A stretch of DNA of 50,872 nt, from the NCBI GenBank assembly GCA_022824265.1, contig JAJEAG010000032.1, forward strand, positions 1 through 50,872, written 5' to 3'. Source of the DNA: Candidatus Poribacteria bacterium. GTDB taxonomy: Bacteria; Poribacteria; WGA-4E; WGA-3G. Under the pieces are notes generated by a model. It did no database searches, was not told where the DNA came from, and saw only the letters and a program-made list of their open reading frames with translations. Shown here one piece after another: positions 1 to 50,872 of the stretch; the first letter of the stretch is position 1; the number at the start of each line of letters is the position of its first letter. A program made the position numbers and the translations under genes.

Positions 1-1
1 A

Positions 2-140
2 TGACCGAGATATAAACGCTGCTATAAATATTCATAAGGTTGGGGCATCAACCTTTTCAGGAGAAGACGTAACACCTGCTACGGCAGGCTGTCTTTGATG
101 ATAGAAGAATCCCATGCCTTTAGGCTTGGGAGTATGTCAA
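2..140 (+). mobile_element. IS200/IS605-family right end, truncated by contig edge
   Basis: This is the 3' terminal part of an IS200/IS605-type element. It contains the last codons of tnpB, a short untranslated tail and a hairpin at 111-130 (CCCATGCC, loop TTTA, GGCTTGGG, one mismatch). It finishes with GTATGTCAA, and a TCAA right cleavage tetranucleotide is known for this family. The same sequence recurs in inverted orientation at 50734-50872; identity stops one base past TCAA, which fixes the element boundary near base 140. In this family an omega RNA is made from the tnpB 3' end and UTR, so this segment probably also encodes part of such an RNA. The rest of the element lies off the contig. 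Confidence 0.85.
3..98 (+). CDS. tnpB: TnpB C-terminal fragment (partial, 5' end off contig)
   Basis: Thirty-one in-frame codons run from the contig edge to a TGA at 96-98 and begin DRDINAAINI. This is the hallmark C-terminal segment of TnpB (OrfB) of IS200/IS605 elements and contains the third RuvC acidic residue. TnpB is the RNA-guided nuclease accessory to these transposons and the ancestor family of Cas12. The zinc-finger and the earlier RuvC motifs are beyond the edge, so it cannot be told whether the full gene is intact. The frame is undisturbed in the visible part, and the inverted copy at the other end is identical. Confidence 0.85.
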   Translation, partial: DRDINAAINIHKVGASTFSGEDVTPATAGCL

Positions 141-141
141 A

Positions 142-463
142 ATGTCTATTGTATTCCAAGTGAAAATAATTTAGTAATATAATCTAAATCTTGTGTCGAT
201 ATTTGTAACCAATTTTGAATATATGACGTATTCTTTAAATAGAACCGGTAAATAATAAAGATAACTTTGTCCCTAAATCAAGTTGACCGTATTACTTCAA
301 AGTTAGAATTTGATACGGAATATGGCTATCCGTGCGGTTTTTTCAATTGATTATGCGGATTCTATCTATTTAAATATATTATATCAACTGATGATCTGGT
401 GGGTGGTTTTTTAAGTGTGTGGTGTACAGTTGATAGATGTTTAGTAATGTAACTACAATCACT
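142..463. other. Intergenic stretch with no recognisable gene
   Basis: This 322 bp AT-rich stretch separates the IS right end from the first gene. No ORF with a credible start, no tRNA and no strong inverted repeat were found. By analogy with TnpB systems, the bases just after the IS end (141-160) would be the guide portion of an omega RNA transcribed from the IS. That is an inference from the family. Confidence 0.4.
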
Positions 464-850
464 CTAAACGTCAAGAAGTTCTTTGAGGAGAGATATAAGT
501 TCTTCATTCCCCGCAGCAAGTTCAATAGCACGTTTCTTTTTACTTTCACGAGAATTATCTGAATCAGTCGAGGAACCAGGTTCCCACAGTACTTCCAAAT
601 TTTTGGGTTTCAACCGATCATAGGTTATTTTGGCAAGTGCATACGGGTAATTTTCTGGAATTAAAACAATCCAATCTATCGTTTCACCACGTTCCGAGTA
701 CTGTCTGTCTACAGTAAGTGTTGATTCTTGATGTGGAACATTTTTCTTTATCCACTGTTTTCGTCCAAGTGAATCAATTTCAAAGGTTCCTACTTCAAGC
801 CAATTACGACCCGCACCGTTCGGTTTTGTTGTAACTTCAATACGTGGCAT
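464..850 (-). CDS. Hypothetical protein, 128 aa
   Basis: I do not recognise a family. The protein is soluble, without signal peptide or membrane segment. An N-terminal part (about 1-90) looks like mixed beta structure, with WLEVGTFEID and the aromatic stretch DWIVLIPENYPYALAKI. A Ser/Lys-rich linker (about 92-107) follows, then a C-terminal amphipathic helix ending ELISLLKELLDV. A GGAG-type ribosome binding site lies about 12 bases upstream of the ATG. It stands alone between the IS end and the divergent larA gene. Its position next to an IS means it could be a cargo or flanking accessory gene, but nothing in the sequence decides this. Confidence 0.6.
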   Translation of the reverse strand: MPRIEVTTKPNGAGRNWLEVGTFEIDSLGRKQWIKKNVPHQESTLTVDRQYSERGETIDWIVLIPENYPYALAKITYDRLKPKNLEVLWEPGSSTDSDNSRESKKKRAIELAAGNEELISLLKELLDV

Positions 851-1029
851 GTTAATTCTTCTCCGTCCTTGATTTGTTGGTATTCACTTACTTTCACGTA
901 AATGCTTCAGAAATATGCAAATTTTAGCATGCGATGTAAAATAATTCAAGATTATATCGTTTGATTAGCGTAATATAAAGATACATTTTCAATAGAATTA
1001 TTTCCACTTATTTTAAGTCAAAAATCAGA

Positions 1030-1058
1030 TTGACAAGTTAATATACTTTTGATAAACT
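1030..1058 (+). promoter_or_regulatory. Candidate sigma-70 promoter for larA
   Basis: A perfect -35 hexamer TTGACA (1030-1035) is followed after exactly 17 bases by TAAACT (1053-1058), a 4/6 match to the -10 consensus. It lies about 95 bp upstream of the larA ATG within the 304 bp gap 851-1154, which otherwise holds no recognisable gene. Assigned by pattern only. Confidence 0.4.
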
Positions 1059-1154
1059 CAAAACAACCATTATACATCAATGAGTTTTTCTTGATGTGGT
1101 GACACAATAATACTAATCTGTATGTAAAGTATGTAGGTATTAGGAAAACAAATC

Positions 1155-2438
1155 ATGCAAGTCGAGATGTTATATGGACAGGACACATTATCTGTAGAAA
1201 TACCTGACAAGAATCTGGTCAGTGTCTTGGAAACTGCCACCAGTGTTCCTTTAAAAGATGATAGCGGAGCAGTACGTGATGCAATTTCGCAGCCTATTTC
1301 CGCTGCATCATTAGCAGAAATATCAAAAGGAAGGAACTCTGCCTGCATTGTCATTTCAGATATAACACGACCAGTACCAAACCAAGTAATACTTCCACCT
1401 ATATTGGAGACACTAAAACAAGCAGGAATACCTCAGGATAACGTAACAATTCTAATTGCCACAGGAATACATCGTCCGAATGAAGGTGAAGAGCTTGAGG
1501 AATTGGTAGGTAGAGAGATTATGAATTCCTACCGAATCGTTAATCATTTTTCGCAAAAACCTCAAACACATACATATCTTGGGGAAACACAAAAAGGCAC
1601 ACCTGTTTATATAGATAGTACATACATGGAAGCGGATCTAAAGATCATAACTGGGTTAATTGAACCGCACCTTATGGCAGGTTATTCTGGTGGTAGAAAA
1701 GCCGTCTGTCCGGGACTTGCATCGGTTGAAACAATGAAAATAATGCATGGTCCCGAATTGATGGAACATCCAAATTCCGCAGTTGGAATCTTGGACGATA
1801 ATCCATTTCACATAGAAGCAACAGAAATAGCATTGATGGCAGGTGTTGATTTTTGTCTGAATGTTGCAATTGATAAACAACGTCATATTACCGGTGTTTT
1901 TGCTGGTGACCTTGTTGAATCTCATCTAACAGGAGCACGATTTGTTGAGAAATTGGCAAAAGCAACAATACCCGCACCTGTAGATGGCGTGATTGTCTCA
2001 AGTGCTGGTTATCCATTAGATTCCACGTTTTATCAAGCAATTAAGGGGTTACTAACTGCAGTTGAAATAGTTAAACCAGGTGGAACTATTATGCTTGTAG
2101 CCGCTTGTAGTGAAGGTATTGGCAGCAAACCTTTTACTGATTTATTGTTCAAAACTGACGATCTCACAGCATTTGTTAAAGGTCTATACAACCCAGCGAA
2201 CTTCGTAATTGATCAGTGGCAATTGGAAGAATTGGCAAAAGTTGCACGAAAAGCAGATATCTTGTTTTATACTGACGGAATACCGTACCAACAAAGGTCA
2301 AAACTATTTGTCCAACCTTTAACGAATCCTCAGGAAGGAATTGATGAAATATTAACACGATACGGAGAGGATGCTCAAATTGTTGCAATTCCTGAAGGTC
2401 CGTATGTCTTAGCAAAATTAGAAAACACTTTCGATTAA
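1155..2438 (+). CDS. larA: Nickel-dependent lactate racemase family protein (LarA-like)
   Basis: A 427-residue LarA-family protein, the usual length. LarA interconverts stereoisomers of lactate or other alpha-hydroxy acids using a nickel-pincer nucleotide cofactor bound covalently to a lysine. The L. plantarum key residues H108, H174, K184 and H200 correspond with a constant offset of two to H106 (ATGIHRP), H172 (EPHLMAG), K182 (GGRKAV) and H198 (IMHGPE), so the active site and cofactor lysine look intact. The cofactor genes larB, larC and larE are not in this window. The family includes many racemases with other substrates, so lactate specificity is not established. The gene is monocistronic, followed by a 5'-GGTAGGTT repeat and then minC. 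Confidence 0.88.
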   Translation: MQVEMLYGQDTLSVEIPDKNLVSVLETATSVPLKDDSGAVRDAISQPISAASLAEISKGRNSACIVISDITRPVPNQVILPPILETLKQAGIPQDNVTILIATGIHRPNEGEELEELVGREIMNSYRIVNHFSQKPQTHTYLGETQKGTPVYIDSTYMEADLKIITGLIEPHLMAGYSGGRKAVCPGLASVETMKIMHGPELMEHPNSAVGILDDNPFHIEATEIALMAGVDFCLNVAIDKQRHITGVFAGDLVESHLTGARFVEKLAKATIPAPVDGVIVSSAGYPLDSTFYQAIKGLLTAVEIVKPGGTIMLVAACSEGIGSKPFTDLLFKTDDLTAFVKGLYNPANFVIDQWQLEELAKVARKADILFYTDGIPYQQRSKLFVQPLTNPQEGIDEILTRYGEDAQIVAIPEGPYVLAKLENTFD

Positions 2439-2496
2439 TATATTATATATTTATGCTGTAACTTTATAGTAAAATTCGTAATTACTTGGACACTTT

Positions 2497-2556
2497 GGTA
2501 GGTTCGGCTTCCTAACCGAACCTGTGTAAATAGTGCGGTTAGAAACCTAACCTACC
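2497..2556. repeat. Interspersed GGTAGGTT...AACCTACC inverted repeat
   Basis: A 60 bp unit in the larA-minC gap begins GGTAGGTTCGG and ends CCTAACCTACC. Its 8 bp outer arms are perfectly complementary, with an inner TTCCTAACCG-type core. Related copies with the core GGTTTCCTAACC occur at 43221-43246 and, partly, at 47072-47089. It lacks a coding frame and is best read as a short palindromic interspersed repeat. It could also fold at the end of the larA transcript. Confidence 0.6.
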
Positions 2557-2633
2557 AGGGCGTGTGAACATATTTTTGGATTTCACTATAATATGTAATA
2601 ATAAAATTTTCATAAAGTTAGGGTGTGGTAATT

Positions 2634-3308
2634 ATGGAAAATTCAATAGTGAAACTCAGAGGATATAAGGATGGTTTACATCTGATTATAACACCGAAAG
2701 TTGATCTGGTAGAGGTAGAGACTGCAGTCAAGGAATTGCTGGAACGGATGAATCAACCTTTATCTGGAACTTCCATACATATTGATTTGACGACTTCACC
2801 CTTAACCTCCGATGACATGAAGGAATTAGAAACATACCTCACTGAAAACTACGATCTTGTTGTTAGTGGTGTAAACATACTTGATGAAAACGACGAATCT
2901 CCGATCTTAGCTGCACCTGCAACCCATAGTATTGCCCCAAATTTACAAGCAGATGATCAACCTGATTTCGGACAAGCCAAAATTGTTCGACAAACAATTC
3001 GATCGGGACAGACAACATCTTGTCTAACTGGAAGCGTACTAATATATGGAGATGTCAATCCTGGGGGAGAAGTTGTTGCATCTGGAGATATTATTGTCCT
3101 CGGTGCCTTGCGGGGAAATGCACATGCTGGTGCTCATGGAAAATTATCATCAGTGATAATTGCTATGGAGTTAGTTCCATTACAACTTCAAATTGGAACG
3201 TATGTGAACCGTCCACCGTTAGGTCAAAAGTCGAGAGGATATCCTGAGATTGCTCGCGTTGGTGCCGAAGATGTAATCATCGTTGAGGAATTTATTAAAT
3301 TCAATTAG
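2634..3308 (+). CDS. minC: Septum site-determining protein MinC
   Basis: MinC, 224 residues, the inhibitor of FtsZ assembly that MinD recruits to the membrane. The N-terminal domain (about 1-95) is followed by a linker and the C-terminal beta-helix domain, recognised by TIRSGQ, GDVNPGGEV, GDIIVLGALRGNAHAG and LVPLQLQIG. These are the family signatures for MinD binding and dimerisation. I prefer ATG 2634 to the in-frame GTG at 2625, because an AGGGTG-like site lies about eight bases before the ATG. It is first of three genes in the standard order minC-minD-minE, 14 bp before minD, and is presumably cotranscribed with them. Confidence 0.93.
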   Translation: MENSIVKLRGYKDGLHLIITPKVDLVEVETAVKELLERMNQPLSGTSIHIDLTTSPLTSDDMKELETYLTENYDLVVSGVNILDENDESPILAAPATHSIAPNLQADDQPDFGQAKIVRQTIRSGQTTSCLTGSVLIYGDVNPGGEVVASGDIIVLGALRGNAHAGAHGKLSSVIIAMELVPLQLQIGTYVNRPPLGQKSRGYPEIARVGAEDVIIVEEFIKFN

Positions 3309-3322
3309 AAGGAAGGTTGACT

Positions 3323-4117
3323 ATGGGTAAGGTAATCGTAATTACTTCTGGAAAAGGTGGTGTCGGTAAAACCACATCAACTGCGAATTTAGGGACTGCA
3401 TTAGCAATGATCAGTAAAAAGGTAGTAATTATAGACGCAGATGTGGGATTGCGAAATCTTGATGTTGTTATGGGTTTAGAAAGTAGAGTCGTTTATACAT
3501 CTATGGATGTAATTGAAAAACGGTGTGAACTTGAAAAAGCCCTTGTCAAAGATAGACGTGTTGAAGATTTATTCCTACTCGCAGCTTCACAACGCAACAG
3601 AAAAGATGATATAAAGCCTGAACAGATGCTTGATATATGTGAACGGCTAAAAGAAATCTATGACTTTGTTCTTGTTGATTCACCTGCAGGTATTGAACAG
3701 GGGTTTCATAACGCTGCAGCAGGTGCGGAAGAAGCCATCATCATTACAACACCAGATGTTTCTGCTATTAGAGATGCTGATAGAATAATCGGTCTCCTGC
3801 AAAACCAAAATATTGAACCAATTAACTTAATACTGAATAGACTGTCACCAACACTTGTCAAAAAAGGAAATATGATTAGCAAAAATGATGTTTTAGATAT
3901 ACTAAATATAGATCTGCTTGGAATCGTTCCAGAGGATCCAGGTGTAATAGCATCTACTAATCGTGGAGTCCCTCTTGTTCATAACGATGGTTCGCCTGGT
4001 GCAGACGCCTATATGCGCATTGCACGTCGTATGACAGGACAACGTATACCTATTCCTGAAATGCGAGATGACAACTTTTTTTCTAACATATTGAAATGGT
4101 TCTCAAGAAACAAATAG
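3323..4117 (+). CDS. minD: Septum site-determining ATPase MinD
   Basis: MinD, 264 residues, a deviant Walker-A ATPase that dimerises on the membrane, binds MinC and is released by MinE. The N-terminal GKGGVGKTT carries both the signature and the P-loop lysines. The switch regions DADVGLRNLD and LVDSPAGIEQG follow. The C-terminus FFSNILKWFSRNK is the amphipathic membrane-targeting helix. An in-frame TTG lies two codons upstream, but AAGGAAGG at 3310-3316 is spaced six bases from ATG 3323, which is therefore chosen. It is followed after nine bases by minE. Confidence 0.95.
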   Translation: MGKVIVITSGKGGVGKTTSTANLGTALAMISKKVVIIDADVGLRNLDVVMGLESRVVYTSMDVIEKRCELEKALVKDRRVEDLFLLAASQRNRKDDIKPEQMLDICERLKEIYDFVLVDSPAGIEQGFHNAAAGAEEAIIITTPDVSAIRDADRIIGLLQNQNIEPINLILNRLSPTLVKKGNMISKNDVLDILNIDLLGIVPEDPGVIASTNRGVPLVHNDGSPGADAYMRIARRMTGQRIPIPEMRDDNFFSNILKWFSRNK

Positions 4118-4126
4118 AGGGTTCCT

Positions 4127-4384
4127 ATGAATTTCAGAAATATTTTTACTCGAAAGGCGAAAACAAGTAATATCGCCACACAACGATTAAAACTTATCCT
4201 TACACAGGATCGTTTTGATGTAAGTGATGATTCCCTGCAAAAACTACAGGTAGAATTAACTGAAGTGTTGGCAAAATACTTTGAGTTTACTATGAATTCT
4301 GTCAAAATGTCCTTAAAACGTGATGGAAATTCTTATGTGTTGATGGCTGATTTCCCATTCAAACAATTAAAAAAACAAAGTTAG
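4127..4384 (+). CDS. minE: Cell division topological specificity factor MinE
   Basis: MinE, 85 residues, the usual family length. The N-terminus MNFRNIFTRK is the membrane-binding amphipathic segment. The anti-MinCD region follows as ATQRLKLILTQDR, and the C-terminal topological-specificity domain occupies roughly residues 35-82. MinE stimulates the MinD ATPase and confines MinCD to the poles. Its presence beside MinC and MinD indicates an oscillating Min system of the E. coli type, as opposed to the DivIVA type, and hence probably a rod-like cell with membrane-based pole-to-pole patterning. Confidence 0.93.
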   Translation: MNFRNIFTRKAKTSNIATQRLKLILTQDRFDVSDDSLQKLQVELTEVLAKYFEFTMNSVKMSLKRDGNSYVLMADFPFKQLKKQS

Positions 4385-4421
4385 ATTTTGAACATACCAA
4401 TTATGCAAATTAAGATATGAT

Positions 4422-5228
4422 TTAGAGAATTAAATCCCATATCGCCTTGGCTACACCATTATCATCATTGGTAGTAGTGATATAGTCCGCACAGTCTTTG
4501 ATAGGTGTAACCGCGTTTTCCATAGCAATACTATATCCTGCAGTTTTTAGCAAACTTTCATCATTGTAACTATCACCAAATGCAACAACAGCATCTAACG
4601 GGATTTTGAATCTGTTGCATAGAGCCATCAATGCATTTCCTTTGGTAACATTAGGATTCATGAATTCTATGTATTCAGGTTGTGTTTGTGTCACATAAAG
4701 TTTGTCAAGATATTTTGATTTGAATCGTTCTAACAACTGTTCTAATTCTTCTGCCTTGTGAATAATAAGCAATTTGGTTGGTGTCTTATCGTCCATTTGC
4801 TGTAGATTACCGATTGGAATTGCTGGAACACCTGTCCGCACTTCATATAGTTCACTCCATTCATTCCTCTCAACTACATATAGTTCATCGTTTAAACAAT
4901 AATTCAAATGTAAATTCTGATCGTTGCAATCACGAACAATCATCGATGCATATTCAGCAGGTACAGGTGTGTGATGATATACCTCATCAGTAATTGCATG
5001 TTTTACCATTCCACCATTATAAGAAATAATGGGGTTCTTCAATCCAATCTCATCACTAATAGGTTTAATTGATCGATGCATTCGTCCGGAGACTAATACC
5101 ACAAGTATATCGTTGTCAGCAAGTTGCTGTAATGCTTTACAATTCTCAGATGATAATTCATGATTACTGTTTAATAGTGTCCCATCTAAATCAAAAGCTG
5201 CCATACGGCAATGTATTTTCTTTGACAT
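4422..5228 (-). CDS. Cof-type HAD-superfamily phosphatase
   Basis: A 268-residue HAD hydrolase of the Cof/YidA type. HAD motif I is FDLDGTLL (nucleophile D13, acid D15), motif II is VLVSGR and motif IV is GDSYNDESLL. The large cap insert between motifs is typical of subclass IIB phosphatases acting on sugar phosphates, nucleotides or vitamins. The reading frame stays open upstream to 5321, but that part overlaps the ABC gene. The ATG of MSKK at 5228 leaves a 13-base gap after the ABC stop and gives the normal family N-terminus. No strong ribosome site is seen, which is consistent with translation from the preceding gene. The substrate is unknown; the neighbouring sugar-type ATPase hints at carbohydrate phosphates. 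Confidence 0.85.
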   Translation of the reverse strand: MSKKIHCRMAAFDLDGTLLNSNHELSSENCKALQQLADNDILVVLVSGRMHRSIKPISDEIGLKNPIISYNGGMVKHAITDEVYHHTPVPAEYASMIVRDCNDQNLHLNYCLNDELYVVERNEWSELYEVRTGVPAIPIGNLQQMDDKTPTKLLIIHKAEELEQLLERFKSKYLDKLYVTQTQPEYIEFMNPNVTKGNALMALCNRFKIPLDAVVAFGDSYNDESLLKTAGYSIAMENAVTPIKDCADYITTTNDDNGVAKAIWDLIL

Positions 5229-5241
5229 GTTATTTTTTAGT

Positions 5242-6360
5242 TTACCAGATAGCCTGTTCAGTATTCCTGTCAAACAGGTGCATTTGTCCTTCATCAAAAT
5301 CCAACCAGATCGTATCTCCAATCTGAACCTGAAATGTTGGATGTGTCCTGACTCTTAGAAGTATCGACTCTTGAGTTTCCATATCGGTCCCAAGTATTAA
5401 ATCAATGATATTTACAGGTCCAAGTGGTTCAATCAGATGGACATCTGTTTTTATTTTTCCAGCAATAGGTTCTTTAGATACCTTGATATGTTCCGGTCGA
5501 ATACCAAAGACATATCTGTTTTCATTAGAATCTGTATTTAAGTATGACTGTTGTCGTGTGGTAAGTTCTAACTGAACATCGGTATGACTAAGCTGCAAAA
5601 CAGTTTGCCCCTGATTAACAGTAACTTCAGCATCAAGTAAATTCATTGCTGGCATACCCATGAAGCCCGCAACGAATAAGCTTTTCGGTTTATTGTATAT
5701 TTCATGAGGAGTACCAACTTGTTGGAGGACCCCTTGATGCATGACTGCAATTCGATCCGCAAGAGACATCGCCTCAATCTGATCGTGTGTAACAAAAATA
5801 GTTGTTGCACCTATTTCGTGTTGGAGTCGTTTTATTTCTGCGCGGGTATCAATTCTGAGTTTTGCGTCTAAATTTGCCATCGGTTCATCAAGGAGATAAA
5901 CCTTGGGTTGGCGTACCATTGCCCGTCCAAGTGCGACACGTTGCATTTCACCACCGCTCAATACACTTGGTTTCCTATCTAAAATATCGGTGATTTGCAA
6001 TATATCAGCAACCTTTTTAACTCGTTCATCTATATCGGGTTTTGGAACTTTGACTGCTTTCAGGGGAAACGCAATGTTATCAAATACACGTAGATGTGGA
6101 TACAACGCATAAAACTGAAAAACGAAGGCAATGTCTCGGTCTGCAGGGGAAAGATCATTCACGCGATTACCGTCAATCAGTATATCACCCTCTTCAGGAT
6201 GTTCTAATCCAGCAATCATTCTAAGGGTAGTTGTCTTTCCACATCCCGATGGACCTAAGAAAACAACGAACTCCTTATCTTCTATTACCAGATTGAAATC
6301 CTTGACTGCAACAACATCCCCGAATCTTTTTACAATGTTATCTAATTTGATTTGTGCCAT
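5242..6360 (-). CDS. Sugar-type ABC transporter ATP-binding protein (MalK/UgpC-like)
   Basis: A 372-residue ATPase of the carbohydrate importer class 1 family. Walker A is GPSGCGKTT (K42), the Q-loop is FQFYALYPH, the signature LSGGEMQRVALGRA, Walker B VYLLDEPMANLD and the switch His is in VTHDQ. A C-terminal regulatory TOBE/MalK-type domain spans about residues 235-372 (GIRPEHI present). It would energise uptake of sugars or polyols by two permeases and a periplasmic binding protein, but none of these is encoded nearby. It may therefore serve several importers encoded elsewhere, as MsmK does. The Q-loop residue after FQ is Phe, where Ser, Asn or Asp is usual. Confidence 0.9.
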   Translation of the reverse strand: MAQIKLDNIVKRFGDVVAVKDFNLVIEDKEFVVFLGPSGCGKTTTLRMIAGLEHPEEGDILIDGNRVNDLSPADRDIAFVFQFYALYPHLRVFDNIAFPLKAVKVPKPDIDERVKKVADILQITDILDRKPSVLSGGEMQRVALGRAMVRQPKVYLLDEPMANLDAKLRIDTRAEIKRLQHEIGATTIFVTHDQIEAMSLADRIAVMHQGVLQQVGTPHEIYNKPKSLFVAGFMGMPAMNLLDAEVTVNQGQTVLQLSHTDVQLELTTRQQSYLNTDSNENRYVFGIRPEHIKVSKEPIAGKIKTDVHLIEPLGPVNIIDLILGTDMETQESILLRVRTHPTFQVQIGDTIWLDFDEGQMHLFDRNTEQAIW

Positions 6361-6368
6361 AACAGTAT

Positions 6369-7169
6369 TCAGGGACGAGTGTCAGTATCAATTGGAGGTT
6401 CATCATTTTCAAGGAACCGATCTATTGTATTTCGTGTTGCAGGACTTGTTCGGAAGTCTGCAACCCAAGGTTGGCGGAAGTAAGCCTGTTTTTCTCGTGG
6501 TAAACCATTTAATACGGCTGGTGGTATGCGTAAACGATGCCAGTGGGTTGCAAGATGTGCATAAGCGTTGAGTATGGCAATACGTGGGGTATCACGTTGC
6601 CACACAGGACCTGCATGACATAAGTTTTCAGTAAAAAAGATTGCACTTCCTGCAGGACACTCATAAGTCGTTAAAAATGGACTACGTTTACCTTCTTCTA
6701 AAGACATGTGATCAGGATGCATAGGGAAGTTTGCTTTGTGACTACCGACAATAAAATGTGTTCCACCATCGTTTTTGGAAACATCCGTAAGTTCAAAGAC
6801 TACGCGTACCATTCCTGCATGGATTTTACCATTGTTCACACGATATCCAAATATAGGATCCCCTTGACGAGGACCTCCACCATGGAGACCTCCGTGTTCC
6901 TGTCCTTTCTTACGCCAAACAGAAAATGTACTCTCCATACGAATATCCGGACCAATGATTTCATGCAAGACATCAATTACCTTCGGATGATCAATGAGGA
7001 CATTTGAAGCACCACCAGGAACTGCTCTATGCTCTGGTGGCAATGATTCTGGATCACGACGGATTCTATCCAGTTGGTCAACGATAGCATCAACTTCGTC
7101 CTTACTTAATATCGCTGGACGCACCAAGAAACCGGATAAATCAAAACGAAATTTTTCTTCTTCAGTCAT
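6369..7169 (-). CDS. Phytanoyl-CoA dioxygenase-like protein (variant metal motif)
   Basis: A 266-residue member of the PhyH fold, the Fe(II)/2-oxoglutarate oxygenase superfamily. Supporting segments are VRVVFELTDV..GGTHFIVGSHK, CPAGSAIFFTENLCHAG (distal His 185) and PRIAILNAY (Arg for 2-oxoglutarate). The usual HxD is not seen. The corresponding region has LHGGG (H96-G97-G98) and then VNNGKIHAG, with Asn/Asn/Gly where the related protein at 30718-31524 has HHD. The metal site may therefore be a His-only or HxG type, or a different acid is used. The substrate is unknown. It starts nine bases before the ABC gene and is probably cotranscribed with it. Confidence 0.8.
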   Translation of the reverse strand: MTEEEKFRFDLSGFLVRPAILSKDEVDAIVDQLDRIRRDPESLPPEHRAVPGGASNVLIDHPKVIDVLHEIIGPDIRMESTFSVWRKKGQEHGGLHGGGPRQGDPIFGYRVNNGKIHAGMVRVVFELTDVSKNDGGTHFIVGSHKANFPMHPDHMSLEEGKRSPFLTTYECPAGSAIFFTENLCHAGPVWQRDTPRIAILNAYAHLATHWHRLRIPPAVLNGLPREKQAYFRQPWVADFRTSPATRNTIDRFLENDEPPIDTDTRP

Positions 7170-7249
7170 ATATCAAACTCCTATATCAAAGTTATTTCAA
7201 CATTAGGATAGATCTATGTTTTCATGTGTAGAATACATAAGATAATCAT

Positions 7250-8077
7250 CTATAATCTTATTTTCTTGAATTCTTCAATCTGTGCAGTAATTGCACGTTC
7301 TGTTGGAAGCCTTTCAGCACTTGATGCACCATAGAAACCTACTACACCTTTGGTATTATCTAACACATAGGTTGCATCCTCCGGTTCAGCGATAGGACCT
7401 CCGTGACATATTACCAGTATTTCAGGATTAACTCCTTTTGCCGCGTCATGGATAGACTGTACACGTTTTGCAGCATCCTCAAGTGTAAATGCAGTTTTCG
7501 CACCGATAGAACCTTTCGTTGTAAGTCCCATGTGTGCTACAAGAATATCCGCACCTGCATCTGCCATCTGTTCCGCTTCAGATTCGTTGAACGCATAAGG
7601 GGTAGTTAGCATACCCATCTGATGTGCAGTGCGAATCATTTCTACTTCTGGTCCGTATCCCATGTCCGTCTCTTCCAGAAGTTGACGGAATGTGCCATCA
7701 ATTAGACCTACAGTAGGAAAGTTTTGTACACCTGAAAATCCGACAGCATCAATCTGACTTAGGAAAATATCCATCAATCGAAACGGGTCTGTTCCGCAGA
7801 CACCAGCAAGGACAGGTGTGTTTTTGACGACAGGTAAAACCTCGCTTGCCATTTCTACCACTATCTGATTAGCGTCACCATACGGCATCATACCAGCAAG
7901 AGAGCCTCTACCTGCCATACGGAATCTACCGGAATTGTAGATAATAATTAAGTCAATTCCACCTGCCTCTTCACATTTTGCAGAAATACCAGTGCCTGCG
8001 CCAGCACCAATGATAGGTTTTCCAGCATCAATATTGGTGCGAAGTTGGTGTAATATATCCTCACGTTTAAATTTCAT
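7250..8077 (-). CDS. PEP hydrolase-like TIM-barrel protein
   Basis: A 275-residue protein of the phosphoenolpyruvate hydrolase-like TIM-barrel family (PF09370). The same fold occurs at the C-terminus of plant Tm-1-type proteins. Recognisable segments are [34 protein letters not shown], the PYGDAN loop, [22 protein letters not shown] and the C-terminal [11 protein letters not shown]. The Gly-rich loops fit a phosphate-binding isocitrate-lyase-like barrel. The catalytic activity of this family is poorly defined and no substrate is proposed here. It lies within the minus-strand block containing PhyH and LamG genes. Confidence 0.8.
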
Positions 8078-8127
8078 TGATTAAATCCTTTAGATACACA
8101 ATTAACATTTATTCAGAATATGTAGGA

Positions 8128-8916
8128 TTACATTTTAAGTTTTGCCCAAGTTGTCGTTAATTTACCCTGAACTGAGACATCAAGTGTGTCATTAACAATT
8201 CTTTGGATTTCAGCTTCTGTTAGAGGATAGTTTGCTAACATTACTTCGTCCATACTTCCTACAAAAAAACGAGGACAACATGCATTGTTTTCACCACCGA
8301 GTCGTAATACTTTATCTGGTGAACTTCTACCAACGCCTTTTTGCGAAATAGCAGTTCCATCATGTTCTCCGTTTATATAAAATCGCACATCTGTTCCATC
8401 CCAGACGACTGCAATATGCGTCCATTCTTTTGCTTTCACTTTACCAAAGGATATATGATATCCGGGATTATCGGTATCATAAAAATAATATGCAAGTTTT
8501 CCTTCACCTGGTTCAATTTGCAGGTAATAAGTATTTTTATAAAAGATGGTATTTTTGTTTTCTTCAGGACCGACAGGAAGTTCATCAAGATAAACCCAAG
8601 CCATCATCGTAATTGCTTCGTCTATATCAACCTCTTTGGAATGTGCTACTTCAATGTATGCAGGTTTTCCTGCCACTCCTGCCATCTTCACAGCTTTGCC
8701 AAGTATTCCAGCTGTCCATACAACATCTCCGTTAAATTTACCTACTAAACCTGCTGTGGCATCTTTTGTCTCTTTTCCGGTTCCTTCGTCAAAGTGCCAT
8801 ACATATAACTTCTCACCGAGTTGATCAACGTTACCTTTTCCCCCAGCCGCAAACACAACCTGACAACAAAACAGACTGAGGATTGTACTTATTATGATAA
8901 ATCTCCGAGATTTCAT
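8128..8916 (-). CDS. Secreted LamG/concanavalin-like protein
   Basis: A 262-residue exported protein. Residues 1-24 form a signal peptide (MKSRRF, hydrophobic core, cleavage near VFAAGG). The remainder is one LamG-like jelly-roll domain (about 36-235), with the typical WHFDEGTG, MMAWVYLDE, WTHIAVVWDGTDVRFYINGE and GSMDEVMLANYPLTEAEI segments. Such domains bind glycans or proteins outside the cell. The protein ends GKLTTTWAKLKM, nearly the same tail as the neighbouring paralogue at 9060-9830 (GKLATTWGNLKK). This suggests a shared C-terminal sorting or anchoring tag. A GGAGG ribosome site precedes the start. Confidence 0.85.
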   Translation of the reverse strand: MKSRRFIIISTILSLFCCQVVFAAGGKGNVDQLGEKLYVWHFDEGTGKETKDATAGLVGKFNGDVVWTAGILGKAVKMAGVAGKPAYIEVAHSKEVDIDEAITMMAWVYLDELPVGPEENKNTIFYKNTYYLQIEPGEGKLAYYFYDTDNPGYHISFGKVKAKEWTHIAVVWDGTDVRFYINGEHDGTAISQKGVGRSSPDKVLRLGGENNACCPRFFVGSMDEVMLANYPLTEAEIQRIVNDTLDVSVQGKLTTTWAKLKM

Positions 8917-9059
8917 TGTAATTCCTCCTGTGAATTGTGCTTATGAGTTCGTTGAAGTTAGATTGAAGCATAGTTTACTCTCAATGTAATGAAACTTTAC
9001 CGTTTAGATAACACTCAGGCAATAGATAACATAAAATAAATAGATAATAGATAATAGAT

Positions 9060-9830
9060 TCACTTTTTAAGATTTCCCCATGTCGTTGCGAGTTTTCCAC
9101 CTGGGGATACATCAAAAAACACACCATTGTTCATATCTGAATTAATTTCGTCCTCTGTAAGTGCACGATTATAGATAGCTACCTCGTCAACAAGACATAC
9201 TGTTCCGGATAATCCTGTTTGGGATTTACCTATCCGGAATACTATATCAACACTGAAGATCTCATTACCCGGAGGTTTCCATTCTACATCTAACTCACCA
9301 TCAATATATTGTCTGATCATGTCACCATCAAAAGTAGAGGAGACATGGTGCCATTCTTTTAACTTAGGTTTAATCGTCTGTTTATTCCGTGAACCTTGCC
9401 ATCCGCCGCCGACATTCATCCAAGTTTCAATTTGTGGTGAACCGGTCGGATTTGAACTCCACTGTAAACAATATCCACCTGTGTTGTTAGGTGTCCTACG
9501 TCCCATCAAGTTAGAGTCACCTTGATCCTGTTCTGGGAAAAACCAAGCTTGAATCGTGAGTTCATCTGTAATATCAAGTTCAGGTACAGATGCAATTTCT
9601 ACATATTTTTCAGTATCAGCAAGTTGTATACAACCACCAATTTTACCATCTTTTGACCAAGTTGCCCCGTGTAAGGTTGCTTCAAGGTCATTTCCACTTG
9701 CATCCATTGCTGTATCGCCATTTCCCTCGTCAAACGGAAGGTATAACATCAGATCTTTATCATCGTTGATTGCCCAAGCATTATAACTGATACTCAGGAC
9801 GATAATGAGAAATAGAGTAGTAAGTTTCAT
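9060..9830 (-). CDS. Secreted LamG/concanavalin-like protein
   Basis: A 256-residue paralogue of the adjacent LamG gene. It has an N-terminal signal peptide (about 1-20, ending near NAWA) and a single LamG jelly roll with YLPFDEGNG, LTIQAWFFPE, EWHHVSSTFDGDMIRQYIDGE and CLVDEVAIYNRALTEDEI. It ends GKLATTWGNLKK, matching the tail of its neighbour. ATG 9830 is preferred over the GTG one codon upstream; an AAGGAG site precedes it. The likely role is extracellular carbohydrate or matrix binding. It is separated from the upstream paralogue by about 140 bp containing three copies of TAGATAA near 9040-9060. Confidence 0.84.
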   Translation of the reverse strand: MKLTTLFLIIVLSISYNAWAINDDKDLMLYLPFDEGNGDTAMDASGNDLEATLHGATWSKDGKIGGCIQLADTEKYVEIASVPELDITDELTIQAWFFPEQDQGDSNLMGRRTPNNTGGYCLQWSSNPTGSPQIETWMNVGGGWQGSRNKQTIKPKLKEWHHVSSTFDGDMIRQYIDGELDVEWKPPGNEIFSVDIVFRIGKSQTGLSGTVCLVDEVAIYNRALTEDEINSDMNNGVFFDVSPGGKLATTWGNLKK

Positions 9831-9872
9831 CACAAACTCCTTTGCTATAAAGCAGTGTTATCTTATTCGTAA

Positions 9873-11507
9873 TTAGAACCTTGAAATTTCAATCTCTTTT
9901 GCTGTAATAAACTCAAGTAATGCAGGCGTGCCTTCCTGCGTTTTTTGGATTCCACGTTGTATTGCAGGTATTATTTGGTCTGGCGTTTCAACTCGTTCAC
10001 CGTAACCTCCGAATGCTTTTGCCATATCAGCGTAGTTCCCAGAAATGTCTGTACTTCGGTATTTTTCAGTTGATACAGGCATGATAGGAATCTCAATAGC
10101 CATTGAAAAATTATTGAAAAGCACTGAAAGGATTGGTATTCGTTCGCGAACTGCCGTTTCAAAATCCATACCCGTAAAACCGATCGCAGCATCTCCCCAT
10201 ACATTGATACAGAGTGCATCAGGTTTGGCAAGTTTAGCACCCATAGCAAGACCGAGACCGTAACCGAGTTGTGTTGTTTTTCCCCAACCTATGTATGTGA
10301 GTGGATTTTCACATTGCCAAAATGGAGACAGTTGATCGCGAGGACTCCCCGCATCGTGTGTGATAATAGTATTTTTAACGTCAACGGTACGTAATAGATC
10401 CCATATCACCCGATATGGTGTCATTGGTACATCATCGGATGTTAGTTTTTGCTTCCACTGATACAACCATTCAGTTTTTACCTCTCCAATTTCTTCAGTG
10501 ACAGCTGCCGTTTTATCTTCTGAAGGGTCGCCAATTCTATCACTTACTGCCTCTACTAAACCTTCTAAAATCAAACCAGCATCCCCAACAAGTGCTGATT
10601 CAACTGGAACATCTTTATTGATGTCAGCGGGATCTAAAGTGGCATGGATGACGCGTTTCCCTTCTGGTATAGAAACCCCAAAGTTTGTTCTACTAAAACT
10701 ACATCCAATACCAAATAGGAGATCTGTCTTTTGAAGGAAGTGGTGTACAGGTTTAGGAATTGAACGTCCACCCGAACCGAGTGCTAAGTGATGGTTTTCT
10801 GGAAAAGCACTTTTTCCACCTAAACTTGTTGTAACAGGAGCAGAAAGGAGTTCAGCGAGTTCTCGTAGTGAATCCCAAGCTTGTGCATAATGGACACCTT
10901 GTCCTGCATAGATCACGGGACAATCTGCTGCAATTAAAGCATCAGCAACGGCTTCAATCTCGGTACTACTTGGTCCGTATCGCACAGTAGGTACAGGTGT
11001 CGGATCAAAGGGTTCAGGTACTTCTTGTCCCATTAGGTCACCAGGTATTTCCACAAGAGCAGGTCTGGGTCTACCGTTGCGAACTTGAGTAAATGCACGT
11101 CGCATGACTTCTGGTAATGCCTCTGGAACTGTAAGTTGTTCACACGATTTTGTTACATGTCGGAAGTTTAACGAAGAATTGAAATTCGGTTGAATCTGTG
11201 ACAAGGGACGGGAATATCCCATCGGTAGAACAACAATGGGTGCTGAATCTCCATAAGCTTGTGCGACTCCGCCAAATGCATTTTCTGATCCTGGTCCGCT
11301 CTGCATGCAAAACACTCCGATTTTTTCTCCGGAGGTAATACGACTCAACGCATCTGCCATGTGCAACCCGATACGTTCTTGACGGACAATAATTGGTCGG
11401 ATATCTACTTTCGCAGCAGCTTCAATTATTGGATTAACGGGATATGCGAACAGATATTCCACACCCTCTGTTTTTAACACCTTAGCTACCGCATCAACAA
11501 CTTTCAT
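9873..11507 (-). CDS. Thiamine diphosphate-dependent enzyme (acetolactate synthase-like)
   Basis: A 544-residue ThDP enzyme with the three-domain acetolactate synthase/benzoylformate decarboxylase architecture. The Pyr domain is N-terminal, with the conserved activating glutamate in VRQERIG (E44). The central domain covers about 190-330 (VIYAGQGVHYAQAW). The C-terminal PP domain has the ThDP/Mg motif beginning GDAAIGF near residue 437 and ending in the NN pair of VLFNNFS. The second residue pair is GDA where GDG is usual, still compatible with Mg binding. No small regulatory subunit is adjacent, and the catabolic setting argues against branched-chain synthesis. An oxalyl-CoA, sulfoacetaldehyde or 2-ketoacid substrate is possible but undecided. 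Confidence 0.82.
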   Translation of the reverse strand: MKVVDAVAKVLKTEGVEYLFAYPVNPIIEAAAKVDIRPIIVRQERIGLHMADALSRITSGEKIGVFCMQSGPGSENAFGGVAQAYGDSAPIVVLPMGYSRPLSQIQPNFNSSLNFRHVTKSCEQLTVPEALPEVMRRAFTQVRNGRPRPALVEIPGDLMGQEVPEPFDPTPVPTVRYGPSSTEIEAVADALIAADCPVIYAGQGVHYAQAWDSLRELAELLSAPVTTSLGGKSAFPENHHLALGSGGRSIPKPVHHFLQKTDLLFGIGCSFSRTNFGVSIPEGKRVIHATLDPADINKDVPVESALVGDAGLILEGLVEAVSDRIGDPSEDKTAAVTEEIGEVKTEWLYQWKQKLTSDDVPMTPYRVIWDLLRTVDVKNTIITHDAGSPRDQLSPFWQCENPLTYIGWGKTTQLGYGLGLAMGAKLAKPDALCINVWGDAAIGFTGMDFETAVRERIPILSVLFNNFSMAIEIPIMPVSTEKYRSTDISGNYADMAKAFGGYGERVETPDQIIPAIQRGIQKTQEGTPALLEFITAKEIEISRF

Positions 11508-11527
11508 TTAATACTCCTAATACTCAT

Positions 11528-12334
11528 TTAAGGGTTAGTTGGACTTCCCGCGTCCATCACAAGCGGAAAATGGTTTCCTGTCAATTTATCTCCATCTTTG
11601 ACATCAACAAATCGTTTCATGACATGGTTTCCACTTTCATCGTACAAGGTTTCATTGGTCATATAATGTACAGCGATTGCGCGTCTCGGTTGACCACTGT
11701 CATTTGCATGGGAACCGTGCCACGTCAAAGAATGATGGTAATGTACATAACCTTTTTTGACAGGACACAACTCAACTTCTAAGTCGTGATCTTCAAATTT
11801 ATCTGGCATGGAATAAATATCTTTGATTGCATGTAGGAAAGGTATCTGATTTCCCCATTTGTATGAACCGGGAACCATCCGCATACAACCGTTGCTTTCA
11901 TCAACGTCATCTAATGCGACCCAACCAGTGACTTGACTCGTCTTTGGTGTAAGAATAGGCCAATAGGGTGAATCCTGATGCCACATATTTACGCCACCCA
12001 CTTGTGGTGGTTTATATTGAATTTGGTCGTGCCAAACTCGCACTTCTGTAGCAGATGTGAGTTGTCCGATTTCCTCAACGATGATAGGATTGTGAACGAG
12101 TTCACGATAGGCTGGACTCGCTTCCCAGATATTGACAATTTGCCATACAGGAGTTTCTTCTCTACCACCAAGGTTAACTATGTGTACTGGTTGTGGTATA
12201 TCTTCTTTTTCGTAGTCATCAATAACGCGGGTCAATTCTGAACGCAATTCCTCAACTTGTGCATCATTCAGAACCTGACTTCCAAGGAGAAAGCCCTTCT
12301 CACGAAAAGTATCAATTTGGGCTTGGTTAAGCAT
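11528..12334 (-). CDS. Phytanoyl-CoA dioxygenase family protein (tandem copy 1)
   Basis: A 268-residue PhyH protein with a full 2-oxoglutarate oxygenase site: HxD as H119-x-D121 (WHQDSPYW), distal His in LTWHGSH (H206) and PRRAIAVHYM supplying the 2-oxoglutarate Arg. ATG 12334 is chosen over ATG 12346. GGAG lies six bases upstream of 12334, and this start aligns exactly with the paralogue immediately upstream. The two tandem copies share 92 of their first 130 residues with no gap by hand count, so they arose by duplication. A small-molecule hydroxylase role is likely; the substrate is unknown. The gap to the ThDP gene is 20 bases. Confidence 0.9.
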   Translation of the reverse strand: MLNQAQIDTFREKGFLLGSQVLNDAQVEELRSELTRVIDDYEKEDIPQPVHIVNLGGREETPVWQIVNIWEASPAYRELVHNPIIVEEIGQLTSATEVRVWHDQIQYKPPQVGGVNMWHQDSPYWPILTPKTSQVTGWVALDDVDESNGCMRMVPGSYKWGNQIPFLHAIKDIYSMPDKFEDHDLEVELCPVKKGYVHYHHSLTWHGSHANDSGQPRRAIAVHYMTNETLYDESGNHVMKRFVDVKDGDKLTGNHFPLVMDAGSPTNP

Positions 12335-12368
12335 TTCTGTCTCCATTACAAATTAGTATCATAGAAAT

Positions 12369-13181
12369 TTATAGTTCTGGATTTGTCGGCACTCCAGATT
12401 CCATAACAACTGGGAAATGATCACCTGACAGGACATCACCATCTTTGACAGTAACAAAAGGTTTCATCAGATGATTACCTTCCTCATGATAGATGGTTTC
12501 ATCTGTCATATAATGAACTGCTATTGCACGTCTTGGACCACCACTGGTGTTATCATGCGAACCGTGCCACGTCAGAGAATGGTGGAAATGCACATGTCCT
12601 TTAGGGACTGGACAAAGCTCTACTGACAACTCATTATCTTCAAAACGTTCATGCATGTTATGGATGTCTCCAACAGAACCCAAAAACTTCATTTGAGGTC
12701 CCCATTTATATGAACCGGGAACCATACGCATACATCCATTACTTTCATCAATATCGTCTAATGCAACCCATGCGGTTACCTGACTCGTTTTCGGCATAAG
12801 TATTCCCCAAAGCGGTGAATCCTGATGCCATCCATTTTTACCACCGATCTCTGGAGGCTTGTATTGAATTTGGTCGTGCCAAACACGTAGCTCTGTTGAA
12901 GCAGTGAGTTGTCCGATTTCCTCAACTATGGTTGGGTTATATATGAGTTTGTGGTAAGCATGACTTGCCTCCCATATATTAACGATTTGCATGACAGGAT
13001 TTTTTACCTGTCTACCAAGGCTCGTAATACGTACGGGTTGGTTGATATCGGGTTTTTCATAATCGTCTATAACGCGTGCTAATTCAGATCGCAATTCTTC
13101 GACCTGTTCGTTAGTAAGCACGCGGTTACCAAGTAGAAAACCTTTCTCATGAAATGCGTCAACTTGGGTTTGAGTAAGCAT
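12369..13181 (-). CDS. Phytanoyl-CoA dioxygenase family protein (tandem copy 2)
   Basis: A 270-residue paralogue of the gene just downstream, with the same metal ligands: HQD at 119-121, LTWHGSH distal His and PRRAIAVHYM. AGGAG lies six bases before the ATG. Differences from copy 1 cluster around residues 51-63 and on the loop after the HxD (SPLWGIL versus SPYWPIL). These could alter substrate choice while the iron site is retained. It is the first gene of the run PhyH-PhyH-ThDP enzyme, so its promoter should lie in the repeat-containing gap 13182-13498. Confidence 0.9.
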   Translation of the reverse strand: MLTQTQVDAFHEKGFLLGNRVLTNEQVEELRSELARVIDDYEKPDINQPVRITSLGRQVKNPVMQIVNIWEASHAYHKLIYNPTIVEEIGQLTASTELRVWHDQIQYKPPEIGGKNGWHQDSPLWGILMPKTSQVTAWVALDDIDESNGCMRMVPGSYKWGPQMKFLGSVGDIHNMHERFEDNELSVELCPVPKGHVHFHHSLTWHGSHDNTSGGPRRAIAVHYMTDETIYHEEGNHLMKPFVTVKDGDVLSGDHFPVVMESGVPTNPEL

Positions 13182-13393
13182 ATTGTTCTCCTAAATCATA
13201 TTATGTGACGCATAATAGCACGTCAATAGGTTTCTGTCAATTAGTAAAATGGATAGACAAGTTTATTTGGTTTTAAGAATCCTCTGTTTACGATTGTTAC
13301 AAATAGTTTATATCATATATCGGGTTTCGCTTGCGAAGTTTGATATGACAAGCGTTGACCAGAGCGAGTGTGCAACCTCTGAACTACAGGATT

Positions 13394-13480
13394 GTATGTA
13401 AGCATAAGGCGAGGAAACCTTGTCCCTGCGGAATGTCCGAGGTGCAATGAATTGCGCGACTACCAACGCATCTTCTCCTT
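13394..13480 (-). repeat. Interspersed GC-rich repeat (copy, minus orientation)
   Basis: Read on the minus strand, this 87 bp block matches the block at 43262-43348 along its whole length. It shares AGTCGCGCAATTCATTGC and CTCGGACATTCCG, and both copies end GC(T/A)CACATAC-like. Here the GC-rich palindrome is degraded (GACAAGGTTTCCTCGCC versus GGCGAGGTCGCCTCGCC). It fills much of the 317 bp gap 13182-13498, which shows no gene. Confidence 0.7.
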
Positions 13481-13498
13481 AAAATGACGTATAGGGTT

Positions 13499-14533
13499 TC
13501 AATTACCCATAACTCTATCCTTCAGTTCAACCCATTCCTCATCAGAGAGTTTCGGAGGATATTCTATTCTTTCCCCAATCAATGCTGATCGATAAGCAGC
13601 CATAATAATATCAAATCCATGCAAAGCAAATTCCAACCTATTACGATGTGGTTGTTTCTCATCATCAAGCCATGTTGCAACTGCTTGAGTGAAGGCACGT
13701 TGTCCATATCTGTCATCAATACCGAAATTAGTTTTTTCGATGAATGGATTTGTCATGCCGTCAAGTTGGTATCCCCATGAACCGTTTTCTCTCCACCACA
13801 TACGTCCTTTTGTTCCCCAAAAATCGAGATTACATCGTGGATTACTCTCTGGAAAATCGATAGTGCCAAATGCTGTTCTTGCAGATTCAAATAACACCCG
13901 AGCACCGTTTTCAAATGTATATATAGCCATTAAGTTTTCTGGACAATTAAGAATAGGATTGTGATAGCATTCGCCACCTTCCACTGCACCCCATACATGC
14001 GTTATAGGTATATCCTTAAGAGCAAAGAGTGCAACATCCATCAGATGAGTGTCCATATCGGTTATTTCTCCCTGAGTTGATGCACGAATGAAGTGTATCT
14101 CACCAAGACTGTCCTCATCCAAAAACTCCTGAAGTTTTTCTGCAAATGGAAGGTATCTCCGTTGATGGTTGACAATGATTTTTAGACCTGTCTTCTGATG
14201 CACAGCAGCAAGTGCTTCTGATTCACTGGGTCTGAGTGCGATAGGTTTTTCAATTACTAATGCTTTTACACCAGCTGCAGCCGCAGGTTCAACCCATATA
14301 TGTCGCGGTACAGTTGGCATAGTAACAGCATGGACAATATCAGGTTTTTCAGCACTTAACATCTCTTCATAGTCAGAATATCCGGTAATTTTCAATGCAT
14401 CTACAGCGGACTTGAGTCTTTCTTTATCAATTTCACATATTGCAGTTACCTGCATGTTTTCAATGCCTTCATAGCATCTTGCGTGGTGAACCCCGCGTCT
14501 TCCACCAACGATTGCAGTTCTATAGTTAGCCAT
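13499..14533 (-). CDS. Gfo/Idh/MocA family oxidoreductase
   Basis: A 344-residue NAD(P)-dependent dehydrogenase-like protein. The N-terminal Rossmann fold starts AIVGGRRGVHHARCYEG, in which the usual GxGxxG is altered to GGRRGVHH. The EKP signature (VIEKPIAL) is present near residue 99. The C-terminal alpha/beta domain is of the Gfo/Idh/MocA type, acting on sugars, inositols or similar polyols. The substrate is not predictable. An upstream SD (GGAGGG) precedes the ATG. It reads toward the PhyH tandem but is separated from it by a repeat-containing 317 bp gap, so it is probably its own transcription unit. Confidence 0.87.
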   Translation of the reverse strand: MANYRTAIVGGRRGVHHARCYEGIENMQVTAICEIDKERLKSAVDALKITGYSDYEEMLSAEKPDIVHAVTMPTVPRHIWVEPAAAAGVKALVIEKPIALRPSESEALAAVHQKTGLKIIVNHQRRYLPFAEKLQEFLDEDSLGEIHFIRASTQGEITDMDTHLMDVALFALKDIPITHVWGAVEGGECYHNPILNCPENLMAIYTFENGARVLFESARTAFGTIDFPESNPRCNLDFWGTKGRMWWRENGSWGYQLDGMTNPFIEKTNFGIDDRYGQRAFTQAVATWLDDEKQPHRNRLEFALHGFDIIMAAYRSALIGERIEYPPKLSDEEWVELKDRVMGN

Positions 14534-14580
14534 ACTATCCCTCCTTTTATTATATTTGCATTATATCAGAATTTAATAAT

Positions 14581-14730
14581 GTCTGAACCAGGATTTACAG
14601 GATTGGTTAGAAGTAAATCGTATATCATGGGATAAACCTACTTGCTTAATGAAGGATTATGTAAAACCTGAGAATAGACTTTTATCTCAGCAAGAACCAA
14701 TCCTGTAATCCTGTAAATCCCGGTTCAGAC
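14581..14730. repeat. MITE-like 150 bp element with terminal inverted repeats
   Basis: The block starts GTCTGAACCAGGATTTACAG and ends CCTGTAAATCCCGGTTCAGAC. The 28 bp left arm (14581-14608) is complementary to the right arm (14695-14730), except that the right arm carries one extra TCCTGTAA unit. The 86 bp interior has no ORF, only a small hairpin (CTGAGA...TCTCAG). No clear target-site duplication is seen. The same terminal motif (CCTGTAA..GGTTCAGAC) occurs singly near 37901-37926 and 47163-47207. It lies in the gap between the Gfo/Idh/MocA gene and mutS. Confidence 0.6.
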
Positions 14731-14925
14731 AAGTAAATAAGTAAGTAGGTACACGAAATTGCTGACTTTAAAGTTTATACCTTCATCCATTCCATTTGTC
14801 AAAATTAATTTACTAATTATACCCTATTAAAAACATAAAATTTGACATGTCGTTCAGACTATGATAAGGTATTATACACATCTTTTTAAATTACATAGCC
14901 GCTAAAACATCACAAGGAAATCAGC

Positions 14926-17613
14926 ATGTCGAAGTCAAAACAGTCAGAACTTTCCATGATGGAACTATACAAACAAGTAAAAAAACAGCATGAAGATTCC
15001 ATCCTTCTCTGTCGTGTAGGTGATTTCTATGAAGCGTTTTATGAAGATGCTGAGTTAATCGCGAAACTACTTGAAATTGCACTAACCACTCGCAGCCATA
15101 AGAATCAAAAGACACCACCGCCTCCAATGGCAGGAATCCCACATCACGCGCTTGATTCCTATCTTTACAAATTAGTTTCTGCTGGACATAAAGTCGCAAT
15201 TTTAGATCAGACCGAGGATGCCAAAGTTGCAAGAGACGAGAATCGGCTTGTAAAACGTGATGTTGTCCGAGTAGTAACTCCGGGAACTGTGACCGATCCC
15301 AAAGTTCTTGAACATAAATCAAACAATTATTTGTTGTCTATTTTTCAGGGTAAAGAAGTCTATGGCATTGCAGTTGCTGATCTCTCAACAGGTGAATTTC
15401 AGGTGACAGAACTTGAGGATGCTTCTCGACTCTGGGCGGAAATACACAGATATTCTCCGAAAGAATGTCTATTTGCTGAGTCTTTTGAAGATGAAAAGAT
15501 GTTAGAGCAGCTCAAGGTTGAACTGAAAGTCGTTGTCAACCATCTACCTGATTGGCGTTTTGACTATGACTCCGCCAGAGGAGAACTCCTTACACATTTC
15601 AACACTATTTCTCTTGATGGATTCGGATGTGAACATCTTAAAACTGCTATCTGTGCAGCGGGTGCGCTGATATATTATCTGCATGAAACACAGAAGCAGG
15701 AAGTAGAACACATTCTATCGCTGCATACTTACACGTTGTCAGACTTTATGGTGCTGGATGCGGACACACAACGAAATCTTGAGTTGACTGCTTCTATTCG
15801 AGACGGTTCTACAAAAGGCACACTGCTTGAGGTGCTTGATTACACAATGACATCTATGGGTGGTAGAAAACTGCGACAGTGTTTGTTGCAACCGTTACTT
15901 GATAAACAACGCATTGAAGAACGTCTTGATGCTGTAGATGAGTTAAAAACACAGATTAACTTACAGGAAGAATTGCGGGAAGTACTCGGTCAGATGTCGG
16001 ATATGGAACGACTGATTACACGAATCAGTTTGGGTTCGGTAAATGGACGTGATCTGCATTCCCTAAAAGATTCTCTTGAGTTAATTCCAGAGGTAAAAGC
16101 ACAACTTCAAAATTGTCAAACATCTCTTCTATCTTCTCTCAACGCTGATTTGAATCCGATGTCTGAGTTAGTAGAAACGATAGATCACGGTATTCATCCT
16201 AACCCACCCGCTACTATACGGGAGGGTGGTGTGATTAACGATGGCTATAATGCTGAACTTGACGAGTTACGACAGATTGTCGGACAAGGCAGAGAATGGA
16301 TGGCTGCCCTACAGGAAGAGGAACGAAAACGTAGTGGAATAACATCCTTGAAAATCGGGTTTAATCAGGTCTTTGGCTATTATATTGAGGTGACAAAACC
16401 CAATCTTAACCTTGTACCAGAACACTATATCCGTAAGCAGACCCTACGGAACTCAGAAAGGTTTATCACACCAGAGCTCAAGGAACAGGAAGCAAAAGTA
16501 TTGAACGCAGAAGATCGCATACAATCTCTGGAATACGACCTATTTTGTGAAATACGAGATGAAGTTGCAGAATCTACAGAGGAGATACAGAAAATATCAG
16601 CGATAATTGCGTTGGTTGATGTTATTGCTAACTTTGCATATTGTGCATCAAGATATACTTATGTGAAACCTACTGTGGAAAACTCTGATGAAATAATCAT
16701 CCGTGATGGACGGCATCCAGTTGTTGAACAGATTTTTATTCAAGAAGGATTTGTACCGAATGATACAAAACTAAATTGTGATGATGAACAGTTACATATT
16801 ATCACAGGACCGAATATGAGTGGAAAGAGCACCTATCTACGTCAAACAGCACTGATCGTCCTGATGTCACAGATTGGGTGTTTTGTACCAGCATCTGCAG
16901 CCAAAATCGGTTTGGTAGATAGGATTTTTACACGTGTCGGTGCATCTGATAATCTGGTTATGGGACAGAGTACATTCCTTGTAGAGATGAACGAAACAGC
17001 GAATATCCTAAACAATGCTACAAATAAAAGTTTGGTGATTCTTGATGAAGTTGGACGTGGTACAAGTACATTCGATGGACTTAGTATTGCTTGGGCGGTA
17101 TCTGAGTATCTGTTAGATGAGAAAAAAATGGGTGCAAAGACACTTTTCGCAACACATTACCATGAACTTGTAGAACTTGCAAGTAAGTACAAACGTTCCA
17201 AAAACTATAACGTTGCTGTGCATGAAGATGGTGAGAAAGTTACCTTTTTACGAAAGGTTGTCCCAGGTGGCGCAGACCAGAGTTACGGAATACATGTTGC
17301 ACGTCTTGCAGGTTTACCACAATCTGTTATTTCACGTGCACAGCAAATCCTTGAAGTGCTTGAACAACACAATCTCAGTGTTGAAGCAGATGAGACATCA
17401 GAGAAACCACAACAAGCAACACAAAAGATGCCACGACCGAAACGTCGTGTAACACGAAAAACATTACAAAGTGATTCGCTTCAGATGGCACTTTTCACAC
17501 CAAAAACGCATCCCCTTGTGGAAGAGTTGCGTCAGTTGGAACTATCTCAGTTGACCCCTTTAGATGCGGTGAATATCTTATATGACTTAAAAGCAAAAGC
17601 AGAAGAGCCATAA
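14926..17613 (+). CDS. mutS: DNA mismatch repair protein MutS
   Basis: MutS, 895 residues, which recognises base mismatches and small loops and recruits MutL. The mismatch-reading Phe-x-Glu is F34-x-E36 in GDFYEAFYE. Domains I-III and the clamp follow; the ATPase has Walker A GPNMSGKST near residue 627 and Walker B LVILDEVGRGTSTFDG near 702, then the ATHYHEL motif. The C-terminal tail past 820 is basic and low-complexity before a short terminal helix. AAGGA precedes the ATG at proper spacing. A TTGACA lies at 14842-14847 with only a weak -10 (TAAGGT) 17 bases on. No mutL is nearby. Confidence 0.97.
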   Translation: MSKSKQSELSMMELYKQVKKQHEDSILLCRVGDFYEAFYEDAELIAKLLEIALTTRSHKNQKTPPPPMAGIPHHALDSYLYKLVSAGHKVAILDQTEDAKVARDENRLVKRDVVRVVTPGTVTDPKVLEHKSNNYLLSIFQGKEVYGIAVADLSTGEFQVTELEDASRLWAEIHRYSPKECLFAESFEDEKMLEQLKVELKVVVNHLPDWRFDYDSARGELLTHFNTISLDGFGCEHLKTAICAAGALIYYLHETQKQEVEHILSLHTYTLSDFMVLDADTQRNLELTASIRDGSTKGTLLEVLDYTMTSMGGRKLRQCLLQPLLDKQRIEERLDAVDELKTQINLQEELREVLGQMSDMERLITRISLGSVNGRDLHSLKDSLELIPEVKAQLQNCQTSLLSSLNADLNPMSELVETIDHGIHPNPPATIREGGVINDGYNAELDELRQIVGQGREWMAALQEEERKRSGITSLKIGFNQVFGYYIEVTKPNLNLVPEHYIRKQTLRNSERFITPELKEQEAKVLNAEDRIQSLEYDLFCEIRDEVAESTEEIQKISAIIALVDVIANFAYCASRYTYVKPTVENSDEIIIRDGRHPVVEQIFIQEGFVPNDTKLNCDDEQLHIITGPNMSGKSTYLRQTALIVLMSQIGCFVPASAAKIGLVDRIFTRVGASDNLVMGQSTFLVEMNETANILNNATNKSLVILDEVGRGTSTFDGLSIAWAVSEYLLDEKKMGAKTLFATHYHELVELASKYKRSKNYNVAVHEDGEKVTFLRKVVPGGADQSYGIHVARLAGLPQSVISRAQQILEVLEQHNLSVEADETSEKPQQATQKMPRPKRRVTRKTLQSDSLQMALFTPKTHPLVEELRQLELSQLTPLDAVNILYDLKAKAEEP

Positions 17614-17631
17614 TACCATAAATATGAATAT

Positions 17632-17697
17632 TGTTCTGTAGTAGGTGCTAATTACGTCTCTATAACATTTTGACAAAAAACATACTGCTACAGAACA
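17632..17697. terminator. Inverted repeat between convergent genes, possible bidirectional terminator
   Basis: Arms TGTTCTGTAGTAG (17632-17644) and CTGCTACAGAACA (17685-17697) are complementary at 12 of 13 positions, with a 40-base loop. They lie in the 95 bp gap between mutS and the convergent oxidoreductase. The long loop and the absence of a clean T-tract make a simple Rho-independent terminator uncertain. Confidence 0.3.
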
Positions 17698-17708
17698 ACT
17701 GTGCTGTT

Positions 17709-18677
17709 CTATAAAGTTACGGATTTTCCAGTCCGCGCGCATTCATAGATAGCCATATTCAACTCAACGGAACGTCTGCCTTCATATCCGTCAACTGCTG
17801 GTGCTGCATCATCGTGTATGACACGTAAAGCATCCTGAATCACATTACCTGGATAGTCAGGGAGTTCAATCTCAGGTTCTTTACCTTCAGCAAATTCCCA
17901 AACATCTGGTCCACGACCAACAATCCCTGTTTGACCATGAATGTGAATCATTGTGATACTTCCACCGGGATATGTTGTCGTAGTTAAAACATGTCCAAGT
18001 GCTCCGTTTTCAAATTCTAAAATTGCAGAGGTCATATCTTCTGTTTCACAATTCTCGTGGTCATAAACATCAAAATGTGCCCCTATAACACGTTTAACAG
18101 ATCCCATAAACCACAACATCATATCAATAGAATGGACACCTTGGTTCATGATGGATCCGCCACCATCAAGTTCCCATGTGCCGTGCCAACCGACATAATA
18201 ACTATCAGGACGTTTCCATTTCATTCGGAGTTCACATAAAAGCGGTTTACCAATTGCCCCTTGTTCCAATGCAGCCTTGATTTTCCGATTTTGTCCACCG
18301 TATCTTTCACCGAAATCAACCATGAGTTTAACGTTGTTGTCTTCACAGGTTTTGATGAGTGAATCGCAATTCTCAACACTGACATCCATCGGTTTAGTTG
18401 TTATGACGTGTTTACCGCGTCGTGCGGCTTCTTCACCAAATTTACCGTGCAAACCACTCGGAGTCATAATCATTGCAACATCAATGTCATCCCTGTCAAA
18501 CATTTCCAAAGCGTCATCGTGGCTTTCACATCCAAACTTTTCCTCTGCAGCTTTACGACGATCTTCAGCAAGGTCAGCAACAGCAACGAGTTCTGCACCT
18601 TCTGTACTATGAATTACACCTGCACGATTCATACCCATACCTAAACCGACAACACCAAATCGTAGATTATTAGCCAT
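17709..18677 (-). CDS. Gfo/Idh/MocA family oxidoreductase
   Basis: A 322-residue oxidoreductase. The Rossmann motif is GVVGLGMGMNRAGV at the N-terminus and the second signature is TTKPMD, with the lysine expected to take part in catalysis. The substrate-domain signature GGGSIMNQGVHSIDMMLW contains the conserved His. These are hallmarks of NAD(P)-dependent sugar or inositol dehydrogenases, and motif II of this form is common in the myo-inositol/glucose-fructose group. It reads toward mutS on the opposite strand, with an AGGAGA ribosome site. No transporter or kinase sits beside it, so the substrate stays open. Confidence 0.88.
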   Translation of the reverse strand: MANNLRFGVVGLGMGMNRAGVIHSTEGAELVAVADLAEDRRKAAEEKFGCESHDDALEMFDRDDIDVAMIMTPSGLHGKFGEEAARRGKHVITTKPMDVSVENCDSLIKTCEDNNVKLMVDFGERYGGQNRKIKAALEQGAIGKPLLCELRMKWKRPDSYYVGWHGTWELDGGGSIMNQGVHSIDMMLWFMGSVKRVIGAHFDVYDHENCETEDMTSAILEFENGALGHVLTTTTYPGGSITMIHIHGQTGIVGRGPDVWEFAEGKEPEIELPDYPGNVIQDALRVIHDDAAPAVDGYEGRRSVELNMAIYECARTGKSVTL

Positions 18678-18878
18678 TAAATTTTCTCCTAAAATAACAT
18701 TACTTAGAACAATCTATACATACATTGATACTCTAAATATCGACAAATTGGAATACATATCCGAAAGCAATATATAATTTCAATATAAGGCATTATACCA
18801 CATACATATTCTATATGTTCAAATTATTCTCATTGCCAATCAATAGGAAAAGATAGTCAAATGAAAAACCAGCCTCAT

Positions 18879-19556
18879 TTAATTTACTCTATTTTCGTAA
18901 TATTCACACATACTTTGTAGGCAACATGCTTCACATACAGGTGTTTTTTTACAAACTCTTGCTCCGTGACGAACAATCAAAGCGTGATATTCGTTGAAAA
19001 GAACAACATCATGCGGTAGGTTATCCATGAAGAGTGCACGAAGTCTCTCATAATGGAAGTTCCCTTCTACCCATCCTAATTTGCTGAAAAGCCTGTAGGT
19101 ATAGGTATCAACAACAAAACTCGGTTTTTCTGCGGCGTAGAGTATAATTGAATCCGCAGTTTCTGGACCGACACCATAGATAGACAATAATTCTTTGCGT
19201 AATTCAGATACATTCTGCTTGAACATTACATCAAAAGGACGTTCTACTATATGTGAAACAAAGGCACGTACCTTCTTTGTTTTTACACGGAAATAGCCTG
19301 AAGGTCGGAGAAGTTCTTCTAATGTATCCTGCGGAATAGCATGAATCTGTTCGGGAGTAAACGCATCTGCCGCTTTGAGATTGTCCAATGCTTTTTCGAC
19401 GTTACGCCATGCAGTTGCTTGGGTTAGTATTGCACCGAGGACAACTTCAAAAGGTGTATCTGCAGGCCACCATCTAAGGTTTCCGTGCTCCGCCTGAAGT
19501 TGATGAAACAGCTCAAGCAGTTCGTAATTAAGATTTCCTTCTAAAACAATATGCAT
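18879..19556 (-). CDS. Endonuclease III-like DNA glycosylase lacking the lyase lysine
   Basis: A 225-residue HhH-GPD base-excision protein with an iron-sulfur cluster. Helix-hairpin-helix GVGPETADSI lies near 127-137, the catalytic Asp is D150 (FVVDTYTYR), and cysteines C202, C208, C211 and C217 form the 4Fe-4S loop. Classical Nth has VGRKTAN, with Lys forming the Schiff base; here the Lys position is Glu (GPETAD). It is therefore more like monofunctional 3-methyladenine glycosylases of the MagIII/thermophile type. Start 19556 (MHIVLEG) fits the family N-terminus; an in-frame ATG at 19586 would add ten residues, and neither has a clear SD. It diverges from the gene at 19604. Confidence 0.85.
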   Translation of the reverse strand: MHIVLEGNLNYELLELFHQLQAEHGNLRWWPADTPFEVVLGAILTQATAWRNVEKALDNLKAADAFTPEQIHAIPQDTLEELLRPSGYFRVKTKKVRAFVSHIVERPFDVMFKQNVSELRKELLSIYGVGPETADSIILYAAEKPSFVVDTYTYRLFSKLGWVEGNFHYERLRALFMDNLPHDVVLFNEYHALIVRHGARVCKKTPVCEACCLQSMCEYYENRVN

Positions 19557-19603
19557 ATATGTATAATTAGTAGTATTCCATTTCAAAGAGTGAGGATAAT
19601 GTT

Positions 19604-20485
19604 ATGAATATCAGCTTTAGCACAAGTGTCGGTGGTGATGCGTGGGGTCTTGAAGAATGTATCGATTGGTCAAAAGCAAACGATTTTGATGCAATTCGAC
19701 CCAATGCCAACGGTCTTTTCGAACCAAATCAGATTATACAATCAGGCGGCGAAGATGTCAAGCAGATTATAGACAAAACTGACATCTATCTCGCAGCATT
19801 AACTTCTCATTGTAACTTATTGGATGATGATCTTGAAAAACGTGAAAATGCTCGCAATACATTGCTGCTATCAATTGAAGCAGCGCATATTCTTGATATT
19901 CCAGTAATAGTTACCTATGCTGGTAGTCCTGTGAGTTGGCAATTTTATGGACAATTTTCGTCTGAACCGGGAAATCCGGGAGATCGTTCTGTTGCGCTTG
20001 TACAACGATTTAAGGAAATGTGGACACCTGTGGTTGCATTCGCAGAAGAAAAAGGTGTGAAACTTGCATTGGATTGTGCAGTTCGGATGGGTAATATCGC
20101 ATGTAACCCAGAAATGTGGGAAAGGATACTTGATGCTGTACCCTCTGATGCTTTAGGACTGTCTTGTGACCCATCACACTGGTTATGGATGGGGATTCTA
20201 CCCGTAGAAGATGCTATTCGGATGTTTCGTGGGAAGTGGTATTATGCGGATGTTAAGGATTGTGAAATTAGTCCTCGGATGCTTTTCCGACAAGGAATTA
20301 TCGGAAATTGGTGGTGGCAGTATCGTGTGCCTGGACGCGGACAGTTGAATTGGGGTACTATTATCGGTGCTCTATTGGAATCTGATTATGATTATGTCCT
20401 TTGTGTTGAAAACGAAGATCGTGGTGCACCAGGCTTAGACGGGTTCGCATTGGGTTGTAGACATCTCCGTCAATTCTTATCGTAA
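19604..20485 (+). CDS. Sugar phosphate isomerase/epimerase family TIM barrel
   Basis: A 293-residue AP-endonuclease-2/xylose-isomerase-like TIM barrel. The metal-binding strands are recognisable as VKLALDC, GLSCDPSHWLW, WYYADVKDC and the terminal YVLCVENEDRGAPGLDGF. Family members isomerise, epimerise or dehydrate sugars and inositols (IolE/IolI/Hyi types) using a divalent metal. The metal-ligand positions E, D, H, D, E are usually spread over these strands, and one of the expected acids in LALDC is Asp where Glu is common. GAGGA lies before the ATG. It diverges from the glycosylase gene and precedes a DUF1611 gene by 72 bases. Confidence 0.85.
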   Translation: MNISFSTSVGGDAWGLEECIDWSKANDFDAIRPNANGLFEPNQIIQSGGEDVKQIIDKTDIYLAALTSHCNLLDDDLEKRENARNTLLLSIEAAHILDIPVIVTYAGSPVSWQFYGQFSSEPGNPGDRSVALVQRFKEMWTPVVAFAEEKGVKLALDCAVRMGNIACNPEMWERILDAVPSDALGLSCDPSHWLWMGILPVEDAIRMFRGKWYYADVKDCEISPRMLFRQGIIGNWWWQYRVPGRGQLNWGTIIGALLESDYDYVLCVENEDRGAPGLDGFALGCRHLRQFLS

Positions 20486-20557
20486 CCCCTTATGACACGT
20501 AGATCGGATTATTTCACATCTTGAAATACAGTTTGCTATATGTTATTCTATTGATAT

Positions 20558-21616
20558 ATGCAAAAACAGTTAAACCCAAAATCACATAGAATAGTTATTC
20601 TTGCTGAAGGTTCATTCGGTGTCCTTGAATCTAAGACTGCGACTGTCCTTGTGCGTTATCTCCCTAAAAATGTCGTCGCAGTTATTGACAGCACGAATGC
20701 AGGAAAAGATGTTAGCAATGTGATTGGAATCGGAGACGGAATTCCTGTAGTCAGTAGTCTCGAAAGTGCAATGCATTTTAAGCCTACGATGTTAGCTATT
20801 GGTATTGCCCCCCCTGGAGGTGAGTTGCCACCAGAATGGCATTCTATTTTATGCAAAGCTATCATAAACGGACTTCACATCATGAGTGGACTTCACTATT
20901 TTTTGAGTGATGATGTTGAAATGTTTCAGTTGGCTGCAGATCACGATGTTGTTCTCTGGGATGCACGAAAACCACCTGAGAACTTACCCGTGGCAACCTG
21001 TATAGCTGCTTCTGTAAATGCAACTGTCATTCTCACAGTCGGATCGGATTGCCGAGTAGGGAAGATGCTATCGGGTATAGAGATAACACATACTGCCAGA
21101 GAACGCGGACTCAACGCGGAGTTTTGTCCAACAGGACAGAATGGAATAATGGTATGGGGTTGGGGTATAGCAATTGATGCAGTTATCTCTGACTTCACCG
21201 CAGGTGCAGCGGAACAGATTGTGCTTGAAGGTGCAAAGAATCACGATCTACTGATCGTAGAAGGACAGGGATCTTTAGTTCATCCGGGATATTCTGGTGT
21301 TACGTTAAGTCTATTACATGGCAGCATGCCTGATGCGATGATATTTTGTCATCAACCATCACGGAAAAAGGTCGCAAGATATACTGTGCCCTTGCCATCT
21401 ATAACAGAGATGATTGCACATTATGAGATGTTAACGGCACCAATAAAACCCGCAAAGGTAATCGGTTTAGCACTCAATTGTTTCGACTTATCTGAAAACG
21501 AAACGGATGAAGCGATTGCTGCTGCTGAGGAAGAGACAGGATTACCAGCAACAGATGTCGTGAAGTTTGGGGCTGATAAACTTGTTGATGCTATTCAAAA
21601 CATTTTGAGGAAATGA
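20558..21616 (+). CDS. DUF1611 family P-loop protein (DgcN-like)
   Basis: A 352-residue DUF1611 protein. Residues 1-145 form a Rossmann-like domain, and the second domain carries a P-loop GSDCRVGKM (162-170) followed by LIVEGQGSLVHPGYSGVT. DUF1611 proteins are ATP-grasp-unlike P-loop proteins. One member, DgcN, works with a dipeptide epimerase-like partner in D-glutamate catabolism, and D-amino acid or N-acyl amino acid metabolism is therefore the family's best clue. The D-threonine aldolase-type gene 333 bases downstream on the opposite strand fits such a role, but the link is inference. No DgcA-type epimerase is directly adjacent. Confidence 0.75.
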   Translation: MQKQLNPKSHRIVILAEGSFGVLESKTATVLVRYLPKNVVAVIDSTNAGKDVSNVIGIGDGIPVVSSLESAMHFKPTMLAIGIAPPGGELPPEWHSILCKAIINGLHIMSGLHYFLSDDVEMFQLAADHDVVLWDARKPPENLPVATCIAASVNATVILTVGSDCRVGKMLSGIEITHTARERGLNAEFCPTGQNGIMVWGWGIAIDAVISDFTAGAAEQIVLEGAKNHDLLIVEGQGSLVHPGYSGVTLSLLHGSMPDAMIFCHQPSRKKVARYTVPLPSITEMIAHYEMLTAPIKPAKVIGLALNCFDLSENETDEAIAAAEEETGLPATDVVKFGADKLVDAIQNILRK

Positions 21617-21656
21617 CAATGGATATAGCAATTGTCTTTAATAAGGAAATAATTTC

Positions 21657-21905
21657 ATGAATACGCGTAAATGGCTGGTAGAAACCGAAACTCCTCATAC
21701 TGTTAAAGTTGATCATTGGAACACTTGGTCTGGTAGGGTACATATCTATGTTGACGATGAACTAATCTTTGAAAGGAATCGCAAACTATTTGACGCAGGA
21801 CTTGAACATCGCTTCAAACTTGAAGAATTACCTTGTATTATCAGGATTTTTTACAGGACATGGATGTTTGAGTATGAACTATGGGTTGATGGAAAACTGC
21901 AGTAA
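21657..21905 (+). CDS. Small FAIM1-like beta-sandwich protein
   Basis: An 82-residue soluble protein without signal peptide. It has an all-beta pattern of alternating strands: HTVKVDHWNTWSGRVHIYVDDELIFER, then HRFKLEELPCIIRIFY, then FEYELWVDGK. The order resembles half of a Fas apoptotic inhibitory molecule (FAIM1) fold, including the closing FEYELWVDG segment. Bacterial members exist without assigned function. It begins 40 bases after the DUF1611 gene on the same strand and is probably cotranscribed. The family assignment rests on visual pattern and should be treated as tentative. Confidence 0.5.
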   Translation: MNTRKWLVETETPHTVKVDHWNTWSGRVHIYVDDELIFERNRKLFDAGLEHRFKLEELPCIIRIFYRTWMFEYELWVDGKLQ

Positions 21906-21948
21906 AATACTCAAAAAACGTTAACTCGAAACTAATAGTATTCAATGC

Positions 21949-23058
21949 TTATCCTACACTTCGATCCCTTGCTATTACATCCCAGGTTTCTCTATAGTAT
22001 CCATCCGATTCAATGACATAGTAATATGTGTGCAATGCAACCGATGGACAAATATGGGTTGGACAGACATACATCTCTTGACCTATTTGTATTTGCGTAG
22101 AGTCAGGTACATTTATTGCCCAATGTTCCTCATGTTGTGTATCAACTTCAGCATTTTCAATGTTCAATATAGTTCCGCGTTTCCCATCAGGATCAGCAGC
22201 GATTGCTTTGTGTCCTAAATCAAGTGTGAAACGTGTTGAAGTAGGAATACTTATAACGCGACTTAGTAATAATGCTGCAGGTATAAATCCGAGGTCGGGA
22301 TAATTTGATACATATCCGTAATCATGAAAGACAAATGTGCCTGGTGATGCTTCTACTCCAGGTGTTTTAGCATATACAGAAAATGTCGGTGTTCCACCCA
22401 TTACAATCAGTGGTACATTAATACCTTTTGCAGACAACTTGTCTTGCATCTGTTCAACCTGTGCAAGACTTTTATTACAAGAATTTATCCGTTCCAGTAT
22501 ATCTGTATCATGTATGTGTCCATCATAGACGTGTAATCCACACGGTTGTAAACCATCTGACTTATCAATTGTTTCGTATATTTCCACTGCTTTATCACTG
22601 ACAGGAACACCTGTCCGGTGCATTCCGACATCAAGATCAAGCATAACATTTACATGCAAGCCGCATTCAACCGTTGTTTTAGATAGGGCAGTCACTGCAT
22701 CCTGATGATCAACGATTACTTTGAAATCTACTTCAGGAAACCGTTGACATAGTGATAGATATTTCTTGATATTTGGACCTACCATCTGATAAGCAATTAG
22801 AATATCCTTTATGCCATTTTGTGCCAGCATTTCTGCTTCCTTCAACGTGGCACATTTGTGTTTGAGGATACCAGCATCACGTTCCATTTCAACGATCTCT
22901 GCAGTTTTGTGTGTTTTTGCGTGCGGTCTAAGTTTTGAAACATTACCATCGACCATCTCTATGGCACGATCAATATTCTTTTGCACTAAATCTCTATACA
23001 CAACAAGGGATGGACTCGGTATGTTTTCAACATTTTGTATACGGTATATCTGATCCAT
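21949..23058 (-). CDS. D-threonine aldolase/D-serine dehydratase family PLP enzyme
   Basis: A 369-residue fold-type III PLP enzyme with an alanine-racemase-like barrel. The PLP lysine is expected in RPHAKTHKT (K48). The C-terminal domain carries the metal motif of the DSD1/DTA family in CPTHICPS (His-x-Cys). Such enzymes cleave D-threonine to glycine and acetaldehyde or dehydrate D-serine, with Mn or Zn. The middle has the phosphate-cup segment IVMGGTPTFSVYA. It faces the DUF1611/FAIM-like pair tail to tail. The substrate (D-Thr, D-Ser or 3-hydroxyaspartate) cannot be chosen from sequence alone. Confidence 0.88.
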   Translation of the reverse strand: MDQIYRIQNVENIPSPSLVVYRDLVQKNIDRAIEMVDGNVSKLRPHAKTHKTAEIVEMERDAGILKHKCATLKEAEMLAQNGIKDILIAYQMVGPNIKKYLSLCQRFPEVDFKVIVDHQDAVTALSKTTVECGLHVNVMLDLDVGMHRTGVPVSDKAVEIYETIDKSDGLQPCGLHVYDGHIHDTDILERINSCNKSLAQVEQMQDKLSAKGINVPLIVMGGTPTFSVYAKTPGVEASPGTFVFHDYGYVSNYPDLGFIPAALLLSRVISIPTSTRFTLDLGHKAIAADPDGKRGTILNIENAEVDTQHEEHWAINVPDSTQIQIGQEMYVCPTHICPSVALHTYYYVIESDGYYRETWDVIARDRSVG

Positions 23059-23089
23059 GGTCTTCCCCTCATAAGAAGTATAAACAGGA

Positions 23090-23704
23090 TTAACGTCCGT
23101 TAAACCGATTCATTGCAGTGAGAATTCCGTCTTGTAAGATTGTATCAACAGCATCAATTGTACGTTCAATCGTTTGTTCAATCTCTATCTCTTCAGATTT
23201 TGAAAATTCTGAAAGCACATAGTCCGTTATATCACCTACAGGTTCTCCAATGCCTATACGCAATCGTGGAAACTCAGACGTTCCCAAATGACGAATGATT
23301 GATTGCATTCCTTTCTGTCCACCATCACTTCCTTTTCGTCGTATCCGTATCATACCAATGTCCAAGTGAACATCATCGTATATGATACATAAGTCTGTAA
23401 GCGTAATATCATACCGATTGATAAGTGCTGCAACCGCTGAACCGCTGTTGTTCATATATGTCATAGGTTTTGCAAGAACGATAGGTGAACCGTGTAATTC
23501 TGTCTGTATAACAAGTGAGTTACAGACTGATGTTATACGTTTGGTAGTTGAACTGTCGGTAGCATTTGTCGTTTGCAATTTTTCGTATAGAGTATCTATA
23601 ACTCGAAAACCAATATTGTGTTTTGTTTTTTCATATCGTAGTCCGGGATTACCGAGACCAACAATCAGTTTTGAGTGAATATCAATAGTGTTCTTACAAA
23701 GCAT
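23090..23704 (-). CDS. pth: Peptidyl-tRNA hydrolase
   Basis: A 204-residue bacterial-type Pth that recycles peptidyl-tRNA released prematurely from ribosomes. Signatures are IVGLGNPGLRYEKTKHNIGF (catalytic His in KHNIG), PMTYMNNSG, IIYDDVHLDIG (catalytic Asp) and KGSDGGQKGMQSI. About ten extra N-terminal residues precede the conserved core compared with E. coli Pth. It is the last gene of the minus-strand block that includes ribosomal protein L25; L25-Pth pairing is a common bacterial arrangement, here with two cell-envelope genes inserted between them. Confidence 0.95.
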   Translation of the reverse strand: MLCKNTIDIHSKLIVGLGNPGLRYEKTKHNIGFRVIDTLYEKLQTTNATDSSTTKRITSVCNSLVIQTELHGSPIVLAKPMTYMNNSGSAVAALINRYDITLTDLCIIYDDVHLDIGMIRIRRKGSDGGQKGMQSIIRHLGTSEFPRLRIGIGEPVGDITDYVLSEFSKSEEIEIEQTIERTIDAVDTILQDGILTAMNRFNGR

Positions 23705-23725
23705 GAGATACTTCGGTTTTCAGAG

Positions 23726-24313
23726 TCAATATCGTAATGGTTGAGATATGTTTAGATGACCTGCCAGTGTTTCTACCTCTTTACCATCAATTAATATCTG
23801 AACATGTTTTACTGCATCAGGTAATGCGTTAAACACAGTCAAAAGTATAGCATTAACAGACATAAACTCTGCAGTTGTTCCTCCGATTTGTCCATCTGCC
23901 AAATGGTGTGAAAAATCTAAATATGCTGTCTTTTGAGTATCTATATAGACTTCATTTAGAAGTGTTCCGCGTGGAATGGGATTTCTATAGTTAGTTGGAG
24001 TTGTTTGTATAAGTGCAGAGAGGATCTGTTTTAACTGTTCTGTCGGTTCAGCATATAAATGTAATTCGACTCGAACAGGTGTGAGTTCAAGTTCAGTAGA
24101 TTCTAATAGGAATATGTTGACTTCCTTTAGGGATGGTAACATATCAGTCGGATTTGCCTGATTTGGTAGTTCAGGTGGTGCATCTTGAATAACTGTTCGT
24201 TTAGAATTTGCAATTAATAGAAGCACGATAGCAAGACAAATTGCGATAGTAACTAAGGTTATTCCCCAAACTATAAAGATCCTTGAGTGGATTATTTTTC
24301 TAAATAAAGACAT
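23726..24313 (-). CDS. Membrane-anchored GerMN-domain protein
   Basis: A 195-residue protein with one N-terminal transmembrane segment (about residues 9-35, IFIVWGITLVTIAICLAIVL). An external GerMN domain (about 70-190) contains VEIHLYAEP-like, EVYIDTQKTAYLDFS and SVNAILLTVFNALPDAVKHVQILIDGKEVETLAGHLNIS, which are typical of the domain first named in spore germination protein GerM. In non-sporulating bacteria these proteins are associated with the cell wall and division. ATG 24313 is preferred over a GTG at 24346. It sits directly downstream of an N-acetylmuramoyl-L-alanine amidase, a common pairing. Confidence 0.82.
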   Translation of the reverse strand: MSLFRKIIHSRIFIVWGITLVTIAICLAIVLLLIANSKRTVIQDAPPELPNQANPTDMLPSLKEVNIFLLESTELELTPVRVELHLYAEPTEQLKQILSALIQTTPTNYRNPIPRGTLLNEVYIDTQKTAYLDFSHHLADGQIGGTTAEFMSVNAILLTVFNALPDAVKHVQILIDGKEVETLAGHLNISQPLRY

Positions 24314-24491
24314 TGTATCATCCCAAAGGATACCTGAATTTGTCACATACTACAACCTATGGTGTGGAATATCAACGTGTACCGATGCCTGTCACATATT
24401 ATGAGTATGTGTTAGTAAAGATGAGCGTAGTCTAACATAACCCTAATTATGAGATAAACTCTATTGCTATCATTACATACTTTGATTGTTT

Positions 24492-25664
24492 CTATCTCTC
24501 TATTGGATTTGAGGATTCCGCTGAAGTTTGATCATCAGGTTTTGCAGTTTGACGAACTTTCGCAGAATATATCTGTATTGCACGGACGATAGTTTGGGCA
24601 AGTTCTGAAATATGGTCCTGATTTGAAAGTCTTGCTGTATCGTCTAAATTTGACAGGTATCCGAGTTCAATTAATACTGCAGGCATAAAGACATCGTTCA
24701 AAGCAATAATTGGAAATTCAGATATAACAATCGGATCTTTAGCAAAGAAATTTAGTTCTTTCTCAAGAACAGTAGCAAACTTTTTACTCTGTTGTAGATA
24801 ATTTGCTTGTGTACGAATGTTAAGGTCTTTATCTCCAAATTTTGGTATCGGTGCAGTTCTGAATTGTAACTGTCCGTAAGGATTGTTCAGGTAGAGACGA
24901 ATGCCTTTGTGATTCTGTGAAAACGATGAATTGCAGTGTAAGCTAATAAACAATCTTCCTTTGAAACGGTTTGCGATTTGGTAGCGTTGTTGACGGGATT
25001 TATTTACATCTTGTTCGCGTGTAAGATGAATTGAAAAACCGTGCTGTTTGGATTGAGCCTTTATCGCTTTTGCAACAGAAAGTACAACATCTTTTTCGTA
25101 TATTCCAGTTTGACTTTTACAGCCAACGTCCTTTTCTCCACCATGTCCAGGATCAATGATAACCGTCCAAAGACGATTATTTTTTGGTATATCACTTGGA
25201 AAGGAGTTGTTTTGCATGATCCTGACTCGTTGAAGTTCAGGTTTATAGATTACACTAACATCATCCAGTTCTGGTAATACCTCCTGAAAAAAACTAATTG
25301 GTATCTTTTGTTGTCCATTGATAATACGTGGTGGAACTGTGAGGGTAATTACTTGTCTGCCGTCATCAATATTTACAGAGGGGTTCCCCATCCATACTTT
25401 GATTACTTTATCTTTTGTTTTTATGGTGAGTTGTTTGCTTGGGGTATGGTATGAGTGTTTCATCTCCGGGTCAAAGACAGACTTAAGTGATTCAACAGAG
25501 AGATAGATATGTTCATCATGAAGTATGTATTCTACTTCATTGAGAATATCTCCCTCCCCATCAACAAAACGCACGGTTTTAACTTGTGCAAAACCGTGCG
25601 TTGCGGAGACTAATAAAAAAATGAATAGAAAGAGTTTTATGGTTTCAAATGTGCGTAACCACAT
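24492..25664 (-). CDS. N-acetylmuramoyl-L-alanine amidase (Amidase_3)
   Basis: A 390-residue exported amidase. The signal peptide is 1-26 (cleavage near GFAQ). Residues about 35-150 resemble the copper-amine-oxidase-N-like domain found in wall hydrolases. The Amidase_3 catalytic domain spans about 165-370. Zinc ligands H174 (DPGHGG), E190 and H243 (SLHCNSS) are visible, as is the catalytic acid E333 (VLIELGYLSN). It hydrolyses the amide between muramic acid and the stem peptide, usually for daughter cell separation. It overlaps no neighbour and reads into the GerMN gene. Confidence 0.92.
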   Translation of the reverse strand: MWLRTFETIKLFLFIFLLVSATHGFAQVKTVRFVDGEGDILNEVEYILHDEHIYLSVESLKSVFDPEMKHSYHTPSKQLTIKTKDKVIKVWMGNPSVNIDDGRQVITLTVPPRIINGQQKIPISFFQEVLPELDDVSVIYKPELQRVRIMQNNSFPSDIPKNNRLWTVIIDPGHGGEKDVGCKSQTGIYEKDVVLSVAKAIKAQSKQHGFSIHLTREQDVNKSRQQRYQIANRFKGRLFISLHCNSSFSQNHKGIRLYLNNPYGQLQFRTAPIPKFGDKDLNIRTQANYLQQSKKFATVLEKELNFFAKDPIVISEFPIIALNDVFMPAVLIELGYLSNLDDTARLSNQDHISELAQTIVRAIQIYSAKVRQTAKPDDQTSAESSNPIER

Positions 25665-25671
25665 CTTAATG

Positions 25672-26382
25672 TTATTCTTCGTCGTCTTCGTTACGACGTC
25701 TACGTGAAATTACCTCAGGTTCGGTGCGTTCTTCAGCTTCATCTTCAGCTGCATCATCACCATCTCGTTCTTCACCTTCTTCGCCTTCTTCACCTTCTTC
25801 AACTTCAACAACTTCTTCAACAATGACACGTGGCTGGCTTACAGACACGATGATCCGTTGTGCCTCATCTATTACTTCAATCTCATCATCAATTTCTATA
25901 TCCTGTACATAAATAATATCACCTATATTAAGATTGGTAACATCAATAGTTATTTCATTTGGCATCAGTGCTGGTAGACAATTCAGAGTAAGATAACGAA
26001 GTGGAAATTCCAAAACACCACCTTCTTGTGCTCCAGCTGGTGTTCCAACGATTACGATAGGCACTGAGGAGGTAACAGGTTCATCTAATGAAATTCGTAG
26101 GAAATCAGCATGGAGTAATATCCGTTTCTCAACTGTATCACGTTGAATCTCTTTTATGATGACAGGTTCGGATTTTCCTTCTGTGACTTCCATATTAATG
26201 ATGACGTTTTCTCCGTATGTTCTCAGGAATTGTTTAAGTAACCGCTCATTAATCTGAAGTGGAACTGTACCTTCTTTACGTCCATAAACTACTGCTGGCA
26301 CATCACCTGCACGACGAATTGCACGTGCACTCTGTTTGCCAAACGCATTTCTTGGTTGGACTTCTAATTTAGCTTGCTGCAT
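25672..26382 (-). CDS. rplY: 50S ribosomal protein L25/Ctc with long acidic tail
   Basis: A 236-residue L25, long (Ctc) form. The N-terminal 5S rRNA-binding beta barrel begins LEVQPRNAFGKQSARAIRRAGDVPAVVYGRK. The C-terminal TL5-type domain contains PLRYLTLNCLPALMPNEITIDV and LNIGDIIYVQDI. The last 45 residues are almost all Glu, Asp and Arg, a low-complexity tail longer than usual, ending RRRRNEDDEE. It lies between tRNA-Gln and the amidase gene. The separation from the amidase start is only seven bases, so the two are likely cotranscribed. Confidence 0.93.
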   Translation of the reverse strand: MQQAKLEVQPRNAFGKQSARAIRRAGDVPAVVYGRKEGTVPLQINERLLKQFLRTYGENVIINMEVTEGKSEPVIIKEIQRDTVEKRILLHADFLRISLDEPVTSSVPIVIVGTPAGAQEGGVLEFPLRYLTLNCLPALMPNEITIDVTNLNIGDIIYVQDIEIDDEIEVIDEAQRIIVSVSQPRVIVEEVVEVEEGEEGEEGEERDGDDAAEDEAEERTEPEVISRRRRNEDDEE

Positions 26383-26413
26383 TTTCTTCTAAACCTTTAT
26401 GTTAAAATGTAAA

Positions 26414-26485
26414 CAGGGCGGGTAGGATTCGAACCTACGCATACAGGTTCCAAAGACCTGTGCCTTACCGCTTGGCCACCGCCCT
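26414..26485 (-). tRNA. tRNA-Gln (anticodon UUG)
   Basis: A 72-nucleotide cloverleaf on the minus strand. The acceptor AGGGCGG pairs fully with CCGCCCT (discriminator G). The D-arm is GCC...GGC, the anticodon stem CAGGT/ACCTG with loop CTTTGGA, giving anticodon TTG for glutamine, and the T-arm is GTAGG/CCTAC with TTCGAAT. No CCA is encoded (TTT follows). Its 5' end abuts the ispE stop codon with no spacer, so it is probably processed from the same transcript. Confidence 0.93.
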
Positions 26486-27376
26486 TCAATTATCAATACA
26501 TACGCCATATCCATGGGTATGTGTAGTCGTGCAAAAACTGACCTTAGTTTTGAAGAGTGATTCACACTGCTTTGCTGTAACGGAGTTTTCCATCAATGAG
26601 AAGATAGAAGCACCACTTCCAGACATCAAAGCACCGTAACACCCAGACTGTGCTGACAACTGAGTCTTTAACGATGCCAATATTGTATGTTTGGAAAAAA
26701 CCTGTGTTTCCAATAGATTATATAGGTTCCTACCAACTCCGACTACATCGCCCTTCTCAACACATGTGCATATAATTATACTTTCATTTGTTGGCTTTGT
26801 CAAGGTAATATTCAAATTTTGGAATATGTCTTTAGTAGAGATTGCAATTCCTGGATTGATTATTACAATTGGAAGGTCTATAAGGGGTGGCAAGGGAGTG
26901 AGAATGTCGCCTATACCTGTTCCGAAGGCAGCACCGCCCTGTATGCAGAAAGGTACATCTGCACCTAATTTTGTCCCTATTGTCATCAACGTTTTGTTAG
27001 ACAAACCTAACGAAAATAGTGTATTTACACCAACAAGTACAGCAGCTGCATTAGCACTTCCTCCCGCAAGTCCAGCAGCAACAGGGATTCGTTTATTTAT
27101 TTGAATCTCAAGTCCACCAAAACCGTCTACTAAATTGCTAAGAGCATCTGCTGCACGATAAGCGAGATTATGTGTGTCTAAAGGAACATGGGGATGATCA
27201 CATAAGACCTTGATACCCGTAGTTGATCTTTCTCGTAGTATTATCTCATCGTGTAAAGCAATGGAATGAAAAACGGTTTCAAGGTTGTGGTAACCATCAT
27301 CACGTTTACCCACAACATCAAGATATAAGTTTATTTTAGCGTGGGCACGAATCCGAAGGGTTTTCTGTTTCTTCAT
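26486..27376 (-). CDS. ispE: 4-diphosphocytidyl-2-C-methyl-D-erythritol kinase
   Basis: A 296-residue IspE of the GHMP kinase superfamily. It phosphorylates CDP-methylerythritol in the non-mevalonate isoprenoid pathway. The N-terminal signature AHAKINLYLDVVGKRDDGYHNLETVF and the ATP-binding glycine-rich loop PVAAGLAGGSANAAA are both present, as is the GHMP C-terminal GALMSGSGASIFSL. The start overlaps the end of the upstream lipoprotein gene by four bases (ATGA type), indicating translational coupling. The gene is followed at once by tRNA-Gln. The arrangement lipoprotein-ispE recalls the lolB-ispE pair of proteobacteria. Confidence 0.95.
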   Translation of the reverse strand: MKKQKTLRIRAHAKINLYLDVVGKRDDGYHNLETVFHSIALHDEIILRERSTTGIKVLCDHPHVPLDTHNLAYRAADALSNLVDGFGGLEIQINKRIPVAAGLAGGSANAAAVLVGVNTLFSLGLSNKTLMTIGTKLGADVPFCIQGGAAFGTGIGDILTPLPPLIDLPIVIINPGIAISTKDIFQNLNITLTKPTNESIIICTCVEKGDVVGVGRNLYNLLETQVFSKHTILASLKTQLSAQSGCYGALMSGSGASIFSLMENSVTAKQCESLFKTKVSFCTTTHTHGYGVCIDN

Positions 27377-28248
27377 TCAGGTGCATTATCTTGGTTGATA
27401 TCCGAGATTGACTTTATTATAAAATCATCGGTTAAGAATGGTGAAAAATCAAACCTACTCTGTTTAATTTCAGTATTGATCTGAACTTGTGCGATACTCA
27501 CAGTGACACGAGTTTGTTCGAGGGGACGTTCAATATGGACTTTGTGTGGTCTGAGAATTCCATCAACTTCACGATAGTCTGAGAAAAACGCACTCTGAAG
27601 CAGCGTATTATCTTTATCCTTGATACCCCATTGAATAACGCGCGGCTCGTTATCTTGGATATGGAGTGAAATATATTCAGTACTTCCTTCTTCAACACCG
27701 GGACGTTTCACTATATACTCTTCACCGGAACGTGATATTTTTAATTTTTCGGTACGACCATCAAGAAATGGATTAGCAAATATCGCACTTAATACGTCAG
27801 AAACACGTAGATCAATCCCGAATATTTCTTTTAATATTCCATCAGACAACTTACCTATATAGGTTTCCTGTTGTTCAATAAGTGAAAGCAGAAATTCATC
27901 TCGGTTTGCAATAGCAATACCTTTAGGGTCATTGAACGCACCTAACGCTTGAATACGTAATAAATCATCACCATCAATGGATTTTTTATACCATAACCTT
28001 TCACGGATTTCTTCCGCTCCACTATCACCTTCCTGAATAATCACCCGCATCTTATCAGTTCTTAACGTATCTGTTAATTCGTATCTCACTTGAAGTGTTT
28101 CTAAGTGTGGTGCAAATTCTGATAAAGATACGGGTGATTCTATGTTTATTTTACCATTTGTCGCGCATCCATTATGGACGATGACAATCAATAGACAAAG
28201 AAAGAAACATAACGTTCTTAGAACACCATGCTTATGCGGGGTTCTCAT
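27373..28248 (-). CDS. LolB/DUF4292-like outer-membrane lipoprotein
   Basis: A 291-residue putative lipoprotein. The N-terminus (MRTPHKHGVLRT, hydrophobic core LCFFLCLLIVIV, HNGC) forms a lipoprotein signal; the -3 position of the lipobox is unusual (His). The mature part is mostly beta, with DTLRTDKMRVIIQEG and GIDLRVSDVLSAIFANP followed by repeated strands such as YIVKRPG and RVIQWGI. This suggests the LolA/LolB-like lipid-binding half barrel used for lipoprotein insertion. The evidence is fold-level plus position: in proteobacteria lolB lies just upstream of ispE, exactly as here. It overlaps ispE by four bases and adjoins argD. Confidence 0.65.
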   Translation of the reverse strand: MRTPHKHGVLRTLCFFLCLLIVIVHNGCATNGKINIESPVSLSEFAPHLETLQVRYELTDTLRTDKMRVIIQEGDSGAEEIRERLWYKKSIDGDDLLRIQALGAFNDPKGIAIANRDEFLLSLIEQQETYIGKLSDGILKEIFGIDLRVSDVLSAIFANPFLDGRTEKLKISRSGEEYIVKRPGVEEGSTEYISLHIQDNEPRVIQWGIKDKDNTLLQSAFFSDYREVDGILRPHKVHIERPLEQTRVTVSIAQVQINTEIKQSRFDFSPFLTDDFIIKSISDINQDNAPE

Positions 28249-29439
28249 TTAGAGAACCTCCGACATTGATTTCTCAACGATGTTCACAGCTTCCTCAACA
28301 TGACCTGCATTGATATTAAGGGGAGGTAAGAACCTTAACACATAATCGTTAGTACAGATAGTTACTAACCCATTATCAATACATTTTGCAGCGAGTGGTT
28401 TAGCATCAACATCCATTACGAGACCTCGGAGCAACCCTTTACCACGTACTTCTCTAATTGGATATTTTTCTTTCAGTTCCATAAGACCACCTGCGAGATA
28501 GTTCCCCATTTTGACTGCATTTACAGCAAGATTTTCTTCTAATATTGTTTCTATAGTAGCTACCGCTGCTGCAGATGATAAGAAGTTTCCCCCAAATGTT
28601 GCAGCATGCGTTCCTGGAACAAAACTCTCAGCAACCTCTCGTTTTGCTAACATTGCACCGATTGGGACACCACTACCTAATGCTTTAGCCATCGTAATTA
28701 CATCTGGGATAACGCCATAGCTTTGATAACCGAAGAATGTCCCCAGTCTACCCATTGCAGTTTGTACTTCATCAAACATCAGTAGTAAATTATGCTTATC
28801 ACAAAGTTCTCGAAGTCCTTGTAAGTAACCATCGCTGGGGATATTTACGCCACCTTCGGATTGTATCGGTTCAACTAATATTGCACATGTTTTGTCAGAG
28901 ATAGCCGCTTCAGTTGCTTCCAAATCATCAAATGGTACATATTTAAATCCTTCAAGCATCGGTTCAAATCCAACGTGATATTTGGTTTGTGCAGTGGCAG
29001 TAATGGTAGCCATAGTTCGTCCGTGAAACGAATTGTCCATTGTGATGATTTCATAGGAGTCTGTTCTTCCGTTGTCTTTGGCATATTTGCGTGTCAATTT
29101 TATTGCTGCTTCATTTGCTTCAGCACCACTATTACAGAAAAAACACTGGTCCATATCCGAATTGTCAATAAGAAGTTTTGCTAATTCTGCTTGTGGTTGA
29201 ATATAATATAGATTTGAGGTGTGTAGGAGATTACCTGCTTGTTCGCGTATTGCTTCTACGACCTTCGGATGTGCATGTCCTAATCCATTGACAGCTAACC
29301 CACCTAAAAAGTCGAGATATTTTTTTCCCTCAGCATCCCATAAATAGGGTCCTTCACCCTTAACGAATGCAAGACTTCTGTCACCGTAAGTATTTATAAT
29401 ATATTCAGATGCCATAGTTTTTATGTCAGTTGTTGTCAT
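28249..29439 (-). CDS. argD: Acetylornithine aminotransferase
   Basis: A 396-residue class III PLP aminotransferase. Signatures are FLGGLAVNGLGHAHPKV, SGAEANEAAIKLTRKYA, SFHGRTMATITATAQ, LLMFDEVQTAMGRLG (Asp to the PLP ring nitrogen, D223) and TMAKALGSGVPIGAM (K252, Schiff base). ArgD converts acetylornithine and 2-oxoglutarate to N-acetylglutamate semialdehyde in arginine synthesis. Paralogues for lysine or GABA metabolism look similar, so the arginine assignment is good but not exclusive. It is the first gene of the minus block and is followed at a single-base distance by the lipoprotein gene. No other arg gene is nearby. Confidence 0.88.
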   Translation of the reverse strand: MTTTDIKTMASEYIINTYGDRSLAFVKGEGPYLWDAEGKKYLDFLGGLAVNGLGHAHPKVVEAIREQAGNLLHTSNLYYIQPQAELAKLLIDNSDMDQCFFCNSGAEANEAAIKLTRKYAKDNGRTDSYEIITMDNSFHGRTMATITATAQTKYHVGFEPMLEGFKYVPFDDLEATEAAISDKTCAILVEPIQSEGGVNIPSDGYLQGLRELCDKHNLLLMFDEVQTAMGRLGTFFGYQSYGVIPDVITMAKALGSGVPIGAMLAKREVAESFVPGTHAATFGGNFLSSAAAVATIETILEENLAVNAVKMGNYLAGGLMELKEKYPIREVRGKGLLRGLVMDVDAKPLAAKCIDNGLVTICTNDYVLRFLPPLNINAGHVEEAVNIVEKSMSEVL

Positions 29440-29523
29440 AATTCTTTCTCCTTATATACTAAATAAAATTGCAAATGTATGATGTACCTAACATGTAATT
29501 TATGATATAGTGCACTTGATTTC

Positions 29524-30657
29524 TTACCAATTTGTATAGGAACCATCTTCACGTTGATATCCGTAGGGGACTGAAAGTTCTGGAGTTGACACGTTAGTAA
29601 GTGCATTCTCGTTGAATTCAATACCGAGTCCTGGAGATTCTGGTGGTAAGAGATATCCGGATTCAAATGGTACCTGTACAGGAAAAACATCTGTTAGGGA
29701 AGACATTGGAGCACGGGGTAGTTCCTGCACACCCACAAGTGAAGAGGATAAACAGAGATGTAGACATGCTGCAGTGGAAACGGGACCAAGCGGGTTGTGT
29801 GGAGCAAGATGTATGTAATGTGTTTCACACCAACCAGCAATCTTACGTGCTTCTGTCAACCCACCAGCAATACACAAATCAACGCGACAGTAATCAATCA
29901 GATCCTCTTCTATGACTTCTCTGAAACTCCACTTGCTATCATATTGTTCCCCGACTGCTATTGGTACCGATGTTTGTTGTCGTAACCTTCTGAGACTTGC
30001 AGGATTTTCACTACGCAGTGGATCTTCAATAAAGAATGGATTGTATTGTTCAACTTGTTTACAGAATTCAATGCTATCTGCTGGATCAAGACGTGTGTGT
30101 ACATCAACAAGTATATTAACTTCTTCACTTAAAGTTTCTCGGACGGCTTGTACCTCTTCCAATCCAAATTGAACAGCGCGTCGTGGTTCAAATGTTCCTG
30201 ATCCAGTTCTATCAGCTAAACCCCAACGGACGAATTTCCAACCTGCTTCATAGGTTTGTTTGCAGCTTTCAACAAGGGCATCTAAATTTCCACCACCATT
30301 ATGCGGATAACAAACGACTTTATCTCTCGTACGTCCACCTAACAATTCATAGACAGGTACATTAAGTGCTTTTCCTTTGATGTCCCACAAGGCAATATCA
30401 ACCGCACTGACTGCAGCGGATTGCACAACACCTCCAGGGAAAAATCCACCACGAAACATAACTTGCCATAGATGTTCAGTTTGAAAGGGGTCTGCACCGA
30501 TTAGGAAAGGTTCAAACGATCTAACAACTTCCGCTAATGCAAGAGAACGTCGTCTTAAACCACCCTCGCCAACACCATATATCCCTGAGTCTGTTTCTAC
30601 CTTGACAAAGAAATGTCCTGAAGACGATACGAACGATTTGACATTGGTAATTTTCAT
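29524..30657 (-). CDS. Enolase-superfamily dehydratase (D-galactonate/mandelate racemase group)
   Basis: A 377-residue MR/MLE enzyme. The capping domain has YGVGEGGLRRRSLA; the barrel has metal ligands in ILVDVHTRLDP (Asp), FFIEDPLRSE (Glu) and IAVGEQYDS (Glu), and a general base in LAPHNPLGPV (His). These fit the galactonate/mannonate dehydratase subgroup that dehydrates acid sugars to 2-keto-3-deoxy sugars. All three metal ligands are intact, in contrast to the second enolase-like gene at 36449. It precedes argD on the same strand and follows a PhyH gene. Confidence 0.87.
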   Translation of the reverse strand: MKITNVKSFVSSSGHFFVKVETDSGIYGVGEGGLRRRSLALAEVVRSFEPFLIGADPFQTEHLWQVMFRGGFFPGGVVQSAAVSAVDIALWDIKGKALNVPVYELLGGRTRDKVVCYPHNGGGNLDALVESCKQTYEAGWKFVRWGLADRTGSGTFEPRRAVQFGLEEVQAVRETLSEEVNILVDVHTRLDPADSIEFCKQVEQYNPFFIEDPLRSENPASLRRLRQQTSVPIAVGEQYDSKWSFREVIEEDLIDYCRVDLCIAGGLTEARKIAGWCETHYIHLAPHNPLGPVSTAACLHLCLSSSLVGVQELPRAPMSSLTDVFPVQVPFESGYLLPPESPGLGIEFNENALTNVSTPELSVPYGYQREDGSYTNW

Positions 30658-30717
30658 ATTCTTCCTATTTTGTTTTTGGACTCAGTTTGAATTCAATTTG
30701 TCAGAAAACACTATGGA

Positions 30718-31524
30718 TTACACAGCATCCAAAGTAGGTGTATTGTTTTGACAATAAACCGGACGAAAAAGAGTTTTCCGTTTAAAAGACATCTCTTCAA
30801 GATGTTTCGGATGTGGTTCCCAACTGTGCCATTTGTTACCAACGGTATTATAACAGTTAAAAATTGCGACGCGGTCAACTTCTTCATCAGTCCATTTCGC
30901 TCCGGTGTGTGTGATAGCTTCTGTAAAAATGAGGACTGAACCCGCAGGGCAACTATAATCTTCCCACAGTGGTGAATTACGATCTTCGGTAGATTTTGGT
31001 GCGGGGAATGCACCTTTATGACTGCCAGTAAGAAACATTGTTCCGCCTCCACCCTCTTTAACAGGGTTGAGTTCCCACACGACTCGCGTCAATCCACTAT
31101 GCGCCCTATCGTGGTGTAAGTGATATGTATGAGAATTACCGGGAAAGTTGAGCATTCCGCGTCCTCCGTGGGGACGGAAGTTGTCGTGTCCATTTCCACG
31201 TATTGTAAGAAATGTACCCTCAAACCGGAATCCGTAGCAGTTCTCGTTGGCATACCCAGATGTTAAGAATTCGTTCATAAATCCGAGAACTACAGGATGG
31301 TCGGTCAACGATTCTAATGGACCTCCTATAGATGAACGATGATGTTCAGGTATAGATTCTCGATCACGTTGAAGTTGATAACAGAACTCACGCATCTCTT
31401 TAGCATCGGTCTCACTTAACACACCAGGAAACAAGAGCCATCCGCGTGTATCAAATAGAAACCTTTGCTCTTCTGTCAGTGGAATTGGTGGTAAATTGTC
31501 AGCATTTGTAGAAGGATTTGGCAT
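30718..31524 (-). CDS. Phytanoyl-CoA dioxygenase-like protein
   Basis: A 268-residue relative of the PhyH gene at 6369-7169. The shared HGG motif is at H119-G120-G121 (RPHGGRG). Unlike its relative it also has H137-H138-D139 in the next strand, a possible HxD. The distal His is H206 (EAITHTGAKW), and DRVAIFNCYN follows. GGGTMFLTGSHKG is the family's Gly-rich strand. The pair defines a subfamily different from the HQD-type proteins here. It is 60 bases upstream of the enolase-superfamily gene and may be cotranscribed with it. Confidence 0.82.
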   Translation of the reverse strand: MPNPSTNADNLPPIPLTEEQRFLFDTRGWLLFPGVLSETDAKEMREFCYQLQRDRESIPEHHRSSIGGPLESLTDHPVVLGFMNEFLTSGYANENCYGFRFEGTFLTIRGNGHDNFRPHGGRGMLNFPGNSHTYHLHHDRAHSGLTRVVWELNPVKEGGGGTMFLTGSHKGAFPAPKSTEDRNSPLWEDYSCPAGSVLIFTEAITHTGAKWTDEEVDRVAIFNCYNTVGNKWHSWEPHPKHLEEMSFKRKTLFRPVYCQNNTPTLDAV

Positions 31525-31603
31525 AATTTATCTCCAACTGTATACCATCCAAATTTGAATAAGATAAACATTAATCAGATATAACCAATTTGTAATATGT
31601 TAT

Positions 31604-32764
31604 TTATTTACCGTATAATCTTTCTGTTTCCATTGATAACCAACTGCCATAATCTCGTGGCATCTCTTTAGGAGCACCGAGACCATGTTCATCACGCCAA
31701 CGTTGTAGAGGATGTTCTCTGTTTTTCTGTGGAAGTTCCACTCGTGTACCGTAAATAGCAGATTCAAATACACCCATCAAAACCTCAAGGGTATGTCTAC
31801 CCTCTTCACCACTGCATTCATGTTCACGGTTCTCATCCAATGCGTTGACATATTCGTCTACAATGCAGTAGTCGTCAGCATCTGCACCTTTGTCTCTATC
31901 AAAGTGATCAGGATAAATAGATGGAATTTTTTCCCATCGGTCATGTGTCCCGTCTGGAATAAAGTGAGGTGTTGGCAACCACCATGATCCTTTCAATTCA
32001 GACCAAAATAATCTTCCCTCAGTTCCATAAAGTTCTAAAACATAAGCATCAGAAGTTACATTTGGAAAACGCTGCTGAATCAGAGTACCAGTTACATTAT
32101 TTTCAAATTGAAGCGTGGATGTCGTAAATTCTGCTGCAACTGTTCCCATTCCAGAAGGTGATTGGAGAATGTCGTCAGGTATCAATTCTCGACCTCCTGC
32201 TGTTGCTTGTGTTACAACACTTCTACAGTGTCCACCGAAACGCAGCATGTTATTGACGACGTGTGTACCAATGTTCATCAACCCGTAACCAGCATAATAG
32301 CCTTTTCCACATGCAGACATATAACGAAGTTCACCGATTCTCCCTTCATCAAGTGCTTTTGCTACTGCTTGCATTGATGGACTCACACGTCTTTGATGGT
32401 GAACAGCGATACGTGCATTTTTCTCCTTAGCTTTTGCAATTACCGCATCTGCTTGAACCAAATCCACACAAATCGGTTTTTCTACCTCAATGTTGACACC
32501 ATATTCAAGCACGCGCATACAGAGAGGATAATGCATTTCTGTGGCAGTGGGAATTGCGACAATATCAGGATTAGTCTGCTGTATCATCTCATCTAAATCT
32601 GTGAAATGTGTGGATACATTCACGATTTTACCCAGTCCATCTAATCTGTCCTGCACTAAGTCGCAAAGTGCGACGATCTCTGTGCGCGGGTGTGCGTGAT
32701 ATGCCTTTGCTGCTGAAGTGCCACGGCTGCGACATCCTAATATGGCAACACGATAGTTTTTCAT
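31604..32764 (-). CDS. Gfo/Idh/MocA family oxidoreductase
   Basis: A 386-residue oxidoreductase, starting MKNYRVAILGCRSRGTSAAKAY (Rossmann, altered GxGxxG). The EKP motif is VEVEKPICVD, and the C-terminal substrate domain contains CGKGYYAGYGLMNIGTHVVNNMLRFGGHC. The open frame extends 23 codons upstream (32833), but the internal ATG 32764 is preceded by GGTGA at eight bases and gives the family N-terminus. It is longer than the other two by a C-terminal extension (HPLQRWRDEHGLGAPKEMP). A sugar or polyol dehydrogenase is likely. Confidence 0.85.
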   Translation of the reverse strand: MKNYRVAILGCRSRGTSAAKAYHAHPRTEIVALCDLVQDRLDGLGKIVNVSTHFTDLDEMIQQTNPDIVAIPTATEMHYPLCMRVLEYGVNIEVEKPICVDLVQADAVIAKAKEKNARIAVHHQRRVSPSMQAVAKALDEGRIGELRYMSACGKGYYAGYGLMNIGTHVVNNMLRFGGHCRSVVTQATAGGRELIPDDILQSPSGMGTVAAEFTTSTLQFENNVTGTLIQQRFPNVTSDAYVLELYGTEGRLFWSELKGSWWLPTPHFIPDGTHDRWEKIPSIYPDHFDRDKGADADDYCIVDEYVNALDENREHECSGEEGRHTLEVLMGVFESAIYGTRVELPQKNREHPLQRWRDEHGLGAPKEMPRDYGSWLSMETERLYGK

Positions 32765-33011
32765 AAAAGTTTTCACCAAATCCCGTGTGTATAACGAAAT
32801 TGCCTTTCTCTTACCATCTCCGTAAATGTTCATTTGTCAACGATATTTTGTTTAATAGTACCTTATTTTAAAGACACTGTCAAGTTTTAATCTGATGATA
32901 TTGATTGATGTGTTTCAATTTTACTGATATACTCTGACTACCAAGGCACATTTGACTTACACAATGATAATACAATACATACACTTCTATTTTGCTTGGA
33001 GGCACATATAA

Positions 33012-33617
33012 ATGTTACATTCCAGTGTCTATCAAATTTCTCGGTATCTTTTGAAAGCCTTAACATCCATTTTAGTTACTATAATGTTTGTAGCGATATA
33101 CGGCTGCAATCAAAACAAAAACAAAGATTTCATTAAATTGGACGCTCCACTTGAAAAAGTGTTACCCAAAATTACACTTGTTATTCCAGAAGAGAAACTT
33201 AAAAACCAACCAATTGAAATCACTGTTGAAAGCACATATAAAGGGACAGGTGAATATTCTATTGATGAAGAAAATACTACAGAATTCAAATATACATTTC
33301 ACCAGAAGCATGTTGTTGAAGGAAATAAGTATATCTTTACAGTGGTTTCCTATAACTGGGGAGGGTCAGGCACTTTTTACTATCTCACTGCAATTGATAA
33401 GGTTACTCTTAAGAGTGTCGATGAAGTTTTCCTTGGAGATCGTGTGGAAATAAAGAAAATATCCTTGGAAAAGCCGAATAGTGATACTGTGACTATCAAT
33501 TATGTTGATAGGAAATCTGGAACAGCCATGACAGAGAAACCAAATAAGCCAGAAGAAAAACATTATGGGATGCATAATGGAGAACTTAATCAATATTGGA
33601 TTGAAAAAGTGGAATGA
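33012..33617 (+). CDS. Hypothetical lipoprotein, 201 aa
   Basis: Not recognised. The N-terminus has a long signal (YLLKALTSILVTIMFVAIYGC) with a cysteine after AIYG, consistent with a lipoprotein lipobox. The mature region is hydrophilic and beta-rich: KITLVIPEEKLKNQPIEITV, EFKYTFHQKH, VYVDRKSGT-like strands. A Lys/Glu-rich C-terminus ends QYWIEKVE. GGAGG precedes the ATG. It is flanked by divergently and convergently oriented genes and seems to be a single transcription unit. Secreted to the envelope; function unknown. Confidence 0.6.
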   Translation: MLHSSVYQISRYLLKALTSILVTIMFVAIYGCNQNKNKDFIKLDAPLEKVLPKITLVIPEEKLKNQPIEITVESTYKGTGEYSIDEENTTEFKYTFHQKHVVEGNKYIFTVVSYNWGGSGTFYYLTAIDKVTLKSVDEVFLGDRVEIKKISLEKPNSDTVTINYVDRKSGTAMTEKPNKPEEKHYGMHNGELNQYWIEKVE

Positions 33618-33676
33618 GAAAAGATTTTAATACTGAGATTTTAAGTAGAATACTACACATGAATGCAACATTCAGA

Positions 33677-35617
33677 CTAAGGATAAAATTGATACATCGT
33701 TGTGTTCAATAGAACGTTCAAAAGACTCCATGTGGTTCCCATCAAGTAATCACCGAGAACTAACCCAAGAAAGAAAGGTACAACGCGCCGATAACTCCGT
33801 ATGCCTCCGTGTCGTAAGATTAACCATTTCAACGTTAATGCGATTATCAAAGGAATCCATAGATCGGACATCTCTTGGTTGCTTGCCATCACATATCCCA
33901 GAGGATGTAGAGGAAGCCAGAAGAACTTGACTCGTAGGTAGGTCAACACCATCATCACAGAAAACCCGATTCCAATGAAGATAAGCCCTATCCAATCTGT
34001 ATCAAGTGGATAAGTAATCCAATTTGTTAGCCTGCTGAAGTATTGCCTTCCATATCCAAGAGCCCAAGGTCCATAATATCCAGAATCAGCACCGAATTGG
34101 TAGTAAAGATGAAGTTGTACCCAAAATGCTACCAACCCACCAAGAAGCGTTGCTATTATGACGGTATAAAGCATGCGACGAGGGTTAATATTGGACACTT
34201 CAGCGATTTTAAATGCTTCCAATTGATGCGGCATCATTTGGGGTCGGTAGTCGCGATTGAAGAAGCAGACAGAAAGTGCGGTTAAGTTCCGTGCCCCAAG
34301 ACGATGTGTTCCTATGACGGTGTTTAAGATGTAACGTGGTGCTTGCCAATGATATGCATGAACAAAAATCCCTGATTCAGCACGAATCCGTGTTGTAACA
34401 ATTGGCGTGATGAGAAATAGCAAAGCAAACGACATAGCAAGCCAAATTGTCATACCTGCCTTGTAAAGTAGAAAAGCAAATAATAAGATACCTAACACAA
34501 ATCCCCATACTGCTACTTGATATGGCATCGGTTCGTTAGAATGTTGTTCCGGTGGGGCTCTCCCAAGGTTTAATGCATTTTGTATTACTGCTTTGAAATG
34601 TCGTTTGCCAGTCCAGGCAAAGAAAAAAATTAACCCAATAAATGCACCGACAGTCTGTTCATTAAGGTACGGGAATCGGGGGATACTTTTCCATCCAACT
34701 GCATCTGCTAAAGCAACTTCGTTACGATAAATGAAATAGAAAAAAGCTGTAGAAATTAACACATCTAATGGCATCAGGAACATTATGCCAATAGCAAACG
34801 GATAGAAAGCAGTGATGATTGTACCATATAGACTCAACGGGGGTTCTTGAAATCTGAAGAAACGACGGGTGACGGGAATCTCTGGAATTACAGGATACAA
34901 ATGACTTAATCCATTGAAAAGACTGATTCCTGCTGCAATTGAAAAGCCAACCCACATACGTTTATTTTTAAAGAAACCGGAACCTGGATTTGTCATTGCA
35001 TGTGGTAAATGAATGACAGGGAATGTCAAACGTTCACGTTGTGACCACTGTTTCCGTAGGATTGTATTTAGGCATAAAAAAATAAATGCAATCACTGAAA
35101 AGAGTAATAGCCATGCACCAACTACTGGCAGCCAAACTTGTAAATGATGTGGAATATAAAGACTTGAATCTCCTTGATAGTACCCTCGTAAAGCACTCTT
35201 ATCGGAAACGGTCAACCAAGTCGGGATGTGATGCCAGAATAGTGTCTGCCATTCGTTTTCTTCTGTTGCAAACCAGAAACCGTGTCCCAGTACAGATAAG
35301 ATAGCTTGAAGAATATCACATCCTGCTAATGTTGTTGCAAAACTCAACGACACATAGAGAAATAATAGTTCTCCCTGTCCAAATGTATATTTTAGTTTCA
35401 GAATACGCAGAAAGATATTGATAAGTAGAACTGCAACAAGGATAAAGATTACATTAGAATACGGAACTACCCAAGTCGGAAAGGTATAACGCACCAATTC
35501 CATCTGGATAAGAAAATAGCAGTTTATCGGTGCAATTAATACAAAGATGAAAAGGGTGCGCCAAGTGAGTATACGTTGCTGCGTGGAAGAGGTCAATTTG
35601 TCTTGCCTTAGATACAT
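33677..35617 (-). CDS. Polytopic membrane protein (DUF6785/6784-like)
   Basis: A 646-residue integral membrane protein with about 12 to 14 hydrophobic segments, including TLFIFVLIAPINCYFLI, SNVIFILVAVLLINIFL, LPVVGAWLLLFSVIAFIFLCL, FLITPIVTTRIRAESGIFVHAYHWQAP and a C-terminal YRRVVPFFLGLVLGDYLMGTTW. The ERLTFPVIHLPHAMT loop and ESGIFVHAYHWQAP are recurrent in the DUF6785/DUF6784 family common in planctomycete-like and poribacterial genomes. It may be a transporter related to oligopeptide transporters, but the function is unproved. It is convergent with the upstream lipoprotein gene. Confidence 0.7.
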   Translation of the reverse strand: MYLRQDKLTSSTQQRILTWRTLFIFVLIAPINCYFLIQMELVRYTFPTWVVPYSNVIFILVAVLLINIFLRILKLKYTFGQGELLFLYVSLSFATTLAGCDILQAILSVLGHGFWFATEENEWQTLFWHHIPTWLTVSDKSALRGYYQGDSSLYIPHHLQVWLPVVGAWLLLFSVIAFIFLCLNTILRKQWSQRERLTFPVIHLPHAMTNPGSGFFKNKRMWVGFSIAAGISLFNGLSHLYPVIPEIPVTRRFFRFQEPPLSLYGTIITAFYPFAIGIMFLMPLDVLISTAFFYFIYRNEVALADAVGWKSIPRFPYLNEQTVGAFIGLIFFFAWTGKRHFKAVIQNALNLGRAPPEQHSNEPMPYQVAVWGFVLGILLFAFLLYKAGMTIWLAMSFALLFLITPIVTTRIRAESGIFVHAYHWQAPRYILNTVIGTHRLGARNLTALSVCFFNRDYRPQMMPHQLEAFKIAEVSNINPRRMLYTVIIATLLGGLVAFWVQLHLYYQFGADSGYYGPWALGYGRQYFSRLTNWITYPLDTDWIGLIFIGIGFSVMMVLTYLRVKFFWLPLHPLGYVMASNQEMSDLWIPLIIALTLKWLILRHGGIRSYRRVVPFFLGLVLGDYLMGTTWSLLNVLLNTTMYQFYP

Positions 35618-35758
35618 CTTAGAAATGCTTTGTTTATTCTATCAGATGCTTAAGGGATATTCAAGAAATTTGAATGTGGAGCAAGAATCAGAAAACCTTG
35701 ATATATAGGTCTATTTATGTTATTCTGTATTTAAAATTATTGATGAGGTGTTTTTAAG

Positions 35759-36010
35759 ATGAAAATGGATGTTCGGCCACCACAAGTATTTAACGATCTC
35801 ATAACTTGTGATATTAAGATTATGAGCGGAACACCAGTGTTTAAAAACACTCGCGTTCCCATTAAGAATCTAATTGATTATATAGAAGTTGGTGAAAGTC
35901 TGGATGACTTTTTATCTGATTTTCCATCCGTAAAACGTGAACAGGTACTTCAAGCATTGGAACTTGCAAAAGAGTTACTCCTTACACAGGCTTATGAGAA
36001 TTCTCATTGA
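35759..36010 (+). CDS. DUF433 antitoxin-like protein
   Basis: An 83-residue DUF433 protein. The signature IKIMSGTPVFKNTRVPIKNLIDYIEVGESLDDFLSDFPSV is diagnostic; the family has a winged-helix-like DNA-binding core. DUF433 genes are paired with DUF5615 (Mut7-C/PIN-like) genes, as here, and are thought to act as antitoxins that repress their own operon. The downstream gene overlaps this one by 17 bases. GAGGTG lies eight bases before the ATG. Confidence 0.85.
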   Translation: MKMDVRPPQVFNDLITCDIKIMSGTPVFKNTRVPIKNLIDYIEVGESLDDFLSDFPSVKREQVLQALELAKELLLTQAYENSH

Positions 36011-36314
36011 TGAATGTTTACCGAAAAAATTGAAACATGAGTTAAAAAACCATCATGTTATTACAGTACAAGAAAAAGGTTGGAACGGTAAAACAAATGG
36101 AGAATTACTCAATATAGCTGAAAAGGAATTTGATGTTTGGTTAACTTCTGATCAGAATATAGAATCCCAACAAAATCTCAATAGGTTTAATATTGCTGTC
36201 GTTGTACTTGTGGCACATCGCAATTCGTTAGAATCATTACAACCATTAATCCCTGAATTACTTGAAGTTCTACAAATGATACAACCTAAACAAATTATAT
36301 ACATTAACTCATAG
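35994..36314 (+). CDS. DUF5615 PIN-like protein (candidate toxin)
   Basis: A 106-residue protein of the DUF5615/Mut7-C PIN-like family. MRILIDECLPKKL carries the N-terminal acid pair (D, E), and LTSDQN the central Asp typical of PIN nuclease cores. The ATG at 35994 is chosen because it gives this start and overlaps the DUF433 gene by 17 bases in another frame, which suggests translational coupling. The pair is a candidate type II toxin-antitoxin module. RNase activity is inferred from the fold and not seen. Some DUF433/DUF5615 pairs may have other roles. Confidence 0.8.
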   Translation: MRILIDECLPKKLKHELKNHHVITVQEKGWNGKTNGELLNIAEKEFDVWLTSDQNIESQQNLNRFNIAVVVLVAHRNSLESLQPLIPELLEVLQMIQPKQIIYINS

Positions 36315-36448
36315 TATGAAACATGACTATAAGGAGTAAACTAACTCATCACATTGATTTTGTTTGTTCAGTGGAATAGCATAGTATTTTATTTTATCCT
36401 AAAAACAATTGATAAAACCTTCTAATCAAAAGAATGATAAATAGCAAA

Positions 36449-37720
36449 CTACCATTTTCCGTGCACAGGATTTTCCTTTGCTTTTTCATATAGGTCCGAC
36501 CATTCCTTTGACCCATCATCATAGGTCAATTCAAGACGCGCGCCTTCAACGTAAGCCTCACCATTTCCAGCATTGAAATAACTCAATCCGTCACCCACCA
36601 TGTGGATACAACTTCCATCAGGATAGACAACCGTCTTTATTAATCGCGGGTGAGAATGAATGGTATATCCATCTTCATCTATTTCGTCAGAAGGAACACA
36701 ATACTTCTCTATCGCCGCTTCATTGACTTCCACACCTAATCCAGGTTCATCAGGTACAGCGTGACAACCATCTTTAACTTGTACTGGATTGGTGAGTAGA
36801 TGATCACTATAAAGATTAAGGCACGTGATTGCTGGCCACGTTGCATGCGTAAGCACGCTCCCAAGATGTGCTGCCCACGTCGTTGTCAATCCGTTTCCGA
36901 CAATCTGTAACCAAAACGGCATATCGGCAGCTGCACTGAGGTATCCATCATACATTGTCCGAGATTTGCCACCCCCAATTACAAAACCGTCACACACATG
37001 TTCGCGTATACAGGTTGTATAGGGTGGTGATCCAAAGTGCATTGCAATTTGGCAATCAATGTTTTCAACTATTTCTTTATTACCCTCTACATCTCCCTGT
37101 GGAATAGGCGATTCAAAAATGGCAACATTTGGATGTGCGTCAAGTTTTTGTAAAATCGGTATTGCCGTCTCAGCATCACGTAGTGAACTGTTCGGATCTA
37201 AGTCAAGTTTGAAGTCAGCAGGAACAACTTCTGCTATAGCCTCTACTTGTTTGACAATATCCCACCAAGGGCGCGGTTTATTTTTGAAGCTTGTATATCC
37301 ATTTTCAACAGCATCAGCGGCTTCAGCAGCCCAATTCTCAGGCGAGGAATCGATGCTCCACCATGAGATTGGTACTTCTTCACGGCACTGTGTACCTAAT
37401 AGTCTATATACAGGCACCTCCAAGATTTTTCCAACAACATCAAAAAGTGCCATCTGTAATCCCGCACCGAGTGAGTCGTCATTCATATATAGAGCTGGAC
37501 TTTGTCCAAGAACTCTTTCTATGCTTCCTTCACTCACACGACTATAGGTATAATGGATAACGGTTTCACCCCATCCGATATGACCGGTATCTGTAGTCAC
37601 CTTGCACAGTTCAAGGAGTGACCAGTTGTAAACAGTTGAGACGCTCGTAGTAGTTATTTCTTGCTGTCGCGGTGTAAAAGGGACATCAACTAAGATTCGT
37701 TCAATATTTGTGACTTTCAT
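36449..37720 (-). CDS. Enolase-superfamily (MR/MLE) protein with an altered metal site
   Basis: A 423-residue enolase-superfamily protein. N-terminal capping part GWGETVIHYTYSR. In the barrel, K146 lies in TSFKNKP, the first ligand strand is FKLDLDPNSS (D173/D175) and the second IFESPIPQGD (E203). The third metal strand is IAMHFGSPP, with His 228 where Glu/Asp/Asn is normal (as in VPIAVGEQ of the gene at 29524). ATG 37720 has GAGGAG seven bases upstream; a TTG at 37735 is not preferred. A sugar-acid dehydratase/racemase-like role is likely, but the altered site leaves the chemistry open. Confidence 0.82.
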   Translation of the reverse strand: MKVTNIERILVDVPFTPRQQEITTTSVSTVYNWSLLELCKVTTDTGHIGWGETVIHYTYSRVSEGSIERVLGQSPALYMNDDSLGAGLQMALFDVVGKILEVPVYRLLGTQCREEVPISWWSIDSSPENWAAEAADAVENGYTSFKNKPRPWWDIVKQVEAIAEVVPADFKLDLDPNSSLRDAETAIPILQKLDAHPNVAIFESPIPQGDVEGNKEIVENIDCQIAMHFGSPPYTTCIREHVCDGFVIGGGKSRTMYDGYLSAAADMPFWLQIVGNGLTTTWAAHLGSVLTHATWPAITCLNLYSDHLLTNPVQVKDGCHAVPDEPGLGVEVNEAAIEKYCVPSDEIDEDGYTIHSHPRLIKTVVYPDGSCIHMVGDGLSYFNAGNGEAYVEGARLELTYDDGSKEWSDLYEKAKENPVHGKW

Positions 37721-37900
37721 AGACAATCTCCTCAATTAGATTCATTTGTTTGAGTGGATTGATGAGTATATAGTGAACTGACTTTAACAAAGTTCTAAAG
37801 ACATGTCAAGATTAAGTTGTATCAAAGCAGAGCCATTCAGTTTTCCAAATAATACGATTTTCAATATTAAGCCTTCCTTTGTAGGAGTGTAGGAGCGACC

Positions 37901-37956
37901 TCTTATCCTGTAAAACTTGGTTCAGACTACATCGTAGGGGCGGGGTCTCCCCATCC
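37901..37956 (+). repeat. Interspersed repeat fragment in 37721-38127 gap
   Basis: TCTTATCCTGTAAAACTTGG and GTTCAGAC (37901-37926) match the terminal motif of the 150 bp MITE-like element. CGTAGGGGCGGGGTCTCCCC (37933-37952) matches the GC-rich palindrome family, with GGGGCG and CTCCCC as imperfect arms. The 407 bp gap between the enolase-like gene and the sigma-propeller gene holds no other recognisable feature. Confidence 0.55.
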
Positions 37957-38127
37957 ATTCTTACAAATTAAAATAACTGTCACAGTGCAAAGAATTCACC
38001 ATACAAATGAATTGTGAGATACGATACAGAAAGACTCTTGATCTGCATACATGGGTACACAGAAATAGGCACGGGATTAATCCGCACCTATAACATGAAC
38101 CGTGATTAAGTTGATGTAATTTGGCGA

Positions 38128-41100
38128 CTATTTGTCAGGACGATTGAATCGAAGCACTCCGTTTTGTCTTGTACCGATATAGAATGTATCATCGTCAATA
38201 GCAAAGGAGTCTGCCGTATGTGGTAATTTTGGAACAATCTGTTTCCATGTGTTAGTTTGGTTATCTACTTGATAGATACCACTATTATTCACGCCGTAAG
38301 CAGTTGCGTCATCAACAGCCATCCAGTCTATGATCAGTATTTCATCATCATCACCGTTGATGGCATGCCAAGTTTCTCCATCACTTGAACTCATAACCCC
38401 CATATTCGTCGAGACGTAAACAGTTGAATCTGCGAACATAATCTCTTTGAATAATCCCGGAAATACAAGGTTTTCGGTTACATCAGTCCAAGTGTCTCCA
38501 CTATCTACAGATAAGAAGAGATCTCCGCCCCGTTTACCGGCATAAACTGTTTTACCAGATACAGCAAGTGTGAAACCCTTTCTTGCACTGATTGGTGAGT
38601 TTTCATCCTGGTCTTCCAAACCTGTGTCGTACCATGCTGTTTCACCAAAACGCCATCTGAAAAGTTTATGTCTGTATTCCATGAAAACGGTATCATCAGC
38701 AATCGTAAATGTTCCATTCGTCCTCAATTCCTCAGAAATACGTTCTTGTGCTGCATTCCACTGGTTCATCATTTTACCAATCTCGTCATTCCTCTGCTTC
38801 ATCCCTTTGTCTGCATCAACCTTGTTCTTGAATACACCTATACGGTCTAACGCCTGCCTATGTTTTTTCTCCCATTCCGTGTGTAGAGTGGCTGTATCAA
38901 ATTCTGGGACACCTTCAACAGGTAGGAACACTTTGTCATCATCAGAGAGACGAGAAAACTTGATACCATCAAGATCACTATTGCTTGCATATAGCATACC
39001 ATCTGTTGACGCAACTTTCGTCTGGATTCCTATAAAATTAACATGGTCCTTAACCTTAATTAAACCTACGGATTCCCATGTTTCTCCACCGTCTACAGAT
39101 TTGAGCATTTCTTCACGGGTTAGCGCGTAGAGAACGTTATTTACCACAATCAGATTAGGAACGTGGGAATTCACTATTCCATTCATAAATGGATGCCATG
39201 TGACACCTGAATCTGATGAACGTTTTATTCCACCGCGACCAAGACCGTATAAAGTGTTTTCGTCTAACGCTATGGCAGGAAAAATGCTGAACCTTCTTTG
39301 TTCCCATTCTGGAAAAATCCATGTTTTACCACCGTCTTTTGAGTGTAAACCGTAACCAGACAATATCAGTGTATCTCCGACTGTAACCACCTCAGAAGTT
39401 AATCCTAATGAATGATTACGTTTTTTCGGTGTAATATCTCTCCAGGAATCACCGAGGTCTGACGAAGAGAATACCGATGCGTGAGGAAGTATTACCTTCT
39501 GTTGTCTTGGACTAACGGTTGTTCCAACATAAATCTTATCTTGACCAACTGCTAATGATTTGATACCGTGTGATGTTGGCACAGGTAATTTTTCCCAGAC
39601 ATCGGTAAATCGGAAAAGTCCCATACTTGTTCCAATAAACAGGTTGTTGTCAAGAGCAAGTGCATCCCAGATTCGGAAAGCAAGTTGGTTATGGGCAAGT
39701 ACATCCAAAGGACCGACAATGGGCTGAGAATTGGGATTGTCTACAGCATCGCGATTCGGACGGATCTTGGGATTGACCATCCCTGGGACATCACCCTGTA
39801 TATCACGCAAGGTATCTCCTATAAATTCCCACACATTACCACCATCCTCAAAACGAAGTCGAAAGACATCTGTTTTAAGGACGAGGTACATTGCCGTATC
39901 TGTCGTAACTAATGCAACTGCACCTCCTAACGGACGTACACCGAGACTATCCCATGTCATACCGTTATCATTTGAGGCTATAAGTTCATTTGTAGTGAGA
40001 AGATATAACGTGTCATCGTGTTTAGCCATGGTCCCCTCAAATTCCTGATAGGGAGGGCTGATACCAACATGCATCCAACCATCTGCTTTTTCTGTGAGTT
40101 TGTATAATCCTGTTTTCGTAATTGCGTATAGTGATTGGTCAGACGCAAGATAGAGTTTGGCACTTATAACACCACCCGGTCCCTTTGTTTGAATCCATTG
40201 TGATTTGGCTGCAGGAAGGTCAGTCTCGTCTGCTTGTGCCGCTGCAATGAGAAATGATTCACCTTGAAATCCAATTTCACTGTTTTTTCCATTTGTATTG
40301 ACTATTCCAATTTTGGTCAGAGGATCGGATTTATGCTCAAACTCTCGGACAACTGGTGCATCTACAAGTTCTATTGTCATTTCTGAAGTTGAATGTAAAT
40401 TATATGGCTGCTGGAAACGCGATAATGCACGAGGTCCCATCCCCAACAACATGATAACCAAAATAACTGATGAGAATGAGAGACCCCACGGTATCCAAGG
40501 TTTGTGAACGGAAGGAGATGTGGGTTTAATACGGGCGATTTCATCCATGATGTTTTCTGTTATGGTAGGTTTCAACTGGAAGATGTCTGACACATCGTTA
40601 AGTAGGTGTTCATGTTTCTCTAATCGTTTACGTGCACGATATAGTCGACTCTTAATCGTATTCCCCGATACTCCCAAGAATTCACTTATCTTTTCACATG
40701 GCATTTCAGCTAAGTAGTGCAGTATTACGACAGTCCGCTCACTCTCAGGCAATTTCTGGAGTAACTGTTTAACAATTCCACGCTGGTTTTCAACAGTGTT
40801 TGCTTCAGTTCGTTCCGCTTCATATTGTAGATAGCAGTATTCCTCTATTTCAACCGTGGACATATCGCACAGTGAGGTAATCGGTTGTTTGTTCTTTCGG
40901 ATCCATGCAATGCAGTGTCTCGTCGCGACGACGTATAACCATCCCGGAAAATGATATGGAGGTTTCAGACTCATTAACTTCTTATATACTTTCAGGAATA
41001 TATCTTGTGTGATTTCCTCTGCAATATGGAAATCACCAATTTTCCGCCAGACCAAAGCATGAACCTGTTTTTGGTATCTTTTTACCAACACAGAAAACGC

Positions 41101-41154
41101 ATTTTGGTCCCCTTCTAAAGTGTCTTGTATTAGGCTAATGTCACTTCTCTCCAT
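38128..41154 (-). CDS. ECF sigma factor fused to a membrane-tethered beta-propeller sensor
   Basis: A 1008-residue chimera. Residues about 8-90 are a sigma region 2 (FSVLVKRYQKQVHALV, EEITQDIFLKVYKKL, FPGWLYVVATRHCIAWIRK). About 125-180 are region 4 with the helix-turn-helix LAEMPCEKISEFLGVSGNTIKSRLYRARKRL. A linker leads to one transmembrane segment at about 219-241 (WIPWGLSFSSVILVIMLLG). The remaining ~750 residues form an external propeller-like domain with seven Asp-box motifs (SxDxGxTW) near residues 396, 569, 607, 650, 688, 884 and 924. A coiled-coil-like insert covers about 755-808. No separate anti-sigma gene is adjacent. The likely logic is direct transmembrane sensing, with the sigma domain released or repositioned on signal. 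Fusions of ECF sigma factors to membrane and repeat domains are known in planctomycetes; this combination appears unusual. Confidence 0.9.
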   Translation of the reverse strand: MERSDISLIQDTLEGDQNAFSVLVKRYQKQVHALVWRKIGDFHIAEEITQDIFLKVYKKLMSLKPPYHFPGWLYVVATRHCIAWIRKNKQPITSLCDMSTVEIEEYCYLQYEAERTEANTVENQRGIVKQLLQKLPESERTVVILHYLAEMPCEKISEFLGVSGNTIKSRLYRARKRLEKHEHLLNDVSDIFQLKPTITENIMDEIARIKPTSPSVHKPWIPWGLSFSSVILVIMLLGMGPRALSRFQQPYNLHSTSEMTIELVDAPVVREFEHKSDPLTKIGIVNTNGKNSEIGFQGESFLIAAAQADETDLPAAKSQWIQTKGPGGVISAKLYLASDQSLYAITKTGLYKLTEKADGWMHVGISPPYQEFEGTMAKHDDTLYLLTTNELIASNDNGMTWDSLGVRPLGGAVALVTTDTAMYLVLKTDVFRLRFEDGGNVWEFIGDTLRDIQGDVPGMVNPKIRPNRDAVDNPNSQPIVGPLDVLAHNQLAFRIWDALALDNNLFIGTSMGLFRFTDVWEKLPVPTSHGIKSLAVGQDKIYVGTTVSPRQQKVILPHASVFSSSDLGDSWRDITPKKRNHSLGLTSEVVTVGDTLILSGYGLHSKDGGKTWIFPEWEQRRFSIFPAIALDENTLYGLGRGGIKRSSDSGVTWHPFMNGIVNSHVPNLIVVNNVLYALTREEMLKSVDGGETWESVGLIKVKDHVNFIGIQTKVASTDGMLYASNSDLDGIKFSRLSDDDKVFLPVEGVPEFDTATLHTEWEKKHRQALDRIGVFKNKVDADKGMKQRNDEIGKMMNQWNAAQERISEELRTNGTFTIADDTVFMEYRHKLFRWRFGETAWYDTGLEDQDENSPISARKGFTLAVSGKTVYAGKRGGDLFLSVDSGDTWTDVTENLVFPGLFKEIMFADSTVYVSTNMGVMSSSDGETWHAINGDDDEILIIDWMAVDDATAYGVNNSGIYQVDNQTNTWKQIVPKLPHTADSFAIDDDTFYIGTRQNGVLRFNRPDK

Positions 41155-41378
41155 GACTCTCCTCCCAATATAGTGCTTTTACAAGTTAATAACGCGTTTG
41201 TGAGACTTAAAGGTTGCATAAAATACATTATCAAGTCCGACAAGTATTATTTTTATTATTACATAAAGGAATAAGACAAGACTTCTGTCAATTTGGTAGA
41301 ATAAACGAACGTAATGTGTTTATGTGAGGAAATGCGATTTATATGATAGAATCAGATGCAATAAATATATTGATTGAT

Positions 41379-41392
41379 GTGGAATATTCCAC
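41379..41392. promoter_or_regulatory. Perfect 14 bp palindrome, possible operator
   Basis: GTGGAATATTCCAC is an exact palindrome in the 458 bp gap between the sigma-propeller gene start (41154, minus) and the end of the cytochrome-like gene (41613). It lies about 225 bp upstream of the sigma start. It could be a regulator-binding site, but no second copy was noticed in the window. Confidence 0.3.
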
Positions 41393-41471
41393 GGAAAAGG
41401 TTGGTAGGTATTTTTCTATGTGGTGAACGACAGTTTTATGAGAACTATTTTGATTGAAGGTAATGTTCACA

Positions 41472-41500
41472 GAAAGGGAGCGCATCGAACGCACCCTTTC
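41472..41500. terminator. Weak hairpin downstream of cytochrome-like gene
   Basis: GAAAGGG/CCCTTTC plus GCG/CGC, one mismatch and a loop CATCGAA, form a hairpin at 41472-41500. It lies just past the end of the minus-strand gene at 41613. There is no T-tract on the minus strand, so a Rho-independent terminator is doubtful. Confidence 0.3.
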
Positions 41501-41612
41501 AACATTTGACATTCTCTTATTTACAACATAGATTTGAAATAAAGTTTATAGCAGTCCTAACAATATTCTGATTTGACATAAGAGGACAAAAATGTTATGT
41601 TGTATCAAAGTA

Positions 41613-42110
41613 TTAGTTGTTTTCTGCACCCTCATTGATCCAATCAATGAATAGTTGAATTTGGTCTGCATTTAGAGGTGGACCGAGAGGAGGCATTCCA
41701 CCACCATCAATCCGTTTTACTACAAGACTTTCTTCACCATCTTCAGCAACGAAAGCAGCACCACTATTACCACCATTCTTGAAGTTGTCATAGGAAGTGA
41801 GGTTTAGTCCGCCTGAGGCAGCAGCATCGTGACATCCACCAAGTGCACATGTCTGTTCAAGAACGGGATTAATGTCATCCTTAAATGATACCATAGGAGC
41901 AGGTGGTGGTTCTGGATCTGTAGGTGGTTCCACTGGATCAGGTGTTACAGGGTCTGGATCAGTCGTATTATCTCCATTTCCCGTGACCATTTCCGTAGGA
42001 GAATCTCCTTCGTCCCCACAACCGGTTATGAAACCAGCAGTGAGTATAAAACAGACAGTAAATATTAAAAGAAAAACTGAGGAAAAACTATTTAATTTTA
42101 AACGCATCAA
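41613..42110 (-). CDS. Cytochrome c-like lipoprotein with CX4CH site
   Basis: A 165-residue lipoprotein (signal and lipobox ITGC, Cys31) with an acidic Pro/Thr linker (about 40-75). A C-terminal domain (about 78-165) is shaped like the planctomycete-type c-cytochromes: INPVLEQTC, GGLNLTSYDNF, GGMPPLGPPL and a terminal LFIDWINEGA. The heme site is C88-ALGG-C93-H94, a CX4CH with four residues between the cysteines where two is usual. Met139 (GGMPP) is the likely sixth ligand. It may attach heme c atypically or be a degenerate fold. The function is presumably electron transfer or redox sensing at the envelope. Confidence 0.7.
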   Translation of the reverse strand: MMRLKLNSFSSVFLLIFTVCFILTAGFITGCGDEGDSPTEMVTGNGDNTTDPDPVTPDPVEPPTDPEPPPAPMVSFKDDINPVLEQTCALGGCHDAAASGGLNLTSYDNFKNGGNSGAAFVAEDGEESLVVKRIDGGGMPPLGPPLNADQIQLFIDWINEGAENN

Positions 42111-42178
42111 ATTTTACTCCTTCAAAAGTAAGGTATTATATTCCTATTTAGCATACCAACAATTGGAGAATATGTCAA

Positions 42179-43123
42179 ATGAAAATATTGATTAACTCGG
42201 ATATAACCACAGAGCAACAGCAACAGATACAAGCCGTTTCTGACACAATTGAGATTGTAAATCCTCAAAATTCAGATGACGCGCTGCACGAAATTGTAGA
42301 TACAGACATAGTATTTGGCGGATTTAACCGAAAGCTTTTTGAACACGCCAAACAACTTAAGTGGGTGCAGGTATGGGCTGCGGGAGTTGATGGCATACTA
42401 TTTCCTGAATTTGTAGAGAGCAATGTTATTTTAACGAGTGCGAAAGGATTTGTTGGAACACATCTTGCAGATCAAGCATGGGCATTAATTCTCGGTATAA
42501 TTCGAGGCGTTGGTCGTTCAGCACGAGAACGGACTTGGGACAACAAGATGTCTATCCGATCAGCAGCATGGGAACTTGGAGAACGAACACTTGGAATTGT
42601 CGGTTTGGGTGGAACAGGAATTGAAGTTGCACGGCGAGCACAAGGGTTTGAAATGCGTGTTATTGCTGTTGATCCTGAACCAATTGAAGCACCAACTTTT
42701 GTTCATGAAGTCTGGAAGATGGATAGATTCCATGATTTACTTGCAGAGTCTGATATTATGTGTATTTGTGCCCCGTTGACTCCAGAAACAGAGTGTATGT
42801 TTGATGATACTGCGTTCGAAAAAATGCAGTCCCATGCCTTGCTTATCAATGTCACACGGGGAAAAATAGTTGATGGACCGGCACTAATCCGCGCATTAGA
42901 TAAAGGACTCATCGGCGGTGCAGGATTAGATGTTACACCTGAAGAACCATTACCAGCAGATAATCCGTTATGGAACATGTCGAATGTAATTATTACACCA
43001 CACGTTGCTGGCGGATCACCTATTAGAATGGATAGAACGGTCGCTCTATTCTGTGATAATCTGGAACGGTTTCTCGTTGGAAAACCATTGTTAAGCGTGA
43101 TTGATAAAAGAAAGGGATATTAG
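42179..43123 (+). CDS. D-2-hydroxyacid dehydrogenase family protein
   Basis: A 314-residue NAD-dependent D-2-hydroxyacid dehydrogenase. The NAD motif is GIVGLGGTGIEVARR. The catalytic Arg lies in INVTRGKIVDGPALI, the Glu in LDVTPEEPLPADNPLW and the His in ITPHVAGGS. Related enzymes reduce or oxidise hydroxypyruvate, glyoxylate, D-lactate, phosphoglycerate and others. GGAG lies before the ATG. It is divergent from the cytochrome-like gene and separated from the next gene by a repeat-filled 392 bp gap. Confidence 0.88.
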   Translation: MKILINSDITTEQQQQIQAVSDTIEIVNPQNSDDALHEIVDTDIVFGGFNRKLFEHAKQLKWVQVWAAGVDGILFPEFVESNVILTSAKGFVGTHLADQAWALILGIIRGVGRSARERTWDNKMSIRSAAWELGERTLGIVGLGGTGIEVARRAQGFEMRVIAVDPEPIEAPTFVHEVWKMDRFHDLLAESDIMCICAPLTPETECMFDDTAFEKMQSHALLINVTRGKIVDGPALIRALDKGLIGGAGLDVTPEEPLPADNPLWNMSNVIITPHVAGGSPIRMDRTVALFCDNLERFLVGKPLLSVIDKRKGY

Positions 43124-43220
43124 GTTTGGAATCAACATCAATTCAAGATGCGAAATTAACGTGAGTTTGATAATAGATATATGAGCTTCATTTTCCATAA
43201 AATGTTATTCTCATAAGTTG

Positions 43221-43348
43221 GGTAGGTGCGGTTTCCTAACCGTACCATAAGCATCAATTTTAGGAGGAGATACGTTTGTAGTCGCGCAATTCATTGCGTC
43301 TCGGACATTCCGTAGGGGCGAGGTCGCCTCGCCCGCATGCTCACATAC
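43221..43348 (+). repeat. Composite interspersed repeat in 43124-43515 gap
   Basis: First a GGTAGGTGCGGTTTCCTAAC unit (43221-43246), then a block at 43262-43348 with AGTCGCGCAATTCATTGCG and the perfect hairpin GGCGAGG-TCG-CCTCGCC. The second block matches the minus-oriented copy at 13394-13480 over the full 87 bp. The gap shows no coding sequence. Such palindromes may act at the RNA level or be inert REP-like repeats. Confidence 0.7.
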
Positions 43349-43515
43349 AGTCTTAAAGCCCAGAGGGCGATAAGTGTATAGTACTTGATCCTGCTAATAA
43401 CAAGCCCCGACAAATGCCAGATGCGCAATTATTGTACCAATACAAAACAGAACATACTCAATTTTTTGGTCAGTATCAGAGATAACTACAAGGCAAGTAT
43501 CTATTAATACTATTT

Positions 43516-44526
43516 TCAATCCGCATCTGCAATCTTTACAAGTTGTTTACCGATGTTACCGCCTTTAAGCATGCTAATAAATGCAGATGGTGCATTTTCA
43601 ATACCACCCTCAGCAATTGTCTCTCTGTATTTCAATTTTCCTTGTTGAACCCATTCTGCCATTTGGATAAGAGCATCTGCATATCTATCAGAAAAATCAG
43701 AGGCCAAGAAACCCTCTATCCTCGCACGTTTTGTTATCATATGCCAAAGGAAACGAGGTCCAGTCTCAGGATTTTCCAAGTTATATTGTGAAATCTGTCC
43801 ACATATAACAACACGTCCCTTCAAACGTAAATTCGGGAAAACTGCATCAGTGATGCTTCCACCAACGTTGTCAAAATATACATCTATTCCGTCAGGGAAC
43901 AGTTCTGATAACTTAGCATAATAGTCTGTCACGTTTTTATAGTTGAATGCCGCATCAAACCCAAGTTCGTCAAGAATGTACGCTATCTTTTCATCAGTCC
44001 CTGCAGATCCTACAACTCTACATCCTTTAATCTTTGCTATCTGACCAACGACTGAACCGACAGCACCTGCAGCACCAGAGACAAACACTGACTCACCTTT
44101 TTGTAGCTTTCCTACTTCAAGAAGACCGAAGTATGCTGTTAACCCCGGCATTCCAAGTATACCAACACCTGTTGAAATAGGGGCAATGGACGGATCTATT
44201 TTCCGTAATCCGTCTCCACCTGAAACACCGTATTCCTGCCAACCGATATGTGCGTTGACAATATCTCCGACCTGAAATTCGGAATGTCTTGATTCAACAA
44301 CCTGTGCGACAACTCCACCAACCATTACTTCGTTGAATTCAACATTGGCAGCATAAGAACGGACTTGATTCATCCTGCCACGCATATACGGGTCAACTGA
44401 TAGGTAGATAGTTTTTAATAGAACTTGACCATCTTCAGGTGTTGGAATGGGAGTTTCTATCAACTTGAAATCTGTTTCTTTTGGGTAACCAACTGGTCTG
44501 GCAGCTAAAGTTATTTGACGATTCAT
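43516..44526 (-). CDS. NADP-dependent zinc-independent MDR oxidoreductase
   Basis: A 336-residue medium-chain dehydrogenase/reductase of the zinc-free leukotriene B4 dehydrogenase/CurA type. Signatures are YLSVDPYMRGRMNQVRSY, the Rossmann motif VSGAAGAVGSVVGQIAK, AGTDEKIAYILDELGFDAAFNYK and VYFDNVGGSITDAV, together with YGLLEVG-like LTAYFGLLEVG. Family members reduce activated double bonds (enones) with NADPH. It follows a PhyH gene by three bases on the same strand, so the two are probably cotranscribed. Confidence 0.9.
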   Translation of the reverse strand: MNRQITLAARPVGYPKETDFKLIETPIPTPEDGQVLLKTIYLSVDPYMRGRMNQVRSYAANVEFNEVMVGGVVAQVVESRHSEFQVGDIVNAHIGWQEYGVSGGDGLRKIDPSIAPISTGVGILGMPGLTAYFGLLEVGKLQKGESVFVSGAAGAVGSVVGQIAKIKGCRVVGSAGTDEKIAYILDELGFDAAFNYKNVTDYYAKLSELFPDGIDVYFDNVGGSITDAVFPNLRLKGRVVICGQISQYNLENPETGPRFLWHMITKRARIEGFLASDFSDRYADALIQMAEWVQQGKLKYRETIAEGGIENAPSAFISMLKGGNIGKQLVKIADAD

Positions 44527-44529
44527 AAA

Positions 44530-45255
44530 TTAACTCCTTTCATTTATTTGGACACGATCTTCCCCGTGAATACCAATCAGATGATGTTCTGTAGAATCCC
44601 AGTTAAGAACCTTAACAATAGGCAAGATGACACGAACAGCCAAACCGATACGTCTTTTATTTGACCGGTTTGCTTCTGAATGGTGAAGTGTCCGCTCATT
44701 AAAGAGGACAAATTCACCGGGTTGCATCTCCAGACTGACATGATTGTTTGTATCAATATAATTCAGATCCCCCATTTGACCAAATGCCATATCAGATGTT
44801 GCTTTTACATGCGGGATAACTTTCTTATGTGACCCTGGTACTATCTGTAGACAACTATTTTCCAGTGTTGCTGAGTCTACTGCAATCCATGCGGAAATAA
44901 TGATGGGTGGTTCAAGAGGCCAATAGTTGAAATCCTGATGCCACGGAATCTCTTTTGCCCCAGGTTCTTTGACAAAAAAGTTTGTTCGCCATAAAAGCAA
45001 GTCAGGACCATAAAGAGATGCCATTCGTGTTACTATACTCGGATGTGTTGCGAGGTTATGAATTAACGGAAAATCAAGATGCCTATTATGTACCCTATTT
45101 TTATGATCAGGTGCATCAGTTTCCAGTATCTTCTCTATCTCAGGTTGTTTTTCTTGCATTTCTTCGGGACTACAGAGAGCGTAAGGACCGAGGTAACCTT
45201 GTTGACGGAATTGATCAGTCTCTTCCAAACTCAATTGATATTCTGTGTTATGCAT
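44530..45255 (-). CDS. Phytanoyl-CoA dioxygenase family protein
   Basis: A 241-residue PhyH protein with a conventional site: HxD at H106-x-D108 (PWHQDFNYWP), distal His at 191 or 192 (RTLHHSEANRS) and KRRIGLAVR for the 2-oxoglutarate carboxylate. It has LENSCLQIVPGSHK, the strand after the HxD. It is shorter than the tandem pair at 11528-13181 and clearly diverged from them. It lies three bases before the oxidoreductase gene and 74 bases after the acyl-CoA ligase end on the same strand, a plausible small operon for oxidation of a CoA-activated or related substrate. Confidence 0.9.
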   Translation of the reverse strand: MHNTEYQLSLEETDQFRQQGYLGPYALCSPEEMQEKQPEIEKILETDAPDHKNRVHNRHLDFPLIHNLATHPSIVTRMASLYGPDLLLWRTNFFVKEPGAKEIPWHQDFNYWPLEPPIIISAWIAVDSATLENSCLQIVPGSHKKVIPHVKATSDMAFGQMGDLNYIDTNNHVSLEMQPGEFVLFNERTLHHSEANRSNKRRIGLAVRVILPIVKVLNWDSTEHHLIGIHGEDRVQINERS

Positions 45256-45329
45256 TTTATTCCTTTCAATAATAATATGTGAAATAGTTCTAAATTACCA
45301 CGAAAATATGACTGGTATAGATAGTTGTT

Positions 45330-46937
45330 TTAGGAGGTTAGGATTCTCCTAATTATTGCCTGTTTATCTGTTTTACCGACACTTGTTTTCGGTATTTCAT
45401 CAACATATACAAATCTATCTGGAATCCAGAAATTAGGGAATTCGTTAGCCAAGTGTTGTTTCAATATTTCAGTTATGTTTTCATCAGTATTGTTTGCAAG
45501 GACTATGACAGCAATTGGTCGTTCACCCCACTGGTCGTTTGGTACACCAATGACTACTGCTTCAATTACTTGTGGATGAATAGAAAGACAGGTTTCTAAT
45601 TGAACAGTAGAAATTGATTCCCCTCCACTGCGAATAAGTGATTTCATACGGTCAACTATCTGGACATATCCTTCAGAGTTGATAGTCGCGAGGTCTCCGG
45701 TTCTCAACCATCCATCTTCTGTAAAATGTTCCAATGATGGTTCAGTATTATAATAGCTGCTTACTGTCCAAGGACTCCTAACTTGTAACTCACCCACAGA
45801 AATTCCATTCCAAGGGAGAATGTTCTGGGTTCCATTCATCAATCGTATCTGAACTCCCGGTATTGGTCTACCTTGCATTGCTTTTATTTTCAACTTTTCC
45901 TCATCAGAATGTTTTTCATGTGCTTTGCGAAGTCTACATAACGTTCCTGTAGGGGACATTTCTGTCATTCCCCATGCATGACGGACTTCAATCCCAAGTT
46001 CTTTCTCAAACACTTCAATTAGAGAAATAGGCATAGTTTCTCCGCCTACTATTATCTTATTCAAAGTGTTGATTTCATGCTTTCTACTTATCATTTCAGG
46101 TAAATGCTTTTTCCAAACTGTAGGAACACCAGCAGCGACCGTAACACCAGTTTCACAGATTAGGTTAACTATCTGTTCTCGATTGGTTCCGTGTAATACC
46201 AGTTCTGCACCAGATAACATTGTTGCATAAGGAAGCCCCCACGCCATGACGTGGTACATTGGAACAAGCGGCATCACGACATCTGACTCGGTTAATCCAA
46301 ACACATCCGCATGATTCACAGCCATTGTATGTAGGTACATTGACCGATGTGTGTAAAGGACACCCTTCGGTTCACCATTCGTACCACTTGTATAGCACAA
46401 TGCCATTGCACAGTTTTCATCTTGAATACCGGTGGAATAATCACAATCTTTCTCAGAAATAAACTGTTCATATTTAAGAAATGAGTCTTTATTGTTTATT
46501 TTTTGGTTTGTATTATCTATTAAAATAGCATGTCTAAATCCTATCTCATTTTGCAGATGTGCAAATTGATCTGCATATATATTATCCACAAAAATTATGT
46601 TGTTCTCTGCTTCCTTGACTATTTTTTCTAACTGTTTTGGACTAAGCTGTACATTCAAAGGATGTATGATTGCACCGATGTTAGGAATTGCATAATAGAG
46701 TTCTAAGTGCTGAAATGTATTAGAAACGAAAGTTGCTATTCTATCACTTGGATTTATACCCAACGATTTGGTTGCGTTGGACAGTTGATTGACACGACGT
46801 TGTAAAGTGGTGTAGTTATATCTGTGTATCTTTCCATTTGGTAATAATGTATGAACATGTTTATCTCCGTGGATGTTAGATGCATGATCTAAAATCTGAC
46901 CAATTGTCATAGGAGTGTTCATCATAGAACCAAACAT
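45330..46937 (-). CDS. Acyl-CoA ligase (AMP-binding)
   Basis: A 535-residue acyl-CoA synthetase of the ANL superfamily. Motifs are ALCYTSGTNGEPKGVLYTHRS (P-loop), RHAWGMTEMSP, GWLRTGDLATINSEGYVQIVDRMKSLIRSGGESIS and the C-terminal lysine in KTSVGKTDKQAI. It activates a carboxylic acid to acyl-AMP and then acyl-CoA; the medium- to long-chain family is the closest by motif. GGAAGAG lies six bases before the ATG. Ahead of the PhyH and MDR genes on the same strand it may initiate a short acid-oxidation route. Confidence 0.92.
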   Translation of the reverse strand: MFGSMMNTPMTIGQILDHASNIHGDKHVHTLLPNGKIHRYNYTTLQRRVNQLSNATKSLGINPSDRIATFVSNTFQHLELYYAIPNIGAIIHPLNVQLSPKQLEKIVKEAENNIIFVDNIYADQFAHLQNEIGFRHAILIDNTNQKINNKDSFLKYEQFISEKDCDYSTGIQDENCAMALCYTSGTNGEPKGVLYTHRSMYLHTMAVNHADVFGLTESDVVMPLVPMYHVMAWGLPYATMLSGAELVLHGTNREQIVNLICETGVTVAAGVPTVWKKHLPEMISRKHEINTLNKIIVGGETMPISLIEVFEKELGIEVRHAWGMTEMSPTGTLCRLRKAHEKHSDEEKLKIKAMQGRPIPGVQIRLMNGTQNILPWNGISVGELQVRSPWTVSSYYNTEPSLEHFTEDGWLRTGDLATINSEGYVQIVDRMKSLIRSGGESISTVQLETCLSIHPQVIEAVVIGVPNDQWGERPIAVIVLANNTDENITEILKQHLANEFPNFWIPDRFVYVDEIPKTSVGKTDKQAIIRRILTS

Positions 46938-47071
46938 ATTATCTCTTCCAGAATTAAAAGCTGTATTTGTAGTTTTTCTTCTGATTCCAGCAATGCTATT
47001 AATATCAATACTATCTTAGTTTAACATATATGCATAGATTGTTGTCATAAAAACATCATCAATAACAACGA

Positions 47072-47207
47072 TAGGTGCGGTTTCCTAATCCCACAATTCA
47101 TTGTGCCTCGGACATTATCGTAGGGGCGAGGTCGCCTCGCCTATCCTTGCCCATCCCTCTACCTCTTATCCTGAAAATCCTATAATCCTGAAAATCCCGG
47201 TTCAGAC
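47072..47207 (+). repeat. Composite interspersed repeat, three units in a row
   Basis: Three repeat families adjoin here. Unit one is TAGGTGCGGTTTCCTAA at 47072. Unit two, CACAATTCATTGTGCCTCGG with TAGGGGCGAGGTCGCCTCGC, spans about 47092-47140 and contains the perfect GGCGAGG/CCTCGCC hairpin. Unit three is CTTATCCTGAAAATCC... ending CCGGTTCAGAC at 47207, matching the MITE-like ends. The block sits in the 912 bp gap between the acyl-CoA ligase and TonB receptor genes. Confidence 0.65.
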
Positions 47208-47230
47208 AATTCTAAAAACTGAAATATACA

Positions 47231-47536
47231 TCAAACATACATGAAACATATTGTTCCATACGCCACAAAACCTTCCATCCCCTCCCACCACCTGTTATAA
47301 TACTACCACTATGAAAAACAGAAACCCACTACACCCCACATTCACAACAAAAACCGCCACCCGTCACCCAAAAAACATCCACCAAAAAACGACCATAACC
47401 GAGCAAATAAAAAACGCACAAAAAATGAAAAACTCAGAATTTTCAAAAACCCATATAAACCCAGTCCCATACTGGCATAACCCCAAATATAAAAACGCAC
47501 AAATGTGCGAAAAACACCCGTTTTTTGTGCGTTTTT
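47231..47536 (+). other. A+C-skewed non-coding island
   Basis: About 300 bases are strongly depleted in G and T on the plus strand; the line 47341-47400 has by hand count 3 G and 5 T in 60 bases. A 95-residue open frame (47251-47538, Thr/Asn/Lys/Pro-rich, start at 47251) is a by-product of this composition and does not look like a protein. The island ends in the hairpin at 47491-47536. Base use differs from all neighbours. The origin is unknown. Confidence 0.5.
47491..47536 (+). terminator. Strong hairpin with competing stem (terminator or attenuator-like)
   Basis: Arms AAAAACGCACAAA (47491-47503) and TTTGTGCGTTTTT (47524-47536) are perfectly complementary over 13 bp, with a 20-base loop, and the right arm ends in a T-run. 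The loop begins with a second TGTGCG (47504-47509), which can pair with the same CGCACA (47496-47501). Two mutually exclusive stems are therefore possible. AGAAGGAGC with ATG at 47555 follows. Confidence 0.55.
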
Positions 47537-47849
47537 AGAAGGAGCAAATAACCGATGTATTTATAAGAGAAGCACAAACAATTCGCCGTCAAATCTTATG
47601 CACAATTCATGACACGCAAACAAGTCGCAACCTATGTTAACCTCACAATAACCATATTAAAATAATCATCAAAACAACAAACCAGCCATGAACTATAACG
47701 GAGATTTATAACACGAAGTATATTTATTTGCATTCTATATAAGAATAAGTCATAATTATTATCAATATTTTATTGAATGAACGATGAATTTCAGTGATTC
47801 ATTTGTAAAATATTTAAAATATACAAGGAAAATCCTAAGGAGCAATTTA

Positions 47850-50621
47850 ATGCAAATTTCGGAGAATAGTAGGTATTACTGGATTGTTGTCATACTTTTT
47901 TTAGGTATCGTTTCAGTATTGCCATTAACAACATACGCTGATTCACTAAAAGTGACAGTTCAGGATCAAAACGGAAATGCCATTTCCTCAGCAACAGTGC
48001 TAATTGGTGGTGAAGAACGGAAAACAGATGATGACGGTGAAACAACATTCCGTGATATAACTGGATCACAATCTGTTGAGATTACTGCACTCGGCTATGC
48101 AAGTAGTCGTGTAAATGTAACTGCTGGTCAGGAAGAATTAACGATTATGCTTGCACCGATTCAAACCGTAGAAACAGTCGTTGTGGTAGGTACACGGAGT
48201 ATTGGTCGTCAAGCTTTACAAGCACCTGTTCCGATTGAAGTTGTGGAAAAAAAACAACTTAGTTTAACCGGACAATCTGAAACAGGTCGCATACTACAAA
48301 TGTTAGTACCCTCCTTCAATTTTTCCAGTTCATCAATTAGTGATGGGACAGATGCGTTACGTCCTGCCACGTTACGGGGATTGGGTCCTGACCAAACATT
48401 AGTACTCGTCAACGGGAAACGTCGTCATAAAAGTGCACTACTACACATTAATACATCAGTAGGACGTGGAACAGCAGGAACTGACTTCAATGCAATTCCA
48501 TCTTCAGCAATTAAACGGATTGAGGTGTTACGTGATGGTGCCGCTGCACAATACGGTTCCGATGCTATTGCTGGTGTCATCAACATTGTGTTGAAAGACG
48601 ATGTTGACACAGGTGACGCTAACTTTTATTGGGGACAAACCTATGAAGGCGATGGTGATACTTGGATCGGTAATGCAAATTACGGCATGAAGGTAGGAGA
48701 TGACGGTTATATCAATCTGACAGCAGAATGGCGTGATAGATACCGTACCAACCGTGCTGGTCTTTCAGGTAATATACAGTATGACTTGCAAGAAGCAGGA
48801 CCAAACGAACCGATGGCGATTATCAATGGTGAGAAACAAGAAGGTATGAAGTTTGACTCACGCGAATATACTTTTGACCGTCAAAACTTCCGTATCGGTG
48901 ATGCTGATTCAACACAAAAAGTCGGGTTTTACAACTTCGGTCTACCAATTTTTGGGAATATGGAGTTGTATTCGTTTGGTGGATATTCCACACGACAGAA
49001 TAATAGTGCAGGATTCTACCGTAGAGCCAACCAACCGGCACGGACGGTTACTGATGTCTATCCTGATGGTTTCTTACCTGAAATCAATACAGGTATAGAA
49101 GATGTCTCACTTGCCTTGGGTGTGGATTGGACACATGAAGGAACAGATATGAATGTTGATGTAAGCGTTAATCACGGATTGAATACATTTGACTTTTTCA
49201 TTTCTAACTCAATGAACGCGTCTTATGGGGCAGCAAGTCCTACCTCTGCAGATGCTGGTGGATTTGAATTATCACAGACCGCCTTTAATTTAGACGTTAC
49301 ATATCCCCTTGAGTATCAATCTTCACTCATCAATTTAGCAGGTGGCGTTGAATTTCGTCGTGAAGGATATGGCATTCACGCAGGCGAACCTGTTTCTTGG
49401 ATTAACGCTGGACTTGGGGCTGATGGAGCTGCATCAGGTATCCAAGTCTTCCCAGGATTTCGTCCTAATCAAGAGACAGACGAAAATCGCACCAATATTG
49501 CAGGATACGTAGACTTTGAATCGTATCTGAGTGGTGAACCCGGTAGTGGTCTTCTTGTCGGTGCAGCGATCCGCGGGGAACAGTATAGCGACTTTGGCGC
49601 AACTGTAACTGGAAAAGCAACTGCACGATACGACCTAACATCACAATTTGCTTTACGTGCAGCGGGTAGTACAGGTTTTCGCGCCCCATCATTGCAACAA
49701 CTCTATTTCAATAATATCAGTACACAATTCAAGATAGACGCTGATGATATTGATGGTGACGGTGATACGGATGAACTGATTCCGCTTGAAGTTGGGACAT
49801 TCCGCAATGACAGTGAAGCCGCACGAGCACTCGGTATTCCAGAACTAAAAGAGGAAATAGCGTTTAATGTATCTGGCGGTGTCGTGTTGAAACCAATAGA
49901 TAAATTATGGGTCAGTGTAGATGGATTTCTAATTCAGATTGACGATCGAATTGTCTTGAGTGGAAGTTTCAGTGCAGAAAGTGTTCCAGAATTAGTTGAA
50001 GCGGGTGCAAACAGTGCACAGGTCTTCACGAATGTTGCACAGACACGCACAACTGGTGTTGATGTAGCAGCAGGTTATTTACACGCATTTGAAAACGAAT
50101 CACTTCTGAATTTGAAAGTTGCTTTAACCTTTGCTGATACAGAAGTTATCGGAGATGTTGAAGCACCTGAAATACTGATTGGTCTTGAAGATACACTCTT
50201 CCCATCTCAGGAACGTTCCATGATTGAAGAGTGGCAACCGAATACTCGTATTAACCTTAATGCGGATTACATTATCGGTGATCTTACAATTGGTGGGGCA
50301 TTGCGTTATTTCGGAACTTATACAGTGCAAGAAGGTAGTGGAGATGATCCTGCCCGTCAAGAGTATAGTGGAAAATGGGTGACTGACATTCAAACAAATT
50401 ATCAGTTGAATGAAGGACTTTCTCTCACCATCGGTGCAAACAACTTGTTGGATCAGGTCCCTGATGAAAACGAGATTGGACAATCTCGTGGCGGTAAACT
50501 GGAAGACAGTTCAGGCACAGTCATTGTCGACTCACCAGGTGTATTCACCTATTCCAGAAGATCTGCCCCGTTTGGTTTCAACGGTGGACTGTATTACGCG
50601 AAGTTGACATATAGCTTCTAA
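47850..50621 (+). CDS. TonB-dependent outer membrane receptor
   Basis: A 923-residue receptor. The signal peptide is about 1-30 (WIVVILFLGIVSVLPLTTYA). A carboxypeptidase-regulatory-like domain (about 33-105) precedes a TonB-box-like ETVVVVGTR. The plug domain (about 120-245) has LRPATLRGLGPDQTLVLVNGKRR and IKRIEVLRDGAAAQYGSDAIAGVINIVLKDD. The beta barrel follows and ends in YYAKLTYSF with the terminal Phe typical of outer membrane proteins. ATG 47850 has AAGGAG seven bases upstream; the frame is open to 47784, but that start has no ribosome site. Substrate unknown. The gene is followed by a strong terminator. Confidence 0.93.
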   Translation: MQISENSRYYWIVVILFLGIVSVLPLTTYADSLKVTVQDQNGNAISSATVLIGGEERKTDDDGETTFRDITGSQSVEITALGYASSRVNVTAGQEELTIMLAPIQTVETVVVVGTRSIGRQALQAPVPIEVVEKKQLSLTGQSETGRILQMLVPSFNFSSSSISDGTDALRPATLRGLGPDQTLVLVNGKRRHKSALLHINTSVGRGTAGTDFNAIPSSAIKRIEVLRDGAAAQYGSDAIAGVINIVLKDDVDTGDANFYWGQTYEGDGDTWIGNANYGMKVGDDGYINLTAEWRDRYRTNRAGLSGNIQYDLQEAGPNEPMAIINGEKQEGMKFDSREYTFDRQNFRIGDADSTQKVGFYNFGLPIFGNMELYSFGGYSTRQNNSAGFYRRANQPARTVTDVYPDGFLPEINTGIEDVSLALGVDWTHEGTDMNVDVSVNHGLNTFDFFISNSMNASYGAASPTSADAGGFELSQTAFNLDVTYPLEYQSSLINLAGGVEFRREGYGIHAGEPVSWINAGLGADGAASGIQVFPGFRPNQETDENRTNIAGYVDFESYLSGEPGSGLLVGAAIRGEQYSDFGATVTGKATARYDLTSQFALRAAGSTGFRAPSLQQLYFNNISTQFKIDADDIDGDGDTDELIPLEVGTFRNDSEAARALGIPELKEEIAFNVSGGVVLKPIDKLWVSVDGFLIQIDDRIVLSGSFSAESVPELVEAGANSAQVFTNVAQTRTTGVDVAAGYLHAFENESLLNLKVALTFADTEVIGDVEAPEILIGLEDTLFPSQERSMIEEWQPNTRINLNADYIIGDLTIGGALRYFGTYTVQEGSGDDPARQEYSGKWVTDIQTNYQLNEGLSLTIGANNLLDQVPDENEIGQSRGGKLEDSSGTVIVDSPGVFTYSRRSAPFGFNGGLYYAKLTYSF

Positions 50622-50635
50622 ACATTCCAACACTT

Positions 50636-50681
50636 AGCGTTATCCAGTTTATCAACGGATTGAACTGGATAACGCTTTTTT
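50636..50681 (+). terminator. Rho-independent terminator of the TonB receptor gene
   Basis: Perfect 14 bp stem AGCGTTATCCAGTT (50636-50649) / AACTGGATAACGCT (50663-50676) with a 13-base loop, immediately followed by a run of T (TTTTTT to 50681). It lies 14 bases after the stop codon. This is the clearest terminator in the window. Confidence 0.92.
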
Positions 50682-50733
50682 GTTCCGCATTTTCCTAAAA
50701 ATTGAAAAAATGGTAGATTCTATTGATAGAAAT

Positions 50734-50872
50734 TTGACATACTCCCAAGCCTAAAGGCATGGGATTCTTCTATCATCAAAGACAGCCTGCCGTAGCAGGT
50801 GTTACGTCTTCTCCTGAAAAGGTTGATGCCCCAACCTTATGAATATTTATAGCAGCGTTTATATCTCGGTCA
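50734..50872 (-). mobile_element. IS200/IS605-family right end (inverted copy of left end)
   Basis: Exact reverse complement of bases 2-140: tnpB 3' end, hairpin (CCCAAGCC/GGCATGGG on this strand at 50744-50763) and terminal TCAA. It shows that the contig ends in the same insertion sequence on both sides, in opposite orientation. The break is likely an assembly limit at a repeat, not a biological end. Confidence 0.85.
50776..50871 (-). CDS. tnpB: TnpB C-terminal fragment (partial, 5' end off contig)
   Basis: The minus strand from 50871 down to a TGA at 50776-50778 encodes the same 31-residue segment as at 3-98, beginning DRDINAAINI. It contains the third RuvC-motif Asp of TnpB. The sequence is identical to the left-end copy, so the two IS copies are recent. 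The N-terminal part lies off the contig. Confidence 0.85.
   Translation of the reverse strand, partial: DRDINAAINIHKVGASTFSGEDVTPATAGCL

Follow-up and report, generated by a model that had tools for sequence, protein, structure and literature searches.

A classical ECF signalling system requires two proteins or more, and versions in which a single chain does the work are known in small groups only. One of these is IutY (ECF243) of Pseudomonas putida, a single chain that consists of an ECF sigma domain in the cytosol, one membrane helix and a domain in the periplasm and is activated by cleavage: Prc first shortens the periplasmic portion until about 50 residues are left, whereupon RseP frees the sigma factor (PMC5411451). 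In ECF52 (SCO4117) and ECF53 of the Actinobacteria, the chain runs from a sigma factor through a transmembrane segment to an extracytoplasmic ligand-binding part, and there is evidence of autoregulation (PMC5826349, PMC8999054). ECF57 and other WD40-fused ECF factors of planctomycetes have a propeller-type C-terminal extension and are multiplied in the genome (PMC8999054, PMC8567305). Outside the sigma factors, the Bacteroides hybrid two-component sensors BT4673 and BT4663 join a double-propeller periplasmic sensor across the membrane to a transcription output within one chain.

Here we describe a gene at positions 38128 to 41154, minus strand, of the window, by which we mean the whole 50,872-nucleotide stretch that was analysed (contig JAJEAG010000032.1 of the Candidatus Poribacteria assembly GCA_022824265.1). 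It encodes a 1008-residue protein composed of an ECF sigma factor, a transmembrane helix, a stalk and a double beta-propeller. The arrangement of sigma domain, single helix and outer domain in one chain is that of IutY. However, IutY has on its periplasmic side an anti-sigma domain that is coupled to a TonB receptor, while the window protein has a modelled double propeller on the outside, belongs to a large family and has no FecR-type match (neither a FecR nor an STN domain was found by Pfam at E 0.1). Like ECF52 and ECF53, it joins a membrane helix and a putative extracytoplasmic binding domain in one chain. Those two groups carry a zinc-finger anti-sigma domain between sigma factor and helix, which the window family lacks (the linker, residues 183-218, has no cysteine and no Pfam zf-HC2 match), and they carry a proline-rich region and a carbohydrate-binding module where the window family has many swapped sensors; ECF52 is, moreover, confined to Actinobacteria.

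With ECF57 the window protein shares a propeller-type C-terminal extension on a sigma factor that is multiplied in the genome, but for ECF57 the descriptions give protein interaction as the mode of action and two conserved cysteines that link regions 2 and 4, whereas the window family has a membrane tether. In the sigma domain of the family, C81 is present in 149 of 155 members and C153 in 53 of 155. The extension of the window protein is also of Asp-box rather than WD40 type, WD40 repeats being found in its paralogs. Its output is a sigma factor, while that of BT4673 and BT4663 is a histidine kinase and response regulator. Of the known kinds, ECF52/53, IutY and ECF57 stand nearest (PMC8999054, PMC5826349); the family would work like ECF52 or IutY yet fits the definition of neither.

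Architecture of the window protein

The reading frame opens with ATG and runs for 1008 codons with no internal stop, and a ribosome-binding site, GGGAGGAG, lies upstream of the ATG at 41159 to 41166 (all features of the gene are on the minus strand). The N-terminal part matches the NCBIfam sigma70-ECF superfamily model (1e-27). Pfam places sigma region 2 at residues 23-89 (PF04542, Sigma70_r2, 3e-12; 40888 to 41088) and sigma region 4 at residues 127-178 (PF08281, Sigma70_r4_2, 3e-14; 40621 to 40776), so that both regions named by the first-pass annotation are borne out. Membership in the ECF sigma-70 factors (group 4) is indicated by the presence of regions 2 and 4 only and by the ECF models matched. 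The sigma regions are canonical, with SigW as the closest solved relative, and the helix-turn-helix of region 4 is conserved across the 155 family members, G161, S163, R170 and R173 being nearly invariant.

A cytoplasmic linker follows at residues 183-218 (40501 to 40608), for which the A3 alignment gives the consensus FQLSPNLTENIMxEIxxxKPxxPSxxKP. Hydropathy finds a single hydrophobic helix, as had been proposed, at residues 221-239 (40438 to 40494), with about 770 residues beyond it. The tether obeys the positive-inside rule, with a mean of 2.65 K+R on the sigma side against 0.95 outside, which places the sigma side inside. Beyond the helix lie an outer stalk at residues 240-319 (40198 to 40437), in which FQQPYSLDAQSExTVEIVDAPIV is conserved in the alignment, and an outside domain of about 690 residues (320-1008; 38131 to 40197) with Asp-box repeats, modelled as two tandem beta-propellers. 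Of the seven Asp-boxes counted earlier, six are recovered by a strict regular expression (at residues 394, 564, 605, 646, 686 and 882), and the seventh, near residue 922, can be read from the sequence in relaxed form only.

Downstream the gene is followed by one of the enolase superfamily, and upstream it is preceded by one for a PSCyt1 lipoprotein; as first noted, no anti-sigma gene is found by Pfam among these immediate neighbours. Sigma factor and outside domain stand physically continuous in one chain, as is clear from the intact reading frame and from the orthologs described below. Signalling by one polypeptide is the natural reading, and it is well supported by the topology, the absence of an anti-sigma domain and the ECF-type promoter.

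Orthologs and selection

Orthologs in other assemblies read through the junction of sigma factor, helix and propeller at 96% identity (JAJDWI010000114), 74% identity (JAPOQK010000035) and 66% identity (in genome G021). Because the entire architecture is kept at these three levels of identity, we consider the fusion genuine; the frameshift or assembly join that might have been feared at the junction is not seen, and an artefact of either kind is ruled out by these orthologs together with the one-contig genomes. Both named contigs, which belong to Candidatus Poribacteria, also keep the enolase-superfamily neighbour downstream. Compared with the 96% ortholog, dN/dS is 0.13 for the sigma part, 0.30 for the propeller part and 0.23 overall, indicating that both ends of the protein are under purifying selection.

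In the same comparison dS itself differs threefold between the two parts, at 0.21 in the sigma part (window positions 40607-41154) and 0.06 in the propeller part. The higher value in the sigma part hints at gene conversion from a paralog.

A family defined by its tether

We built a profile, A3, from the linker, helix and outer stalk alone and searched it in 85 genomes of the phylum. It gave 1,599 matches, with 69 of the 85 genomes positive, and 1,581 of the matches fell within the window organism's own family. Genomes of that family mostly hold 13-58 copies, a few holding 1-11, and the window's own genome holds 23; sister families of the order have 0-3 copies per genome. None was found in other classes (nine genomes searched), and two genomes outside the class gave one weak match.

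The fusion is kept throughout: 98 of 102 tether-bearing ORFs carry the sigma part, the remaining four being cut by the end of the locus, so that the tether never occurs without sigma in the untruncated ORFs checked and the two parts are far from being always separate genes. In the one-contig genome G082, all 56 tether matches are ORFs that also carry sigma, and a stretch of 48 kb holds about 15 of them. The window's own genome has about 25 paralogs, several of them in tandem on two contigs. Alignment of the paralogs reveals a common unit of sigma factor, linker, membrane helix and outer stalk, after which the outside domains differ.

The planctomycete context suggested by the first-pass annotation did not hold; the tether family is instead specific to the Poribacteria lineage. 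A planctomycete origin of the window gene was rejected, its nearest named records being Candidatus Poribacteria, and so was viral spread of the family, none of the 28 pattern matches in a scan of viral contigs being a relative. Literature searches pairing Poribacteria with sigma factor or Asp-box returned nothing on point. The large tether family is apparently undescribed, although it may already have an ECF group number. It has the look of a Poribacteria receptor repertoire not recognised before, with one bacterial family apparently using numerous single-chain sigma receptors as a main sensory system, most of them linked by one shared promoter.

The shared promoter

A site in two parts, TTATGCAAC-N17/18-CGTCA, followed by TATA-like bases, stands before most members, as a rule at a distance of 25-65 bases from the start codon. 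Using a weight matrix trained on the same upstream set that it scored, we found a score of at least 10 in 71 of 84 dereplicated upstream regions, compared with 0.24% of dinucleotide shuffles. G082 provides a more independent check, since only one of its upstream regions was in the training set; here 42 of 57 regions score at least 10. Among the four stand-alone ECF genes in the upstream set, three lack a site, and the fourth has a weak one far off (score 11.7, at 128 bases). Searched across the genome, a strict form of the site gives 13 hits and its reversed control 2; 8 of the 13 stand at family genes, and others precede genes for WD40 proteins without sigma and for a small protein that is membrane-anchored or secreted.

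Before the window gene, an ECF-type promoter, which the first-pass annotation had suggested looking for, is present as TGCAAC-N18-CGTT at 41191 to 41218, 36 bases before the ATG, with the AAC motif at -35 and CGTC-like -10 that mark promoters of this type. It scores 30.3, and the next best site in the window scores 9.8. The suggested link to the TonB receptor gene at 47784 failed, as the weight-matrix scan of the window found no family-promoter site before that gene. A promoter shared in this way is what autoregulation combined with cross-regulation would look like, if the sigma factor that uses it is the family's own, as the habit of ECF factors suggests.

Two other genes with the family promoter before them are, at G000:C81:27472, one for a small protein, membrane-anchored or secreted, with a stand-alone ECF gene after it and, at C75:30010 of the same genome, one for a WD40 protein without sigma. 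As found by pattern search, both are candidate regulon members.

Outside domains

Across the family, the outside domains include Asp-box, WD40, Kelch, Reg_prop, LRR, lectin and other types, for the most part propellers and further folds suited to binding. Reg_prop is a known two-component sensor propeller. Most outside parts in the window's genome are Asp-box or WD40 propellers, with single cases of C-type lectin, M16-like and carboxypeptidase-regulatory-like domains. By motif count, 24 members in G082 are of Asp-box and 15 of WD40 type; among the others are Reg_prop, Kelch, LRR and PD40 repeats as well as domains that could be assigned to no type. The sigma-domain tree shows 22 changes of sensor type, and its well-supported branches force at least 6-8 of them per type, which indicates that sensors have been exchanged repeatedly. 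Since Asp-box is also the type of the five sister-family members that offer sufficient sequence, the architecture of the window protein is probably the founding one of the family.

Structure models were built from a three-row alignment. The full-length AlphaFold model reached a pLDDT of only 37 and was not used; the outside domain by itself was modelled with moderate confidence as two tandem propellers (pLDDT 65, pTM 0.45). Foldseek gave GH74 xyloglucanases and the Bacteroides sensors BT4673 and BT4663 as the best structural neighbours of this model, and the sequence profile of the domain matches GH74, Ycf48 and sortilin. Comparison with the GH74 fold, which consists of two tandem seven-bladed propellers, gave a VIA-align Z of 21 over 530 residues, at an rmsd of 10 and for a model of pLDDT 65, and the alignment with GH74 enzymes, at about 13-16% identity, is too weak for placing the catalytic aspartates. 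The outside domain is a probable sensor, with a predicted propeller shape.

Many Asp-box sensor ends of the family's sigma factors resemble GH74 and may make up part of the reported count. Among the many genes described from Poribacteria as 'GH74' or 'WD40', some may encode the sensor ends of sigma factors.

Proposed mechanism and alternatives

We read the window gene as encoding a one-polypeptide receptor with an ECF sigma output, which would be held by its tether, released when triggered by ligand, and engaged in auto- and cross-activation; we put the probability of this reading at roughly 0.7. Sequence and models together supply the sigma factor, helix, tether and double propeller in one conserved ORF, its paralogs and the promoter. 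The chain would sit in the inner membrane with sigma inside and propeller outside, tethering would keep sigma inactive, and binding of a ligand or partner to the propellers would lead to release of the sigma domain. Release would most likely take place by trimming of the outer stalk followed by site-2 cleavage in or near the helix, and the conserved outer stalk, of about 60 residues, could correspond to the trimmed remnant of IutY. The free sigma factor would then act at the shared promoter to transcribe its own gene along with other members of the family, resulting in positive feedback and cross-activation. Release by regulated proteolysis is a step that we infer from the example of IutY. Proteases of the families that cleave IutY (Prc and RseP type) exist in the window's genome, which encodes a site-2 protease and Prc-type S41 proteases, but their presence says little because both are general housekeeping proteins.

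Instead of being cut free, the sigma factor might work while bound to the membrane, with the ligand altering its conformation or clustering and no proteolysis involved. No protease site can be named, and the linker, which is 36 residues long and closes with a conserved proline-rich KPxxPW, could allow sigma to reach DNA. However, sigma factors seldom form holoenzyme at the membrane. IutY, the one-chain relative that has been characterised, also needs cleavage for activity (PMC5411451), and we regard activity at the membrane as unlikely, though the most credible of the alternatives. The tether family offers a test case for whether a sigma factor on a tether needs to be cut before it can act.

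Control of the tethered sigma factors by a separate anti-sigma protein acting in trans would draw on the canonical pairs that the genome does possess. Yet all four of its zf-HC2 anti-sigma genes (at C74, C37, C17 and C14) stand beside their own small ECF gene and none beside the window gene; the usual two-protein arrangement is therefore present here, but not for the tethered family, which makes such control improbable. Slighter still is the chance that the sigma part is a relic serving as an N-terminal anchor and that the outside domain does the work, for example as a surface carbohydrate-binding or GH74-like enzyme. That domain is long, conserved and related in fold to GH74 xyloglucanases, but the sigma half is the more constrained of the two (dN/dS 0.13 against 0.30), its recognition helix is kept in 155 members, and an ECF-type promoter stands before the family genes.

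Cytoplasmic fusions and a second sigma subfamily

At L076:5321-7078 (plus strand; G000:C76), a family sigma factor is fused to a full DnaN clamp in a protein of 585 residues with no membrane helix. The match to TIGR00663 (DNA polymerase III beta clamp) is above cut-off, the family promoter lies upstream, orthologs occur at 97% and 64% identity, and separate DnaN genes are also present in the genome. At L077:1600-5643 (minus strand; G000:C38), a single ORF of 1347 residues joins a member of a second sigma subfamily first to FtsZ and then to a truncated DNA polymerase III alpha; at 65-92% identity it is present from end to end in six other genomes. Its relatives include fusions of sigma to FtsZ alone or to DnaE, and the genome has separate FtsZ and DnaE genes as well.

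Poribacteria may, as a tentative picture that we hold to be somewhat less than an even bet, use one ECF sigma module as a general receptor output, with swappable outside sensors on dozens of paralogs per genome, a few cytoplasmic DnaN members under the same promoter and second-subfamily copies with FtsZ or DnaE under their own. Together these would form a combinatorial surveillance network, directed both outwards and inwards, with a common regulon.

The upstream motif of the second subfamily, as judged by eye, is roughly TTTTTTAAACC followed by CCTCTTTAT and differs from the family promoter; it was seen upstream at L070:4184 and 14040, at L077 and at L082-L087. A further fusion without a membrane helix, at L076:8579-11389 (plus strand), joins a sigma factor to an S9 prolyl oligopeptidase in a protein of 936 residues.
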